Assembly (NCBI RefSeq): GCF_000429945.1
Contig: NZ_AUCV01000034.1
Coordinates: forward strand, 1-64,000
Direction of reading: 5' to 3'
DNA: 64,000 nucleotides
Origin: Desulfogranum japonicum DSM 18378
GTDB taxonomy: Bacteria; Desulfobacterota; Desulfobulbia; Desulfobulbales; Desulfobulbaceae
In this document: piece after piece, positions 1 to 64,000 of the stretch
How the letters are laid out: every line of letters starts with the position of its first letter
Position numbering within the stretch: the first letter of the stretch is position 1
Position numbers and translations under genes: made by a program
The notes under the pieces: generated by a model
Databases searched by the model: none
The model's input: the letters and a program-made list of their open reading frames with translations, nothing else
Told to the model about the DNA's origin: nothing

Positions 1-100
1 CCTCAAGGCTCGTTGGAGACTACAACGTTGATAGGTCGGGTGTGGAAGTGCAGTAATGCATGGAGCTAACCGATACTAATTAGCCGTGAGGCTTAACCAT
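1..100 (+). rRNA. rrl: 23S ribosomal RNA, 3' end (partial)
   Basis: The window opens inside the last ~100 bases of a 23S rRNA. The stretch ending in CCGTGAGGCTTAACC is the conserved 3' end, and the preceding segment with GATAGGTCGGGTGTGGAAG is the last large helix of domain VI. The 5' part lies outside the window. The 3' boundary is approximate. It is followed after about 60 bases by the 5S gene, so this is the tail of a normal rRNA operon. Confidence 0.95.
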
Positions 101-160
101 ATCCTTTTGTAAACAAAGTTTACCCTGCTATTTTAATTGTTATGACTTTACATAGATTTT

Positions 161-276
<116 letters not shown>

Positions 277-284
277 CTTTTTTC

Positions 285-325
285 AAAACCGCTTTAAGGG
301 ATTTCCTTAAAGCGGTTTTTTTTTG
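285..325 (+). terminator. Rho-independent terminator of the rRNA operon
   Basis: A 14-15 bp stem (AAAACCGCTTTAAGG pairing with CCTTAAAGCGGTTTT) with a 4-base loop, directly followed by a T run. It sits 10 bases after the 5S gene and is the strongest intrinsic terminator in the window. Confidence 0.95.
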
Positions 326-430
326 CCTATCAATATACGTACCGATAATATACGCTATACCCTGCCCTGTACGAATTTGTTTCATCCTCGATCATTACTC
401 TCCAATCCCCTCCCCTCTTTCCGGAGTCAA

Positions 431-1123
431 TCAATCGGAAAAGCAGCGCCACCATGGCTGGGGCTCACAGAAAAATGTCATCGCACATGCTCGTGTGGGA
501 TGCTCAATGGTTAACGCTTTTGCATGAAGGGCAATGTTGCCTCCAGGAACTCGTATTTTACTACCATACCTGTAATCTCCGAGTAAGGGGTACCCGCGAT
601 GGCTGAACTGTAGACGTATCTGATGGTGTCTTCCAGTCTTAAGATCAATATTTACTTGAGTAATCTTTTTCTGAAAGATCTTACCGACGCTAAACTCCAG
701 AACAGCTTTCTTACCTGCAGGATCAATCCAGGCGTGTTTTCCTTTTCGCCTGATATTATCTATCCACATCCCTTTTGCTGGCAGGCGCCCTTCAACAAGG
801 CCTATATAGTGCTTTCCAACCTTTCGCTCCCTTATTTGCTCGGATAACCTTCGTGCGGCTTTAGATGTCCTTGCAAGGACAATAACACCCGAGACAGGTC
901 GATCTAATCGATGTACAAGTCCCAGATAAACATTACCAGGTTTTTTATATTTCTTTTTTATATACTGTTTTGCCAATGTCAGTATATCTTGGTCGCCGGT
1001 GGCATCTTCTTGCACAAGTATTCCTGCGGCTTTATTCACAACAAGAAGATGGTTGTCTTCGTAAAGAATTGGTATGGTATCCCCTTTTTGACTAACTATT
1101 TGCGAACAACAATCCATAATCAT
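431..1123 (-). CDS. RluA-family pseudouridine synthase
   Basis: A 230-residue enzyme that isomerises uridine to pseudouridine in RNA, probably rRNA or tRNA. The family signature HRLDRPVSG lies at residues 71-79 with the catalytic Asp74; the later KTGRHHQIR segment is the second conserved RluA motif. There is no N-terminal S4 domain, so it resembles short, stand-alone members (RluA/TruC or RluE-like size) and not RluC/RluD. The target position cannot be read from sequence. Two in-frame ATG codons lie 6 bases apart at the start; the upstream one is used. It converges on the rRNA operon and has no obvious operon partner. Confidence 0.9.
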   Translation of the reverse strand: MIMDCCSQIVSQKGDTIPILYEDNHLLVVNKAAGILVQEDATGDQDILTLAKQYIKKKYKKPGNVYLGLVHRLDRPVSGVIVLARTSKAARRLSEQIRERKVGKHYIGLVEGRLPAKGMWIDNIRRKGKHAWIDPAGKKAVLEFSVGKIFQKKITQVNIDLKTGRHHQIRLQFSHRGYPLLGDYRYGSKIRVPGGNIALHAKALTIEHPTRACAMTFFCEPQPWWRCFSD

Positions 1124-1163
1124 ATATACCTGAACGCTACATATACTTTTTCAACTGCCTCAT

Positions 1164-3143
1164 ATGAATGCCAGACTTCTTATAATCAGTGCTCCAAGTC
1201 CCTATTTTTTTTATATTCCCATGGGCAGCTTTGGGGTTTGCGATTTCCTCAGCAAACATAATATTCAATCAAAAATATTTAACCCTGCACTCTATTCCAG
1301 CGCCCGAATTCCTACCCTACTGCACGAACAGCTTATGCAATTCAAACCTACCCATGTAGCCATTGTCTGCCATTGGCAAGAGACTGTACATGGGCTTCTT
1401 GAAATGATGTCTCTGATTAAAGGACTTGAACCGAATGTAAAGCTTTTAGCAGGAGGATTCACAGCATCATATTTTTCCTCCAGCCTCATGCGACATTGCC
1501 CAGACCTGGATTTCATTATTCAAGGTGACCCAGAAAAACCTTTATTGGACTTGTTGACCGCCAAGCCGCTGACTCATATAGACAACCTGTCATACAGAAC
1601 TGGCGATATTATTGCCAGAAACGATTCTGTGTGGCTCATGGACGAGATGCTTCTGAGTACTCTCTCGTACTCAAATCTCCGACATCTCAATGACTGGGAA
1701 AAATATATAGAAAAAACCAATACAAAGCTCGGCTTTCCATTACTCATTGGCCGAGGATGTATTTTCGACTGTGCTTATTGCGGCGGAGGTAGAACAGCCT
1801 TTCGCACCCATTCCTCGCGTAACAAACCGGTACAACGCTCCATTGAGGCTATATTACAGGATTTACATATTCTCAAACAATACACAGATACACTTTACAT
1901 CTGCTATGAAAATGATCAACAATACCTCGTTGATCTCTTTCAAGCTATTGAGCAGGACGTGGGCTTACGTCAACATTTCACGCTCAATTATGGTGCGTGG
2001 CATCCCATCGACGATATTTTTCTCAATGCCTATGTTCAAGCATTCCGTATTGATGACAAAAAACCGATTTTTGAATTTTCTCCGGAAGTAATTTCTGACC
2101 GGAGTCGAGCTACCATTAAAGGTACTCTTGCCACTACATTAAAAAAGACTCTTGAATCTGTAGCAGCAATACACAACAGGTTACATGGTCAGGTAAAAAT
2201 AGAGATTTTTTTCAGTCGTTATCATCCGACCGAAAATCAACCCTCCCTGCTTTTAGCGGAAATCATACAAATTTATATGCTCAAGCACCAACTTTTTAAA
2301 GAGCACCTTTTCTCAGCCCATATTTGTTATGACCATCTTTCTACAGATGTTGCCTCGAACTATTGGAACACACACACACAGGGTATAGAAGACTTTTCCC
2401 TGTTCCTTGAGAAGAAACAGGCAATTGACGAACAGAGTCATTATCATTTTCCCATGGACAATTTATGCATTTACCTGCCTGAAGAAATTCCCCATGAGCA
2501 ACTTGCCTCCCTTGAAGCTCTTATACATACCCTTGATACTTTGGAGCAACGAGCAAGTGAACTCTTCCATATTCTCTTTGCAGCTTTTTCTTCTTCATGG
2601 GTTACAGTTGTAAAAGAGATCGTTGCTGCTCGAGTTGACAAGGATGGAAGAGATTATTTTCAACAGGTCCCCATCATAGACCTGATTCAAACACTAAGCG
2701 AGACTCTGGCTACCAGATACTCCAGAGAGCAGAGGCATTATTTCCCAGATCTGTTTCGCTATACATTGCAGAAACTTACTCTTGAAGAAATACACATCGA
2801 ACGAACAGAAAATTCAAAAAATACGGATTGTTATATACTTGACCAAGAACGAGTTTCCACCCATTCTTACAATTATGTAGATACCATAAATTTTGTCAAT
2901 CATATCTACAATGAACAAGGTGTCCTCAAGGGATATGACAGAACAGTATACCTGTTCCTGAAAGACCGGATTATTTCCCTTCCTCATAAGACCTACCGTT
3001 TAACGCTACGTCTTTTTGAACAGCAGCTATCAAAAGCTCAATATATCTCTCGCCTGCGTGAACTTCCAGGCATTGACCTCCAGCTCCACGAAGAACTTAT
3101 GGAAATACTGATACAGCACGGTATACTTTTGCCATGTTCCTAG
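1164..3143 (+). CDS. B12-binding-domain radical SAM protein of unknown function
   Basis: A 659-residue protein. Residues ~1-150 look like a cobalamin-binding Rossmann-type domain (LLAGGFTAS near 95-102, IIQGDPEKPLL near 118-128, as in B12-binding radical SAM enzymes). The radical SAM signature is CX3CX2C at Cys199, Cys203 and Cys206, followed by GGGR. The last ~250 residues match nothing I can name; the final ~50 resemble a small helical or winged-helix tail. By family knowledge such enzymes do methylations, rearrangements or other radical chemistry; the substrate is unknown here. No RiPP precursor or biosynthetic partner is adjacent. The start lacks a strong ribosome binding site. Its TAG stop lies inside the left terminal inverted repeat of a mobile-type repeat. 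Confidence 0.85.
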   Translation: MNARLLIISAPSPYFFYIPMGSFGVCDFLSKHNIQSKIFNPALYSSARIPTLLHEQLMQFKPTHVAIVCHWQETVHGLLEMMSLIKGLEPNVKLLAGGFTASYFSSSLMRHCPDLDFIIQGDPEKPLLDLLTAKPLTHIDNLSYRTGDIIARNDSVWLMDEMLLSTLSYSNLRHLNDWEKYIEKTNTKLGFPLLIGRGCIFDCAYCGGGRTAFRTHSSRNKPVQRSIEAILQDLHILKQYTDTLYICYENDQQYLVDLFQAIEQDVGLRQHFTLNYGAWHPIDDIFLNAYVQAFRIDDKKPIFEFSPEVISDRSRATIKGTLATTLKKTLESVAAIHNRLHGQVKIEIFFSRYHPTENQPSLLLAEIIQIYMLKHQLFKEHLFSAHICYDHLSTDVASNYWNTHTQGIEDFSLFLEKKQAIDEQSHYHFPMDNLCIYLPEEIPHEQLASLEALIHTLDTLEQRASELFHILFAAFSSSWVTVVKEIVAARVDKDGRDYFQQVPIIDLIQTLSETLATRYSREQRHYFPDLFRYTLQKLTLEEIHIERTENSKNTDCYILDQERVSTHSYNYVDTINFVNHIYNEQGVLKGYDRTVYLFLKDRIISLPHKTYRLTLRLFEQQLSKAQYISRLRELPGIDLQLHEELMEILIQHGILLPCS

Positions 3144-3288
3144 GAGTCTGTCGGAGAAAGCTCTTTTTCCCCATATTTGTGTTGTTTTCAAAAAATCAGT
3201 ACTCGCAATATCAACTATATGGCTGCGCCTGATTTCCTGAAAACGCCTAAATCTCAGAAAAAATAGCAATTCTCCGACAGATTCCTAG
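3140..3288 (-). repeat. Dispersed inverted-repeat element, copy A
   Basis: About 149 bp bounded by near-perfect terminal inverted repeats (CTAGGAGTCTGTCGGAGAA on the left; the right end read in reverse is CTAGGAATCTGTCGGAGAA, 18 of 19 matching). Read on the minus strand it aligns with the two other copies near 38.5 and 39.5 kb, sharing the core ATAGTTGATATTGCGAG. It encodes no protein I accept. Its size, terminal repeats and dispersal fit a MITE-like, non-autonomous element, but no matching transposase is in the window. Confidence 0.8.
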
Positions 3289-3388
3289 AATGGAGGAACT
3301 TGATTCTACCCTTGCTATGAGATGCATATCCGTTATGTACCCTAGGTAAATACAACGGTGAGAATCTGAAAAAGAATGTCAAAGCTGT

Positions 3389-4567
3389 TTATCTGTAAAT
3401 GGAAAAGGCCTGGTCAACGGTTTCGATGGGGATTGCAAATCCTATTCCCTGTGTATTTTTGATGATCATCGTATTGACCCCAAGAACTTTTCCTGTTTCT
3501 GTGATTAATGGTCCTCCGCTATTGCCTGGATTAATTGGGGCGTCGATCTGTACGTACTCTTTGCCATCATAGCTGCGGTATCCGGAAATAACCCCGGAGG
3601 TAACAGTATGTCTCAAACCGACCGGGCTGCCAATGGTAAAAACCTTCTCGCCTTGAGCAGGCCACTCTGACTTGGTTGCAGGTTTGATAAATGGAGAATT
3701 ATATACGTACACAGAGATCATCGCCAAATCATGCTCGGGACTCACTTGCAGTGTTGAAACCTGATACTCTGTACCATCTATTAACACTACTTTGCCATCA
3801 CGAGCAAAATCGGCATCTTTCATGAGCTGAAAACGCTCGTTGAGCTTTTCGTACCGTTGTTTATTGCTCTTGTACTCCCGTTCTCGCAGCGCAGTGTTTT
3901 TTAACACCTGGTCTTTATAGGCCTTGTCCTGTATGTCAGGAACCCTTTTTCGAATCATTGTCAGGTTTCGTCGTTCATTCTCCAAATATTCATTAAACTG
4001 TCGAAGCTCCTGTTGCAACTTGCCGAGTTGCAGGTTATCCACTTCCACCACGTGCCGGTTGGTAATAATCGTACCGTGGCTATCAATAAAAAAGCCAGAT
4101 CCACTTCCCCAAGGGCTTACAAGGGAGACGGTAGCATTACGTGCCACCTCAACGGGACTGTGAGTCGGTGAAAATTCTTCCAACTGCCCAACCAACCCGC
4201 TGGTACCTGCAGATCGACGTTGCTGAAAAGCAGCAGCGTTTCCCACAGACGCTTTCAGAGACACATCCTCGGATACAACTGTTTTTTCTTTCTCTGTCTC
4301 CGACACCGCAGACAGGGAGGTGTCTGCTTGCTCAACACTGGTTGTCTCTGTTCCTTTTTGTCCGATGAAAATGCCAACACCCAGTGCAGCCGCAACAATT
4401 GCCAACAGTAAAAAAAGCGAAAGTCCCTTTGAGCCTCCTGCCTCTGCAGGCTGCTGAGAAAGTCGCTGTTTTTTATTTTGTGCAGCCTCATATTTAGCAA
4501 AAATAAGACCGCATTTCTGACACTCTTTGACATCGCCTTGCCGAAATCCGCATTTAGGACACTTCAT
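3389..4567 (-). CDS. Membrane-anchored S1C (HtrA-like) serine protease with N-terminal zinc ribbon
   Basis: A 392-residue protein. Residues 1-20 hold two CxxC pairs (Cys3/Cys6, Cys16/Cys19) forming a small zinc ribbon. A single membrane segment lies at ~49-69, then a low-complexity linker, then a trypsin-like domain with triad His172 (NRHV), Asp280 (HDLAM) and Ser350 (GNSGGP). No PDZ domain follows, unlike DegP/DegS. A charged ~70-residue stretch (182-252) between His and Asp has heptad-like spacing and probably forms a coiled coil. Topology puts the ribbon in the cytoplasm and the protease in the periplasm. It may be a quality-control or regulatory protease; the substrate is unknown. The chosen ATG is one codon inside a GTG. 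Confidence 0.85.
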   Translation of the reverse strand: MKCPKCGFRQGDVKECQKCGLIFAKYEAAQNKKQRLSQQPAEAGGSKGLSLFLLLAIVAAALGVGIFIGQKGTETTSVEQADTSLSAVSETEKEKTVVSEDVSLKASVGNAAAFQQRRSAGTSGLVGQLEEFSPTHSPVEVARNATVSLVSPWGSGSGFFIDSHGTIITNRHVVEVDNLQLGKLQQELRQFNEYLENERRNLTMIRKRVPDIQDKAYKDQVLKNTALREREYKSNKQRYEKLNERFQLMKDADFARDGKVVLIDGTEYQVSTLQVSPEHDLAMISVYVYNSPFIKPATKSEWPAQGEKVFTIGSPVGLRHTVTSGVISGYRSYDGKEYVQIDAPINPGNSGGPLITETGKVLGVNTMIIKNTQGIGFAIPIETVDQAFSIYR

Positions 4568-4779
4568 CACACTTCACTTTTGAAACAAATATTATTGAAT
4601 CTCATTACAATACAAGACATTGCAGCAACATCAGACATGTTATTAAGCAATAACCATGAACCGGCATCCTTCGATCAGGCCTCATCGCATATATATTCAC
4701 AAAGAGATATGCCTGAACGAATGCATGGTAGCGTCCGTAAGATCATGTCGAAATCCTTAGACCTTGGTAAGCTGTTATA

Positions 4780-4959
4780 TCAATCCATTGGATCAAACAG
4801 ATCTTTTGTTGCATAACACATGGGACAAACCCATTCATCCGGCAACTCTTCAAAGGCCACACCAGGAGATATATTATTCATTGCATCTCCTTTTTCAGGC
4901 TTATAAACGTAGCCGCAGTTCACGCAAATATACCAGCCAGTACCGTTTTCTTGATCCAT
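4780..4959 (-). CDS. Rubredoxin
   Basis: A 59-residue protein. Four cysteines, Cys12-Val-Asn-Cys15-Gly-Tyr and Cys45-Pro-Met-Cys48, give the FeS4 site; the ELPDEWVCP stretch is the rubredoxin signature. The usual Gly after the last Cys is Tyr here. Rubredoxins are one-electron carriers in the cytoplasm. The start codon lies 2 bases after the methionine synthase stop, so the two genes are almost certainly co-transcribed and perhaps translationally coupled. This suggests, as inference only, that it supplies electrons for reductive reactivation of cob(II)alamin in that enzyme, a job done by flavodoxin in E. coli. Confidence 0.92.
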
Positions 4960-4961
4960 TT

Positions 4962-7412
4962 CTACACCGCAAAATATTTTGCCTGTGGGTGATGCACTAC
5001 AATAGCTGAAGTAGTCTGTTCAGGCACCATTTGCATATTTTCCGTCAAGGAGATACCCAATCGTTCGGGCTGTAAAAATGCAAAGAGTGGCTGATGCACA
5101 TCCAGGTCAGGACAGGCAGGATACCCGAACCCGTAGCGACTTCCCTGATATCCTTGTCGTACTGCTGCAGCGATATCACCGGTTTCATCCCCGCTGATTC
5201 CCATCTCGTTTCGCATAACTCCATGCCAGTATTCGGCAAGGGCATCAGTTGCCTCTACACTGAATCCATGCAACATAAGATAGTCATGGTAAGCATCGGC
5301 GGCATAGAGCATTGCTGTTTCCTCGCTCATTTTTTCCCCAATGGTGACCACAAAAAATCCAGCGATATCCCCACCTTCTTCCTTAGTCTTGAAATAATCG
5401 GTAATGCAGCGATGTGGAGCCTCGCTCTGCCGGGGAAAGGCAAAAGGGTACTGTTGACCATCTGCCTCAACATACAGGGTCTCCCCTTCAGCATAGCAGG
5501 GAAAATACCCATATGTAATTTTAGGACAGATTAAATTTTTCTCCAAGGACTCACGAACAATTTTTTCGTAAAGAGGTTCCACTGTCCCGGTAATCAGTTC
5601 CTGATATTCATTGGCAGTCATTTTACCTCTGCGGTATCCCCATCGCCCTCTAAACAGGGCCTGGGTGTTGACCAGGGATAAAAACTTTTCAGGATCTACA
5701 TGCTCAACATATTTCTTCCCCAGAAAAGGCGGCTTTGGAACAGGATTATTTCTCAAGACAGTCGAATCCTTCACCCCGGGTTTCATCTGTTCCGGTACCC
5801 TTCCGCTGTTGAATGTGGTTGCAGTCAGGGTTCCCTCTTCAAGTTCTCGTACAGCCTTTAATCCCGCAAAAGCGTCTGGACAATACACCACCGGCTCACT
5901 GTGATGAGGAACGCAATTTTCAGCTACAAATCTTGGTGTTAACGCCGCGCCACCCAACAATATGGGTACGTTAATACCCGCATTTCTATACTGGGACATA
6001 GAATCTTGCATGACGATTGCTGATTTCACAAGCAGACCGCTCAACCCGATGGCATCCACATTGAGCTCACGGGCTTTTTCGATGATCATCTCAGTAGGCA
6101 CATTGATTCCAATATTGTGAACCTCATACCCATTGTTACTGAGGATGATATCAACCAGGTTTTTACCGATATCATGGACATCCCCCTGAACAGTGGCCAA
6201 AAGAATACTGGTTGTACTTCCGGCTTCATTTTTATCCATGTGGGGTTCCAACGCTTTGACCGACAATTTCATGACTTCTGCAGATTGCAGAACAAAAGGG
6301 AGAAGGATTTCACCTCTTCCGAACAATTCTCCCACATGGCGCATGGCAGGCACCAGTATCTGATTAATTATGGCTATGGGTTTAAAGCGCTCCATCAAAA
6401 TGAAAAGTAAGTCTTCCAGACCGTCTTTATCTCCTTCTACCACTTTAGCAAACATCTGCTCTTCAGTGGTTTTGTTGCCTTCACTGTCTTTCTGCTCGGT
6501 TTCCTCACCAATATCTTGAAAATATTCAATGAATCGCATCAAAGGTTTTTGTTCTTGACCGTTCCTGCGATCAAACAGCAAATCTCGACAAACCTCCCTG
6601 TCATCATCAGATATTTTTGCCAGAGGCAAAATTTTTGCGGCATCGACAATGGCTGCATCCAGCCCTGCCTGAACAGCCTCATGTAAAAAGACAGAATTGA
6701 GAATGCGGCGAGCTTTTGGGGGTAAACCAAAAGAGATATTACTCAACCCAAGAACAGTCAGGCATCCTGGCAATTCTTTTTTTACCAGTCGTATTCCTTC
6801 CAGGGTCTGGATAGCAGCGTCTTCCAGTTTTTCATCACCAGACCCCACAGTAAAGGTCAGACAGTCAAAAAGCAGATCATGGGGACGAAGCCCACACTGG
6901 TTAACGGCAATTTGATATATGCCCTTTGCAATGTTGAGTTTTTCATCCGCGGTCATGGCCATGCCCTTTTCCCCAATGGTAAGGGCTACCACTGCTGCAC
7001 CATATTTTTTTGCAGCTTGGCAAACTCTCTTGAGCGTCTTTCCCCCATCTTCAAGGTTCACAGAATTAATTATAGCCCTACCGGGATAAATCTTCAGGCA
7101 TGCTTCAATACAATCTGGCGTAGTGGAATCGATCATCACCGGACACTTCAGTGACTGTGCACACATCCTTACCAGAGTGGTCAAGTCTTTAAGCTCATCT
7201 CTCCCCGCATACGCTGTACAGAGATCAATGACATGCGCGCCCTTGGTCTCCTGTTCCAAGGCCACTTTGAGACATGCATCGTAGTCATCTGCAAGCAGTA
7301 GTTCTCGAAATTTTTTCGATCCATTGGTGTTTGCACGCTCACCTATTAATAACGGGGGGATTTCCTGTTGAAGTTCTACGGCTCGATACAGACTGGATAC
7401 AGAAGGTTTCAT
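4962..7412 (-). CDS. metH: Methionine synthase, pterin-binding + B12-binding + activation modules (split MetH)
   Basis: An 816-residue protein corresponding to the C-terminal two-thirds of MetH. Residues ~15-270 are the methyltetrahydrofolate (pterin) binding barrel ([18 protein letters not shown]). About 315-395 is the four-helix cap. About 400-530 is the cobalamin-binding domain with DVHDIGKN; His413 is the lower axial ligand. About 590-816 is the AdoMet-dependent reactivation domain. The homocysteine-binding module is missing and is encoded by the gene just upstream, whose stop overlaps this start (ATGA). Together they should transfer methyl from methyl-THF to homocysteine. The rubredoxin gene follows directly. 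Confidence 0.93.
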
Positions 7413-8332
7413 GCGCTCACCTCCCGAATACCAGGCTTCACCCCTTTAAGGGTTTTCACAAGTTCTCTGGTATGCTCCGGTGTGGTACCGCAGCAGCCTC
7501 CAACCACGCTGACACCGTAATCAGTGACAAAACGTTTCATTTCCTGTGCATACTGCTCAGGAGTGAGCGTGTAGCAGACTTGCCCATCAATAACCTCGGG
7601 GAGGCCCTGATTTGGAACGCAGGAAATCCTGCCTGGCCAATGTCGGCTCAAGTAACGGATATGGGACTCCATATCCCTTGGCCCTGTGGCGCAATTGAGC
7701 CCAAAGGAAAAAAGAGGAAATGGCTCAAAGGTCACTGCCGCTGTAGCAATATCGGAACCAACAAGCATGGTACCGGTTTTTTCTATGGTAATGGATGCCA
7801 TCACCGGAATATCCTTGTCCATTTCTTCCAACACCTCAAAACATGTGGCCAGGGTTGTCTTGACCTGGAGCATATCCTGACAGGTCTCCACAATCAACAT
7901 ATCCACCCCAGCCTTAACCAACGCTCGAACCTGTTCCCCATGTGCACTGGCCAGCTCTTCCACAGAAATATGCTCCAAAGAGGGCAGCTTGGTACCTGGC
8001 CCGACGGAACCACCAATATACACATCAGGTTTACCGCCTATGGCTTTTCTGGCATTCTCCACTCCTGCAAAAATCAATTCTTCAACCTGGTCTTGTAACC
8101 CGTATTCTTCAAGAACGATCCTGCTGGCACCAAATGTGTTCGTCTCCAGGACCATGGCACCGGCATCGACAAACCGTGAATGCAATTCTATCAACACCTC
8201 TGGTGCTGAAATATTAAGTATCTCCACACAGCCTTCTTTTCCCTGCCAGGCTGATTGAGGTATAATCATCTGCTGCAGGTTGGTCCCGCAAGCTCCGTCT
8301 AAAATCAGTAGATCATGGTCCGTAGGTTTCAT
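7409..8332 (-). CDS. Homocysteine S-methyltransferase subunit (N-terminal MetH module)
   Basis: A 307-residue TIM-barrel protein equal to the first module of MetH. The zinc-binding cysteines are Cys214 (GLNCATGP) and Cys280-Cys281 (GGCCGTTP). It binds and activates homocysteine. Its last 4 bases overlap the start of the pterin/B12 gene, which ensures balanced synthesis of both parts. Length matches the isolated module, so this looks like a true split and not a frameshift: the downstream gene has its own Met and no homologous residue is lost. Upstream sequence shows no recognisable cobalamin, SAM or SAH riboswitch. Confidence 0.92.
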   Translation of the reverse strand: MKPTDHDLLILDGACGTNLQQMIIPQSAWQGKEGCVEILNISAPEVLIELHSRFVDAGAMVLETNTFGASRIVLEEYGLQDQVEELIFAGVENARKAIGGKPDVYIGGSVGPGTKLPSLEHISVEELASAHGEQVRALVKAGVDMLIVETCQDMLQVKTTLATCFEVLEEMDKDIPVMASITIEKTGTMLVGSDIATAAVTFEPFPLFSFGLNCATGPRDMESHIRYLSRHWPGRISCVPNQGLPEVIDGQVCYTLTPEQYAQEMKRFVTDYGVSVVGGCCGTTPEHTRELVKTLKGVKPGIREVSA

Positions 8333-8625
8333 ACGTTACTTCTATTTCAGCTGATTTCCTCTCTCTAGATTCACACTGGAGAGAAAATATTTTCTTGTTG
8401 TGTTATTCTATATACCTTTCACATCTGTCCAGATTACGCTCAACCCAGTTTCATCATACCTACACGTATAAGAACGAGTTGTAAAAAAGACAGGATGTGC
8501 ACCCTAACATTTTGGTCACGAAAGAAAAGAGAAAAACAACGTCAAAACGTGGAGAAACATTTTTTCATCTCTATAAGGATAAATTCTCGGGCACATCGGC
8601 TGTCCTTAAAACCACGCCCCACTGA

Positions 8626-8976
8626 TCAGGCCGCCTTAAAGACAGGCATATCGGGGACGCCCCAGTGTTTGGGAAGAGGTGATTGCAGTGACGCTGTACA
8701 TACCCACATGGCGATTTTTCCAGAACTGCCAGGGAGGTGTCCAAAAAATCTTGAAGCTGCCGCCAGATATTTAAACTGTTCGTGGCTCATTTTGGTGAGC
8801 AAGGCGTTTCCATTTATAAAAAAATCAACCCTTGTGGATCCCTTTATCATAAGTACCGAGTTTTGCTCCTCCATCATTTCATCGGAAAGAAAGCGAACTG
8901 ATTGCAGCTTTGCTCTTCCTTTTTCGATACCTTTAAATGTAAACAGTGCTCGACTAATGATCATTTTAAATTCCAT
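8626..8976 (-). CDS. Hypothetical protein, 116 residues
   Basis: Supported by a strong ribosome binding site (AAGGAGGG seven bases before ATG) and by plausible amino-acid composition. There is no signal peptide, membrane segment or recognised motif. The pattern of alternating strands and helices suggests one small alpha/beta domain. It points the same way as the split methionine synthase 290 bases downstream, but the gap argues for separate transcription. Function unknown. Confidence 0.65.
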   Translation of the reverse strand: MEFKMIISRALFTFKGIEKGRAKLQSVRFLSDEMMEEQNSVLMIKGSTRVDFFINGNALLTKMSHEQFKYLAAASRFFGHLPGSSGKIAMWVCTASLQSPLPKHWGVPDMPVFKAA

Positions 8977-9064
8977 GGTGACCCTCCTTAAGAATCGTTT
9001 TTCTTGACTCTACCAGGGGAGGTTTGTCATATAGTGAGCAACCCTATTATTTTTTGCAAAAAAA

Positions 9065-10021
9065 ATGAGCCTGCTTGAACGTATATACTTTTTACACGAC
9101 CGAATACAGCAGAACAGATTTCCCAATGCGTCTGATCTGATCGAGGAATTTGAGATATCCCAGGCAACGGCACATCGTGACATCGGATATCTCCGGGATC
9201 GCCTGCTGGCCCCATTGGCCTTTAACCAGAAAAAGAATGGTTATTATTATACAGCAGAAGGATTTCGCCTCCCCTTTGAAGATAGCAGTAAGATTATCCT
9301 GTTCCTAGGCCTTCTTGCCTCCATTGGACAAGAAGCCGGACTGGCTGACCTGCCTGAACTTGTGCAATTGCGGAAAAAACTGACGTATCTTGCCGCACCC
9401 GGACAAACGAACCTGCAGGAAATCATCCACTGTGAATGGATTGAAACAGAGCCTGTAGCCACAGATGTTTTTCAGGCAGTGCTACAGAGTTTTCAGGAAA
9501 AATGTCAGCTTACAATCTATTATCAAAAAGCTGAGACTGTAACAAAGCGCACTGTTGATCCCCTCAAGCTTATCCATTATCAGGGACGCTGGTATCTCTA
9601 CGGATGGTGTATGCTCAGAGGGGGTAAACGACTCTTTCATCTTTCGCGCATCAAACAAGCCCAGGTTGAGGCTACTCAGGCAATCCATGTGCCCACTGAT
9701 GACATCAACGATATTACAGGGGTATTTGGCATTTTCAAAGGTAAGGCTAAAACTACAGTCCGTATTCAATTTACAGGGAATGCAGCACAAAGTGTACGTT
9801 ATCAGCGCTGGCACCCGTTTCAGACCATTGAGGAAAATGATAAGGGAATAATACTTACACTGCCTGTGGCAGATGAACGTGAGATACTTATGAAGATCCT
9901 CCAGTTTGGCTCTCAGGCCCAGGTGCTGAAACCCGAATCATTGAAACGCCAGATCGCTTTGGAAATATCTGCCATGGAAAAACTCTATGCAGCCACTGCT
10001 GACAGCCCAAAAAAACAATAA
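9065..10021 (+). CDS. WYL-domain helix-turn-helix transcriptional regulator
   Basis: A 318-residue regulator of the YafY/PafB type. Residues ~1-60 form a winged helix-turn-helix (SQATAHRDIGYLR is the recognition region). About 140-220 is the WYL domain with GRWYLYGW, a ligand- or nucleic-acid-sensing SH3-like barrel; the WCX extension follows to ~305. Such proteins often answer to DNA damage or small ligands; the ligand here is unknown. It stands 36 bases before the glmU-like gene and may share its transcript. No clear ribosome binding site precedes the ATG. Confidence 0.88.
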   Translation: MSLLERIYFLHDRIQQNRFPNASDLIEEFEISQATAHRDIGYLRDRLLAPLAFNQKKNGYYYTAEGFRLPFEDSSKIILFLGLLASIGQEAGLADLPELVQLRKKLTYLAAPGQTNLQEIIHCEWIETEPVATDVFQAVLQSFQEKCQLTIYYQKAETVTKRTVDPLKLIHYQGRWYLYGWCMLRGGKRLFHLSRIKQAQVEATQAIHVPTDDINDITGVFGIFKGKAKTTVRIQFTGNAAQSVRYQRWHPFQTIEENDKGIILTLPVADEREILMKILQFGSQAQVLKPESLKRQIALEISAMEKLYAATADSPKKQ

Positions 10022-10057
10022 AACAATCAAGATGATACTACAGACAAGGAGTAAATA

Positions 10058-11068
10058 ATGGCCCCTTCAATAACTGCAGTGATCCTGGCTGCAGGTAAAG
10101 GAACCCGCATGAAGTCCAATAAGGCAAAAGTGCTGCATGAGGTTTTTTTCAAACCCATGGTTCATCATGTGCTTGATGCTGTTTCCAATTCTCAAACAAA
10201 GGATACTGTTCTCATTATCGGCCACCAGAAAGATGCGGTACTCGATACCCTGGAAGCATACGACTGTTTGACCGTGGAGCAAAAAGAACAACTTGGCACC
10301 GGACATGCGGTTCTTTGTTCGGAAAAAATGTGCAAAAATACTGACCATGTGCTTATACTCTGCGGAGATACTCCTCTCATTGAGAGTGCCACTCTTAATA
10401 CATTGATTGATCAGCATCTGGACTCCAAGGCTACCATTACCCTGATGACCACCAGACTGGAGAACCCTTTTGGATATGGCAGGATTGTTCAAAACGAACA
10501 AGAAGCTGTCACCGCCATAGTTGAACAGAAAGATGCATCTCCTGAACAATTACAAATCAACGAAATCAATGCAGGTATCTATCTTGTCAGACGCTCTTTT
10601 CTCTTTGAAGCCCTGAAACAGGTTGGCACGGACAATAGCCAGGGAGAGGTTTATCTTACTGATATCGTATCCATTGCCGTAAACAGTGGCCAACGTGTTG
10701 AACGTTTTGTACATCCCCACCCCGTTGATGTGCTCGGCGTCAATTCCAGAGTAGAATTGGCCCAGGCAAATACAGAACTGCAAATGAGGCACAACAGAAA
10801 CCTCATGCTGGCGGGTGTAACCATGCTGGCCCCGGAAACTATTCAGATCGAACCGAACTGCTCCATAGGAGTTGACTGTGTTCTTGAAGCCGGGGTCAGT
10901 ATCACCGGTTCATCTCGAATTGGGAAAGGATGCGTCATCCGTAGGGGAGCTGTCATTCACCGTTGCACCATTGATGACGAGGCCGTGATAGGTCCTAATG
11001 CTGTACTGGAGAACTGCTCCATCGGCAGTTGCGAACATATCCCCCCACTGGTGCATCGTGTGGGATGA
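10058..11068 (+). CDS. Short GlmU-like UDP-N-acetylglucosamine pyrophosphorylase
   Basis: A 336-residue protein with a full N-terminal uridylyltransferase domain: the nucleotide loop AAGKGTRMKS at ~12-21, QLGTGHAV near 80, CGDTPL near 108, and GINSRVEL-like VNSRVELAQ near 230. Only about four left-handed beta-helix turns follow (~250-325). GlmU is normally ~455 residues, and the acetyltransferase active site on the later coils is absent. Downstream frames show no continuation, so it ends naturally. It probably makes UDP-GlcNAc from GlcNAc-1-P, with acetylation done elsewhere, or it is another sugar-1-P nucleotidyltransferase. AAGGAG precedes the ATG. Confidence 0.82.
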   Translation: MAPSITAVILAAGKGTRMKSNKAKVLHEVFFKPMVHHVLDAVSNSQTKDTVLIIGHQKDAVLDTLEAYDCLTVEQKEQLGTGHAVLCSEKMCKNTDHVLILCGDTPLIESATLNTLIDQHLDSKATITLMTTRLENPFGYGRIVQNEQEAVTAIVEQKDASPEQLQINEINAGIYLVRRSFLFEALKQVGTDNSQGEVYLTDIVSIAVNSGQRVERFVHPHPVDVLGVNSRVELAQANTELQMRHNRNLMLAGVTMLAPETIQIEPNCSIGVDCVLEAGVSITGSSRIGKGCVIRRGAVIHRCTIDDEAVIGPNAVLENCSIGSCEHIPPLVHRVG

Positions 11069-11300
11069 TACAGCAACACATTGTGGCAGTTGCGCAAGCC
11101 TTTCCCCTGCTACACAAGCGCCGTTCACAACCGGCCTTTTTGAGATAACATGGTACAAATTTACGTGTTATTGTGTTATGAAGCCACTTTCATTTACATC
11201 GCAAATTTTGTCAGGCCTGCGATAGACATGTATAATGCAGATGCAAGGTCCATTTTGCTAACCCGATTATTGCATACGCCCCAACGTGGAGAATCCCCCT

Positions 11301-12590
11301 ATGAGTGATATAAAAAAAATGTATTCGTCCATCCTTGGTGACGCCTTCCCCATGGACATGACCATTACCCTTGGTGACCAAACCCTGGTATATCGTAAAA
11401 AAACCTGGAATATTAAACAGGCTGATGGAACTGGTGAGGAGCGAGGACTTCGCTATGGAGAAAATCCTAACCAGGAAGCAGCCTTATACGAACTGGTAAA
11501 CGGCAATCTTGTTTTGGGAGAGTGCTCATTTATCAATCCTGGCAACGGTCTTGTCAGTGGTATCACGGTGGAAGACATGCTGCAGGTTGGCAAGCATCCG
11601 GGAAAAATAAATCTGACCGATGTGGATAACGGGCTGAACATCATCAAATACCTTGTAGACAGACCTGCTGCAGTCATCCTCAAACATAACAACCCCAGCG
11701 GAGCTGCAGTGGCCCCAACCCTCGCCGAAGCCTACAACAAGGCAAACCGGGCAGACAGAATTGCCGCTTTTGGTGGTGCAGTTGTGACCAGCACTGCCAT
11801 TGATAAAGAGACTGCCGCATTGATGGCTGAAAACTATCTCGAAGTGGTCTGTGCTCCTGATTTTGAAGAAGGTGCACTGGAAATTCTTGCTTCCCGTAAA
11901 AATCTTCGCATCATCCGTATGGAAGGGATCAACAAACTGGCAGATTTTGAAAATTATCGCTTCCTGGATTTCAAATCTCTCATTGACGGCGGGCTTATCA
12001 TTCAACAATCAGCCATCAATACCATCCGTAGAAAAGAAGATCTGCTGCCAGCAATCACCGAGCGCAAAGGTGTACGCTATGCATGCGAAAGACAACCCAG
12101 TGACCGGGAAATAGATGATATGCTTTTTGGCTGGGCCATAGAGCATGGTGTTACCTCCAATTCCGTTCTCTATGTGAAAGACGGTTGTACTGTCAGCATT
12201 GGCACAGGTGAACAGGATCGTGTTGGGGTGGCAGAAATTGCTGTACACAAAGCCTATGTCAAATATGCAGACCTGCTGTGTTTTGACCAGCACAAAATGC
12301 CCTATGCAGAACTGGCCATGCAGGTTGTCCAGAACAAGAAAGACAAGAGTGAATTGGAAGCCATCGACCAACAGGTACAGAAGGATCACGCCGGAATTGC
12401 GGGTTCCGTTATGATCTCCGATGCATTTTTCCCTTTCAGGGACGGTGTGGACGTAGGCATTCGAGAAGGAGTTTCCGCTATTCTGCAGCCAGGCGGATCA
12501 ATTCGCGATTTTGAAGCAATAGAAGCCTGCAACGAGGCTTCACCGCAAGTTTCCATGATGTTTACAGGCCAGCGCTCCTTTAAACATTAA
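11301..12590 (+). CDS. Stand-alone AICAR formyltransferase (PurH C-terminal domain)
   Basis: A 429-residue protein covering the AICAR transformylase half of PurH, including LKHNNPSGAA (the conserved KHxNP motif) and the final SDAFFPF, QPGGSIRD and MFTGQRSFKH segments. The N-terminal IMP cyclohydrolase domain (~190 residues) is missing, so ring closure to IMP must be carried by a separate gene. It catalyses formyl transfer from 10-formyl-THF to AICAR in purine synthesis. The ATG at 11301 is preferred over an upstream GTG because GTGGAG sits 9 bases before it. Confidence 0.88.
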   Translation: MSDIKKMYSSILGDAFPMDMTITLGDQTLVYRKKTWNIKQADGTGEERGLRYGENPNQEAALYELVNGNLVLGECSFINPGNGLVSGITVEDMLQVGKHPGKINLTDVDNGLNIIKYLVDRPAAVILKHNNPSGAAVAPTLAEAYNKANRADRIAAFGGAVVTSTAIDKETAALMAENYLEVVCAPDFEEGALEILASRKNLRIIRMEGINKLADFENYRFLDFKSLIDGGLIIQQSAINTIRRKEDLLPAITERKGVRYACERQPSDREIDDMLFGWAIEHGVTSNSVLYVKDGCTVSIGTGEQDRVGVAEIAVHKAYVKYADLLCFDQHKMPYAELAMQVVQNKKDKSELEAIDQQVQKDHAGIAGSVMISDAFFPFRDGVDVGIREGVSAILQPGGSIRDFEAIEACNEASPQVSMMFTGQRSFKH

Positions 12591-12597
12591 GGTATTT

Positions 12598-12633
12598 ACA
12601 CCTGACCTGTATATCCCCTGTATTGGTCAGGTG
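12598..12633 (+). terminator. Perfect inverted repeat after the AICAR formyltransferase gene
   Basis: ACACCTGACC and GGTCAGGTGT form a 10-bp stem around a 16-base loop, 8 bases after the stop codon. No T run follows, so it may protect the 3' end or act with Rho; classic intrinsic termination is not supported. Confidence 0.45.
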
Positions 12634-12788
12634 TCACCCAATCTCAAGGCAACACTCAGAACAAAATAATATTTAAAGTCTCTTCAGAAATGGGAACTTT
12701 TGGTTGAGCAGGTAAGCCGAGGCGTATTATTGATATTTCAGGATACAGCTACCTGGCGAGAAGGACCTGTATTATTGCCAGACATTCT

Positions 12789-13763
12789 CTACACGTCTAT
12801 CCAACGCTGTTCCTTTGCAGACTGCAGACAGGCCTGACAAAGATGCACAGAGGCATATCCTTCCCTGGCCGTTACAGGATTGACGCCACTGCCTCGTAAA
12901 AAGCTCTCCCAATTCCGCAACAGGGGAACGATGGTATTCACTGGATGCTCAGGACTTATATCAGTGATTTTCGTTCCGTTGATTACTCTGCACCGGTTAT
13001 AAATCTGCTCTCCCTGCAAGATCCCATTTGCACAGATAAATTCAAACTGGCCTGAACGTGCCAGACTTACCTTGGAACAGTCAAGAGTTCCGGTAACGCC
13101 CTCCTCCATCTCAACAAGTACCTGCAACACATCCTCTAGAGCACTGTTATACAGTTGTCTGGTCAAAGCCATTACCCGCTTAACTTCAAGACCCGTTATA
13201 TAGCGCAAAGCATCAAAAACGTGAACTGCGGTATGAAAACTTATCCCAGCGCCTGCGACTTCTGGCTGATGGTGCCAGTGAAGAGTCGATGGTTCAAGAC
13301 GTTGGTTGGCGGAAAATGTATATAAGGTGCCTACAGATGATAACTGCTTTTTAAGCGCCTGAATAACCGCGTTATATCGCAATGTCTGGCCAGTAGTAAT
13401 CTTGAGCCCCTCTTCTTTTTCCAGAAGAACAATGGCTTCAGCATCCTTATTACTGCCTGCCAATGGTTTTTCAAGCAGTAACGGCTTACCAACCTGAGCA
13501 CATAACCTGGCAATACCAAGATTGAGAGTCGGTGGAACCACAGAAATAACACAATCTACCTGTGAATCCAGCACGAGCTCCTGCCATTCCGGGTACCAGC
13601 TACAGTTCCATTGAGCAGCCTGTTTCATCCCTTCCGACGAACGCCTGGATATAGCGGCGAGTTGTAAATATGGACAGTCCTGAATTACATGGCCTGCATA
13701 TCTGGCACCGTGATTTCCGGTGCCAATGATACCGACAGATAAAGGCTGTAACTGTTTCTGCAC
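12789..13763 (-). CDS. Gfo/Idh/MocA-family oxidoreductase
   Basis: A 324-residue NAD(P)-dependent dehydrogenase. The Rossmann motif GIIGTGNHGARYAG is at ~11-24, the EKP motif (LLLEKPLA) near 97-104, and a C-terminal substrate domain carries FHTAVHVFDALRY with a conserved His. Members act on sugars, inositols or other cyclic polyols; the substrate is not readable here. The start is GTG with GGGAG 7 bases upstream. It is the last gene of the haem-related run, 18 bases after the unknown 173-residue gene. Confidence 0.85.
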   Translation of the reverse strand: MQKQLQPLSVGIIGTGNHGARYAGHVIQDCPYLQLAAISRRSSEGMKQAAQWNCSWYPEWQELVLDSQVDCVISVVPPTLNLGIARLCAQVGKPLLLEKPLAGSNKDAEAIVLLEKEEGLKITTGQTLRYNAVIQALKKQLSSVGTLYTFSANQRLEPSTLHWHHQPEVAGAGISFHTAVHVFDALRYITGLEVKRVMALTRQLYNSALEDVLQVLVEMEEGVTGTLDCSKVSLARSGQFEFICANGILQGEQIYNRCRVINGTKITDISPEHPVNTIVPLLRNWESFLRGSGVNPVTAREGYASVHLCQACLQSAKEQRWIDV

Positions 13764-13781
13764 AAGTTCTCCCTGTTACTC

Positions 13782-14303
13782 TCACATTTCAGGATCCTTT
13801 ATTTCAGGTTCTGCAAGCGATTGCCAACCTGACGGTAAATCTTCAGGCCCTAGGCCAAGAAGCTCTGCAAATTGTATCACGATCTCTGGAGAACAGTTAA
13901 GTGAAGAAGTTCGTTTTCCAGTAGTAACATCTACAAGTTCCTGTTGCAGAAAACAGGTAAGACAGGTAGCCACCTTGCCCAAATGTGGTGAAGCATCATT
14001 TTGTATTCGTTCACAAAACCGCACAAACCGCTGCCAATTAACGTATGCCCGCTCCATACCTCTAAAAAGTGAAAGATCACGATTATTGGGGTCTAGATCT
14101 CGACAAACAATCTCAAGGTAACGTTCTTTTGCCGCTCGCTGTAAAATCTGTAACTCAGCCTGAGTTAACCGGAAATGTGGTCCTTCAGGATCTTCACAAA
14201 GATATACAAGCGATGAATGATATACCACTTCCGGTAACTCACCGGAGTGACGGACGATGAGCACTTCCTCCTCGAGAATGTGCTCCCGACTCGGGGGTGT
14301 CAT
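13782..14303 (-). CDS. Hypothetical protein translationally coupled to hemA
   Basis: A 173-residue protein of unknown family. Its ATG overlaps the hemA stop (ATGA), so it is surely co-expressed. It contains no signal peptide or membrane segment. The central part has two cysteines as CLTC (residues ~118-121) and a further Cys near the C-terminal third; the rest is mostly helical. The position between hemA and the oxidoreductase suggests an accessory role in tetrapyrrole metabolism or cytochrome assembly, but nothing in the sequence proves this. Confidence 0.75.
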   Translation of the reverse strand: MTPPSREHILEEEVLIVRHSGELPEVVYHSSLVYLCEDPEGPHFRLTQAELQILQRAAKERYLEIVCRDLDPNNRDLSLFRGMERAYVNWQRFVRFCERIQNDASPHLGKVATCLTCFLQQELVDVTTGKRTSSLNCSPEIVIQFAELLGLGPEDLPSGWQSLAEPEIKDPEM

Positions 14304-15595
14304 CTGGCAAAGTCCTGTTTATTATGATCCAGCTGGAAAAGATTACGAACCTGGCCTATCCGTTCCGATTGGCTGATACAGTGATGATCTGTTTTTAAAT
14401 ACTGCATTGGATGGTGCAATATTTTGTTGGCTATGGAGGTTGCCATACGTTCGATGGCCTGTTGTTCGTTTTTGTTTAAGCCAGACAGACGCCCAAGGGT
14501 TTTGGCCACCTCTTTCTCCACCAGACAATTTACCATGTTACGAAGTTCAACAATGGTCGGTGTCGTTGCCATCCCCTCCAGCCATTGGTGCATTTTCACA
14601 ACTTCTTCCTGCACTATTCTGTCTGCTTTTAAAGCCTCTCTATCACGCTCTGTCTTGTTCAACTCTACGACATTGTTCAGGTCATCAATATCGTAAAGAT
14701 AGACATTGTCCAATTCATTAATATTCGGATCAAGATCCCTTGGGACAGCAATATCTATGAAGAAAAGAGGACGATTACGACGCTCACGCATGACGGAGCG
14801 AACATCCCGTTTATGTAAGATCAAATCTGTAGCGCCAGTTGAACTGATGATAATGTCAACATGTTCCAACTGATCAAGGAGTTCTTCAAGAGCTACAGCT
14901 TTACCATTATAACAACGGGCAAGTTTAACAGCTCTTTCCAGGGTTCGGTTGGCAACCACTACTTGTGCAACCCCCTGGCCAACCAGGTGTTCCGCCGCCA
15001 ATTCGGCCATCTCACCTGCCCCGACGAGCAGTACTTTTTTATCAGTAAGGTTGCCGAAAATCTTTTTAGCCAACTCCACAGCTGCAAAACTGATGGAAAC
15101 TGCACTGGCACCAATCCTGGTTTCAGTTCGTACCCTTTTGGCCACGGAAAACGATTTATGCAGCAACTTATTCAGTACCAATCCACTGGATCTATGCTTA
15201 GATGCAAATCGATATGCTTCTTTGAGCTGGCCAAGAATCTGCGCTTCTCCGACGATCATTGAATCAAGACTTGAAGCCACCTCAAACAGGTGCTCCACAG
15301 CACGATCATCCAAATGCGCATAGACATATTGTTGCAGTTCCCGCTGACTCACACGACTTGCAAAAAGCAATTCAAGCACTTGTTTTTTTGCATCTTCAAC
15401 CAGCTCCCGGGCACAGGTAAAAAGCACTTCCACGCGATTGCAGGTGGAAAGCAGAAAATGTTCTTTGATGGCTGACAGCTGCCCAAGATCGCGCAAGGGA
15501 TCTTCGTACCCACCGGCAAGAGCTAACTGTTCTCGAACAGCAAGTGGAGTGGTTTTATGATTAACTCCAAGAAGAATAATGGCATCACGATGCAT
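14300..15595 (-). CDS. hemA: Glutamyl-tRNA reductase
   Basis: A 431-residue enzyme, normal length, that reduces glutamyl-tRNA(Glu) to glutamate-1-semialdehyde, the first committed step to haem, sirohaem and cobalamin. GVNHKTTPLAVRE opens the catalytic domain; the active-site cysteine is in STCNRVE (Cys52). The NADPH-binding motif VLLVGAGEMAELAAEHL follows mid-protein, then the dimerisation helix. The ATG at 15595 is preferred over a GTG four codons upstream because AAAGGTG is well placed; it overlaps the end of ccsA by 11 bases. Confidence 0.96.
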   Translation of the reverse strand: MHRDAIILLGVNHKTTPLAVREQLALAGGYEDPLRDLGQLSAIKEHFLLSTCNRVEVLFTCARELVEDAKKQVLELLFASRVSQRELQQYVYAHLDDRAVEHLFEVASSLDSMIVGEAQILGQLKEAYRFASKHRSSGLVLNKLLHKSFSVAKRVRTETRIGASAVSISFAAVELAKKIFGNLTDKKVLLVGAGEMAELAAEHLVGQGVAQVVVANRTLERAVKLARCYNGKAVALEELLDQLEHVDIIISSTGATDLILHKRDVRSVMRERRNRPLFFIDIAVPRDLDPNINELDNVYLYDIDDLNNVVELNKTERDREALKADRIVQEEVVKMHQWLEGMATTPTIVELRNMVNCLVEKEVAKTLGRLSGLNKNEQQAIERMATSIANKILHHPMQYLKTDHHCISQSERIGQVRNLFQLDHNKQDFAR

Positions 15596-16403
15596 AATTA
15601 TGCACACCTTTCAACAGAAAGGAGACTCCCCACAGGGTAAAAAGAACAGAAACAAAGGCCACAATACTTAAAATCGCCACTCGGCGTCCACGCCATCCCA
15701 CCGTAAAACGCTGATGCATGACTGCGGCATAGAGAAACCAGGTAATAAGAGACCAGGTTTCCTTGGGATCCCAATGCCAATACGCCCCCCATACCTGTTT
15801 TGCCCAAAGTACACCTGTGATCAATCCCAGGGTCAGAAGCGGAAACCCTATACTCAAACAGTGATGATTCAAATTGTCCAGAGCATCCAAAGATGGCAAA
15901 CGTGAATAGAACAGCCCGAAACGTTTGCCTTTAATTTCTCTTTCCTGCAACAGATACATCACACTGCCCAGACAGGAAATGGCAAAAAATGCATTGGCCA
16001 CAAGAGTAACAGAGGCGTGCACCGGCAGCCACCAGGATTGAAAGGTGGGGGAGAGAGGAATAATTTCGCGGGAAGCCATTGCGGCAACGGTCATGAGCAC
16101 TAGTACGAGAATAGCAGCAAAGGTGCCAAGGTTTTTTACCGTATAGCGCCAGCGAAAGGAAAGATAACACCAGGAAACCGACCAGGCAAAAAAAGAAATA
16201 GTCTCATGATGACTGGTGATTGGCGTATGACCCGCCTCAATGTAACGAAAAACAATGTTAAACGTATGTAATATGGCAGCGATGAAAAATAACTTTCGAG
16301 CCACAGGTCGAATCTTCTTTTTCTGCGTGAAAAAAAAGGCTAAATACCCTGCGGTAGCAAGGCAATAACCTGCCAAACTTAGCTGAAAAAGTACAAAACT
16401 CAT
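15585..16403 (-). CDS. ccsA: CcsA/CcsB-type cytochrome c assembly protein
   Basis: A 272-residue membrane protein with about eight transmembrane helices. The tryptophan-rich haem-handling motif WGAYWHWDPKETWSL lies near the C-terminal third, and conserved histidines flank it (HHETISF, NHHCLSIG, and HQRF). It belongs to the haem-delivery family for cytochrome c biogenesis (system II) or HemX-like proteins. It overlaps the precorrin-2 dehydrogenase stop (ATGA) and the hemA start, tying haem synthesis to cytochrome c assembly in one operon. Confidence 0.92.
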   Translation of the reverse strand: MSFVLFQLSLAGYCLATAGYLAFFFTQKKKIRPVARKLFFIAAILHTFNIVFRYIEAGHTPITSHHETISFFAWSVSWCYLSFRWRYTVKNLGTFAAILVLVLMTVAAMASREIIPLSPTFQSWWLPVHASVTLVANAFFAISCLGSVMYLLQEREIKGKRFGLFYSRLPSLDALDNLNHHCLSIGFPLLTLGLITGVLWAKQVWGAYWHWDPKETWSLITWFLYAAVMHQRFTVGWRGRRVAILSIVAFVSVLFTLWGVSFLLKGVHNYAS

Positions 16404-17068
16404 AATATTTCCTGTTGTAAGGCATCCCAGTCAATATCAGGAGCATAGCCCAAAACATCAGAAATATGTTCCTGAATTTTCTCCCATTGCCTGTCTTTGA
16501 TCCACTGCAGTATATCAGGCAGCAAGATGGCTTGGAAGAGTTCTCTTGACGTTCCCCTTACCGGAGAACCTTTCGTAAGTACAAGGACGCGAAGCTGGGT
16601 CATAAGCTGCAACAGAATGCCATATTCAGATCCCATATCCTGCTCAAGAAGTCTTTTCACCATTGCTGCCATAGCTGGACTTTTGCCATGGGTGGATACA
16701 GTAACACAGAGATCATTGCGGGTAAATGATGCCGGCACATGAAAATCACTTTGTTCAGGATTATCAGCCAGATTAATAAGAATTTCCTGCGCCCTGGCAT
16801 GACGCAGAATTTTCTCCTGGGTCTCTGGCGAAGAAGTAGCTGCAAAAACCAAAAATGCGCCTTCCAGATCACCCGGTTTGTAACAGTTCCTGCGCCACTC
16901 AATATGCTTTTGATCTACCATTGAGTATAACAGTGAAGTTATCTGCGGACTGACAAGTCGCACCTTGGCTCCCTGAGCAAGGACACCTTGAACTTTCCGC
17001 TCAGCTACCTTGCCACCGCCAACAATGACACACAGTCTGTTACTGATATCAACGGAAATGGGATACAT
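16400..17068 (-). CDS. Precorrin-2 dehydrogenase / sirohydrochlorin ferrochelatase-like protein
   Basis: A 222-residue protein like the N-terminal half of CysG or Met8. The Rossmann loop VIVGGGKVAERKV lies near the N-terminus, followed by the family motifs INLADNPEQSDFHVPASF and VSTHGKSPAMA. It oxidises precorrin-2 with NAD+ to sirohydrochlorin, feeding sirohaem, and in sulfate reducers also the sirohaem-dependent haem route. The C-terminal methyltransferase domain of CysG is absent. The ATG at 17068 is preferred over an upstream TTG. It is first in the haem-related run. Confidence 0.9.
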   Translation of the reverse strand: MYPISVDISNRLCVIVGGGKVAERKVQGVLAQGAKVRLVSPQITSLLYSMVDQKHIEWRRNCYKPGDLEGAFLVFAATSSPETQEKILRHARAQEILINLADNPEQSDFHVPASFTRNDLCVTVSTHGKSPAMAAMVKRLLEQDMGSEYGILLQLMTQLRVLVLTKGSPVRGTSRELFQAILLPDILQWIKDRQWEKIQEHISDVLGYAPDIDWDALQQEIL

Positions 17069-17146
17069 ATTTGGCCACAACAGTCCGTTTGTCGGTAATA
17101 AAATTCAGGCAGCAAAGTTTTTTCACTGGAACGTGCCTGCAAGAGG

Positions 17147-17836
17147 TTATCGCCGCATCATTCTCGTCAGCAGGATGGTGGTATCTCCCTCCAGACTTTT
17201 CAGCCGTCTTTTGGCCATCCCGATGACATAATCTTTTTGAGCCAGTTCAAGAAAAGGTTTAACGCTTTTTCTTTTTTCATCATGGGCCAGAAAAATCACG
17301 CCACCAGGCTTAAGTGCTTTTTCAAAGACGTTAAGTAAAGGTTGAAAAAACTCCTCGCGATACAACACTTCAGCGGCGGCTATAATATCGTATTGTTTCA
17401 TTTTGGGAGGATTAAGCCAGTCAAGCAGTTCAAACTGGACATTGTCTATTTTACTGGCCGCAGCACTAATACGTTGAAAATTGAGGATATGTTCCTCATA
17501 ATCGGTCATGGTCACCTTATATCCTGCTGCAGCTGCAACGAGTCCAGTGACACCAAGACCTCCGCCAAGTTCAAGCAGGGTTGTTCCTGGTTCAACCAGT
17601 TGACTGGCAAAATAATCAGCCAATACAATGGCTCCCTCCCAGAGCTTAATCCATACAGGAAATTCAGAAACATTCTCAAAAGGATCTTTGCCATCAAGAA
17701 TCTGTTCCAGGTCTGAGGGTTTCAGGACGTTCAACCGGTGAGTTTTAACCGTAAGAGGTTCAAAAGCAACTTTATACTGTTTTTGAAGCTCACTATAGAT
17801 GGCCAGAGCGTCTTCTGGTAAAGTCTGTGGATCCAT
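17147..17836 (-). CDS. Class I SAM-dependent methyltransferase
   Basis: A 229-residue protein with motif I LLELGGGLGVTGLVAA at ~87-102, an acidic residue ending strand 2 (TMTDYEE) and AEVLYREE as the post-II region. The pattern resembles the METTL/Nnt1-type 'methyltransferase 16' group, many of which methylate protein lysines, but the target here is unknown. It stands alone between uppP and the haem-related run, on the same strand. Confidence 0.82.
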   Translation of the reverse strand: MDPQTLPEDALAIYSELQKQYKVAFEPLTVKTHRLNVLKPSDLEQILDGKDPFENVSEFPVWIKLWEGAIVLADYFASQLVEPGTTLLELGGGLGVTGLVAAAAGYKVTMTDYEEHILNFQRISAAASKIDNVQFELLDWLNPPKMKQYDIIAAAEVLYREEFFQPLLNVFEKALKPGGVIFLAHDEKRKSVKPFLELAQKDYVIGMAKRRLKSLEGDTTILLTRMMRR

Positions 17837-17878
17837 ATAAATTCTAGCTCTCTGCGCCGGACAACCTCACGTTGGCCG

Positions 17879-18688
17879 TCAGCTCATAAAATAATGTAAA
17901 AAGCCCAATGCCGAAACGACATAACAATAATAGCCAAACCAATGGAGTTGCCCACGGCGTACAAAGCGCATCAGACAAAGTATAGCCAGGTAACCGGATA
18001 CAATAGAAGCGATGGTGCCAATGCCCAGTGCAACAACCTGCTCTCGGGCCGGTGGAACTGCAATCAGATCACTCAGCTTGAGTACCCCTGCTCCCAGTAT
18101 GGCGGGAATCGACATAATAAAAGAAAACCGTGCAGCTGTTTCCCTTTGAACCCCAAGCAGCATACCTGTAAAAATGGTTGACCCACTTCTGGAAAGCCCC
18201 GGTAAAATAGCTATTGCCTGCGCACACCCTATAACCACTGAGCGAGGAGCATTTATTTGCACATCACGGTCCTTTATCCTGCGGGTAAGCAGCATAATGG
18301 TTCCGGTAACAGCCAGCATTCCATAGGTTATTAGAATGTTGTCAAAGATGGCATCAATTGAGTCCTTGAGAAACAGGCCGACAATCACCGCCGGAATAGT
18401 CGCTATCACAATGTATATATCCCACATGAAAGCCCTTCGCAATTGCGGATCCGATCTTCTTGTCTCCGGTGAAACAAAAAGTGCCCTGAGCATCAAAAGA
18501 ATATCTTTATAAAAGGCGATGAGGACAGCCAATAGAGTGCCCAGATGTAAAAAGACTTCAAAAGCTATCCCCAATTCATGAAAATTAAGGATCTCTGAGC
18601 CAATGACCAGATGCCCGGAACTGGAGATAGGAAGAAATTCTGTAAGCCCCTGAACTACACCCAAAATTATAGCTTTTATGATTTCCAT
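17879..18688 (-). CDS. uppP: Undecaprenyl-diphosphatase
   Basis: A 269-residue integral membrane phosphatase (BacA family) that recycles undecaprenyl pyrophosphate for peptidoglycan and surface polysaccharide synthesis. The first signature GLTEFLPISSSGHL is at ~15-28 and the second, ILPGLSRSGST, at ~160-170; both carry catalytic residues. Length and hydrophobicity fit the family. Confidence 0.96.
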   Translation of the reverse strand: MEIIKAIILGVVQGLTEFLPISSSGHLVIGSEILNFHELGIAFEVFLHLGTLLAVLIAFYKDILLMLRALFVSPETRRSDPQLRRAFMWDIYIVIATIPAVIVGLFLKDSIDAIFDNILITYGMLAVTGTIMLLTRRIKDRDVQINAPRSVVIGCAQAIAILPGLSRSGSTIFTGMLLGVQRETAARFSFIMSIPAILGAGVLKLSDLIAVPPAREQVVALGIGTIASIVSGYLAILCLMRFVRRGQLHWFGYYCYVVSALGFLHYFMS

Positions 18689-18699
18689 GGATATCCAGA

Positions 18700-18733
18700 C
18701 AAAAAAAAGCGGGGCGATGAATCACCGACCCGC
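18700..18733 (-). terminator. Rho-independent terminator
   Basis: Read on the minus strand: a GC-rich stem (GCGGG...CCCGC with inner pairs) followed by eight T. It ends transcription from the small periplasmic protein gene at 18851-19051 and separates it from uppP. Confidence 0.8.
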
Positions 18734-18850
18734 AAAATATTTCTCATAAGAGAATGAGTACTCGTTCCGTGCCTCGAAAAACTACCTGATTGGGTATTGA
18801 GTTATCTCAAAGAACAATGCAGGTTTCGCGTTCAAGAGCAGACACGAAAA

Positions 18851-19051
18851 TTAGCAACCTTCGATAGCTTTTTTCTTGCTTGCTTTTACTTTTACTTCAT
18901 CACCAGCGCTCAGTTTGTCAGCCTTTTCGCAGGTCATGGTAACTTTATCGCCTTCAACACTATCAACAGTGCATTTGACTGAAGCAGCAAACGCAACACC
19001 GGCACTTACTACAAACGCAGCAACCATAACAGCAGATACGACTTTTTTCAT
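18851..19051 (-). CDS. Small periplasmic protein, 66 residues
   Basis: It starts with a clear signal peptide (MKKVV...hydrophobic...AFAA, cleavage near residue 22-23). The mature ~44 residues hold three cysteines and the pattern VDSVEGDKVTMTCEKADKL, which looks like a small beta-barrel strand repeat, then a lysine-rich end. AAGGAG precedes the ATG. It resembles small exported proteins seen in Desulfobacterota; some of similar shape lie in selenite/tellurite reduction operons, but no other such gene is near, so no function is assigned. Confidence 0.75.
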   Translation of the reverse strand: MKKVVSAVMVAAFVVSAGVAFAASVKCTVDSVEGDKVTMTCEKADKLSAGDEVKVKASKKKAIEGC

Positions 19052-19174
19052 AATGATCTCCTTATTGATATGTAATATTGGCTTATTGCCCTGTACCTCT
19101 TAGGATGCGAAGGTACGCAATTACAGACTTCTTGTCAACCATAATCCCAGGCTTTCGAGGGATTATCGAAAAAG

Positions 19175-19672
19175 TTAAAGAACTGATTTAATATCTTTTT
19201 TTAACAAACCAATGGGGATATAGCCAGGATATGTTTTTACAACTTCTCCTTTCTTGTTCACCAGGAAGGATGTGGGAATTGCCGCAACACCGCCAAATTT
19301 ACTGGCAGTTGCTTTATCAGCCATCAATACGGGGTATGGTATCTGTTCCTGTTCAACCAGCCGGGCAACCACATCGGCACCAGATTCGTCAACAGACAAG
19401 CCGACCACAGTAAAGCCCTGGGAGGCATACTCGCCGTGTACACTTTTCAACACGGGAATTTCCATTCTGCATGGAGTGCACCAGGTGGCAAAAAAGGTGA
19501 TCAACATAGCTTTTCCAGCAAAATCGGCACTTCTCACAGTTTTACCTTCAGAAACAGAAGATAGTGTAAAAGAGGGCATCGTCACACCGGCAGAAACAGG
19601 TGACCTGATGCAGGCCGTAAACACAATGACCATGAACAAACTGAGAACGAGGTATTTTACATTCCTAACCAT
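19175..19672 (-). CDS. TlpA/ResA-type thiol-disulfide oxidoreductase
   Basis: A 165-residue thioredoxin-fold protein. The N-terminus is a signal sequence ending in FTAC, which could be a lipobox or a plain signal anchor. The redox site WCTPC is at ~61-65, followed by the family's GxTVVGLSVDE strand and the cis-Pro segment IPTSFLV. It probably reduces disulfides in the periplasm, for example apocytochrome c haem sites, which fits the cytochrome assembly gene 3 kb away, though they are not in one operon. Confidence 0.9.
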   Translation of the reverse strand: MVRNVKYLVLSLFMVIVFTACIRSPVSAGVTMPSFTLSSVSEGKTVRSADFAGKAMLITFFATWCTPCRMEIPVLKSVHGEYASQGFTVVGLSVDESGADVVARLVEQEQIPYPVLMADKATASKFGGVAAIPTSFLVNKKGEVVKTYPGYIPIGLLKKDIKSVL

Positions 19673-19956
19673 GAAATCGTATCAATCAGTAAAAATTGTA
19701 CTTCAGACCAGTGCAGCCCGTTGACGATACAAAAAATTGAACCTGAGAGGATCTTGCACAGCAACAGCTCACCACGTATTATATGCTGTGATATCAATGA
19801 ACTCAACACTCATTGATATCAGTCCCACCTAACATACATCTTTTGCAGGGGGAATAACGAGGTGTATTTTAACAGAAAAGAGAGTGTGACAAAAGAACAA
19901 TGTTGCAATTTGAATTACGATTCCGTAATCGAGTCCATTTCATCTCCTGTATGAAC

Positions 19957-20310
19957 TCAAGCTTTGGTATTCAACAACTGTCCCATCATCTCATCAACCG
20001 TCTCGATAGTTTTAAGGTTAGCACTATAGGTATGTTTATTCATAATCATTTCAGGCATTTCTTCACCAAGGTCAACGTTGGACTTTTCAACCATCTCCTG
20101 ACCATTATTGGTTTCTTCAATCTGATAAGACCCGGGTGTGTTAACTTTCTCAAAATTTGCCTTTACCCCCTGGGGCGCCCTTTCGCTGAGTATGACTCTC
20201 CCTTTTTTAAAGCCATCACTATTCAGATTGGCTACATTATTAGCATTATTTTCCACCTTGGTTCCAACAGCCTGCAGGCCGGACAGTGCACTATTTAGTC
20301 CTGATATCAT
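19957..20310 (-). CDS. Flagellar basal-body rod/hook-like protein (FlgC-type), stand-alone
   Basis: A 117-residue protein. The N-terminal ISGLNSALSGLQAVG and NNVANLNSDGFKK match the rod-protein signature (ANNxANxNTxGFK). The C-terminal helix SANLKTIETVDEMMGQLLN matches the closing helix of FlgB/FlgC/FlgG proteins. Between them the sequence is short, so this is a minimal rod-like protein. No other flagellar gene is in the window. The ATG at 20310 is chosen because GGAGGAG lies just upstream; longer versions lack a site. Confidence 0.82.
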   Translation of the reverse strand: MISGLNSALSGLQAVGTKVENNANNVANLNSDGFKKGRVILSERAPQGVKANFEKVNTPGSYQIEETNNGQEMVEKSNVDLGEEMPEMIMNKHTYSANLKTIETVDEMMGQLLNTKA

Positions 20311-20487
20311 ATTTCTCCTCCATACGAATAGCATATAACAAAACACATGCAAATTACCAGCCATATACGAGATGTTTTGTCAAGCCAGCCAAAATCTATT
20401 GCGCCTTTTACCGCGAATGATTAGAAAGGTATGCGCTGTTATGGTAAAGGAAGCTACCATAGCATACAGGGATGTTCCGCTAATCAT

Positions 20488-21504
20488 ATGAAAAGCCTTA
20501 ACCATGCCCCCTCACGAGCCATGCAATTCTTCACTTCTTGTATTATGTTGATCAGTCTCGCCCTCTTTCCATTCACCTCTTCCAACGCTGAAGTGGTCGA
20601 TAAAAGTGTGGCTGTGGTAAATAACGATATTATAACAATGTCAGAGGTTAATGAACTAGGTCAGCCTATGTTTCAGAAAGCCGCGACCGAAGTACCTTCG
20701 GAGCAGCTGCCCACAGTGATGGCACAAATCAGACAGAATGTTATTCAAAAGCTTATCGACCGTAAACTTCTTGTTCAAGAGGCTGCACGCCTCAATATCA
20801 GTGTATCTGACGCTGAAGTAAACAATGCCATAGAAAGAATCATTTCACGAAACAGGGTTTCCAGAGACCAGTTCCTTGAAGACCTGAAAGATATCGGCAT
20901 GGACGAAACCCAGTACAGGGAAGATCTTAAAGAACAGATCCTTTCGTCCAAATTGGTTGGATACGAGGTACGATCCAAAATAATCATCCCGGAAGAAAAG
21001 ATTATTGATTATTACGACGAACACTACACGGAACATCTTCAGGACGATGGTTATTATATCCTTCAGATAGGTACGGAAACAAGTAAATCCGATGGTCTGC
21101 ATGGTGATGCGGCTAAACAAGAGGCTAGAAAAAGAATAAAGAAAATACATGACCTTGCACTTCAAGGAAAAGACTTTAAAGAACTTGCTAAGCGTTATTC
21201 CGAACTCCCATCAGCAGATGACGGAGGAGACCTGGGTACATTTCAGGAAAAGGAAATGGCTCCCTTTATGAAAAAGGCGGTGGTAGGCTTGAAACCGGGA
21301 GCAATCAGTTCCGTTGTAGAGTCCCCTTCCGGGTACCAATTTTTCACGACACTCTCTTCAAAAGAAGGTAAAATCATATCCAAAGTTCCCTACGATTCTG
21401 TTAAGGATGAAATACGGGATATTCTATACGACCAGGAACTGCAATCCCAATTTGAGCAGTGGTTTAAAGACATAAAGGAAAAAGCTTACATCAGAATCCT
21501 GTAA
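20488..21504 (+). CDS. surA: SurA-like periplasmic peptidyl-prolyl isomerase
   Basis: A ~338-residue secreted chaperone. After a signal peptide (hydrophobic core ~13-30, cut before AEVVDK) come the SurA N-terminal chaperone domain (VAVVNNDIITMSEV, LIDRKLLVQEA) and one parvulin domain (~185-300) with GGDLGTF and SGYQFF. Canonical SurA has two parvulin domains; this has one. It folds outer membrane proteins. The ATG at 20488 is chosen ahead of the signal; the upstream extension lacks a site. rodZ-like and recO genes follow closely. Confidence 0.9.
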   Translation: MKSLNHAPSRAMQFFTSCIMLISLALFPFTSSNAEVVDKSVAVVNNDIITMSEVNELGQPMFQKAATEVPSEQLPTVMAQIRQNVIQKLIDRKLLVQEAARLNISVSDAEVNNAIERIISRNRVSRDQFLEDLKDIGMDETQYREDLKEQILSSKLVGYEVRSKIIIPEEKIIDYYDEHYTEHLQDDGYYILQIGTETSKSDGLHGDAAKQEARKRIKKIHDLALQGKDFKELAKRYSELPSADDGGDLGTFQEKEMAPFMKKAVVGLKPGAISSVVESPSGYQFFTTLSSKEGKIISKVPYDSVKDEIRDILYDQELQSQFEQWFKDIKEKAYIRIL

Positions 21505-21508
21505 ATAC

Positions 21509-22315
21509 ATGATTAAAGATACCATGCGGGGACAAGAAAAAACAACCGGAGAGCCCTCGGTGCCGCAAAGCATTGGACAACGGCTTCAAAGGGTACGCGA
21601 AGAAAAAGGGATCAGTTACGAACAGGTTTCCCAAGACACCAAAATTTCCATTGGAAACCTGAAATCCATGGAAAATAACGCGTATCAAAAACTTCCAGCT
21701 GACACCTTCACCAAAGGCTTGCTGGCACTTTACGCTGAATACCTCGGTCTTGATGGTCCGGAGATGGCAATCAAATTTCTTCAGCAGCGCAATGCAGAAG
21801 GTAAAAATCCTGTGCAGACTCCGAAGGAAACTTTTCGAGACTCGCAAACCCTTTCAGCAAAACGACTGGCTGAGCCCAGCCACATCCCTTCGTCAACAGT
21901 GGCAGTTATCATACTCTGCTTGATCGTTTTATCCTTTACAGCGTTTTGTCTTTACACGGGCTGGAATCCATTTAACTTCATTACGGACAAGACTAAAACT
22001 CTTTCTTCAACCGTTTTAGAAACTATCCAGCCAACCCAGGAGCCCAAACCCGAAGTGGTGGAGGCAGAGTCACTGCAGCTTGAAGCAGCCTTTCACCTGG
22101 ATAGCCCTGTTGAGGTTACCATAGATAACCAGACTCCTGTAAAAGAACTGTATACAAAGGGAACAAAAGCAATATGGAACGCAAAGCATGAAATTCTTGT
22201 TGTCTTTCCACATCCAGACAGTGCTGAAATAGTGCTCAATGGCTCCCCCCATCACTTTCCAAGCCAACAGAATAATTCCTACCCTCTCCATATACAGACT
22301 TTTCGACCTGAATAA
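21509..22315 (+). CDS. RodZ-like helix-turn-helix membrane protein
   Basis: A 268-residue protein: an Xre-type helix-turn-helix at ~22-85 (IGQRLQRVREEKGISYEQV...ISIGNLKSME), a single membrane segment at ~130-153, and a C-terminal periplasmic beta domain (DUF4115-like). This is the layout of RodZ, which links MreB to the cell wall elongation machinery. It starts 5 bases after surA and its stop overlaps recO (TAATG), so the three form one transcript. Confidence 0.85.
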   Translation: MIKDTMRGQEKTTGEPSVPQSIGQRLQRVREEKGISYEQVSQDTKISIGNLKSMENNAYQKLPADTFTKGLLALYAEYLGLDGPEMAIKFLQQRNAEGKNPVQTPKETFRDSQTLSAKRLAEPSHIPSSTVAVIILCLIVLSFTAFCLYTGWNPFNFITDKTKTLSSTVLETIQPTQEPKPEVVEAESLQLEAAFHLDSPVEVTIDNQTPVKELYTKGTKAIWNAKHEILVVFPHPDSAEIVLNGSPHHFPSQQNNSYPLHIQTFRPE

Positions 22316-23091
22316 TGCAAACATGCACAACCTGCTGTTTTGTACTCAAAACCACTGATCACGGTGAATCAGACAAAATCATTACATGTTTTTGCAGAGA
22401 TCGTGGAAAAATAGCAGGTATAGCCAAGGGAGCAAAACGAAGCAAGCAAAGATTCGTCAACAAACTTGAACCGTTCACTAAATTGAATATCGTCTATTCT
22501 CAGCCAAGGAAAGGCACACTCTTGTTTTTCAGTGAAGCCGAGCTAGTCCAGGCCTATCTTCCGCTACGACAGTTTTATGAGCGCTACCTGGCCGCCTCTT
22601 TCATCACGGAACTCATTCTCAAATTCACAAGAGAAAATGACAGTGATGAAGGTATTTTCGCTCTTCTTGACTGGGCATTTTCTACTCTGACAACAGAAGA
22701 AAAGCCACTGAAAGTGGTTGCCCTTTTTCACGTACGCTTCATGGGTTTACTAGGATATCAGCCGGAATTGAAGCGCTGCTTCACTTGCGGACAACCTGTT
22801 CGGAACGGCCAGACCTATCGCTTACAGCCAAGTGGGGGAGCCATAACCTGCTCCACATGCACACCTTATTCACGGGGATACGATGAGGCACAAATCTCTG
22901 TACAAACGCTGAAATTTCTCCACCTTGCCCAGGAAGTACAGTTAGGGCGTCTTAATCGCCTCAAAATGCCAGCCTCAGCCATCCAGCAGACTATTGAAAC
23001 GTTACATCGTTTTTCACTTCACCTTTTACAGCAGGATATAACAGGGTGGAAGGGGTTAAAATCGCTGTTTCCCTTGCTTCATGACAGGTGA
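22315..23091 (+). CDS. recO: DNA repair protein RecO
   Basis: A 258-residue recombination mediator that loads RecA with RecR on SSB-coated DNA. The N-terminal OB fold is at ~1-80 (HGESDKIITCF, GAKRSKQR), followed by a helical domain. A four-cysteine zinc site is at CFTCGQ and ITCSTC. Length is normal. It is coupled to the rodZ-like gene by TAATG. Confidence 0.94.
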   Translation: MQTCTTCCFVLKTTDHGESDKIITCFCRDRGKIAGIAKGAKRSKQRFVNKLEPFTKLNIVYSQPRKGTLLFFSEAELVQAYLPLRQFYERYLAASFITELILKFTRENDSDEGIFALLDWAFSTLTTEEKPLKVVALFHVRFMGLLGYQPELKRCFTCGQPVRNGQTYRLQPSGGAITCSTCTPYSRGYDEAQISVQTLKFLHLAQEVQLGRLNRLKMPASAIQQTIETLHRFSLHLLQQDITGWKGLKSLFPLLHDR

Positions 23092-23249
23092 TATTACTTA
23101 CAAATATGTTATCAACGGCAGGTCATACAGTGGAATAAAGTCACCAGATCTGCATAGGCGGCACACTCCATCTTATTCGCCAGGATGCGGAGAAAACCAA
23201 AAGTTACATGCCATACAACCTGTTGCTGAAAATTTCCCCATGTCCGATA

Positions 23250-24995
23250 TTATGTATGGAACAATATGGCTGGATCAAATCCTATAATAACTGCCCCCCA
23301 ATGCCTGCCATCAACGTAGACAGGCAACGAAAGGTCATTGAGGATTTCGCCTGTATCTCTCTTAACAGTCTGCAACAACATAGGCTGCGTATGTGTACAT
23401 CGTCTCTTTTCGGTTTTAGTGGTGAAGATAATACGCTGATGCCTGCTATTGGCTACATCATGGGTAAAGTTTCCAGTTAGTGGTTTGGAAAAAGCTGCAT
23501 GATGCGCAGGCAGGTAACCGTTTTTATCAATCGCAAGAAAATACGCCACTCCTTCTATTTCCGAACGGGCCTTATCAAAATGAGGCTGCATCCTTTTCTC
23601 AAATTCCTTGGTGTAGGAAGTCAAAAACTTAGGGGGGTTAGTGTTAGGAATCTCCTTGTAATTCGTATCAAAAACAGACACTCCAGAATCTTTCAGCGCC
23701 TGGATCTCCTGCTGGAAAAATATTTTCTTTTCCTTTGCATAGGTAATCATCTGATCAAAAGGGCCACTACCTGTTCTAAAAGTAGCTACCATTTCAAGCA
23801 TTCTTTCAGTTTCGCTGCTTAAGGTTTCTGCCGAGAGTTCGGAAGTATGCATATCCTCAGCAATATCTTGACTCAGCAGGTTGATTCCACCAACTTTTTC
23901 AGTTACCTCTGTATTATTGGTGGACAATTCTTCGATGGCTGCAGCAATTTTAATAAACTGCTGATTCGCATCCTCGAAGTCACTTATCATGGTGTGAAAA
24001 TTCTCCGATGTCTGCGTGATTGTTGAACTGGTCTGCTCTGCAAAAGTGCTTATTTCTGCAGTTTCACGCTGAGTTTTTTCCACTATTGATATCATGGACT
24101 TTACGCTGGACGTGATTTCCTCGGTGGCAGGACCAATACTTCTGGCGAGCTCACGAACCTCTTCTGCAACGACAGCAAATCCTTTTCCATGCTCAGCGGC
24201 ACGTGCTGCTTCAATGGTGGCATTGAGAGAAAGCAAGTTAGTTTGCTCTGCAATATCGTTAATAATCGACACGGACTGCAAGATAGCCTGGGCACTTTTT
24301 CCAAGCTCATGTACAGTGACACGGAATGATTCAACAGATGTATTTATCTGCTGAGACTTATCAGCTGCAGCCATCAACTCCTGATAAGAATTTTGAGCGA
24401 GTTCTAAATTTTCAGAAGTTCTTCCAGAGACATATTGGGCAGATTCAGACACTTCAGCAATGGCAGTATCAGCCTCAACGCTGGCAGAAGATACCACGGA
24501 AGAAAGTTCACTTTGTTCAGCAGTTTTTTGAGTAGTATCGATAATTGACGTTGTTACCTTAGCGCAATCTATAGCTATATCTATTCCGATTCTGCGTAAC
24601 TCTTCGACCAAATGACGCATCGCATCAAGAAATTCATCATATTTGCGTTGGATGTCTCCGGTAAGCTGGGAACTCGTTTTCAAAGAGGAGGGTGACAAAT
24701 CAATCTCACCGTCTTTCAGACTGGCAAAAATAGACTCTACTTCAGTCAGAGTACACTGCATGGCATCTTTCAACGCTTTCGCAAAAAAAATACCTGACAC
24801 AACTAACAGGCAGAAAAGCAGGCCAGCAAGAACCTTCAATATCCCCGCTATACCTGGCAAAAATATGGCACCCAGCAACAGCGCAATACATATTCCCATT
24901 CCCAGCAAGAGTGAGGTGACACAACCATTTACGAGCGTATAGTATGAAGGAAATAAACGAGAAATCAAACGAACTGGAAATGAAGACTTTATCAT
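23250..24995 (-). CDS. Methyl-accepting chemotaxis protein with C-terminal sensor-like domain
   Basis: A 581-residue chemoreceptor. Two closely spaced membrane helices lie at ~20-75 with almost no periplasmic loop, and no HAMP domain is recognisable. The signalling hairpin tip is [32 protein letters not shown]. Beyond the coiled coil, the last ~140 residues form a separate domain seen in some MCPs, with [30 protein letters not shown] and HWGAVIIG. It therefore probably senses a cytoplasmic cue. The ATG at 24995 is chosen because AGGAGG is 7 bases upstream. Confidence 0.92.
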
Positions 24996-25292
24996 AACTC
25001 GACCTCCTGCCTGCGCGAAAGGGAAAGACCCTCTCAAAAAGCAACTGAAAACTTCCATTACTGCCAAATACCCTTACTTCATAGTATCGCAATGAAGAAG
25101 CCTCAAGAAGGGAAAAAAACGACATTCTGAAATAATTACCAGTTCTTTACCACTGTGTGACAGCCTGGGGGGAAACGTAAGCGTATAGATAAAACCCCGT
25201 GATGAGTTGCAAAAAAAATAGAGTAACAGAATAGACAGCAACCATTTTCTTTTGACCGGACTCTCAAGCCCGGTCAAAATGAACAATGCGGC

Positions 25293-28200
25293 TCAACTAC
25301 TCCGTATCAGTTCCAGTAATTCCTCAGCACTGATGCGGGCGCTGACATCGGTTCCTTCAAGGAGTGAATTGGCAAGATCCCTTTTCTCCTGATGAAGCCG
25401 AACGATTTTTTCTTCAATGGTTCCAGCCGTCACCAGGCGATATACAGTTACAGGACGTTTTTGACCTATTCGGTGGGCACGGTCAGCAGCTTGATCCTCT
25501 ACAGCAGGATTCCACCAGGGATCCATGTGAATAACGTAGTCTGCAGCAGTCAAATTCAGACCCAGACCACCGGCCTTCAGACTGATCAGGAAAAGATCGC
25601 CATCTCCAGCCTGAAAACTTTCCACCTGACGCTGACGCTCCTTGGCCGGAGTTGTTCCATCCAAATATTTGTACGCTATCTTTTTTTCATCGAGAAATGC
25701 CCGAATAAGAGCTAAATGCCCTGTAAACTGGCTAAATACCAATGCTTTATGCCTGCTTTCAAGCAATTCTTCAACAACTTCGGCAAAAACCTGCAGCTTA
25801 GTCGATGGAATTTTCACATTTTCATTGATCAGTTTGGGGTTACAACATGCCCGTCGTAATCGCATAATTTCAGCCAGAATACGCAAATGCCTGCCGCTCT
25901 TTTCTGCACTGCCTTCAATATTTTCAATGGCCTGCTGACGAAGCGCCTCATAAAACTGCAATTCTTCAGGCTGCATTTCCACCCTGAGGGTAATTTCAGT
26001 ACGTGGCGGCAATTCATCAAGAACTTGGGATTTAATTCTCCGAAGCATGAACGGACGAATCAATTTCTTAAGGGATTTCCTGGCATCTCGATCATGATAT
26101 TTTTCAATAGGAATTCCAAAACGACTGTTAAACTGTTTGTATGTACCGAGCAATCCGGGATTAATGAAACTGAATAAATTCCAGAGTTCACCTAAATGGT
26201 TCTCTATAGGTGTACCTGTCGTAATCAATTTAAACTTGGCCTTAAGCTGCATGGCAGCTCTGGACCGCTTGGTTGCAGCATTTTTAATTGCCTGTGCTTC
26301 ATCAAGCACCACCGACTGCCAGGATACCTGCTTCAATAATTCTATTTCCTGTTGCAACAGCGTATAGCTGGTGATCAGCAAATCGAATTTACCCAAATCC
26401 TTGATGGTCTCTTCCCGGTTCTGCCCACTAAAAAAATGAATATTAAAAGTAGGGGCAAACCGATTGATTTCGGTTTCCCAGTTCATACAAACAGATGTTG
26501 GAGCTATGACCAAGGTGGGCCCCTGGTCTGCAAGGCTCAGAATAACAGTGGTTGCCTGCAAGGTTTTGCCAAGTCCCATATCATCTGCAAGACAGGCTCC
26601 GATACCTAAATGGGCCAATCTACTCATCCACACAAATCCCTCATTCTGGTAATCGCGCAATTCAGCTTTCAGGGTAGAGGGCACCTGAGGCACAAATTCC
26701 TGGGAGTCGGTAATTCGCTGGATCTGGCTTCTCCAGCCATCATCGGCTGAAGTTTTGGCCTGATGGGTAAGATCTTCCAACGCTATTGCAGCAAGAGGGT
26801 GAATACCAATCTCGCCAGGCTCTTTCTGGGAGGTATCCCCGTATAAAATTAACTCTTCGAGCCTGTTACGAAACTCTTGGGTAAGTGCCAAAAACTGACC
26901 GTCACCCAGTGGAATAAAACGGCTTTTGGCCTCAATCATCCGTTCTAAAAGAGTTTTCAGCTCTATAACCTCATCCTGGTCAACTTCCAGTTGCCCAGAC
27001 AGTGCAAACCAATCCTGTTGGCTGGTCCGTATATTGAGATTCAACTGATTGACACCAACCTGCCGACGCACAGCAAGTTTTTCACCCTCCGGCCATTCCA
27101 GTACTATCCGGTCGCGTATTGCTTCTATCTCCAGCAACACCTGCAGACATTCTTCAGGATCCAGCAGATGCCATTCCCGCTGATTTTCCTGCTCAAGGTC
27201 AATAGCCAAGTCAAGCATAGGGCAGCTTTCTTCAATCTCCCTTGCCTTTTTTTCTTCCAACAGGAGATTTCTACGAGTCTGCAATCTTTTCCCTTCGATC
27301 TCAGCCATGACATTGGCCACGCCGTCCCCTGGTTTGAGATACGGACCGTCTGTTGCAAACGGTCGCACAAACATTTCCAGACGAAATCCGCTACCATAAG
27401 GGATGATATGTATGTGTATTTTGGGATCACTCTCAACAAATTCAACCTGCTTTTCTTCTCCCAAAACATCAATGGCGGAGTGCACAGTCATAAATGATGC
27501 AATATTACCAATGGCATCAAGTACTTTTTTACTGGCCTCCATAGGGACATAGAGGCCTTTTTCACCTGTTATGGCAGCGACTTTACGATGATCATCGTTG
27601 ATTTCAATGATCCGGAAGCGTGTAGGGGTTTCCTTCCATACCGCAATTTTACCTTCACCTATCTCCTGGGTAAAATGGATAAAAAGTGAATCACCTTTTT
27701 GTTCAACAACCAGTTCCGGCTCGCCAGCTACGAGTTCAACCGGGATTTGAGGTGATTTTTCCAAGAATACCGAAGGGTGTCCAACAATGAGTGGCAGTGC
27801 TTTCTCATAATCAAAATCACACCCCCCATTTTTCGCTGTGGGTTCTGCAACCTGGTGTATGGTTGAGCAAACCCGTTTATCCTGACTGGTGAGATATTCG
27901 AAATCTTCAGCTATAGCCAGCCTGTTCAGGGCTACGGTGCGTCCTTTTGTCCAGCCCCCTGACGATGTACGTTTTTGCTCTTTGGGCAATAGAGACAGAT
28001 GATTATCTTCATAATGAACAAACCATGCCAGACGGACATCCTGATCTGTCTCACGTTCATGACTGGTCAAACGAATCAACTCATCCAGACTCTTTTTCCA
28101 GGAATCATGGGGCTGCAGTATATGAGTGAGGGTACGACAACCGATGGATTGAGCCATTGCTTGGGCTTCCTCACCCCTTGCCGCGTGTTTATCATCAACG

Positions 28201-29453
28201 GCAGCCAACAGCTCCAAGGTTTCCATTGCCAACCAATCAAAGGTATTGGCTACAGCCTGCTCATGCAAGGCCTCCAATCCCTGTTGAAAATCCTCGGGAA
28301 TCTCTACTCCAATCCAATAAAGAGACAATACCGCAACCAAGGTAGTCAGGCTTCGATCATCCGCAGCCAGACGTTCTGTCAGCTTCATCATATCCGGGAG
28401 TTTCCCAACCGGAGAATGGATCACTGCATCCAAAAAGAGGTAAGGAATTTCCTCAGGGCATCCCGCACATCTTTGCAAAACACTATAAATAGCCTGTAGA
28501 ATACGCTCTTGATCCCCTTCAGCATTCCTCGCCAGCAGCGCAAAAAGGCAGAACAACCCCGTTATTCCGTAGAAAAAGCTGGAACTGTCCTCAGTATACG
28601 TCCGCAATACGACCAGATCTTCTTCAAAGAGCGTTAAGGCTTCCTCCACATCTCTGCAGAGAAAGGCAACACATCCGGCATAACCTGAACCTTGAAATGA
28701 ATCGACATAGCGCTCAATGAGTTTTTCCAGGTCTGTAAAACGGCCCTGCAACAGGTAATAATTTGCCAGAAGCCGATGAAAAGGAACGAGTTCGATTTTT
28801 GAAATAGAGTTAGCCACTTCATTTTCCAGATATGTCAACACTTCCGGATAATGGTTCAAACTCTCCAGGGAATAACGAACAACCTGTTCGAGTAAATAAA
28901 ACTGCAGGGAACTGGGTAGTTGACCAAGCCATTCAGGATCGAAACAATGGGCAACTACCAACACGGCCGGAGGCTCTGTGTGGAGATGTTTAGCACAGGA
29001 ATCTTCAATGAACATCAGTGCTTCATCGAGTTTATCGAAATCCTGCTCATATACTCCCAATCTGAACTGACGCAACGCACGCCAGCATCTTGTAGGCCAT
29101 TTTCCATACGAAAAAGAAACCGGGGCTTCTTTTTCAACAACAGCTGCCAGAGCTGCAAAATACCCTTGTTTCATGGCCAGTCTGGTATAATATTCTGCAG
29201 TGTTGGCAGAGAGTTGGTTCTTGCTGTTCAGCACACCGGCACTTTTCAGCGTTTTCACCAGCCGGCTGATGTTTTCCTTGACCGGCTTCTGTTCTTTAGG
29301 TATCCCCAGATCAACTGCGGCCATGCATTTAGCTAGAAAAGTAATGGAGACTGGCTCGTAAATAATGGAAACAAGCTGGAGTATGAGCTGTTCATGGGAA
29401 GTTAAATGCGTCAGGATCTCTGGTAAGATGCTTGCTTGTTTCGTTTCCGACAT
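25293..29453 (-). CDS. Very large SNF2-family helicase
   Basis: A 1386-residue SWI2/SNF2 ATPase. The helicase core occupies the last ~480 residues: Walker A DDMGLGKT near 959, DEAQ near 1060, and motif VI QAADRAHRIGQ near 1326. The first ~450 residues are helical and repeat-like (TPR/alpha-solenoid appearance), and the middle region resembles the beta-rich part of bacterial SNF2 N-domains. Bacterial members bind RNA polymerase or DNA and remodel nucleoprotein; some belong to defence systems. No defence partner is adjacent here, so a housekeeping or unknown role is more likely. Confidence 0.88.
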   Translation of the reverse strand: MSETKQASILPEILTHLTSHEQLILQLVSIIYEPVSITFLAKCMAAVDLGIPKEQKPVKENISRLVKTLKSAGVLNSKNQLSANTAEYYTRLAMKQGYFAALAAVVEKEAPVSFSYGKWPTRCWRALRQFRLGVYEQDFDKLDEALMFIEDSCAKHLHTEPPAVLVVAHCFDPEWLGQLPSSLQFYLLEQVVRYSLESLNHYPEVLTYLENEVANSISKIELVPFHRLLANYYLLQGRFTDLEKLIERYVDSFQGSGYAGCVAFLCRDVEEALTLFEEDLVVLRTYTEDSSSFFYGITGLFCLFALLARNAEGDQERILQAIYSVLQRCAGCPEEIPYLFLDAVIHSPVGKLPDMMKLTERLAADDRSLTTLVAVLSLYWIGVEIPEDFQQGLEALHEQAVANTFDWLAMETLELLAAVDDKHAARGEEAQAMAQSIGCRTLTHILQPHDSWKKSLDELIRLTSHERETDQDVRLAWFVHYEDNHLSLLPKEQKRTSSGGWTKGRTVALNRLAIAEDFEYLTSQDKRVCSTIHQVAEPTAKNGGCDFDYEKALPLIVGHPSVFLEKSPQIPVELVAGEPELVVEQKGDSLFIHFTQEIGEGKIAVWKETPTRFRIIEINDDHRKVAAITGEKGLYVPMEASKKVLDAIGNIASFMTVHSAIDVLGEEKQVEFVESDPKIHIHIIPYGSGFRLEMFVRPFATDGPYLKPGDGVANVMAEIEGKRLQTRRNLLLEEKKAREIEESCPMLDLAIDLEQENQREWHLLDPEECLQVLLEIEAIRDRIVLEWPEGEKLAVRRQVGVNQLNLNIRTSQQDWFALSGQLEVDQDEVIELKTLLERMIEAKSRFIPLGDGQFLALTQEFRNRLEELILYGDTSQKEPGEIGIHPLAAIALEDLTHQAKTSADDGWRSQIQRITDSQEFVPQVPSTLKAELRDYQNEGFVWMSRLAHLGIGACLADDMGLGKTLQATTVILSLADQGPTLVIAPTSVCMNWETEINRFAPTFNIHFFSGQNREETIKDLGKFDLLITSYTLLQQEIELLKQVSWQSVVLDEAQAIKNAATKRSRAAMQLKAKFKLITTGTPIENHLGELWNLFSFINPGLLGTYKQFNSRFGIPIEKYHDRDARKSLKKLIRPFMLRRIKSQVLDELPPRTEITLRVEMQPEELQFYEALRQQAIENIEGSAEKSGRHLRILAEIMRLRRACCNPKLINENVKIPSTKLQVFAEVVEELLESRHKALVFSQFTGHLALIRAFLDEKKIAYKYLDGTTPAKERQRQVESFQAGDGDLFLISLKAGGLGLNLTAADYVIHMDPWWNPAVEDQAADRAHRIGQKRPVTVYRLVTAGTIEEKIVRLHQEKRDLANSLLEGTDVSARISAEELLELIRSS

Positions 29454-29636
29454 AGTTTTTTTCTAAAATTTTATTAAGAGGTTATCCTCAGAGGATTTTC
29501 AGACGACAGTATCTTGCAGATAGTCAGAAATGTTCATCTTCAATACTTGGGCATCCCGAATTCGAAGAACTTTCCCATTTTCTGAACACACACTATTTTA
29601 TCTCTTTTCATCGATAAATCTAAAAGATACCTACAA

Positions 29637-29666
29637 CAAAAAACCCCGGCAATGTTATGCCGGGGC
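29637..29666 (-). terminator. Rho-independent terminator of ppiD
   Basis: On the minus strand CCCCGGCA and TGCCGGGG form a stem with a 6-base loop, followed by six T. It lies 46 bases after the ppiD stop, upstream of the SNF2 gene. Confidence 0.9.
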
Positions 29667-29711
29667 TGCAACTCGCATTGTAACGGGCTGATATTCAGTT
29701 ATTTCAAGCAA

Positions 29712-31586
29712 CTACTGCAAGACATCTGGATTTACCCAAATCTTTGCTTCATTGTGAAGTTTCTGCAACCATTGATTCACCAGACGATTCTTTTTACTTT
29801 CAAGCAATTGTTGTTGCAACTGCTCCAGTTGCGCTTCTGGCAACTCATCTTTTCCCAGCCTGGTTTCAAGAACAGCATAGACGTAAAAAGTGTTCGTCAC
29901 ATCTACGACATTGCCACCAAGATGCTGCTTTCCATCAGATGAAAATGCTGCCTGTACAAGTTGTGGTGGAATATCAGAAGTGCTGTTTCGTTTAATAAAA
30001 GCGGATTCTTTAACAGTTGGTCCTGCGACGAGGGTATCTTTTTCCCTGCATTCCTGCAAATATTTTTCTGCTGCCTGGCGAGCCAGTTCCTTGCTCTGCT
30101 CTTTCACGTAGGCTTCTGCAACGGCATCTTTGACCGTATTCAGATCTGGTACAGATGGTTCTTTCCGGTCCTCTACAAATAGAATCACATACCCATCCTT
30201 TACTTCAAGAGCAGAGGAACTCAATTCGCCTTTTTGCAAGGAAAAGGCAGCATCAAGCATAGCCTGCTGGCTGGCAATTTCCTCCGGAGCATTTTCCCTA
30301 TCAAAAAGATCTGTAGTTTTTAAGACTAGATTATTTTGCTTAGCAAATTTTTCAAGGCTTCCGGCGAGCATAATATCCTCATACGCCTTGGCAGCCTCAT
30401 TGTAAACAATATCATGAGCAGCTTCTTCCTGCATAATTTCCTGAATTTTATCCCTCACACTTTCAAAAGACGTAACCTGAGCAGGTTTTATCTCTTCCAG
30501 TTGAATGATATGATACCCAAACTGAGTAAGAACAGGTTCGCTTATTTCACCCTGCTTCATGCTGAAAACAGCTTTATCAAAAGCCGGTACCATACGGCCC
30601 TGCTGAAAAAAGCCTAAATCACCGCCTCTATCTTTGGTTGGTCCTTCACTGTATTGCTTGGCAAGATCTGCAAAATTTTCTCCCTTGCGGGCACGAGCCA
30701 GAATATCCTCAGCCTCCTTCTTCTTTGCTGCCTTGACTTCATCAGAGTCACTACTGTTAACCTTGAAAAGGATGTGACGCGCATGGCGTTCTTCGGGTGT
30801 TTGATACTCGCTGCTACGGGAATCATAGCGATTGCGGACATCATCTTCGGTTATATGCACAGCTGCCGCAGCATCTGCAAAGGTATAATACAGGTATTTC
30901 AGTTGTACTTGGGGATCGGTCTTAAACTGTTCGCCATTGTCTTTATACCATTCTGTGAGTTTTTCATCGGTTACTTCAACTTCTTCGGTATAGGAATCGG
31001 CTGAAAAAGCAACATACCCCAGTCGAATTTCTTCGCGTGCAAAATCCTTCCAGGCCTCCAGCTCAGCAGGAGTAACATCAGTAAATGTTCCTAGTGTGCC
31101 GCTCACCTTCTGAATGATAAGGTCCTCTTTCAACCCTTTTTCAAAAGAGGTAGGTGTAAAACCTTTGCCGCTCAGCAATCCTCTATATAACTCTTCGCTG
31201 AATGCACCCTCTGCCTGAAAAGCATCCATTTCAAGAATTGTTCGTTGAAGTTCTTCTTCGCTGATCTGCAATCCCAACTCTTCCGCTCCCTGGCGAAGCA
31301 ACTCCCTCTGGATGAGTTGTTCCAGCACTTGTCTCCTTAAACCAAGACTTTTCATCATTTCAGGAGTCATCTGTCCGCCAAACTGCTTCTGATATCTGTC
31401 TGCAGTCCGTTCGTAGCTCTGTCCAAAATCCTGGCGGGAAATTTCCGTTCCATTCACAATGGCAGCAGCATTGCCACCTTTGTTCATGTACGTACCAACA
31501 CCCCAAAAGACAAAAACAATCATAATGATCAACACAATACCTTGACTCACTATGGATTGTCGTTTTTTTCTAAATATATTCAACAT
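29712..31586 (-). CDS. PpiD-like membrane-anchored peptidyl-prolyl isomerase
   Basis: A 624-residue chaperone. A single N-terminal membrane anchor is at ~14-34, then a SurA-like N domain (IVNGTEISRQDFGQ). A parvulin domain runs ~268-365 (ARHILFKV, GGDLGFFQQGRMVPAF, FGYHIIQLE), followed by a long C-terminal periplasmic region. This is the PpiD layout: it works near the SecYEG exit site on newly exported proteins. It diverges from dsrC. Confidence 0.9.
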   Translation of the reverse strand: MLNIFRKKRQSIVSQGIVLIIMIVFVFWGVGTYMNKGGNAAAIVNGTEISRQDFGQSYERTADRYQKQFGGQMTPEMMKSLGLRRQVLEQLIQRELLRQGAEELGLQISEEELQRTILEMDAFQAEGAFSEELYRGLLSGKGFTPTSFEKGLKEDLIIQKVSGTLGTFTDVTPAELEAWKDFAREEIRLGYVAFSADSYTEEVEVTDEKLTEWYKDNGEQFKTDPQVQLKYLYYTFADAAAAVHITEDDVRNRYDSRSSEYQTPEERHARHILFKVNSSDSDEVKAAKKKEAEDILARARKGENFADLAKQYSEGPTKDRGGDLGFFQQGRMVPAFDKAVFSMKQGEISEPVLTQFGYHIIQLEEIKPAQVTSFESVRDKIQEIMQEEAAHDIVYNEAAKAYEDIMLAGSLEKFAKQNNLVLKTTDLFDRENAPEEIASQQAMLDAAFSLQKGELSSSALEVKDGYVILFVEDRKEPSVPDLNTVKDAVAEAYVKEQSKELARQAAEKYLQECREKDTLVAGPTVKESAFIKRNSTSDIPPQLVQAAFSSDGKQHLGGNVVDVTNTFYVYAVLETRLGKDELPEAQLEQLQQQLLESKKNRLVNQWLQKLHNEAKIWVNPDVLQ

Positions 31587-31731
31587 GATAAAATGATTTC
31601 CTCCTCATATATCGAACGCATTATCTGGCACGAAAAATGGATCATTATGTTCAATTTTTCCAGAAGTTACCAGGGAAAAATGCATACATTGCAATCGGTG
31701 AAAAAATGATTGATCATTCACTCAAAAAAAG

Positions 31732-31754
31732 AGGTGTTTGCTTGACAAACACCT
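31732..31754. promoter_or_regulatory. Perfect palindrome at the presumed dsrC promoter
   Basis: AGGTGTTTG and CAAACACCT are 9-base perfect inverted arms around CTTGA. The -35-like TTGACA (31742-31747) lies inside, and a weak -10-like TAAGAA follows 17 bases later. The symmetry and position suggest an operator for a dimeric regulator; an RNA hairpin is an alternative. No T run follows. Confidence 0.55.
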
Positions 31755-31838
31755 ACCCCTATAGTAAGAAACTGATGAATTTTTAAAAATAGGATTTCAT
31801 TACTCATTCATATTAATCACTTGGCCAAGGAGGAACAC

Positions 31839-32159
31839 ATGGCAACAATCGAGCACAACGGAAAAGCCTACGAGGTAGACGAAGACGGTTTCCTGCTGAA
31901 AGGTGCTGAAGATTGGGACGAAAACTGGGTTGACTACGTAAAGGGTGTTGAAGGCATTGCCGACATCACCGACGAGCACCAAAAAGTTATCGATGCTCTT
32001 CAGGAGTACTACAAGAAAAATGGTATTGCTCCTATGGTTCGTATTCTTTCCAAAACAACTGGTTTTCCACTGAAGCGAATCTACGAACTGTTCCCCTCTG
32101 GACCAGGTAAAGGCGCTTGTAAAATGGCTGGTCTTCCTAAACCTACAGGTTGTGTCTGA
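31839..32159 (+). CDS. dsrC: DsrC, sulfite reductase-associated sulfur carrier protein
   Basis: A 106-residue protein of normal length. The C-terminal arm carries the two redox cysteines Cys94 and Cys105 (ACKMAGLPKPTGCV); in sulfate reducers these form a trisulfide that carries sulfite-derived sulfur from DsrAB to the DsrMKJOP membrane complex. The body (VDEDGFLL, TGFPLKRIYELFP) fits DsrC closely. Having both cysteines separates it from TusE/RspA types. The ATG at 31839 has AAGGAGG 8 bases upstream. It is monocistronic, with its own terminator, and lies apart from dsrAB, as is usual. Confidence 0.96.
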   Translation: MATIEHNGKAYEVDEDGFLLKGAEDWDENWVDYVKGVEGIADITDEHQKVIDALQEYYKKNGIAPMVRILSKTTGFPLKRIYELFPSGPGKGACKMAGLPKPTGCV

Positions 32160-32191
32160 TTTTTACTCGTAGAGTACAGTCGAACAACATT

Positions 32192-32223
32192 AAAGGAGGT
32201 TGCCTGGCAACCTCCTTTTTCTT
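32192..32223 (+). terminator. Rho-independent terminator of dsrC
   Basis: AAAGGAGGTTGCC pairs with GGCAACCTCCTTT in an almost continuous hairpin, followed by T-rich sequence, 32 bases after the dsrC stop. The stem is symmetric enough to work for the convergent gene too. Confidence 0.9.
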
Positions 32224-32227
32224 GGTC

Positions 32228-32482
32228 TTAAAAAGACATTTCCAAAAAGTGTGAATGATAACGAGAGAGATCCTCTCCACACTGTCCACAGATAAATTTT
32301 ACCGCACCGAAAACTTCCGTATCATTCTCTTCAGGGGTAAATGAACCATCGCTGTTCTGTGTATACCTTGTGGTCACTAATACATTTTCTGCAATCTCTA
32401 CAAAATCCTTCTTATTGCCGCATTTATTGCAGGTAATTCTTCCCGCTGGGTCTCCGACCGGTATCTGTACCTTTTTTTTCAT
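32228..32482 (-). CDS. Small zinc-ribbon protein
   Basis: An 84-residue protein with two CxxC knuckles, CNKCGNK near 18-24 and CGQCGED near 65-71, the pattern of a zinc ribbon. A hydrophilic hairpin region with alternating strands lies between them. It has no signal peptide. Function unknown; such small ribbons often bind RNA or partner proteins. It converges on dsrC. Confidence 0.75.
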   Translation of the reverse strand: MKKKVQIPVGDPAGRITCNKCGNKKDFVEIAENVLVTTRYTQNSDGSFTPEENDTEVFGAVKFICGQCGEDLSRYHSHFLEMSF

Positions 32483-32621
32483 ACAATCGTAATGGCCTTT
32501 ACCAAATTACTCACTGTTATTGTTATCAACAAGGGCTTCAGACACTCCATAAAGTATCTCTCCCTATCCCTAATTATGGTGTTTCAATCCGATTACTCAT
32601 GACTTTGCTAAGCAGCCCGGG

Positions 32622-32897
32622 CTAAAAAAGAATGGAAAAACCCATTGTCTCAAGACAATCTTCTCTTTTGGTTTCAACATGACTCACCTGAGCATATGGC
32701 GAACCAACATGCAGCCATTTTATGAATTCCTGGATCAACGCTCTCTCGCCCTGTGCTAAAACTTCAACCCGCCCATCGGACAAATTTCGAACCCATCCAT
32801 CAATCCCCAATTCAACAGCCTTTCTTCGAGTGTATTCTCTAAAACAGACCCCCTGAACCTTCCCGGACACGTAAGCTCGCATGGCAATTATCTCCAT
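32622..32897 (-). CDS. acyP: Acylphosphatase
   Basis: A 91-residue alpha/beta protein that hydrolyses acyl phosphates. The signature VSGKVQGVCFREYTRRKA holds the catalytic Arg (in FRE), and GWVRNLSDGRVEV holds the catalytic Asn. The ATG at 32897 is used because GAGGAG lies upstream. It is 66 bases after ligA on the same strand. Confidence 0.92.
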   Translation of the reverse strand: MEIIAMRAYVSGKVQGVCFREYTRRKAVELGIDGWVRNLSDGRVEVLAQGERALIQEFIKWLHVGSPYAQVSHVETKREDCLETMGFSILF

Positions 32898-32963
32898 CCT
32901 ATTCTCCTCATCCTGCGCTGATTCAAGGGAACTGCCCCTGATTTTTATGCCATGCATTCAAAC

Positions 32964-35164
<2,201 letters not shown>

Positions 35165-35770
35165 AACTTGCCTCCCTCATTTTAACGATTCTGATATAAA
35201 AATATTCTTGCCAGCAACACAATTCTGGTGAAGAGTACTACTAGCGCTTTCTTCATAGCAAATAATTATCGGTTCGTCGATCAGCTTGTGGCATTATGGA
35301 TAATGATTTGCATGCGAGCTTTACCAGATGCATTGCGAATGTATTTGCATTTTTCTATAACAGCATCGGATTCGCTTCCCAAACGGGTATCCGTAAACCG
35401 ATACGAAGAGGTGGTATACGGGGACGAACTCCCAAACCACGACTACCCAGAGAGAACATCTTTAAAAGAATTTTAAGCCTTGCCCCAAAAAGTGCCATCT
35501 GCAGAGCTAAGAAAGCGAAGGGAGACTCCTTGGAGTGCCGGCGAACAATGGCCGGCATAGAGCATGTATTATCAAGACTAGCAATTTAACCAACAACATA
35601 CATTCCGACAAAAAGCAAGAGACCGAAGTCCTGGCTGATGCCTATCCATAAAAGAGAATTTTAGTTCACGAGCAGATAAGCGAGGAACGAGACTCCGAGA
35701 AGGCCATATATGGACAGGTATTCGTCAAAAACAGCCTTTTGACATACAATTATACAGAAAAGGAAAATAT
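35165..35770. other. 606-base gap without a convincing gene
   Basis: Short open frames exist, but none has a good start site or family resemblance. The strand between 35520 and 35555 holds a 6-bp hairpin (TGCCGG/CCGGCA). A GAGACTCCGAG segment near 35688 recalls the second repeat family seen near 38.3 and 55.6 kb. The last bases hold a plausible galE promoter area and AAGGAAA before its ATG. The composition suggests degraded or spacer DNA. Confidence 0.5.
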
Positions 35771-36787
35771 ATGCATATTCTTGTTACCGGTGGTGCGGGT
35801 TACATAGGGAGCCACACGTGCCTGGAACTCTTAAAAGCAGGCTACTCAGTCAGCGTGGTTGATAATTTGTGCAACAGTAGCGAAATCGCGCTTCAAAAGG
35901 TTGAAGAATTAAGTGGCAAGTCCCTTGATTTTTACAATGTGGATTTGCAGGATATGAAATCTCTCACACAGGTTTTTACCTCCTGCAAAGCTATTGATGC
36001 GGTTATTCATTTTGCTGGCCTGAAAGCTGTGGGAGAGTCTGTTGCCAACCCATTGATGTATTATCACAACAACCTTACAAGTACCACAAACCTCTGCAAA
36101 GCAATGACTGAACACGAGGTGTTTAGCATTGTTTTCAGTTCTTCTGCAACAGTTTACGGAAACCCGGCCAGTGTCCCTATTTATGAGCATTTCCCGTTAT
36201 CCTGCACCAACCCCTATGGTCGAACGAAGCTCATGACAGAAGAAATCCTGAGAGATGTACACACAGCTGATCGCAGGTGGAATGTAGCCCTCCTCCGCTA
36301 CTTTAATCCAGTGGGAGCACACGAAAGCGGGCTGATAGGTGAAGATCCAAACGGTATCCCCAATAACCTTATGCCATATATTGCCCAGGTGGCTGTCGGC
36401 AAACTTGCCCAACTTTCAGTGTTTGGAAACGATTATCCTACCAAAGATGGCACAGGAGTAAGAGATTATATACATGTTGTGGACCTGGCGCTTGGTCATT
36501 TAAAGGCCATTGAAAAAATCAAGGAGAAACCGGGTGTCGTCACGTATAACCTGGGTACAGGCCGTGGATATTCTGTGCTGGAAATGGTCCGTGCTTTTGA
36601 AAGAGCCTGTGGCCACCCCATCCCCTACAAAATTGCTCCTAGACGAGATGGTGACATCGCTGAGTGTTTTGCAGCACCGGACCTTGCCAAAAAAGAACTG
36701 GGCTGGCAGGCAGAGCGGACCATTGAAGAGATGTGTGCCGATACCTGGCGCTGGCAGACTGCCAACCCAAACGGATATGCAGGGTAA
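35771..36787 (+). CDS. galE: UDP-glucose 4-epimerase
   Basis: A 338-residue short-chain dehydrogenase of normal GalE length. The NAD-binding loop GGAGYIGSHT is at ~7-16, the catalytic SSSATVYG and YGRTK give Ser/Tyr/Lys, and RYFNPVGAHESG is the substrate-side motif. It interconverts UDP-glucose and UDP-galactose for surface polysaccharides. The diguanylate cyclase gene starts 8 bases later. Confidence 0.96.
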   Translation: MHILVTGGAGYIGSHTCLELLKAGYSVSVVDNLCNSSEIALQKVEELSGKSLDFYNVDLQDMKSLTQVFTSCKAIDAVIHFAGLKAVGESVANPLMYYHNNLTSTTNLCKAMTEHEVFSIVFSSSATVYGNPASVPIYEHFPLSCTNPYGRTKLMTEEILRDVHTADRRWNVALLRYFNPVGAHESGLIGEDPNGIPNNLMPYIAQVAVGKLAQLSVFGNDYPTKDGTGVRDYIHVVDLALGHLKAIEKIKEKPGVVTYNLGTGRGYSVLEMVRAFERACGHPIPYKIAPRRDGDIAECFAAPDLAKKELGWQAERTIEEMCADTWRWQTANPNGYAG

Positions 36788-36795
36788 CATAGACC

Positions 36796-38241
36796 ATGGC
36801 TGATAAAATGCGTACAAACCGTCTGGTTATAAGTGTAATAGGTGCCCTTCTTGCCTTGGGCTATCTTTTAACCAGTCTGGTTATATATTATAACGGCTCA
36901 CGCAGTTACCACAGGCAACTGCGTGAGGAGGTCCTTCCCCTGTCAGCCGATTTGGTAAATACAACCATTCAGAAAGCTACCCAAACCCTAATTCATGTAT
37001 CTGAAAAATTTTCCGAGGATATTGTTCTCAGGGAGCTGCTGTCAAAAGATGACCCCCCCAAGGAAATCAACAATTACATCAGACAGATACAACAAGCATA
37101 CGACAAGAGCACGATTACCGTTGTTGCTAAAAAATCACAGCGGTATTATTCAGGGAACAAGACAATCAAGGCTGTCAGCTCTGGAATATCTGAGAATCAT
37201 TGGTTTCACAAAGCCCTTTCTCTGGATCGCCCTTACGAAATACAACTTATACCCAACTCAGATATACACCTCCCGCCACGCATTTCCATAATCCGTAAAC
37301 TATTCGATCGCAATCAGGTTAGTATTGGTGCTTTGAGGTTTGAAGTGCCCCTCTCAACTCTAGAGAACTGTATTGCAACCGATTCAGGAAAAAATACGGT
37401 CGATGTCTACCTTGTTGATATGGAAGGTGAAATTCTTTTTTCGAACAGTAACAACCAATCTACCCTTTCTTCTCCAATACAAGGCATTCAACCGTTATAT
37501 GCCATGGCCTACACTGATAAAAACAATCACGCCGACATTAGACATAAACATACTATCAACAAGATCCAGGCCCGTGCAGTATATATGGAAAAACTCGATG
37601 CCTATGTATTGGTCCGGCAAAGAGAAACTGATGTCGCGCATATGCTGCTACCTGCACTTTTTCAAAACCTCCTGATTTTTCTCACCTTTGGTGGATGTAT
37701 CGCAGCGTTCTGCGCTTTGAGTCTCAAGCAGTACCAAACAAGACTCGACTCTATGGCAACAACAGATAAGCTCACGCTTCTCACCAATCGACACGCTTTT
37801 GAACCTCTTTTTGAACATGCCATACGAGAAGCAGATCGCAACCAGTCTCCGTTAACCATTGCCCTTTTCGACGTGGATCAATTCAAGGAACTCAACGATA
37901 TCCACGGCCATCTCGCAGGGGATGCTGTATTGATCAGCATAGCTGAATCTATCAGTCGTGCAGTTCGCAGAACAGATTGCCTGTGCCGGTGGGCAGGTGA
38001 AGAATTCCTTCTCCTGCTTAATGACTGCAGCCTGCAATCCGGAATGATGCTAGTTGAGAAGATACGTAAGGAAGTGGAAGAAACCACGATTTTTTTTGAA
38101 AACGATCCTATTCATGTGCAGGTAAGCATAGGCATAGTGGAAAAACAGAAGAGTGAAGATATGGAGTGGCTTCTTCAAAGAATTGAGCAAGCCGTTTATC
38201 AAGCAAAAAATAACGGTAGAAACAGGGTCGAAACCATTTAG
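36796..38241 (+). CDS. Membrane diguanylate cyclase with periplasmic sensor
   Basis: A 481-residue protein. Membrane helices at ~11-32 and ~292-310 flank a ~250-residue Cache-type periplasmic sensor. The GGDEF domain covers ~320-481; its active-site motif is AGEEF (400-404), a tolerated variant, and the inhibitory RxxD site is present (Arg391-Asp394). So it should make c-di-GMP and be feedback-controlled. It follows galE closely, which suggests a link to exopolysaccharide output. Confidence 0.92.
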   Translation: MADKMRTNRLVISVIGALLALGYLLTSLVIYYNGSRSYHRQLREEVLPLSADLVNTTIQKATQTLIHVSEKFSEDIVLRELLSKDDPPKEINNYIRQIQQAYDKSTITVVAKKSQRYYSGNKTIKAVSSGISENHWFHKALSLDRPYEIQLIPNSDIHLPPRISIIRKLFDRNQVSIGALRFEVPLSTLENCIATDSGKNTVDVYLVDMEGEILFSNSNNQSTLSSPIQGIQPLYAMAYTDKNNHADIRHKHTINKIQARAVYMEKLDAYVLVRQRETDVAHMLLPALFQNLLIFLTFGGCIAAFCALSLKQYQTRLDSMATTDKLTLLTNRHAFEPLFEHAIREADRNQSPLTIALFDVDQFKELNDIHGHLAGDAVLISIAESISRAVRRTDCLCRWAGEEFLLLLNDCSLQSGMMLVEKIRKEVEETTIFFENDPIHVQVSIGIVEKQKSEDMEWLLQRIEQAVYQAKNNGRNRVETI

Positions 38242-38315
38242 CCCGTATTTTCCTTTTTTTACAACTTTAGCCAGTGTCTGTCCATACATGAGGATTTTTG
38301 CTCAAGTTTAGGTAA

Positions 38316-38410
38316 GCGTAGACTCCGAGCATGCGATATATTTTACCGCAGGCATTTTGCAGATATCGAAGTCTTCGCTTGCCTTCGAGGATAACATTTT
38401 GAGCATAACG
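38316..38410 (+). repeat. Second repeat family, copy with internal hairpin
   Basis: GCGTAGACTCCG and GATAT pair imperfectly with ATATCGAAGTCTTCGC (38316-38378) around an AT-rich loop. The right half, CGAAGTCTTC through TTTTGA and AACG to 38410, matches 44574-44621 read in reverse. It sits directly before copy B of the first repeat. Non-coding. Confidence 0.5.
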
Positions 38411-38444
38411 AACAAATTGGACAAAAAGGCCATTCATGGACAGG

Positions 38445-38592
38445 CGCCAGGCCTATCGGAAGATTGCTATTTTTACCCAGATTAAGGCATTTGCAGGAAA
38501 TCAAGACAGCGATATAGTTGATATTGCGAGCATTGACTTTCTCCAAACAACACAAATATGAAGGTAAAAAGCTTCCTCCGACAGGCGCCTAG
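38445..38592 (+). repeat. Dispersed inverted-repeat element, copy B
   Basis: About 148 bp aligned with copies A and C. Ends are CCTATCGGAAGATTGCTA and, in reverse, CGCCTGTCGGAGGAAGC. The internal ATAGTTGATATTGCGAG core is preserved. Relative to A it has a one-base change of frame in the middle, which argues against coding. GGCGCC flanks both outer ends, a possible target duplication. Confidence 0.78.
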
Positions 38593-38725
38593 CCAGCTGA
38601 TAAATACAGGGCTTCGAATGAAGTGAAGCCCCATAACTGTTTTTCAATCTCCTGGTAATAAAGCAGATTGCCTATGCAAAACTGCTTGAAAACTGCAAAA
38701 TAACTTTACAGCCTCGTTGTACCCG

Positions 38726-39100
38726 TTAATAACCACTCCCAACTATCAGGCCACTTGCTGTTTTTTTGGCGTAGGTATTCTTTTCATTGCCATTATACTC
38801 ATAGGTTATCCATTGCCCCTTATCAGTGGCAGCCTGAAGGGCTTCGTAAATTGGCATAGCCTTTTCCTTGAGATCTTGACCTGCCAGACTTGGATGAACC
38901 AGCAATGTTCCAGAGGAGTCCATGATAAAAGCATATGGTGTATAAGCATCAGGAGCAAAACTTGCGGCCTCTTTTCCGCCATCAATTGCAGAAACAATTT
39001 CATCTACATGATTGGCTATGGACACTTTATCCGCTGCAACTGCCAGTACAGAGAAAAATACCACTGCAACAAAGGAAACTACTGCAACCAAATGTTTCAT
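38726..39100 (-). CDS. Small periplasmic single-Cache-like protein
   Basis: A 124-residue secreted protein: signal peptide to ~AVAA (residue 23), then a domain with YAFIMDSSGTLLVHPSLAGQDL and a closing GLIVGSGY, the hallmark strands of single Cache domains found in sensors. Here the domain is alone, without kinase, cyclase or chemoreceptor part, so it may be a soluble ligand-binding accessory. GGAGGAGGG precedes the ATG. Confidence 0.82.
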   Translation of the reverse strand: MKHLVAVVSFVAVVFFSVLAVAADKVSIANHVDEIVSAIDGGKEAASFAPDAYTPYAFIMDSSGTLLVHPSLAGQDLKEKAMPIYEALQAATDKGQWITYEYNGNEKNTYAKKTASGLIVGSGY

Positions 39101-39238
39101 AATCCCTCCTCCGGTTTTTTTATATCTCGAATCACCCGCCCCATGCAGGTATTCGAAAACTCTGACTCACTCTTGAAGCTGCTCACTTGCAAAAGACACA
39201 CCGATAGTAATAATTTCTCATACTTTCTTGAACAATTC

Positions 39239-39309
39239 GACAATTTTGATGCGCATTCGGACAGCCATCTTTTTCGTTAAAAATTGTCCTGAAAAAAATA
39301 GTGTCCGAA
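39239..39309. other. Interleaved inverted repeats upstream of the Cache-like gene
   Basis: Arm a GACAATTTT (39239-39247) pairs with AAAATTGTC (39280-39288); arm b TTCGGACA (39256-39263) pairs with TGTCCGAA (39302-39309). The order a-b-a'-b' is that of a pseudoknot if transcribed. It is 140-210 bases upstream of the Cache-like gene start on the minus strand. Confidence 0.4.
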
Positions 39310-39477
39310 CATCAATTCCTTTTACTCAACAGGGCAGACCGTCGTCTCTTTCAGGAGACAAAAAAACAGAGAGAGGCATACCTTCATGCACCAATACAGC
39401 CCTGATACTTGATCAAAGACGCAAGTATTCCGTCGCAAAAAAATGACAACCTGCAACTGATGGACTGTTTTTATTGG

Positions 39478-39624
39478 CCTAAGAGCCTATCGGAGAATTG
39501 CTATTGTTTCAGATTAAGGCATTTACAGAAAATCAAGCATAGCCATATAGTTGATATTGCGAGCATTGATTTTCTGCAAACAACACAAAAATGGGGCCAA
39601 AGAGCTTTCTCCGACAGGTTCCCT
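39478..39624 (+). repeat. Dispersed inverted-repeat element, copy C
   Basis: About 147 bp, same orientation as copy B and opposite to A. Ends are GCCTATCGGAGAATTGCTA and, in reverse, ACCTGTCGGAGAAAGCT. A nested inverted pair, ACAGAAAATCAAGC and GCATTGATTTTCTGC, lies inside. It stops about 12 bases before the end of the next minus-strand gene. Confidence 0.8.
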
Positions 39625-39635
39625 GTGATCAGGTA

Positions 39636-40142
39636 TCAATGCTGCCCATGATCGGTAACACCTTCGTCTGAATGAATACCAGGATCACTTCGCCGGACAA
39701 CAAATAAAGGTTGAGATTGAAGGGAATATGACTCTATGGAACACGATTGGGAAACACTTTGAGTATGGAGGTATTTTTTTTCTTTTAATACAACGGAGAT
39801 ATTGGTCTCGGGAAGCAACTGTTCGTGGATCAGCCATCTGTCGGTGTCAACATACCTCCCATGTTTATCAAAAAAAGAGCAGACAACGGTAACAGATGAA
39901 ATGCTGTGTACGCTATTATTGGACAGATGGAACCGCGCCTCGACCTGGTGGCCGCTGAATTTTTCCAGCACGGCCTCGTTCAAGGTTAATACGGGTCTCT
40001 CCTTACCGCCAGACCCCTCTGATGTATTTGCTGTAAACAAACCATGCGGCCCAAGATACGTGCCCAGAAAGGCAATAAAAACGAGAAATAAAAGCAGTGC
40101 GATACAACTAATCGCCACATTTGCGTATTTTTTCATGTTCAT
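39636..40142 (-). CDS. Membrane-anchored hypothetical protein with FxLYD-like beta domain
   Basis: A 168-residue protein with one N-terminal membrane anchor (~9-30) and a periplasmic beta-sandwich region; RFHLSNNSVHSISSV...SFFDKHGRYVDTDRWLI resembles the FxLYD/DUF3426-type domains. Function unknown. The ATG at 40142 is chosen because GAGGAG is 8 bases upstream. Its 3' end nearly touches copy C of the repeat, which may have shaped its C-terminus. Confidence 0.72.
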   Translation of the reverse strand: MNMKKYANVAISCIALLLFLVFIAFLGTYLGPHGLFTANTSEGSGGKERPVLTLNEAVLEKFSGHQVEARFHLSNNSVHSISSVTVVCSFFDKHGRYVDTDRWLIHEQLLPETNISVVLKEKKYLHTQSVSQSCSIESYSLQSQPLFVVRRSDPGIHSDEGVTDHGQH

Positions 40143-40230
40143 AACAGGCTCCTCTATGCTAGAGAAAACAATCGTCCACATGATGTGGGAAAGAAAAAGA
40201 AACTCAGGATACAATTACCGTTAAAGGAAT

Positions 40231-40971
40231 ATGACAGATAGAGAACTACAAGGCAAGGATCGTTTATTTGCAAAAAAGGCGATTACTGAAGATTTTTCCT
40301 TTTCAGAGCAGGTTGCTGACGTTTTTGACGATATGCTCAATCGCTCCATCCCTTTTTACGAACAAGTTACTCAGGCAACCGCCGACCTCCTTGAACGGAG
40401 ACTGAAAGATAACCAGGTCATTTATGACCTCGGCTGCTCAACAGGAGCAACCCTACTAGCGTTAAGTAGACGCTTGGAACACATGAAGGTGCGTTATGTC
40501 GGGATGGATAACGCAGTGCCAATGATTGAAAAGGCCACACGAAAAAGTGCTCAATACCAAAAAGAACACCTGCTGTCCTTTGAAGTTGCAGACATCACCA
40601 GTGCCCCCTTACCCAATGCAGGAGCTATTATATGCAACTACACCATGCAATTTTTACGGCCTATTACAAGGCAGGATTTCCTCCAAAAACTTTACACAGC
40701 ACTCCCTGATGGCGGCCTGCTCTTTTTGAGTGAAAAAACCATTTCCCATGCTAAACAACTTAATCGTGAATTCATTTCCATTTATCATCAATTTAAGAAG
40801 AAACAGGGATACTCGGAGTTAGAGATAGCTGCAAAAAGGGAAGCACTCGAAAATATTCTTATACCTTTTTCCGTTCAAGAAAATACACATCTCCTTAAAG
40901 AGACAGGGTTCAGTGAAGTGGAGCTATTCTTCACCTGGTTCAATTTTTCATCCTGGGTAGCAATTAAATGA
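40231..40971 (+). CDS. cmoA: Carboxy-S-adenosyl-L-methionine synthase
   Basis: A 246-residue enzyme that makes carboxy-SAM from SAM and prephenate. The SAM motif YDLGCSTGATLL is at ~70-81; CNYTMQFLRP and FLSEKT follow the CmoA pattern. It supplies CmoB, the next gene (ATGA overlap), for wobble uridine modification (cmo5U34) in tRNA. Confidence 0.95.
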   Translation: MTDRELQGKDRLFAKKAITEDFSFSEQVADVFDDMLNRSIPFYEQVTQATADLLERRLKDNQVIYDLGCSTGATLLALSRRLEHMKVRYVGMDNAVPMIEKATRKSAQYQKEHLLSFEVADITSAPLPNAGAIICNYTMQFLRPITRQDFLQKLYTALPDGGLLFLSEKTISHAKQLNREFISIYHQFKKKQGYSELEIAAKREALENILIPFSVQENTHLLKETGFSEVELFFTWFNFSSWVAIK

Positions 40972-41930
40972 TATCAATGAACTGTAAAGAGCTTTTTCCA
41001 AAAGCCAATCATCATCAATTGAACAATCTCCTCTCAGAAAAAGAAAAATGGATATCCAGACCCAAAAAAGGTTTTTTACGCTACAGAACCCCATTGCAAA
41101 ATATTGCTCACCTCCGTGCAACGCTGTGCGACTTTGGCAGAGATACGGTTCAGATAGGTTTACGTGAAGATATTAATAATGAAGAGCATGAACTGTTAGT
41201 CAAGGCTCTACAAAATCTCATCCCTTGGCGCAAAGGCCCTTTTTCTGTCTTTGGAGTGGAGATTGATTCCGAATGGCGCAGTGATAGGAAATGGAATCGT
41301 ATAGTTCCTCATTTACCAGACTTACGAGACAAAATTGTGGCCGACATTGGCTGTAACAATGGCTACTACATGTTTCGCATGGCACATCATCTTCCCAAGT
41401 TTGTTCTGGGTTTTGAACCATATGTACACCATTACTACACATTTAAAACGCTCAACACTTTTGCGCAACAACCGAACCTGGATGTCGAGCTTCTCGGCAT
41501 AGAGCACCTTCCACTCTTTCCTGATTGCTTCGATGTCATCTTCTGTATGGGCATACTTTATCATCGTCCCTCTCCCATTGCGGCTCTCGCTGACCTCCGC
41601 AATGCATTAGTCGATGGTGGGACGGCAATCATTGAATCGCAAATCATCCCCGGGGACCAATCCCATGCCCTTTTTCCAGAAAACACATATGCAAAAGTAC
41701 CAGGAACCTGGTTCGTTCCGACAGCTGCGTGTCTTGCTAACTGGATTGCGCGTGTTGGTTTCTCTTCGTCAGAAATGTTTTGTCAACACCCCATGAGTAA
41801 TTTGGAACAAAGAAAAACCTCCTGGATGATTTTCGAGTCCTATGAAGATTTTATTGACAAGAACAACCCTACGCTTACTATAGAGGGATATCCTGCCCCC
41901 TATCGTGTATTTTTTAAGGTAACAAGATAA
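40968..41930 (+). CDS. cmoB: tRNA U34 carboxymethyltransferase
   Basis: A 320-residue enzyme that transfers the carboxymethyl group from carboxy-SAM to 5-hydroxyuridine at tRNA position 34. Motif I is VADIGCNNGYYMFRMA (~121-136), FGVEIDSEWRSDRKW precedes it, and GILYHRPSP is the post-motif. Length is normal. It overlaps cmoA by 4 bases. Confidence 0.95.
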   Translation: MISMNCKELFPKANHHQLNNLLSEKEKWISRPKKGFLRYRTPLQNIAHLRATLCDFGRDTVQIGLREDINNEEHELLVKALQNLIPWRKGPFSVFGVEIDSEWRSDRKWNRIVPHLPDLRDKIVADIGCNNGYYMFRMAHHLPKFVLGFEPYVHHYYTFKTLNTFAQQPNLDVELLGIEHLPLFPDCFDVIFCMGILYHRPSPIAALADLRNALVDGGTAIIESQIIPGDQSHALFPENTYAKVPGTWFVPTAACLANWIARVGFSSSEMFCQHPMSNLEQRKTSWMIFESYEDFIDKNNPTLTIEGYPAPYRVFFKVTR

Positions 41931-42002
41931 TTCCAAACTACAAACGGCACATTCAGGTATAATCGTGCCTTACTTTTAACCAACACAAATAGGTGACCAA
42001 GA

Positions 42003-42557
42003 ATGATTGCAAGCGACTGCACCCTATACCACGGAGGCCTCAAAGGAGCAGAAACTGTATTTGGTGAGCAAGCGGAAAAATATGGCGCAAGTGAAGTTAT
42101 TTTCTCATTTGAAGGTCATCGCCTGAATCGCGACCGCAATGCTGTAATCCTCTCAGAAGAAGAATTACAGCGTGGTGATATAAGCATGGAAATTGCCTCC
42201 AGAATGATGAACAGGACATATTATGAAACGGAAAAAATTCGTAAAGTCCTGCAAACAATCTTTCATATGGTCAACAAAGGTCACCAGATTTTTGTTATCG
42301 GCACTATTCTGGATGATAATTCTGTAAAGGGTGGTACAGGCTGGGCTGTAGAACTTGCGAAACTTTTCAATCGTCCTCTGCACGTCTTTGACCAGGGACA
42401 CTCTAAATGGTTCACCTGGAAAGATGGTTCCTGGCAGGAAGACAGCCCTACAATCGGGTATACAACCTTCGTAGGCTCCGGAACCCGCTATTTGAGTGAA
42501 AACGGCCTGGTAGCCATAGAAGAGCTCTTCAGCCGTAGCTTTGGCGAACGTTCATAA
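42003..42557 (+). CDS. SLOG/Rossmann-like hypothetical protein
   Basis: A 184-residue protein. The C-terminal half has IFVIGTILDD, then KGGTGWAVELAKLFNRPLHVFDQ, a glycine-rich nucleotide-binding loop and following helix like the SLOG superfamily (YpsA/DprA-like). W residues after the loop (WFTW) are also typical of that group. Ligand and partners unknown. It follows cmoB by 72 bases and may or may not be co-transcribed. Confidence 0.7.
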   Translation: MIASDCTLYHGGLKGAETVFGEQAEKYGASEVIFSFEGHRLNRDRNAVILSEEELQRGDISMEIASRMMNRTYYETEKIRKVLQTIFHMVNKGHQIFVIGTILDDNSVKGGTGWAVELAKLFNRPLHVFDQGHSKWFTWKDGSWQEDSPTIGYTTFVGSGTRYLSENGLVAIEELFSRSFGERS

Positions 42558-42603
42558 CCAGCTGTACAGCCCCTCCTGAACACCCAACAGAATATTTCTT
42601 CGC

Positions 42604-42638
42604 CAGGAAGCGGATACTGAAAAATCATCCGCTTCCTG
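42604..42638 (+). terminator. Strong hairpin after the SLOG-like gene
   Basis: CAGGAAGCGGAT and ATCCGCTTCCTG form a perfect 12-bp stem with an 11-base loop, 46 bases after the stop codon. There is no T run on either strand, so termination by this hairpin alone is uncertain. Confidence 0.5.
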
Positions 42639-42816
42639 CCTTAACCTTGCAATTGCGTGCTCCTCCGGGTATAAAAATCGAAGATACGATTTTGTTCTTC
42701 AGCAGAATCTTTTCTCAATTCAGTAGTATCGGATATTGCATCAATCGACCATCAATTTGGTTCCTGTGTTCACCTTACCAGGGGAACAGAGGTTCCAGGC
42801 ATTTACCTTGAGAAAA

Positions 42817-43764
42817 ATGCTTATAGATAGACAACTCCATATAATCGTAACCGGCGAATCAGGTCCCGGACGCGCTTTTATCGTCCCCAAAATATTAGTG
42901 CAGAAGGTTTTATTTATTTCTCTCGGAGTATTTCTTGTCCTCCTGATAGGAACCATCAGCGGTATCAGTTTTTTTGCATCCGCATACACACTGGAGCATC
43001 AACTGGCTCAGTTGCACTCTAAACTGGATAATTCCTCCCAGGTGTGTCTCTCCCAAGAGCAGGAAAGCCAGGCCCAAATCGCAGATATCAAAATCAAGGA
43101 TGCCTTACTTGAGAAATATAAAAAACAATTGGCCAAGCTGCAGAAAAAACATGATGCCATGCTTGCAAAAAGTGTAAGTCGGCTGGATGAACGTTCAAAA
43201 GCCATAGAAACCATCATCGATGCATTGGGCATTGATGTACAGATCGAGGAAGACCCAGAACATAGTGGCGGAATTTTTATTCCCGATAAAGGCCAGCAAT
43301 TTGGCGACAAGCTTATCCTCCAGACAGATCAATATCTTGATTTCCTCAAATACACTCCGTTGGGAAAACCTATCAATACATCCATCAGCTCAGGATATGG
43401 TTCCAGAAACGACCCGTTAAATAAACGGAGAGCATTCCACGAAGGCCTCGATTTCCGAGGCCGGCAAGGTGCCAATGTCTCAGTAACCGCTGATGGTGTG
43501 GTCTCCCGTTCTGCTTATTCAAAAGATTTTGGCAACATCATTATTGTGAAGCACAAAAACGGTTATAAAACTCTTTACGCGCACTTACATAAACGGCTTG
43601 TAAAAAAAGGAGATAAAGTCCACAGGGGGCAGATCATCGGCCTCGTAGGCAGCACAGGACGCAGCACAGGTGCACATCTGCATTACGAACTTCACCTGAA
43701 TGGCAAACCTGTTAATCCAATGAAATACGTAAAAATCTCCAAACTTAAATTTTCCATACACTAA
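42817..43764 (+). CDS. M23-family metallopeptidase (cell wall endopeptidase)
   Basis: A ~315-residue envelope protein: one membrane helix (~30-55), a coiled coil (~60-135) and a C-terminal LytM domain. Zinc ligands are His208 and Asp212 (HEGLDF) and His289 (HLHYE), with His256 nearby (YAHLH). All catalytic residues are present, so it should be active. The ATG at 42817 is used; a TTG start 81 bases upstream is possible. It is followed 20 bases later by a bactofilin, a pairing seen widely and linked to cell-shape control. Confidence 0.92.
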   Translation: MLIDRQLHIIVTGESGPGRAFIVPKILVQKVLFISLGVFLVLLIGTISGISFFASAYTLEHQLAQLHSKLDNSSQVCLSQEQESQAQIADIKIKDALLEKYKKQLAKLQKKHDAMLAKSVSRLDERSKAIETIIDALGIDVQIEEDPEHSGGIFIPDKGQQFGDKLILQTDQYLDFLKYTPLGKPINTSISSGYGSRNDPLNKRRAFHEGLDFRGRQGANVSVTADGVVSRSAYSKDFGNIIIVKHKNGYKTLYAHLHKRLVKKGDKVHRGQIIGLVGSTGRSTGAHLHYELHLNGKPVNPMKYVKISKLKFSIH

Positions 43765-43784
43765 TACAAGGTAGTCTTAGAAAC

Positions 43785-44288
43785 ATGGGTATCTTCAAAA
43801 ATAAGGAAAACGACTCTCCATCATCTGTCCCTGCCGCCAGTCAACCAAAGGTGTCAGTCAATAAAGAAGTCATATCTTCTGTTATTGCTGAGCAGATGGA
43901 AATTACCGGTGAGTTACGCTTTAAAGGGAAAGCTCGAATTGATGGCCAGTTGCATGGTAATCTCCATGGAGAGGCATTGGTTTTAAGCAAATCCGGCCGT
44001 GTGGACGGTGATATGATTCTAGAAAGTCTTATCTGCCACGGGAAGGTAACTGGCAACATCACAGCGAAAGTCGTAACTGTTCACAGCAGTGCATGTATCA
44101 AAGGAAAACTTATTGCAGAAAGCCTGACCGTGGAACCTGGAGCTCTTCTCAGTGGAGAAATATCAGCTGCAGATAAAGGAGCCAGGACACAGGAAATCCC
44201 AGTTTTAAATGCGCCTAAAAGAAGTATTGCGGCCAACGATGAACCAAAGAACAAAAAAAAGGAAGAAGCCGTCTCTGGTGCAAAATAA
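43785..44288 (+). CDS. Bactofilin
   Basis: A 167-residue cytoskeletal protein. The central ~100 residues are the beta-helical bactofilin core with regularly spaced Gly/Val (ITGELRFKGKARIDGQLHG; GRVDGDM; GKVTGNI; KGKLIAES). The short N- and C-terminal tails are charged and disordered. It polymerises at membranes and often positions the M23 peptidase encoded upstream. Confidence 0.94.
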   Translation: MGIFKNKENDSPSSVPAASQPKVSVNKEVISSVIAEQMEITGELRFKGKARIDGQLHGNLHGEALVLSKSGRVDGDMILESLICHGKVTGNITAKVVTVHSSACIKGKLIAESLTVEPGALLSGEISAADKGARTQEIPVLNAPKRSIAANDEPKNKKKEEAVSGAK

Positions 44289-44713
44289 AGAAGGATTCAT
44301 GAACTGCTCACAGTGTGTGACTGATCTTTCCGCGATCAGCCTGGTTTACGTATATCCAATACGCTGTACCAGCCTGATTGCGAAAATCTCAGGCACCCTG
44401 TAACCCGTTACAAATACGGGGGAGTTTCAAAATTATCCATTTCCCTTATGAGTAGTTAGGTATTAGATACCTCACCATGGGTGAGGTGGAGATATCCATC
44501 CCCCTGTTATCTCATACCTGTCAGTAAAAGGCCTTTTTGCAGTCTTGTTTGTTGCTTAGCGGCTTCCGATAGTCGCGTTTTCTTCAAAATTTTACCTCAA
44601 AGGTAAACGTAGAAGACTTCGCTAGTTCACTATGTGTTCGGTGCAACGGCCTAAATATTGGGGAGAAATCAGAGTAAATGGTTGCGGTCTGCTTCAGATT
44701 ACTATATCAGGAT
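44289..44713. other. 425-base convergent gap with two hairpins and a repeat fragment
   Basis: Between bactofilin (+) and mnmE (-). It holds a 15-bp imperfect hairpin (44331-44345 with 44368-44382; 13 of 15 paired), a perfect 8-bp hairpin ACCTCACC/GGTGAGGT (44469-44487) and, at 44574-44621 in reverse, a copy of the second repeat family. A 34-codon frame at 44299 has a fair ribosome site but no other support. Confidence 0.5.
44574..44621 (-). repeat. Second repeat family, fragment
   Basis: Read on the minus strand it runs CGAAGTCTTC, then a TTTGAGG segment, TTTTGA and AACG, matching 38367-38410. A CTATCGGAAG follows 7 bases on, as it follows further on in the 38-kb copy. Degenerate and non-coding. 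Confidence 0.45.
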
Positions 44714-46105
44714 TTATTTACCAATGCAGAACTGAGAGAAGATGATATCCAAAACATCATCCGGTGTCGTAATACCAACAATATCCGACAGACAGTCAAG
44801 AGAAGCCTGTGCTTCAACTGCCAATAAATCGTATGAGGCATCGGACTGCAAGGCCTCCTGCATACGGAAGGCACCTTCCCTGACCTGTTCAAGCACAGAG
44901 AGATGCCTCGTATTCGGGGCACATTCTGCAGCATCCTTATGAGTAGTATCTCCAAGAACTATCCGGTACATAGCCTCCTGCAACACATCTATGCCCAGAG
45001 AATTTTTGGCTGAAATAGGGATACACTGCTGAGGGGCAAAGCGTTGCCCAAGAGCAATTAATTGTTCTTCAGCAGCGGAATCCATCTTGTTAAGAAGAAT
45101 AACATGAGGTATTTCTTGAATAAGTTCATAGAGTTCCGCATCCCTTTGTTCATACTGTTTAGTACCATCAAGCATATAGAGCACAAGGTCTGCCTGGCGC
45201 ATTTTTGCGAGCGCCCTTTCAATTCCCAATTCTTCAACAACATCTGTATGCGCTCTGATCCCTGCTGTATCAATGAGTCGAACGGGAATCCCTTGAATGG
45301 CTATCAATTCTTCTATGGTATCTCTGGTCGTACCTGGGAGATCGGTAACTAAAGCACGTTCTTCTCGTAAAAGCGCATTTAACAGGCTGGACTTTCCCAC
45401 ATTGGGCTGCCCTACGATCACAACGCTAATGCCTTCTCGGTAGATCTTAGCTTGAGATGCAAGTGAAATCAACTTATCAATGGGCTTGAGTATGCTCTTT
45501 TCAACCTCTAGCAACATACCTTTGCGGTCAACGAGCTCAACATCATCCTCAGGGAAATCAATAGCTACCTCTAACCGGGCTAAAATGCTTATTAAAGCCG
45601 CTCGAACCGGTTCAAGCTCTACGCTCAGTCTCCCCTGCAACTGCTTAACCGCGAGATGGGCGCCTTTTTCGGTACGGGCTTGAAGGAGATCAATCACAGC
45701 TTCAGCCTGAGTTAAATCTATGCGGCCAGCTAAAAAAGCTCTCTTGGTGAATTCTCCTGGGTCGGCCGGACGAGCACCAAATTCAAAAATCTGCTGTAAA
45801 ACAGTCTGTAAAAGCAGATACGATCCATGGCAGTGTAGCTCAACAACATCTTCACGGGTATACGTTGCTGGCTCCTGCATATATACAGCAAGGATTTCAT
45901 CCAGAATACGTCCATCTCTATTGATGAGCGTTCCGTAATACAACCTGTGGCTATCATACGTGTCAAACGGTAATTTCGGAACAAAAATCCTCTTGAGAAT
46001 CGGGAGGGCATTGTCGCCGGATATCCGTATGATACCAATCCCGCCTGTGCCAGGGGGAGTTGCTATGGCTGCAATGGTGTCAGTCGTTCGACCGCCTATT
46101 CCCAT
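44714..46105 (-). CDS. mnmE: tRNA modification GTPase MnmE
   Basis: A 463-residue protein. The N-terminal folate-binding domain (DTIAAIATPPGTGGIG) leads into helices, and a G domain is inserted at ~220-380 (GQPNVGKSSLLNAL, DLPGTTRDT, DTAG, NKMD). The C-terminal CIGK gives the catalytic cysteine. With MnmG it makes the cmnm5U34 wobble modification. It overlaps jag by 26 bases. MnmG is encoded 4 kb away. Confidence 0.97.
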   Translation of the reverse strand: MGIGGRTTDTIAAIATPPGTGGIGIIRISGDNALPILKRIFVPKLPFDTYDSHRLYYGTLINRDGRILDEILAVYMQEPATYTREDVVELHCHGSYLLLQTVLQQIFEFGARPADPGEFTKRAFLAGRIDLTQAEAVIDLLQARTEKGAHLAVKQLQGRLSVELEPVRAALISILARLEVAIDFPEDDVELVDRKGMLLEVEKSILKPIDKLISLASQAKIYREGISVVIVGQPNVGKSSLLNALLREERALVTDLPGTTRDTIEELIAIQGIPVRLIDTAGIRAHTDVVEELGIERALAKMRQADLVLYMLDGTKQYEQRDAELYELIQEIPHVILLNKMDSAAEEQLIALGQRFAPQQCIPISAKNSLGIDVLQEAMYRIVLGDTTHKDAAECAPNTRHLSVLEQVREGAFRMQEALQSDASYDLLAVEAQASLDCLSDIVGITTPDDVLDIIFSQFCIGK

Positions 46106-47078
46106 GTTGGCCTCGCTTCTTTTTTCCTGGCCCTCTACGGCTCTTCCCTGGTTTGTAGATCAATACCTTTTTAAACAGGCCATCACCTACGGAACGACTG
46201 CGCACGCTTTTATCATCCTGTAACGCAATATGAACAATTCGTCTTTCAGATGGGTTCAATGCAGGTATGGCCTGGGTCTTCCCATCCTCTTTGACCAATG
46301 CTGCCAATTTAACAGCTTTCTGTTTTAATTCTTCAGCCCGTTTCTCTCGAAATTCACCGACGTTAACCGCTAACAAAGCTCGATCAGGAAGCTGTCTTGC
46401 GATCATTTTTCTTAATAAATACTGTAAGCTGTCAAGTGTTCTTCCATCAGGGCCGATAATATCGGTTTCATATTCACTGGTTATCTGGCATTCAACAGTA
46501 TTGGTAACAAATTGAACGTCAACTGTACCAGGGCATTGCATATGCCCAAGCAATTGGCTAAGTGTCTCCTGAATAGAGTCCAATACATCCTGGCTGGGCG
46601 GCTGAACCTCTACAACCTCCATGGTATTTCTACCATAAGGGGGAACAGGAATGGTTACCTGTTCCACGTCTGTTTCTTCAGGAATTTCATTTCCCTGGTC
46701 AGAGTCACTCTTTCCAGAAACAGATGGCTCCTCTGGGAGTTCTGTATTTTCTGGCGCTGACGAAAGAGTTTCCTGCACCTTCTCAATTTCCCCGCTCTGA
46801 TCATTCTCCGCAGGAAGAGTTTCTTCCACCTTATCGCTGCCAGAAGGTGCTGCTGTATTGCTCGTCTCCTTTACAGGTTCGCTTTCTCCTTCGGAACAGG
46901 GTTTTCGTGTAACACGTATATGCGCCTGCTTTTTACACAATCCGAAAATCCCTGCCGATCCTGTTTCAAGTACTTCGATATCCAGTTCATCCTGGGTGGT
47001 CTGAAACGTGCTACATGCCTGTTCGATTACATCTGTTATATCTTTACCAAAAAAATCCTTTCCTTTTGTCATAGACAT
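46080..47078 (-). CDS. jag: Jag/KhpB-like RNA-binding protein
   Basis: A 332-residue protein: Jag N-terminal domain (~5-58, FFGKDITDVIEQ and GSAGIFGLCKKQ), an acidic disordered linker (~65-150), a KH-like domain (~170-250, IIGPDGRTLDSLQYLL) and an R3H domain (~255-300, ALNPSERRIVH), with a basic tail. RNA-binding regulator of envelope growth. AAGGAT precedes the ATG. Confidence 0.93.
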   Translation of the reverse strand: MSMTKGKDFFGKDITDVIEQACSTFQTTQDELDIEVLETGSAGIFGLCKKQAHIRVTRKPCSEGESEPVKETSNTAAPSGSDKVEETLPAENDQSGEIEKVQETLSSAPENTELPEEPSVSGKSDSDQGNEIPEETDVEQVTIPVPPYGRNTMEVVEVQPPSQDVLDSIQETLSQLLGHMQCPGTVDVQFVTNTVECQITSEYETDIIGPDGRTLDSLQYLLRKMIARQLPDRALLAVNVGEFREKRAEELKQKAVKLAALVKEDGKTQAIPALNPSERRIVHIALQDDKSVRSRSVGDGLFKKVLIYKPGKSRRGPGKKKRGQHGNRRSND

Positions 47079-47094
47079 ATATCCTTGAGGTGAC

Positions 47095-48735
47095 TCAGGC
47101 CTTGTTTTCCCGGTTTATCAGCTGCTGCTGCAAAATAGAAAGAAGGTTGTTTACAAACCAGTATAAAACAAGTCCGGAGGCAAAATTAAGAAACATAACA
47201 GTAAAAATAACAGGTAAAAACTGCATTATCTTTGCCTGTGTCGGGTCTGCAGTGGTCGGAGTCATTTTCTGCTGCAGATACATGGATGCCCCCATAAGCA
47301 AGGTTAAAACAGGTATTCCATGAAGATATGGAATGTCTACCCCTATCCATAATCTATCGGGCGCTGACAAGTCATTGATCCAAAGCATGAAAGGTGCATG
47401 CCGCAGTTCAATAGAGGCCATGAGTACACGGTAAAGGGCAAAGAAGAACGGAATTTGGATAAACATAGGGAGACAACCGCCTAAAGGATTAACCTTATAG
47501 GTTTTGTACATGGCCATCATCTCCTGGTTCATTTTGGCAGGATCGTCCTTATATTTTTCCCTGAGTTTTGCCATCTTTGGCTGCAGCTTCTGCATGTTTT
47601 TCATGGACTTCATCCCCCGTTGGGTGATGGGCCAGAAAACAGCTTTGATAATCACGGTTACCAGGATAATGGCTACGCCATAATTTTTAAGATAATCGTG
47701 AAAGAAGTTCAGTAACCACAGCATCGGCTTGGCTAACATATCAAACCAACCAAAATTCACAGCAGCATCCAACTGATCTCCAGCCTGTTTGAGCACATCC
47801 AGTTTTTTGGGTCCCAGATAGAGATCGTATCCGAACTCCTTTTTCTCCTGCCCATTTAGCGTACTCAAACCATGGGAAAGCAATGTTCGCACGCGGTCAT
47901 CATTTTTCAACAAAGAAACCGATGAAAGATCTCCCTGACGGGGAATTATGGTGGTCATAAAATAGTGATCAACATAACCTGTCCAGGTAATTCCTCCAGG
48001 CAGAGTTAGGGGGCCGTCCTGTAATTTTTTGATCTTAGTCTGAATCAATTCTCCGTTATGAAAGGCTGTAGGCCCTGAAAATTGGTAACGACTATTCACA
48101 TTGGAATGTGAAAAAGGCCTATTCACCATTGATATGGCTGGTGAAATCTGCTGAACAGCATCCCCAGCATTCTCAACCACATAGGAATCATTTATCAAGT
48201 ACGTATCTGCATGAAAAACCAATGTACGTACGAGACGAATGTTTCCAGGCATTGTGGCTTTCATAACCAAAGTTTTTGATTCCCCAGGCGTCTTCAGGGT
48301 CAACTTCTCCATATTTGCCCTAAAAGTTGGAATCACGCCGTTGCCGTTATCCAGCGTGAATACACCTGCTGAATATGCGGGATTATCAGTCACGATCAGT
48401 TGCATGGGTCCTGATTGAGGATCAATATCAGTACGGTATTGCTTTAATGCAAAGCTTTTAAAGCCTCCGCCCTGTTCATCAACGACCGCGGTATACAGCG
48501 GTGTATCTATGGTTATATCACGCGCCTCGGAGTCCACGGCGACAGTCGGTAATGTGGTATCAGTGGAGGTAGACGCAGCAGATACTTGCGCATCAGCACT
48601 TTGTCCCGCCTCTACAACCTGCTCCTGGACAGCTTTACTCTGCTCTTCAAGAGCAGGTTTCACAAAAAAATACTGGTATCCAAAAAGAATAAGAAAAGAT
48701 ATCGCAACGGCCAATATGGCTCTGTGTAAATCCAT
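47095..48735 (-). CDS. yidC: Membrane protein insertase YidC
   Basis: A 546-residue insertase of the Gram-negative type: N-terminal membrane anchor (~5-21), a large periplasmic beta domain (~50-330), and five C-terminal helices with the hydrophilic groove (FPITQRGMKSMKNMQ; NPLGGCLPM). It inserts inner membrane proteins with or without SecYEG. The ATG at 48735 has AGAGGAT upstream. Confidence 0.97.
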   Translation of the reverse strand: MDLHRAILAVAISFLILFGYQYFFVKPALEEQSKAVQEQVVEAGQSADAQVSAASTSTDTTLPTVAVDSEARDITIDTPLYTAVVDEQGGGFKSFALKQYRTDIDPQSGPMQLIVTDNPAYSAGVFTLDNGNGVIPTFRANMEKLTLKTPGESKTLVMKATMPGNIRLVRTLVFHADTYLINDSYVVENAGDAVQQISPAISMVNRPFSHSNVNSRYQFSGPTAFHNGELIQTKIKKLQDGPLTLPGGITWTGYVDHYFMTTIIPRQGDLSSVSLLKNDDRVRTLLSHGLSTLNGQEKKEFGYDLYLGPKKLDVLKQAGDQLDAAVNFGWFDMLAKPMLWLLNFFHDYLKNYGVAIILVTVIIKAVFWPITQRGMKSMKNMQKLQPKMAKLREKYKDDPAKMNQEMMAMYKTYKVNPLGGCLPMFIQIPFFFALYRVLMASIELRHAPFMLWINDLSAPDRLWIGVDIPYLHGIPVLTLLMGASMYLQQKMTPTTADPTQAKIMQFLPVIFTVMFLNFASGLVLYWFVNNLLSILQQQLINRENKA

Positions 48736-48798
48736 TGTAGATCCTCTGTGGAGCTGCATAAAGCTATAAGCCTATGACAGATCAACATTGCTCCTTGA

Positions 48799-49095
48799 TT
48801 ATTTCACGGGGTCATAGCCACCTTTGGAAAACGGGTGACAACGAAGAACACGCCAGATAGCCATTCCCGCACCTCGAAATACACCATATTTCTTGACCGC
48901 ATCCATGGCATATTGGGAACAGGTAGGACTAAAGCGGCATGTGGGAGGAAAAAGGGGAGAAATACACAACTGGTACCCACGAATAAAAAAAAGACAAAGT
49001 TTGACACCCACCTTTCCAGAAGGTACCAAAAAATTTCTCTTTGAAATTTTCCCGGGCTCAGACATATTGCACGCTGGTTCTGTATTTTTACGCAT
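48799..49095 (-). CDS. yidD: Membrane protein insertion efficiency factor YidD
   Basis: A 98-residue protein. The conserved core is [20 protein letters not shown]-type sequence with the three cysteines ([12 protein letters not shown]) and [12 protein letters not shown] near the end. An N-terminal extension of ~28 residues precedes the usual start. It overlaps rnpA by TAATG. It aids YidC. Confidence 0.94.
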
Positions 49096-49442
49096 TATCT
49101 TTTCTCAGACAACAATAGTACAGAACCCATGGCCGCATACATATCCGCTGTGGTGTTTATGGTGATACCTGGCCGCACAGTGATAATGATATCCGCCTGT
49201 TGCGGGAATTCAGCACGATGCAAACGAAACACTTCACGCACCAATCGCTTGATGCGATTCCTCCTCACAGCATTCCCCACTTTTCGCTGTACACTTATCC
49301 CCAGGCGACTCTGCGGCAGATTATTTGCCAGATATATTATTGCAAATCCCTCGCCATACAGACGTCGACCAGCCTGGTATACTCTTTTGAACTCCCCGTT
49401 TTTCCTAAGCACACAACATTTTGGGAGTCCAAATTGTTTCAT
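49095..49442 (-). CDS. rnpA: Ribonuclease P protein component
   Basis: A 115-residue protein subunit of RNase P, which matures tRNA 5' ends. The RNA-binding motif [21 protein letters not shown] is preserved. It starts 5 bases after the rpmH stop, and its stop overlaps yidD. Confidence 0.96.
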
Positions 49443-49447
49443 AGGGG

Positions 49448-49585
49448 TTAGACAGCTAACTGTTTACGCCCCCGTGCACGGCGTCTTTTAATCACAGCAC
49501 GGCCGGCATGTGTTTTCATTCGCACGCGAAATCCATGTGTACGGTGTCGTTTGGTGTTACTTGGCTGAAAAGTTCTCTTACTCAT
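49448..49585 (-). CDS. rpmH: Ribosomal protein L34
   Basis: A 45-residue highly basic protein, typical in length and sequence ([37 protein letters not shown]). AAGGAATC lies upstream of the ATG. First gene of the rpmH-rnpA-yidD-yidC-jag-mnmE run. Confidence 0.97.
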
Positions 49586-49949
49586 AGCGTGATTCCTTAT
49601 AAAACTGTGAGAAATTCTTTAAAAGTTCGGCCCGTTACTCTCCCGATTTCTGTCGAATAGTTTGCCCTGCCCCATAAATTCACAGTGTGCAATGTATACA
49701 AATGGCGGCAAGGCTGGGAGATATGCCCTTAACTCTGGGCATATCGAGCACCTTTTCGAAACTGCACATAATAATCACAGTACAACCATTCTGTCAAATC
49801 ATTTCATACGATTGGTGTTTCCATTGCAAAAAATCAACATACATTCTATAATAAAGCTTTGCATTCGGCTCTCTGCTCACACCTGAAGTAGGTTCGTATG
49901 CCCTCCATATTTACTCTTTCCAGATATTCAAAGCAAACAAGTATTATAT
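49586..49949. other. 364-base divergent promoter region between rpmH and mnmG
   Basis: It must hold promoters for both gene sets. I see ribosome binding sites but no strong consensus promoter. An ATATGCCC/GGGCATAT pair (49711-49745 region) forms a hairpin. No DnaA-box cluster is visible, so it is not called as a replication origin. Confidence 0.5.
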
Positions 49950-51827
49950 ATGACAGAATTTGACGTAGCTGTTATTGGCGCAGGGCATGCCGGATGCGAG
50001 GCCGCACTCGCTGCAGCCCGTATGGGGTGCCGGACATTGGTTTGTGTGATTAATGCCGACACAATCGGTGCGATGTCTTGCAACCCTGCAATCGGTGGTC
50101 TGGCAAAAGGTCACGTGGTGAGGGAAATCGATGCTCTTGGTGGCGAAATGGCTAAAAACATCGATGCAACAGGTATTCAGTTCAGGCAGCTTAACACCAG
50201 CAAAGGTCCTGCGGTGAGAAGTTCCCGGGCTCAAGCTGACCGTTTATTGTACAGGCTTCGCATGAAGACTGTGCTCGAAAACCAGCCAAACCTTCAAATC
50301 CGCCAGACAGTTGTAGATGAAATACTGGTCGAAAATGGCAAAATTACAGGCCTGCGCACCTCCCTTGACGAAATCTTCCGTGTACACACAGTGATTGTAA
50401 CAACAGGTACCTTTCTTAATGGGTTGATACACGTTGGTCTGAAAAATTTTCCTGCCGGTCGTATGGGGGATGTGCCATCCCTCCACTTGGCACAGTGGTT
50501 CAGGAAGTACGGGTTTAACGTAGGAAGGATGAAAACAGGTACTGTCCCCAGACTCGACGGCAACACCATTGACTATGGCAAGCTTGAAGCCCAACACTCC
50601 GACGACCCGCCAAATCTTTTCTCATTCTCTTCTCAAAAAGGACCGGTATTAGAGCAGAAGCCCTGCTACATAACCTACACCAACGAAAATACACACCGGA
50701 TTATTCGCGAATCAATTGATCAATCTCCTATGTTCGCCGGAATTATTGAGGGAATTGGAGCACGCTACTGCCCGTCCATCGAGGATAAGGTCATGCGGTT
50801 TCCCGAAAAAAGCAGGCACCAGATTTTTCTAGAACCTGAAGGGCTCGATACTGTTGAAGTATACCCAAACGGCATACCAACCAGTCTACCTCTCAGTACG
50901 CAGATAGACATGGTACATTCCATACCAGGCCTGGAAAACGCGCGCATAATCAGGCCAGGTTATGCCATAGAGTATGATTACGTTGATCCAAGAGAATTAC
51001 AGGCTACTCTTGAAACAAAAAAAATCGCCGGTTTATTCCTCGCTGGTCAGATTAACGGCACATCTGGATATGAGGAGGCCGCAGGTCAGGGACTTATTGC
51101 CGGTATAAACGCCGCTCAACTCGTTAAAAACAAAGAACCGCTCGTTCTAGATCGATCCCAGGCGTATATTGGCGTACTTATCGACGACCTTATTACGCTC
51201 GGCACGAAAGAACCATATCGCCTGTTCACCTCCCGTGCTGAGTATCGCCTTCTACTGCGGGAAGATAATGCAGATATCCGCTTGCGAAAAATTGGCTATG
51301 AACTAGGTCTTGTTGACGAATCGACCTGGAACACATTCTGTGAAAAGAAACAGCAAATCGACACAGAAGTTCAACATCTTTATACGACAAGAATAAAGCC
51401 ATCAGACACAGTCAACACCTTTCTCCAATCCATTCCCTCTGCTCCCATTACCCAAAGCCTTACCTTGGCGGACTTACTACGTCGTCCAGAAATTACCCTC
51501 AATACACTGTATAAGTTACTGCAATCCACTCAGACAGAAGACATTTCACGCGCATCTTCTTTTAGCCAGGAAATTGAGCTTCAGGTAAAGTATGCAGGAT
51601 ACATCAAGCGCCAGGAAGAACAGGTAAGCCGTTTCAAAAAACTTGAGCGAATACAAATACCTGACACCATCACATACAAAGGGATGCCTGGACTCTCCAA
51701 CGAGGTTGTAGAAAAACTGACCACAGTGCAGCCCCGCTCTCTTGGTCAGGCCTCACGTATATCAGGAGTGACTCCGGCGGCAATATCCATTCTTCAGATT
51801 CACCTCAAACGAAAAGGACTCGCCTGA
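49950..51827 (+). CDS. mnmG: tRNA uridine 5-carboxymethylaminomethyl synthesis protein MnmG
   Basis: A 625-residue FAD protein. The dinucleotide motif [19 protein letters not shown] is at ~7-25, [14 protein letters not shown] follows near 46-59, [21 protein letters not shown]-like [17 protein letters not shown] near 367, and [11 protein letters not shown] near 430. Partner of MnmE in wobble uridine modification. lgt starts 9 bases later. Confidence 0.97.
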
Positions 51828-51836
51828 GAGTAAACC

Positions 51837-52658
51837 ATGTTGCAATACCCGGTTATCGACCCTGAAATTTTTTCCATTGGCCCTTTACATTTTCGCTGGT
51901 ACGGTATGATGTATGTAATCGGGTTTACTGCAGCATATATTCTGGTGCAATACCAAGCTAGAAAATTCAAATGGCATGAATTCATTGAGCAAATTGACAA
52001 TCTCAATGTGCAACTCATCATAGGAGTAATTTTTGGGGGTCGGTTGGGATATATCATCCTGTACAATCTCCAATATTATATGGACCATCCTCTGCACATC
52101 TTTGCTGTCTGGGAAGGAGGAATGTCATTTCATGGAGGATGCCTGGGAGCCCTCATAGCTGGTCTTCTTTTCTGCAGGCGTCATGGTATAGCATTTTTGA
52201 AAGCTGCTGACATTTATGTTGCGACAGCACCCATAGGATTATTTTTCGGTCGTCTGGGTAATTTTATTAATGGTGAGTTATATGGGAGAGTGACCGATGT
52301 ACCGTGGGGAATGGTATTTCCTGATGCTGGGCCACTCCCTCGTCATCCATCACAAATCTACGAGGCCCTTCTTGAAGGCCTCTTACTCTTTATTTTACTC
52401 TGGAGTATCAAGTCCAAACCATGGAAATCTTCGCCAAGCCCCCCATGGATTCACGGCTCGATTCTCTGTTGTTTTCTTATTGGGTATGGAACTTTTCGAT
52501 TTAGCGTGGAGAACCTTCGCGAACCTGACCCACAGCTAGGGCTTGTCTTTCAAGCATTCACCATGGGACAGATTCTTAGTCTCTTCATGATCATAATCGG
52601 CCTCGGATTGTGGATCGCACGCTGTTACCCACATTCACGACAGCAACGGTTGAGCTGA
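51837..52658 (+). CDS. lgt: Prolipoprotein diacylglyceryl transferase
   Basis: A 273-residue membrane enzyme that attaches diacylglycerol to the lipobox cysteine of prolipoproteins. Motifs MSFHGGCLGAL and the signature GRLGNFINGELYGR are present; about seven helices. Confidence 0.96.
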   Translation: MLQYPVIDPEIFSIGPLHFRWYGMMYVIGFTAAYILVQYQARKFKWHEFIEQIDNLNVQLIIGVIFGGRLGYIILYNLQYYMDHPLHIFAVWEGGMSFHGGCLGALIAGLLFCRRHGIAFLKAADIYVATAPIGLFFGRLGNFINGELYGRVTDVPWGMVFPDAGPLPRHPSQIYEALLEGLLLFILLWSIKSKPWKSSPSPPWIHGSILCCFLIGYGTFRFSVENLREPDPQLGLVFQAFTMGQILSLFMIIIGLGLWIARCYPHSRQQRLS

Positions 52659-52692
52659 TTCGAAGAACAGGAAGGTTATGCAAGTTCAGCGC

Positions 52693-52965
52693 TTACTGTA
52701 GTTTCTTGGACAAATGCTTGCCAGGTCTGAACTTAACAGCCTTACGAGGAGGAATGGGTACCACTTCGCCTGTTTTGGGATTTCTTCCTGTCCGGGGGGC
52801 GCGGTCAACAACAGTGAAACTGCCAAAACCAGCCAATGTCACTCGCTCACCATCTTCCATGGCCATTGACATCATGGTTAACATGCCATTCAGCCCTCTT
52901 TCTGCAGCGGCTTTACTGATTTGTGCCGTATCAGCTATTGTCTCAATCAGATCATTCTTATTCAT
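52693..52965 (-). CDS. HU-family DNA-binding protein
   Basis: A 90-residue nucleoid protein. LAGFGSFTVVDRAPRTGRNPKTGE is the beta-arm region and carries the conserved Pro. Usual HU length. AAGGAG precedes the ATG at 52965. It lies 240 bases after the response regulator gene. Confidence 0.95.
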   Translation of the reverse strand: MNKNDLIETIADTAQISKAAAERGLNGMLTMMSMAMEDGERVTLAGFGSFTVVDRAPRTGRNPKTGEVVPIPPRKAVKFRPGKHLSKKLQ

Positions 52966-53170
52966 CACAAACTCCTTCTCAACTCATATTTCCTTTTTTT
53001 TTCACGCCTAACACCGCCCATATAGACGGCCCTGCCTTGAGATTGTGCAATTATACGTTTATTAAAAGAAAAGACAATTGAGGGAATTACCTAAATCCAC
53101 CTAGGTAATTTTACCTATTTTTGCAAAAAAAACCTTTAATAGAGAGAAGTTAGTAACTGGTATGCATCCT

Positions 53171-53200
53171 AAAAAAAAGCTTCTGCGAGAAGGATTTTTT
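53171..53200 (-). terminator. Hairpin terminator, probably two-way
   Basis: CTTCT/AGAAG stem with a 3-base loop and a run of T on the minus strand and of T on the plus strand as well. It follows the response regulator stop codon by a few bases. Confidence 0.6.
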
Positions 53201-53204
53201 TCAT

Positions 53205-53858
53205 TTAGCCATCAATGAAACAATCATTGCGCACAACATAATTAACCAGGTCAACAGTATTCTTCATATTGAACTTTTTGAGTAGATTCGCTCTGTGATG
53301 ATCTACTGTCCGGGGACTCAGTTTTAAAAGCTCTCCAATCTTCTTACTGGTATGCCCCTGAACCACCAGACCAAGTACTTCCTTTTCTCTTTTTGACAAA
53401 GACACTTTAGGTAATGTAGCTTGGTTACGAAAAGCTGAAATAATATCTCCTGAAATATCCTGACTCAACTGGGGAGAAACATACGTTTTACCTCTCCTGA
53501 CACAGGCAATGGCCTGCAAAAGTTCTGCTTCAGAATCATCTTTCATCAAATACCCATGGACACCAGCCGATATTGCCTGGTAAAAATATTGATTGCCTCC
53601 ATGCATGGTTACAACAAGGATTTTCATATCAGGTTGGGATTTTTTTATCTGAGAAACAGCTTCCAGCCCGTTGATTTGCGGCATGGTAATATCAAGAATA
53701 ATAAGATCAGCTTCATTACCCCGGAGAAAATCTAGCAACTCAATCCCTGTTGAAGCTTCACCCACTACCTTTATTGCCTGGTCCTGAGCCAGTATACTTT
53801 TAATCCCCTGTCTGACCAGACTGTGGTCATCGGCAATAACTACTCTATACGTTCCCAT
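53205..53858 (-). CDS. NarL/FixJ-type response regulator
   Basis: A 217-residue regulator: receiver domain (~1-120; phospho-acceptor Asp56 in ILDITMP, acidic pair DD at 10-11, Lys in GYLMKDD) and a LuxR-type helix-turn-helix (~150-210; LSKREKEVLGLVVQG). No partner kinase is adjacent. It starts 13 bases after the Nth-Xth fusion gene, so the two share a transcript. The ATG at 53858 is chosen over a TTG three codons upstream. Confidence 0.92.
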   Translation of the reverse strand: MGTYRVVIADDHSLVRQGIKSILAQDQAIKVVGEASTGIELLDFLRGNEADLIILDITMPQINGLEAVSQIKKSQPDMKILVVTMHGGNQYFYQAISAGVHGYLMKDDSEAELLQAIACVRRGKTYVSPQLSQDISGDIISAFRNQATLPKVSLSKREKEVLGLVVQGHTSKKIGELLKLSPRTVDHHRANLLKKFNMKNTVDLVNYVVRNDCFIDG

Positions 53859-53871
53859 ATTAGCCAATCAA

Positions 53872-55311
53872 TCACTGAAACCTGATACTGACAGGACAGT
53901 GGTCTGATCCCATTACATGTTCATGAATAGACGCTTCAGCTATTCTGTCACGACTAGCTTTATCAATAAGGAAGTAGTCTATCCGCCAGCCAATATTTTT
54001 TTCTCTGGCATTAAAACGGTAGCTCCACCACGTATACCGTTCAGCTTCCGTTGAAAACATACGAAAGGTGTCTTCAAGTCCGGCCTCTACGTATTTATCC
54101 ATCCATGCACGTTCTTCAGGAGAAAATCCAGGATTCTGCTCGTTTCTTTTGGGATTAGCCAAATCTATGGGCTTATGAGCTACATTCAAATCTCCACAAA
54201 GTATAACTGTTTTTTTCTCTTCCAATTTTTGCAGATACTTGAGCATAGCACTGTTAAAGGCTTCCTTGAAGGAAAGTCTTTTCAAGCCAGGCTGGGCATT
54301 GGGAAAATAAGCATTTACGAAAAAAAAGGTGTCATACTCCAAAGTCAGTACACGTCCCTCCTCATCAAAAGCTTCCTCTCCTAAACCGTAATAAACGTCT
54401 ACAGGTTCCTTTTTGCTGAAAATAGCGGTTCCAGAATAACCTTTACGTTTGGCGGAATTGATATAAACGTGATACCCGGGCATATCGACAATCTCAGCCG
54501 GGAGCTGCTCAGGCAGCGCCTTGATCTCTTGAAGAGCAAAGATATCTGCATTGAATGAAGCAAACACATCTATAAACCCGTTTTTCAAAGCAGCTCGCAG
54601 CCCGTTCACATTCCAGGATACAAACACTCTCCCATCAGTGTTCTTCTCTGGCTTTATCGTCCTGGGAATAACCCCAATTTGTGGACAATGCGTTGCGATT
54701 ACACACTGATCACAATGGGGACGCTGGGGCGTACATGTACCCTGTCCAAAAGCAACCAGTATGGAATTGATTTCTATCCAGTACTTCTGCGGCAGCTTTT
54801 CACGGAGCACCATCTCTGTCTGTAAAGGAGTTTCCGTCTCTACATATCCCCAGATGTTCATGATCCTGTGCACGTGGGTATCCACACAGATGGCAGGCTT
54901 CCCAAAGGCAACAGCTAAAACAAGATTGGCGGTTTTTCGCCCGACTCCTGGAAGACTAAGCAAGTCTTTCATTGTGGCGGGAACCTGCCCCTGAAACTTC
55001 CTATTCAAAGCCTCTGGCAACTGCTCAAGATACTTTGCCTTATTACGAAAAAAGCCAACTGGGTATATGATTTTCTCCAGTTGCTCTTTACCAATACGGG
55101 CTAAGTCATCTGGTCCATGTATTTCTTGAAATAGTCTGCGAACAGCAGCGGCAGTTACCTCGTCTTTGGTACGGGCGGAAAGAATTGTGGCCACAAGTAT
55201 TTTAAAAGGATCCTGACTCTGGGTGGCTATCAAATCGACCACCGGTACTTGATATTGGGCTACCTCTTCCTTGAGTATAGGTAAAATAGTTTCAATGTCG
55301 ATGCTGGCCAA
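53872..55311 (-). CDS. Endonuclease III - exonuclease III fusion (DNA glycosylase/AP lyase + AP endonuclease)
   Basis: A 479-residue two-enzyme protein. Residues 1-~212 are a full endonuclease III: helix-hairpin-helix LPGVGRKTAN with catalytic Lys126, catalytic Asp144 (VDTHVHRI), and a 4Fe-4S site Cys193-x6-Cys200-x2-Cys203-x5-Cys209. After a ~15-residue linker, ~228-479 is a full exonuclease III: WNVNG (Asn234), LQEIK (Glu262), GDLNVAH and GSDHCPV. It should excise damaged pyrimidines and cut at the abasic site, two steps of base excision repair in one chain. The start appears to be TTG with CAGGTAG upstream; no ATG fits. Confidence 0.93.
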   Translation of the reverse strand: MASIDIETILPILKEEVAQYQVPVVDLIATQSQDPFKILVATILSARTKDEVTAAAVRRLFQEIHGPDDLARIGKEQLEKIIYPVGFFRNKAKYLEQLPEALNRKFQGQVPATMKDLLSLPGVGRKTANLVLAVAFGKPAICVDTHVHRIMNIWGYVETETPLQTEMVLREKLPQKYWIEINSILVAFGQGTCTPQRPHCDQCVIATHCPQIGVIPRTIKPEKNTDGRVFVSWNVNGLRAALKNGFIDVFASFNADIFALQEIKALPEQLPAEIVDMPGYHVYINSAKRKGYSGTAIFSKKEPVDVYYGLGEEAFDEEGRVLTLEYDTFFFVNAYFPNAQPGLKRLSFKEAFNSAMLKYLQKLEEKKTVILCGDLNVAHKPIDLANPKRNEQNPGFSPEERAWMDKYVEAGLEDTFRMFSTEAERYTWWSYRFNAREKNIGWRIDYFLIDKASRDRIAEASIHEHVMGSDHCPVSIRFQ

Positions 55312-56031
55312 TGTAGTCTACCTGAAGTGAAAATAAAAATTTCTGCCCAGCTATTAATTGCTGAGGTAATAAGAAATATAAACAACCAATTACGTGGTAT
55401 CCTGAAATAAAAAAACAAACGGATGTCACCTGTTACAGATTTTCATCTGACCGGCCAGAAAAGGATTACGCAACTGCACGCCTGGCAATGCAGGAAAAAA
55501 TGTAACGGAACGGAGCCATCCCTACAGCCACAAAACGTGTCTCCACAGTAACACGTCGCAGGCTAAAAGCGTATATGATGGATATCATACACGCAAGGCT
55601 GCATGATGACCTTGTTATCCTCAATGTAAATTCTCGGAGGGAGAGACAGACTCCGAGATCAATTTTATGCTGAGGCAAAATCTTGAAGAGGTTCCGGTAT
55701 GTTCGCTGAGCTGGTGCAGGGCCATACCAACAATGAAAAACAATTTTGTGACCACTCACAGGGGATGTACAGCGACACACTGGCCGTCTCCTTACAATGT
55801 TTACCAACAACGTGAACAATTATTATCGGACAGAGGCTCATATGTAACCTCGGCAAACTGTTCTTGTCCGGTGATAAAGTACAAGCGAGCAATTCACCTA
55901 GTTTTAAAGTATCACGACTTTGATATATCAGGCAACTTATTACCGTACAAAAGTCTTCTAGGAAAAGAGATATATGATGGAATAAAAAAAGAAAACACGG
56001 AGAAAAGACATGTTTTCCCCGTGTTAAAATC
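55312..56031. other. 720-base gap without a convincing gene
   Basis: Open frames here have poor composition or no start site. Within it, 55570-55600 holds an imperfect palindrome (GCGTATATGAT/ATCATACACGC), and 55630-55660 holds TCTCGGAG/CTCCGAGA inverted arms followed by a CTCCGAG-ATTTTA-AGGCA series recalling the second repeat family. The end holds the carbonic anhydrase terminator. Confidence 0.5.
55982..56025 (-). terminator. Rho-independent terminator of the carbonic anhydrase gene
   Basis: On the minus strand AACACGGGGAAAA pairs with TTTTCTCCGTGTT around a short loop, then a T-rich run. It lies just after the stop codon. Confidence 0.8.
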
Positions 56032-56625
56032 TTATAGAACAGTAACTAGACCAGAGGCGAGATCATAATATGTCGCAACAACTTTCACCTTACCGGCTTG
56101 AACCAGATCTGACAAAATTGGCTCGGAAGAGGCAATTTTGTCAGCCATATTTTTGGCTAGTTCCTTGGCAGCATTGTTTGTCCAGTCTCCCTCCAATTCT
56201 TTGGTTTTTTTCAAGGCTGCATCTATGGGCGCAGTGAGACTGGCAATGTGTCCATTGAGTTTCACGTCTTGAGATACTGCCGTTATGGCTCCACAGGAGG
56301 AATGCCCCATGACCATAACCAGCGGAGTATGTAAATGAGCTACCGCATATTCGATACTTCCCAGTATCTGGTCATTAATAATATTGCCTGCGACTCGAAC
56401 CACAAACAGGTCTCCCAAACCTTGATCAAACACATCAACAGGCGGGACACGAGAATCCGCACATGTGAGAACCACTGCCAGTGGCTCCTGACCATTTATC
56501 AGCCCCTTACGAGATTCTTCACAATGATTGGGATGTTCACACTTGCCAGCGATGAATCGCCCGTTACCGTTGAGAAGCATCTCCAATACTTCATCTCCGG
56601 ATCGTTTAACATTTGCCGTCTGCAT
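56032..56625 (-). CDS. Beta-class carbonic anhydrase
   Basis: A 197-residue zinc enzyme interconverting CO2 and bicarbonate. Zinc ligands are Cys55 (with the Asp57-Arg59 dyad in CADSR) and His108/Cys111 (GHSSCG). No signal peptide, so cytoplasmic. AAGGAT is 8 bases before the ATG at 56625. It has its own terminator and stands alone. Confidence 0.95.
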   Translation of the reverse strand: MQTANVKRSGDEVLEMLLNGNGRFIAGKCEHPNHCEESRKGLINGQEPLAVVLTCADSRVPPVDVFDQGLGDLFVVRVAGNIINDQILGSIEYAVAHLHTPLVMVMGHSSCGAITAVSQDVKLNGHIASLTAPIDAALKKTKELEGDWTNNAAKELAKNMADKIASSEPILSDLVQAGKVKVVATYYDLASGLVTVL

Positions 56626-57205
56626 CACATTATCCTTGTTGTAAATGGTGTTCCTTAGCCCGGTATCCCTCCAGAAACGACACACTCGCAGATGATGATC
56701 AATCTACTTTTTTTTGCGCACAAATTATCTTCTGTTAGCAAAAAATGGAATGAGATACAGATAAAACAAATATATCTCTTCGAAAGATCGAACGCGCCAG
56801 CATGTAAGCCTGCGCACACCACAGTAAAGAGTAATCATTTCCGGACGAGCATTACCCTTACCTCGCCATTAATAAAAAATCCTTTTAAATGGCCAATTAA
56901 CAACCTGGAAAATCCCTCTTCAGGATCATGACTGCTAATTAACAGGGCAATTTACACGTTTTTACTGTTAAAGGGAAGTAATATGATACTTCAACGAAAC
57001 TGATAGTTGCATTCTTCACTCTTCTTTTCACAGAGTTACAATCTGTCATATCAAAAAGGTAATCAATAGAACAACCATAAAAAATTGCCATTGTTTTATA
57101 CCAAGGCAAAAAACAACCTGTTACCTTGAAGATGTTATATCACGGGGTTTGCCCATCTCCTTGTGACAACGAGACAACGGCTTCATATCATCTCCCGACG
57201 AGACA
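56626..57205. other. 580-base gap, nothing recognised
   Basis: It contains no open frame with a good start site. It is AT-rich and lies between two minus-strand genes: downstream flank of the kinase gene and promoter side of the carbonic anhydrase gene. Confidence 0.5.
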
Positions 57206-58024
57206 TTATTCGTCGGTATAATAATATTTACTCTGATAATCAGAATAATACCCAAACACTTTGTAATCCAAAAGGTTTGTTTTATATGCGTTAAAAACTA
57301 CGCCTATAATCTTGTCACGCCCTATGGTTTCCACCAAAGCCCTGATATGTTCCCGGCGAGATTGTCCATGACGGACGACCAAAACAACGCCATCAACCTG
57401 CTGGGCAAGAATAGCAGTTTCAGCCGCTGCATTTAACGGCGGGCTGTCCAACACAATCAATCTGTCGTCATACCTTGCTTCAAGTTCTTCAATCAAGGCT
57501 ACCATGTTCGACGAGCCTGAAAGCTCTGACGGGTTTTCAGGTAACGAGCCACAGGGTAATATTGAAAGTTTTGGTACACCGCTTTTACAAATAAGGTTTT
57601 CCAGTGGTACTTGTGCCTGGAGGTAATCTGATACCCCCTTTAAATTTGATACGCCGAACAGTCTATGCTGGGTTGGTCTTCTCAGATCACAATCAACAAC
57701 CATGCAATAACTATCCACCCCCTGTGAAAGGGAAAGTCCTAAATTTGCACAGATATAACTTTTTCCTTCGCCTGGGGATGCGCTGGTCACCAATATGGAG
57801 CGCGGACTTTTGCCCATTACCGGGTATAAAATCCTGGTTCGTAAAGTACGTATATTTTCAGCGACTTCTGGCATATACTGCAATCCGAAACGAAATCTCT
57901 CCTCCCAACTGTCAGGAATTGCAGGGCCCTTATTTCTTTTTCCGGATTTTTTGACCTTCCTTTCCTTGTTTTCAATAGCCTCGCTTTCTGCTGCTTTACT
58001 TAAGGCATTACCAACTTTTCCCAT
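57206..58024 (-). CDS. CpsD/CapB-type tyrosine autokinase
   Basis: A 272-residue BY-kinase. Walker A is SASPGEGKS (~81-89), Walker A' is VVDCDLRRP (~109-117) and Walker B is VLDSPP (~191-196). The C-terminal tail is a tyrosine cluster (six Tyr in the last ~14 residues), the autophosphorylation site. It controls polysaccharide chain length with the Wzz-like protein encoded upstream. GGGAGG precedes the ATG. Confidence 0.93.
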   Translation of the reverse strand: MGKVGNALSKAAESEAIENKERKVKKSGKRNKGPAIPDSWEERFRFGLQYMPEVAENIRTLRTRILYPVMGKSPRSILVTSASPGEGKSYICANLGLSLSQGVDSYCMVVDCDLRRPTQHRLFGVSNLKGVSDYLQAQVPLENLICKSGVPKLSILPCGSLPENPSELSGSSNMVALIEELEARYDDRLIVLDSPPLNAAAETAILAQQVDGVVLVVRHGQSRREHIRALVETIGRDKIIGVVFNAYKTNLLDYKVFGYYSDYQSKYYYTDE

Positions 58025-58126
58025 TGTTACAGCATCCTCCCTTCACTCTTATAGGGTATAAAACCACACGGTACGTTTCTTTTGGCAGTTTCGATGAATA
58101 TCAACAAGTTTATATAATCTCTTTCT

Positions 58127-58255
58127 TTATAAAAAGCGCTGGTAGTGGTAACCCCCAACATAGAGATTTCGAAAGCTGTCCAGTTTGATCTTTTCATTAC
58201 GCTTCAATCTTGTAGCAAGAGTATCATAAACGTCAAGGGCACGAAAAATACTCAC
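58127..58255 (-). CDS. Possible small protein, 42 residues
   Basis: A GTG-initiated frame between the ATPase and kinase genes. The predicted sequence is well composed: VYDTLATRLKRNEKIKLDS, then YVGGYHYQRFL. No good ribosome site. The frame is open 13 codons further upstream. It may be a small gene or the remnant of one; unknown family. Confidence 0.35.
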   Translation of the reverse strand: MSIFRALDVYDTLATRLKRNEKIKLDSFRNLYVGGYHYQRFL

Positions 58256-58330
58256 TATCCAAAAATTGTGTAGGATACCGACAAGATTGGGTCTTTATAT
58301 TCGCCGCCCTAGCCTAGCTGCTCACAGGCT

Positions 58331-59320
58331 TCATTTTGTCGGCCATTGTACAGGTAGAAATGAGGATAGCCAGGATACAAGCCTGTTATCAGGTAAATAC
58401 TCTCTTGCAAGAAATCCGGCACACAACAAAAAAACAACGACCAGAACAACTAGCATATATTTACGGAGATCTTTTCCCTTGCTTGTTTTAGGTGCAAGTG
58501 GCAATGGAGTGGATTCACCGGGAAAATGTAAATCCTCAACGCAGGATTTTATAAGCTCTCCGTTAATGACTTGCCTGTTTTCAGCAAATCCGGTCAGCAA
58601 AGCATGGTCGCAAACAATATTGATAAGTCTGGGTGTTCCTTTGCTAACCTCATGAATATGAGCAACCGCTTCATTGGTAAAAATGTTTGGCTGTCTTGCT
58701 CCGGCACTCCGTAACCGAAAGAGAATATATTGTTTAGTTTCATTTAAAGAGAGAGGCTTCAAATCATATCGAATACCGATACGCTGGCGAAGGGGTAAAA
58801 GACGATCATCCTGCATAAGATCGTTTAACTCAGGTTGACCGACTAAAAATATGGATAAAACATCCTGCCCTTTAACATCCAGGTTAGACAACAAACGAAT
58901 TTCTTCCAACAAATCAACGGGCAAAACATGGGCTTCATCAATGATCAAAAGGATACGTTCATTTTCTTCGTAAGCCTTTTTCAGCAGTTCACCAAAGGCA
59001 ATAAGGAACATTGCCTTGTTTCCATCCCAGGGAAGTCCGAACTTGTTTGCCAGATATGAAAAAAACTCATCCCGATATAATAAGGGGTTGTTAAGTAGAC
59101 ACAGTTTCACTCCCATATCAAGGGAATCGACAAGAGCCTGAAGTAAAGTTGTCTTACCCAGTCCCACATTCGCAGTGAGCACCAAAAATCCTTTTTTGCT
59201 GATCACTCCATATTTGAGAATGGCCAGGCCTTCCTGATGAGCAAGGCTGCGAAAAACGACTTTGGAATCAGGAGTCAGTTTGAAAGGTTTGGCGCTGAGG
59301 CCATAAAATGCCCGATACAT
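58331..59320 (-). CDS. ExeA/GspA-like AAA ATPase, exopolysaccharide type
   Basis: A 329-residue ATPase. Walker A is TANVGLGKTT (49-58), Walker B is LLIIDEAH (~124-131), arginine-rich sensor region RQRIGIRY near 178. A single membrane segment at ~290-308 near the C-terminus. This is the form found in exosortase/PEP-CTERM and EPS loci between the Wzz-like and tyrosine kinase genes. Its exact role is unknown; it probably couples ATP use to EPS assembly. Confidence 0.88.
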   Translation of the reverse strand: MYRAFYGLSAKPFKLTPDSKVVFRSLAHQEGLAILKYGVISKKGFLVLTANVGLGKTTLLQALVDSLDMGVKLCLLNNPLLYRDEFFSYLANKFGLPWDGNKAMFLIAFGELLKKAYEENERILLIIDEAHVLPVDLLEEIRLLSNLDVKGQDVLSIFLVGQPELNDLMQDDRLLPLRQRIGIRYDLKPLSLNETKQYILFRLRSAGARQPNIFTNEAVAHIHEVSKGTPRLINIVCDHALLTGFAENRQVINGELIKSCVEDLHFPGESTPLPLAPKTSKGKDLRKYMLVVLVVVFLLCAGFLAREYLPDNRLVSWLSSFLPVQWPTK

Positions 59321-59358
59321 ATCGTATAATTATAAAAAAAGTTGATAGAAAAAACCTT

Positions 59359-60924
59359 TCAAATGATCAATTTACCCTTTGACCATAAAAACCAAATTGC
59401 CCCAACGATTACACAAACACCGCTGACCACATAAATATAGAAAGCTATTAATCGCACTCTATTTTGGTGTTTCTCTCGTGGCAACTTAACATCAGGTATA
59501 CTACATGTAACCGAAAGTCCGAGATATTCCTCAATACTTACAGGATCTTTAAAGGAGCTGTCAATAAGATCCAACCCCAGAGCCGTGCCACCACCAAATG
59601 CGAGCCCCAAGCCCACGGCGAGAATCATGATTTTAAGAAAATTTGGTTTTATAGGTTTTTCTGGCAATCTCGGAGGGTCAAATATCTTAAATTGACTTCC
59701 CTGTTGTTTCTGTTCCAGATTTTGCACTGATTCAGCCTGCAAATTTTGGGCGACCAAATAATCATAGTGACGTTTGAGCTCATCATAATCTCTGGTAAGA
59801 GAATTCCATTCAGCTTCTCTGGTAGGAGCGGCAGCTATCCAATCTTCAAGCCTTTCGATCTGTGTCCGCAAGGCTGCTTCATCTTTTCTCAATGCGTTGA
59901 TATTTAGATCAATATCTCTTTTTTGAATTTCCGCCTGCTGTAATACCGGATCCTGGACCTGAAATGAAGAAGATGACGGAGAGGAACCATCAACAGCCGA
60001 GGCTCCAAGAAGTTTTTCCATGGAAGCAATTTTAGCCCGCACCCTTTTGACTTCCGGATGAGATTCCTTGTATTTCACAGTCAATGAATGAAGGTAGCTG
60101 CGAAGTTGAGCCAGTTGCTGGTATGGATCAAGGGTTTCACGGCTTTTGCTTTGCTCATTTTCCGGCAAAGCATTGGTAGAGTAATTGTTCAAAAGGCGTT
60201 TGCGGGCACCAATCTGTTCCTGAACAAGGATTTTTGTTCGTTCCAGTTCCTGAATGTTATCCTGAACCCCTTGCAGTTTCACTTGCAGGGTATCAAGCCT
60301 GGCTACATTCAGCTCTCGCTGCTGCGGCATCTCATTATAGTACTGGAGCTTGTAATCGCGCATGGACTGTTCTTTCTTGTCCAGACTCAACTTGGCAAGT
60401 TCCAGTTCGTCTCGAATATAATTGGAAGTAACCGTTGCACGTTCCTCACGGTATTTCAGATTTTCCTCAATAAACTTGGAGGCCAGGGTGTTGGTTACAC
60501 GTAGCACCTTCCTGGGGTCAGGACCGATATAGCCGACTTCAAATACATCACCTTTGGTGGGATTGATGCGAACCTGTTTCCGCATGATCTCGATAACGTC
60601 TTCCAAAGGGATCTTCTTCCTCTCCTCCACATACAGATTCATATCCTGAATAATCTGCTCCAATGAATTTCTACTGGTAACCTGCTGTGTGATAGTACTA
60701 AGAATTTCACGGGTTTTAGCTCGCAGGTCAGGAGACATTTTGGCTGGATTAACTTTCTGTTGCTCATAGATCAGCAAAGCGAAAGCCTCGTATGTCCTCG
60801 GAGTTGTGGCATACACAGTTAATCCGCCAAGCACCCCTAAAAGAAACATTGTAAAAATAAGGGTCTTTCGTTTCAGAAAAACATCGACGTATTTCTTTAT
60901 TAGTTGCTTTGACTGTTCATTCAT
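59359..60924 (-). CDS. Wzz-type polysaccharide chain-length determinant
   Basis: A 521-residue protein. Membrane helix 1 at ~18-38, long coiled-coil periplasmic region (~160-400), Pro-rich PEKPIKPNF before a hydrophobic segment (~430-450), and a last helix at ~490-510. This is the long form paired with separate BY-kinases. First gene of the EPS run. Confidence 0.92.
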   Translation of the reverse strand: MNEQSKQLIKKYVDVFLKRKTLIFTMFLLGVLGGLTVYATTPRTYEAFALLIYEQQKVNPAKMSPDLRAKTREILSTITQQVTSRNSLEQIIQDMNLYVEERKKIPLEDVIEIMRKQVRINPTKGDVFEVGYIGPDPRKVLRVTNTLASKFIEENLKYREERATVTSNYIRDELELAKLSLDKKEQSMRDYKLQYYNEMPQQRELNVARLDTLQVKLQGVQDNIQELERTKILVQEQIGARKRLLNNYSTNALPENEQSKSRETLDPYQQLAQLRSYLHSLTVKYKESHPEVKRVRAKIASMEKLLGASAVDGSSPSSSSFQVQDPVLQQAEIQKRDIDLNINALRKDEAALRTQIERLEDWIAAAPTREAEWNSLTRDYDELKRHYDYLVAQNLQAESVQNLEQKQQGSQFKIFDPPRLPEKPIKPNFLKIMILAVGLGLAFGGGTALGLDLIDSSFKDPVSIEEYLGLSVTCSIPDVKLPREKHQNRVRLIAFYIYVVSGVCVIVGAIWFLWSKGKLII

Positions 60925-61473
60925 AAGCGCAAATCATCATTAAATTTTTCCCAGGCTCAACTGTTTTCATCTATTCAAACATCCTTCAGGAGGATGTCTG
61001 AGAATATCCTTTTCCCGGACTGTCCTTCAGATTAAACCTCAAATCATGGTAAGTCCTCAATTTTTCTGCCCTGGTATAGCCTTACAGTATACATCGCAAA
61101 TGCAACCTGCATCGAGACTCGATTTGTTCAGATTTAAGGAATTTTAATTCCGTGTAAAAATGAACAATTTTACAACAGAAAAGAATGCATATTCTGAAGA
61201 TAAAATTTTGGACACAACACGAAATTGGAAATGAGGACGTGGAAAAGTAAATTATCCAATCTTGCTAGTTTCTGAACTCACTCTCATGACTGTTTCAATA
61301 GATCAAGAGGGTAAGTATTGAAATTTTAAACCTGTCAGGTGTACAAACAGATATTCTGTACAATTTTGGACAGTTACCATCTCCTGCCCCCCTTAAAATG
61401 ACAATGTCTCAAAGGGCATCTCACTCATCACTATGTGATTCAACCTCTCGCAGGGTCCAAGCAACCCCTTTCC
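60925..61473. other. 549-base gap, EPS promoter region
   Basis: Upstream of the Wzz-like gene and after epmA. No gene is seen. It holds an 11-base direct repeat AATTTTGGACA (61204 and 61362), a TGTACA/TGTACA pair near 61351-61362, and a hairpin ACATCC/GGATGT near 60980. No sigma-54 consensus or c-di-GMP riboswitch could be recognised. Confidence 0.45.
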
Positions 61474-62400
61474 CTACTCTTGGAGGTCTTCCCAGTTCAG
61501 GGGAACAACAGATTGAATGGAATCAGCTCCCACCATCAGCATCAACAATCTATCAAGGCCAAGAGCAATTCCTGCGGATTCAGGATAGCGACAAAGCCAA
61601 GCCAAAAAAGTTTCAGGTACATCTCGCTGCTGTTTATCAGGATGCATTTTCCCCAACTCCTCAATAAACCTGTTGCGCATCATTGCCGGATCACATAGTT
61701 CAGAGAAGCCATTTGCAATTTCGATACCTGCTATATACAATTCGAACCTTTCTGCAACAGAGGGGGCATCTTGCTTTGCTCTTGCAAGAGAAGCAAGTTG
61801 TACAGGATAATCATACAAAAAAACCGGACGGTCAATCCCGAGTTGAGGCTCAATTTTTTCAACAAGCACACGATCAAAGGTATCTTCCTGTAATGCCTGC
61901 ATGACATCAACATCAGCATATTGATCAAATGCTTCTGCTACCGTGACCCGGTCCCATGGTTCGTGCAATGTGACCTGCCTCCCGCGCACAAAAAGTTGAT
62001 CACCGGAACCAAACAGCACCTGCTCCACAGCCATCCTTCCTGCCACAAAACGTATGAACGCCTCACACTCTTCCATGAGGTTTTGATAATCCCACCCTCC
62101 ATGATACCATTCCAGCATGCAAAATTCCGGTAAATGGAACCTTCCAATTTCCTCTTTCCGGAAACAGTGGCAAATCTGGAAAAGTTTTGAACAGCCGTTA
62201 GCCATCAAAATTTTCATGCACATCTCGGGTGAGGTCTGAAGGAACCCATCTTCACTCCCAAAAGGGAAAATATTTGCTTCCGGAATAAGAACAGGAAGAC
62301 GAACAGGTGTGTCGACCTCGAGATAACCCCGTTCACAAAAAAAAGTGCGCACGGCCTGAAGAAAACGAGCCCGCTGATTCAGACCGTGAATATCAAGCAC
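61474..62400 (-). CDS. epmA: Elongation factor P lysine ligase (EpmA/PoxA)
   Basis: A 308-residue class II lysyl-tRNA synthetase-like protein without the anticodon domain. Motif 2 is FRKEEIGRFHLPEF and motif 3 is GIALGLDRLLML. It attaches beta-lysine (or lysine) to EF-P. The start appears to be GTG, 4 bases after the efp stop; AAGAG lies upstream. The EF-P encoded next to it carries the matching lysine. Confidence 0.92.
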   Translation of the reverse strand: MLDIHGLNQRARFLQAVRTFFCERGYLEVDTPVRLPVLIPEANIFPFGSEDGFLQTSPEMCMKILMANGCSKLFQICHCFRKEEIGRFHLPEFCMLEWYHGGWDYQNLMEECEAFIRFVAGRMAVEQVLFGSGDQLFVRGRQVTLHEPWDRVTVAEAFDQYADVDVMQALQEDTFDRVLVEKIEPQLGIDRPVFLYDYPVQLASLARAKQDAPSVAERFELYIAGIEIANGFSELCDPAMMRNRFIEELGKMHPDKQQRDVPETFLAWLCRYPESAGIALGLDRLLMLMVGADSIQSVVPLNWEDLQE

Positions 62401-62404
62401 AACA

Positions 62405-62968
62405 CTACTCTTTTACACGGGTAATATACGTGCCGGTACGAGTATCAATTTGTATTTTATCACCCTGCTCTACAAATGGTGGAACCTGTAGTTGAAATCC
62501 GGTTTCAACTGTCACCGGCTTCGTATCTGTTCCAGAAGTATCACCTTTTACCCATGGGTCGGCAACGGTTACCACCAGATTGACAAATGTTGGGAGACTT
62601 ACATCTATGGGGCGTTCTCCAAAAAAAAGAACTTCGACCTCCATATTATCGATAAGATAATTCAGATTGTCGCCAAGCTGTTCTTCTGTCAGAAAAATTT
62701 GCTCATATGTAGAGGTATCCATAAAATGATACTCTCCATCCTGTGCATACAGGAACTGCATTTTCCTTTCTTCAAGATCTGGTTTTTCGAACTTATCGTT
62801 TGATCGATACGTATTGGTAAATTGGGTACCGGTGATCATATTTCGCATTTTGGTTCGGTACAGCGCCTGTCCTTTTCCAGGTTTGCTGAATTCGAAATCC
62901 GTGATGATGTACGGCTCCCCATCAATTTGAATTTTGAGCCCTTTGCGCAGATCAGAGGCTGTATACAT
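62405..62968 (-). CDS. efp: Translation elongation factor P
   Basis: A 187-residue protein of three beta domains. The modification loop PGKGQA is present with Lys32, equal to E. coli Lys34, the residue modified by EpmA. It rescues ribosomes stalled at polyproline. AGGGAT lies 8 bases before the ATG. Co-transcribed with epmA. Confidence 0.96.
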   Translation of the reverse strand: MYTASDLRKGLKIQIDGEPYIITDFEFSKPGKGQALYRTKMRNMITGTQFTNTYRSNDKFEKPDLEERKMQFLYAQDGEYHFMDTSTYEQIFLTEEQLGDNLNYLIDNMEVEVLFFGERPIDVSLPTFVNLVVTVADPWVKGDTSGTDTKPVTVETGFQLQVPPFVEQGDKIQIDTRTGTYITRVKE

Positions 62969-63153
62969 GATAAATCCCTAAGTTATAGTAATAATCTTGG
63001 TTCAGAATAATATAGACAATAGTCCTGCGGATTTCAAAGATTACAGTGTTCCGCAAAAAAAGGCACTCTCTGTTTAAGGTACCCTTGTCTTTGCAGGCTA
63101 TCTTTAATACATTTGATCGACTACCACAAATGAATAGAAACAAAAAGAGTGCA

Positions 63154-63651
63154 ATGAAATTACGCATAGGAATCTTATCCGATACCCATCTGAGTCGTCC
63201 GGACAGTCTGTTTCTGAAAAAAATACGGCATTGTTTCAAGGACTGCAGTGTCATTGTCCACGCAGGTGACCTCACAGATACCAGTCTTTTAGATGCTTTC
63301 ACGGGGAAAGACCTGTATGCTGTCCACGGGAATATGTGCTCCCGTGAACTCCATACTCGATTACAGAGAACCCTGTCTTTTTCCCTCGGAAATTTCACAT
63401 TCGGTCTGACACATGGTGACGGCCTTGGGTATGATATAGAAGCTGGCCTTTGGGATCTCTTCCCCGACGCGGATTGTGTCATTTACGGTCACACACATCG
63501 CCCTGTCTGCCACACTGTTGCTGGACGGCTTATTGTTAATCCCGGAAGCTTTCGTGATACAGGACAGTTTGGCGCAAAAGGCACATATGCTATTGTGGAA
63601 ATTACCGAATCCCTGCATGGAAAAATATTCGAGGTACCGAACCAAATATGA
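63154..63651 (+). CDS. YfcE/MJ0936-type metallophosphoesterase
   Basis: A 165-residue phosphodiesterase. Metal-binding motifs are GILSDTHLS (~6-14), HAGDLTD (~35), HGNMC (~55), THGDGLG (~83) and GHTHRPV (~107), the full set. Substrate not known; relatives cleave cyclic nucleotides or small phosphodiesters. The ATG at 63154 is chosen; an ATG 24 bases upstream is possible. It overlaps the HIT gene (ATGA). Confidence 0.92.
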   Translation: MKLRIGILSDTHLSRPDSLFLKKIRHCFKDCSVIVHAGDLTDTSLLDAFTGKDLYAVHGNMCSRELHTRLQRTLSFSLGNFTFGLTHGDGLGYDIEAGLWDLFPDADCVIYGHTHRPVCHTVAGRLIVNPGSFRDTGQFGAKGTYAIVEITESLHGKIFEVPNQI

Positions 63652-64000
63652 ATCCTCTTTGGACTCCTTGGCGTATGGAACATGTCACAGGAAAACATGT
63701 TTCAGAATTGAAATGCATTTTCGAACCACCTGGTGACTCCAGCCAGGACAGAAAATTTCTGCTCCTTTTCCGAGATCAGTTTCTGGTTATTCTCCTCAAC
63801 CGATTTCCTTATGCCAATGGACACCTCCTTGTCGCCCCCAGTCGCCATGTGGGAGATCAAGACCTTCTGACCTACACTGAGCAATCTGCTCTTATGTGGG
63901 GAATTACTCAGGGCTGTAAGGCATTACGTAATATATTTCATCCAGATGGTCTGAACGTTGGCCTTAACTGGGGGAAAACCGCTGGTGCAGGAATTGCCGA
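63648..64000 (+). CDS. HIT-family nucleotide hydrolase/transferase (partial)
   Basis: The start of a HIT protein; ~117 residues are seen before the window ends. It begins NPLWTPWRMEHV, the N-terminal of the AP4A-phosphorylase-like HIT group, and continues with NRFPYANGHLLVAPSRHVGD and NVGLNWGKTAGAGIA. The His-x-His-x-His site lies beyond the window. It is coupled to the phosphoesterase gene. Confidence 0.9.
   Translation, partial: MNPLWTPWRMEHVTGKHVSELKCIFEPPGDSSQDRKFLLLFRDQFLVILLNRFPYANGHLLVAPSRHVGDQDLLTYTEQSALMWGITQGCKALRNIFHPDGLNVGLNWGKTAGAGIA

Follow-up and report, generated by a model that had tools for sequence, protein, structure and literature searches.

A single gene in Desulfogranum japonicum joins Nth-like and ExoA/APE1-type domains and probably encodes a bifunctional base-excision repair enzyme

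Bacteria have joined two consecutive DNA repair enzymes in one gene. In Desulfogranum japonicum DSM 18378, a single open reading frame (ORF) encodes an Nth-like (i.e., endonuclease III-like) domain followed by an ExoA/APE1-type exonuclease III (Xth) domain, and the two are kept joined in most examined Desulfobulbales genomes. The product is most likely a tethered two-step base-excision enzyme that leaves a clean 3′ end; judging from sequence, we put the probability of a single bifunctional base-excision repair enzyme as the gene product at roughly 0.7. The joined gene has apparently been passed to other groups, and the same genes are held apart elsewhere. Handover of toxic base-excision repair intermediates has been studied mostly with separate eukaryotic proteins. 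The fusion offers a natural test of direct handover of dangerous intermediates between repair enzymes, with its fused, tandem, split, and xth-less versions forming a ready set for direct measurement of the effect of the tether. Table 1 lists the features in the window, i.e., the whole 64,000-nt stretch of DNA that was analysed.

Table 1. Coordinates of the fusion gene, its parts, and the adjacent response regulator gene in the window
Feature	Position	Strand	Basis or remark
nth-xth fusion gene, 479 aa	53872..55311	-	TTG start; stop codon 53872-53874
Nth-like domain, residues 1-212	54676..55311	-	K126 in HhH, then D144; Pfam/NCBIfam and residues
4Fe-4S cluster loop C193-C209, CX6CX2CX5C	54685..54735	-	Sequence; cysteines in 70/70 fusions
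Linker, 16 residues 213-228, GVIPRTIKPEKNTDGR	54628..54675	-	GVxPR start conserved, remainder unconserved
ExoA/APE1-type exonuclease III domain, residues 229-479	53875..54627	-	Pfam, NCBIfam, Foldseek, key residues
NarL/FixJ-type response regulator (Response_reg + GerE)	53205..53867	-	ORF and Pfam

The first-pass annotation of this DNA had described a fusion of two complete enzymes in one frame, joined by a short linker and starting at TTG, and this description holds up throughout. The gene reads as a single unbroken ORF, both domains are full length with every checked catalytic and cluster residue in place, and the linker between them is short. An in-frame stop codon sits two codons upstream of the TTG, which is the sole start codon ahead of the conserved N-terminus. 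The TTG start is supported by the closest relative (L004, 78% identity), since that gene has a GTG at the aligned position.

The N-terminal half matches the Pfam families HhH-GPD (residues 40–174, 83.9 bits; cut-off 26.2) and HHH (residues 105–133, 39.5 bits; cut-off 24). Its best glycosylase model is nth (TIGR01083), with 188.3 bits over residues 31–200; mutY scores 72.2 bits. Although nth is the best model, we name the domain “Nth-like” because the score falls below the curated cut-off of 211.7. Sequence matches to Nth structures include PDB entries 9nzc (E 4.1e-51), 1orn (E 1.5e-37), and 2abk (E 1.7e-28), the last of which we take to be E. coli endonuclease III. The protein has the cluster motif C193-X6-C200-X2-C203-X5-C209 as well as K126 and D144, which presumably correspond to K120 and D138 of E. 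coli Nth; their catalytic role is likewise assumed from that enzyme.

The C-terminal half matches Exo_endo_phos (residues 231–471, 98.5 bits, above the cut-off) and the NCBIfam models xth TIGR00633 (310.5 bits; cut-off 99.05) and TIGR00195 (300.8 bits; cut-off 182.55). Both NCBIfam models are matched at E ≤ 1e-20 by 22/22 fusions of set A1. By fold, this half is closest to H. pylori XthA (8igi), Mth0212, and B. subtilis ExoA (5cfe); in the top 13 Foldseek rows, bacterial and archaeal chains are 45–49% identical to the fusion and APE1 chains 40–44%. The best 50 of 474 Foldseek rows are all ExoIII-family chains, with the Nth half covered by the sequence matches given above. N234, E262, Y335, D374, N376, D445, D470, and H471 are present, with metal and catalytic roles that are in part our assumption. 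A total of 15 catalytic, cluster, and specificity residues were checked, G395 included, and all are invariant in 70/70 fusions (the window protein and 69 others, picked because they are fused). G395 falls at the position of H167 in NExo, a match based on equal offsets (228) at D374/D146 and D445/D217 to the residues numbered in PMC6294502, not on a direct NExo alignment. In the part of that paper available to us, NExo H167 is described as sterically hindering abasic residues, with H167G or H167S conferring AP endonuclease activity (PMC6294502). Because the fusion has a glycine at this position, its Xth half should be competent as an AP endonuclease and should incise AP sites.

A search for the same fusion in other genomes, as proposed in the first-pass annotation, found a full-length match (E ≤ 1e-165, reached only by matches across both domains) in 188 of the 257 genomes of the order, spread over 53/69 genera. 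The proportion is 118/148 for order genomes that are ≥90% complete and ≤5% contaminated, and 232/257 match at E ≤ 1e-30. Several genes that miss the full-length threshold are also fused: three have long linkers (G052, G211, and G212), and five are incomplete matches that span the junction (G049, G071, G078, G200, and G247). Full-length matches occur in the single-contig genomes G010, G012, G039, G091, G098, and G142. At least three full-length fusions are in named entries, i.e., Desulforhopalus sp. IMCC35007 (L070), a Deltaproteobacteria MAG (L071), and Desulfobulbaceae UBA2276 (L072), all found, together with the split pair L073, among the best 80 of 582 relatives (at least 588 stretches). 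We take the order to be Desulfobulbales because of these named matches, and because L070 and L072 group with rows of the same order in trees. Three assemblies (G103, G213, and G214) have two fusion copies each, the second copy in G213 being one with a long linker; we are unsure of these duplicates, since contamination is 4–7%.

Not all relatives have the fusion. In seven genomes (G014, G054, G203, G205, G206, G208, and G209), from no fewer than three families of the order (f1, f5, and f8), nth and xth are separate, adjacent genes, divided by a stop codon or a break in the frame where the linker used to be; in G203, the xth ORF has its own ATG. The locus L073, considered as a fusion, has a stop codon in its linker, making it a split pair. 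An nth gene with no fused xth, with at least 1.2 kb read downstream, was found in 12 genomes (G130, G131, G167, G168, G169, G173, G174, G196, G222, G223, G047, and G067), and the named locus L132 has the same arrangement. This count leaves out G246, whose nth is more distant, and three loci that appear xth-less and have nth close to a contig end (G041, G045, and G236). The state of G066 (L157), which holds 147 N, is uncertain; it was kept in the trees and in the 12 start-codon control loci described below. Ten genomes of family f12 (G130, G131, G167, G169–G174, and G196) have another xth elsewhere, with 42–46% identity. Trees were built by a quick method only, from subsets of the collected sequences, with 76 rows, 88 rows, or 70 nth and 78 xth rows (L073 left out). 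In the 76-row tree, the xth-less f12 clade branches as sister to all other members of the clade (split 90); in the later tree of 70 nth and 78 xth rows, it sits beside one fusion (81). Lastly, four genomes (G727, G780, G714, and G762; loci L218, L219, L220, and L221) have tandem nth-xth pairs, arranged head to tail with 57–81 nt separating the matched domains. Both trees place these pairs apart from the fusion clade, with other outgroup sequences around them, and they represent a second link of nth and xth. The relatives that do without a fusion speak against the tether being essential.

Genus g55 has a dispersed repeat inside the fusion linker (L228:1310-1453, L229:1308-1451, L227:1547-1714, and L156:2569-2760). 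A 101-base stretch from the G212 linker has 47 matches in G212 itself, 48 in G203, 55 in G211, 38 in G213, and 12 in G204, many of them partial; no match was found in the G014 genome. Translation runs through the repeat in frame in G212 and G213 (as it does in G211, judged by similar translation), which places 48–56 residues between the matched domains. In G203, the repeat stretch carries the stop codon that separates nth from xth.

Outside the order, the fusion is rare. A phylum sample of 395 genomes included 16 from the order, 14 of which have a single full-length match. The exceptions are G029, with a run of N that had looked like a frameshift, and G052, with its long linker. Among the ~379 remaining genomes, only G324 and G459 have a full-length match. 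The full fusion is present in 5/85 genomes of the class of G324. In the order of G459, 12/96 genomes match at E ≤ 1e-90, comprising five full fusions, four nth-xth stretches with intervening stop codons, and three genomes with xth only. Eight extra-order fusions cluster together in each of the two domain trees (SH-aLRT 99 in both), suggesting that the joined gene moved as a unit; L210 (G675) and L054 (G459) are placed elsewhere. The fusion therefore looks sporadic outside the order and mostly transferred as a joined gene. Plasmid records yielded 559 with some match and none covering 80% of the query. An apparent fusion in Companilactobacillus (L079, match 111–476) is a joined tblastn artefact; at this locus, xth stands alone and the opposite strand carries an unrelated ORF. 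In the trees, stand-alone xth genes from other families (L057, L058, L059, L061, L074, L222, and L223) fall within the fused xth domains. Likewise, two free-standing nth genes from family f91 (L189 and L190) fall within the fused nth domains, as though individual domains had broken away from the fusion.

The linker is far more variable than the domains it joins. Across the 70 fusions, the spacer from C209 to W233 has 14 different lengths, ranging from 22 to 53 residues, and is richest in Lys, Pro, and Arg. Mean identity among fusions is 68% for nth, 64% for xth, and 71% over the eight residues that immediately follow the cluster (the GVxPR stretch), but only 15% over aligned linker residues 218–229. 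An AlphaFold2 model has two folded domains (mean pLDDT 81.4), with pLDDT <50 at residues 213–225, so that the linker is predicted to be disordered. No fixed arrangement of the two domains is predicted (pTM 0.56) from the underlying alignment, in which 5/23 rows cover the Nth half. The nth and xth distance matrices are correlated (r 0.75; 0/2000 shuffles as high), a correlation that would also be expected from shared descent alone.

Across the window’s genome (G000; 5.8 Mb in 124 contigs), neither family has a strong match other than the fusion, and no other nth or xth was found. Two weak matches have 23–25% identity to the Nth half, in ORFs that we label MutY-like and HhH-GPD-like. The genome also has endonuclease IV, matched in 37/57 relatives including this one, and an Fpg/Nei-family gene. 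The fusion is therefore not the only route, and 3′-end clean-up need not depend on it. The TTG of the response regulator (53867) is 4 nt past the fusion stop codon, and its first in-frame ATG (53858), which may be the true start, is 13 nt past. Given the 4-nt gap, co-transcription of the two genes is plausible. A response regulator of the same kind lies within 600 bases downstream in 26/65 fusion loci with enough flank, and one directly follows nth in the xth-less loci L132, L158–L162, L233, and L234. The gene order in window positions 51837–53867, i.e., repair gene, response regulator, HU-like, and lgt-like (on the other strand), with labels that are in part our assumption, recurs at L132, where xth is missing. 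No convincing gene lies in the ~700 bases upstream of the fusion (55312–56031). A terminator-like hairpin of 13 pairs (55994–56025) follows an ORF that we take to be carbonic-anhydrase-like (56032–56685). Between positions 52600 and 56100, neither promoter-like sites (8 vs 6.6 in shuffles) nor terminator-like sites (4 vs 3.1) are in excess, and no Rfam family matched within 52000–58000.

Based on what the two families do, the Nth-like half would remove oxidised pyrimidines and then nick the resulting abasic site through beta-elimination, so that the 3′ end is left blocked (by an unsaturated aldehyde). ExoA/APE1-type enzymes incise abasic sites and clear blocked 3′ ends. The ExoA-like half, on a flexible tether, would strip the 3′ block or itself incise abasic sites, and the outcome would be a 3′-OH for gap filling. 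Both domains are very probably active within one chain. Having the second enzyme close by and in matched supply would probably be the main gain, keeping blocked ends short-lived. According to the part of PMC13022620 available to us, NTHL1 is limited by its AP-lyase step and by product release, and APE1 relieves it. By analogy with that pair, the tethered ExoA half would free the Nth half from this limit and clear the block immediately. That the tether measurably speeds handover is possible, somewhat short of probable. We are more tentative still about channelling, the direct passing of the product that the first-pass annotation had proposed, in which the Nth-like half would excise and nick, and the ExoA half would clean the 3′ end before release, all in one binding event. 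Channelling is possible and not essential, because the linker is predicted to be disordered and is unconserved, and because relatives have separate genes or no fused xth. If it did occur, the blocked or abasic intermediate would never be exposed, and relatives with split, tandem, or xth-less arrangements would serve as natural controls for what the tether contributes.

Several other explanations of the gene were weighed. One is a sequencing or assembly error that joined two genes, and assembly flaws do exist in relatives, as seen in the N run of G029 and the contig ends of G041, G045, and G236. The window has no sign of one, and the same join in 188/257 genomes of the order, single-contig assemblies and the named L070–L072 among them, rules out the frameshift or assembly error in the linker that the first-pass annotation had raised; we give such an error practically no weight. 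It is improbable that the gene yields separate Nth and Xth products, through internal initiation or proteolysis of the linker. The linker is predicted to be disordered, and an in-frame ATG occurs in the spacer of 31/70 fusions, but few have a Shine-Dalgarno core (4/70, or 7/70 counting GTG and TTG). In the window, where spacer start codons and Shine-Dalgarno cores were examined, the sole start codon is the GTG at V229, which has no core, and we see no internal start from which a separate Xth product could credibly arise. By contrast, a start with a core is present in 8/12 split or tandem loci, whose longer spacers favour such starts and which include the uncertain G066. The comparison favours a single product from the window gene. 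More improbable again is a protein with only one catalytic domain, the other being used for DNA binding or docking. The sub-cut-off nth score would fit this idea, whereas the K, the D, the four cluster cysteines, and the nine ExoIII positions are invariant in 70/70 fusions.

The strongest competing account is compatible with two active domains and rivals only the benefit of the tether. It proposes a frozen operon fusion: adjacent genes lost a stop codon once, with no kinetic advantage, and the joined gene has persisted by descent and equal dosage. The tandem pairs in G727, G780, G714, and G762 show that an nth-xth neighbourhood arises without fusion, the linker sequence is unconserved, the genes have split in at least three families (f1, f5, and f8), and a multicopy repeat is tolerated within the linker. 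However, the frame has been kept in most genomes of the order despite 15% linker identity and 14 lengths, and the extra-order fusions are intact units, both of which would be less expected without some benefit of joining. We consider a frozen fusion a real possibility, at a little under even odds. The reading of the gene as encoding one bifunctional repair enzyme does not depend on this choice.

Both halves of the protein are of known families; their fusion is new within the reach of our literature search, with no description of an nth-xth fusion found in open-licence PMC literature, judged from titles and the starts of abstracts. Endonuclease III has in common with the N-terminal half the HhH-GPD fold, the K/D catalytic pair, and the CX6CX2CX5C cluster; it differs in having no C-terminal exonuclease III domain, and the Nth-like half of the fusion scores below the curated nth level. 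The C-terminal half is closest, by sequence and fold, to ExoA/APE1-type exonuclease III, and all catalytic positions are as in 5cfe, 8igi, Mth0212, NApe (2jc5), and APE1; the fusion differs from these enzymes in the Nth-like domain joined at its N-terminus. ExoIII (1ako, E 8.2e-28) and NExo (6fk4, E 1.3e-28) are much more distant from the Xth half. We take 1ako to be E. coli ExoIII, and the organism assignments of 1ako and 2jc5 are our own. Human NTHL1 and APE1 provide the same pair of activities in succession, with APE1 bypassing the slow AP-lyase step according to the part of PMC13022620 available to us; unlike the fusion, they are two separate proteins. Ada-AlkA and Ada-Ogt are likewise natural fusions of bacterial repair domains, as far as described in the part of PMC1839093 available to us, but they join a regulatory domain to a glycosylase or alkyltransferase, not two consecutive steps of one pathway.
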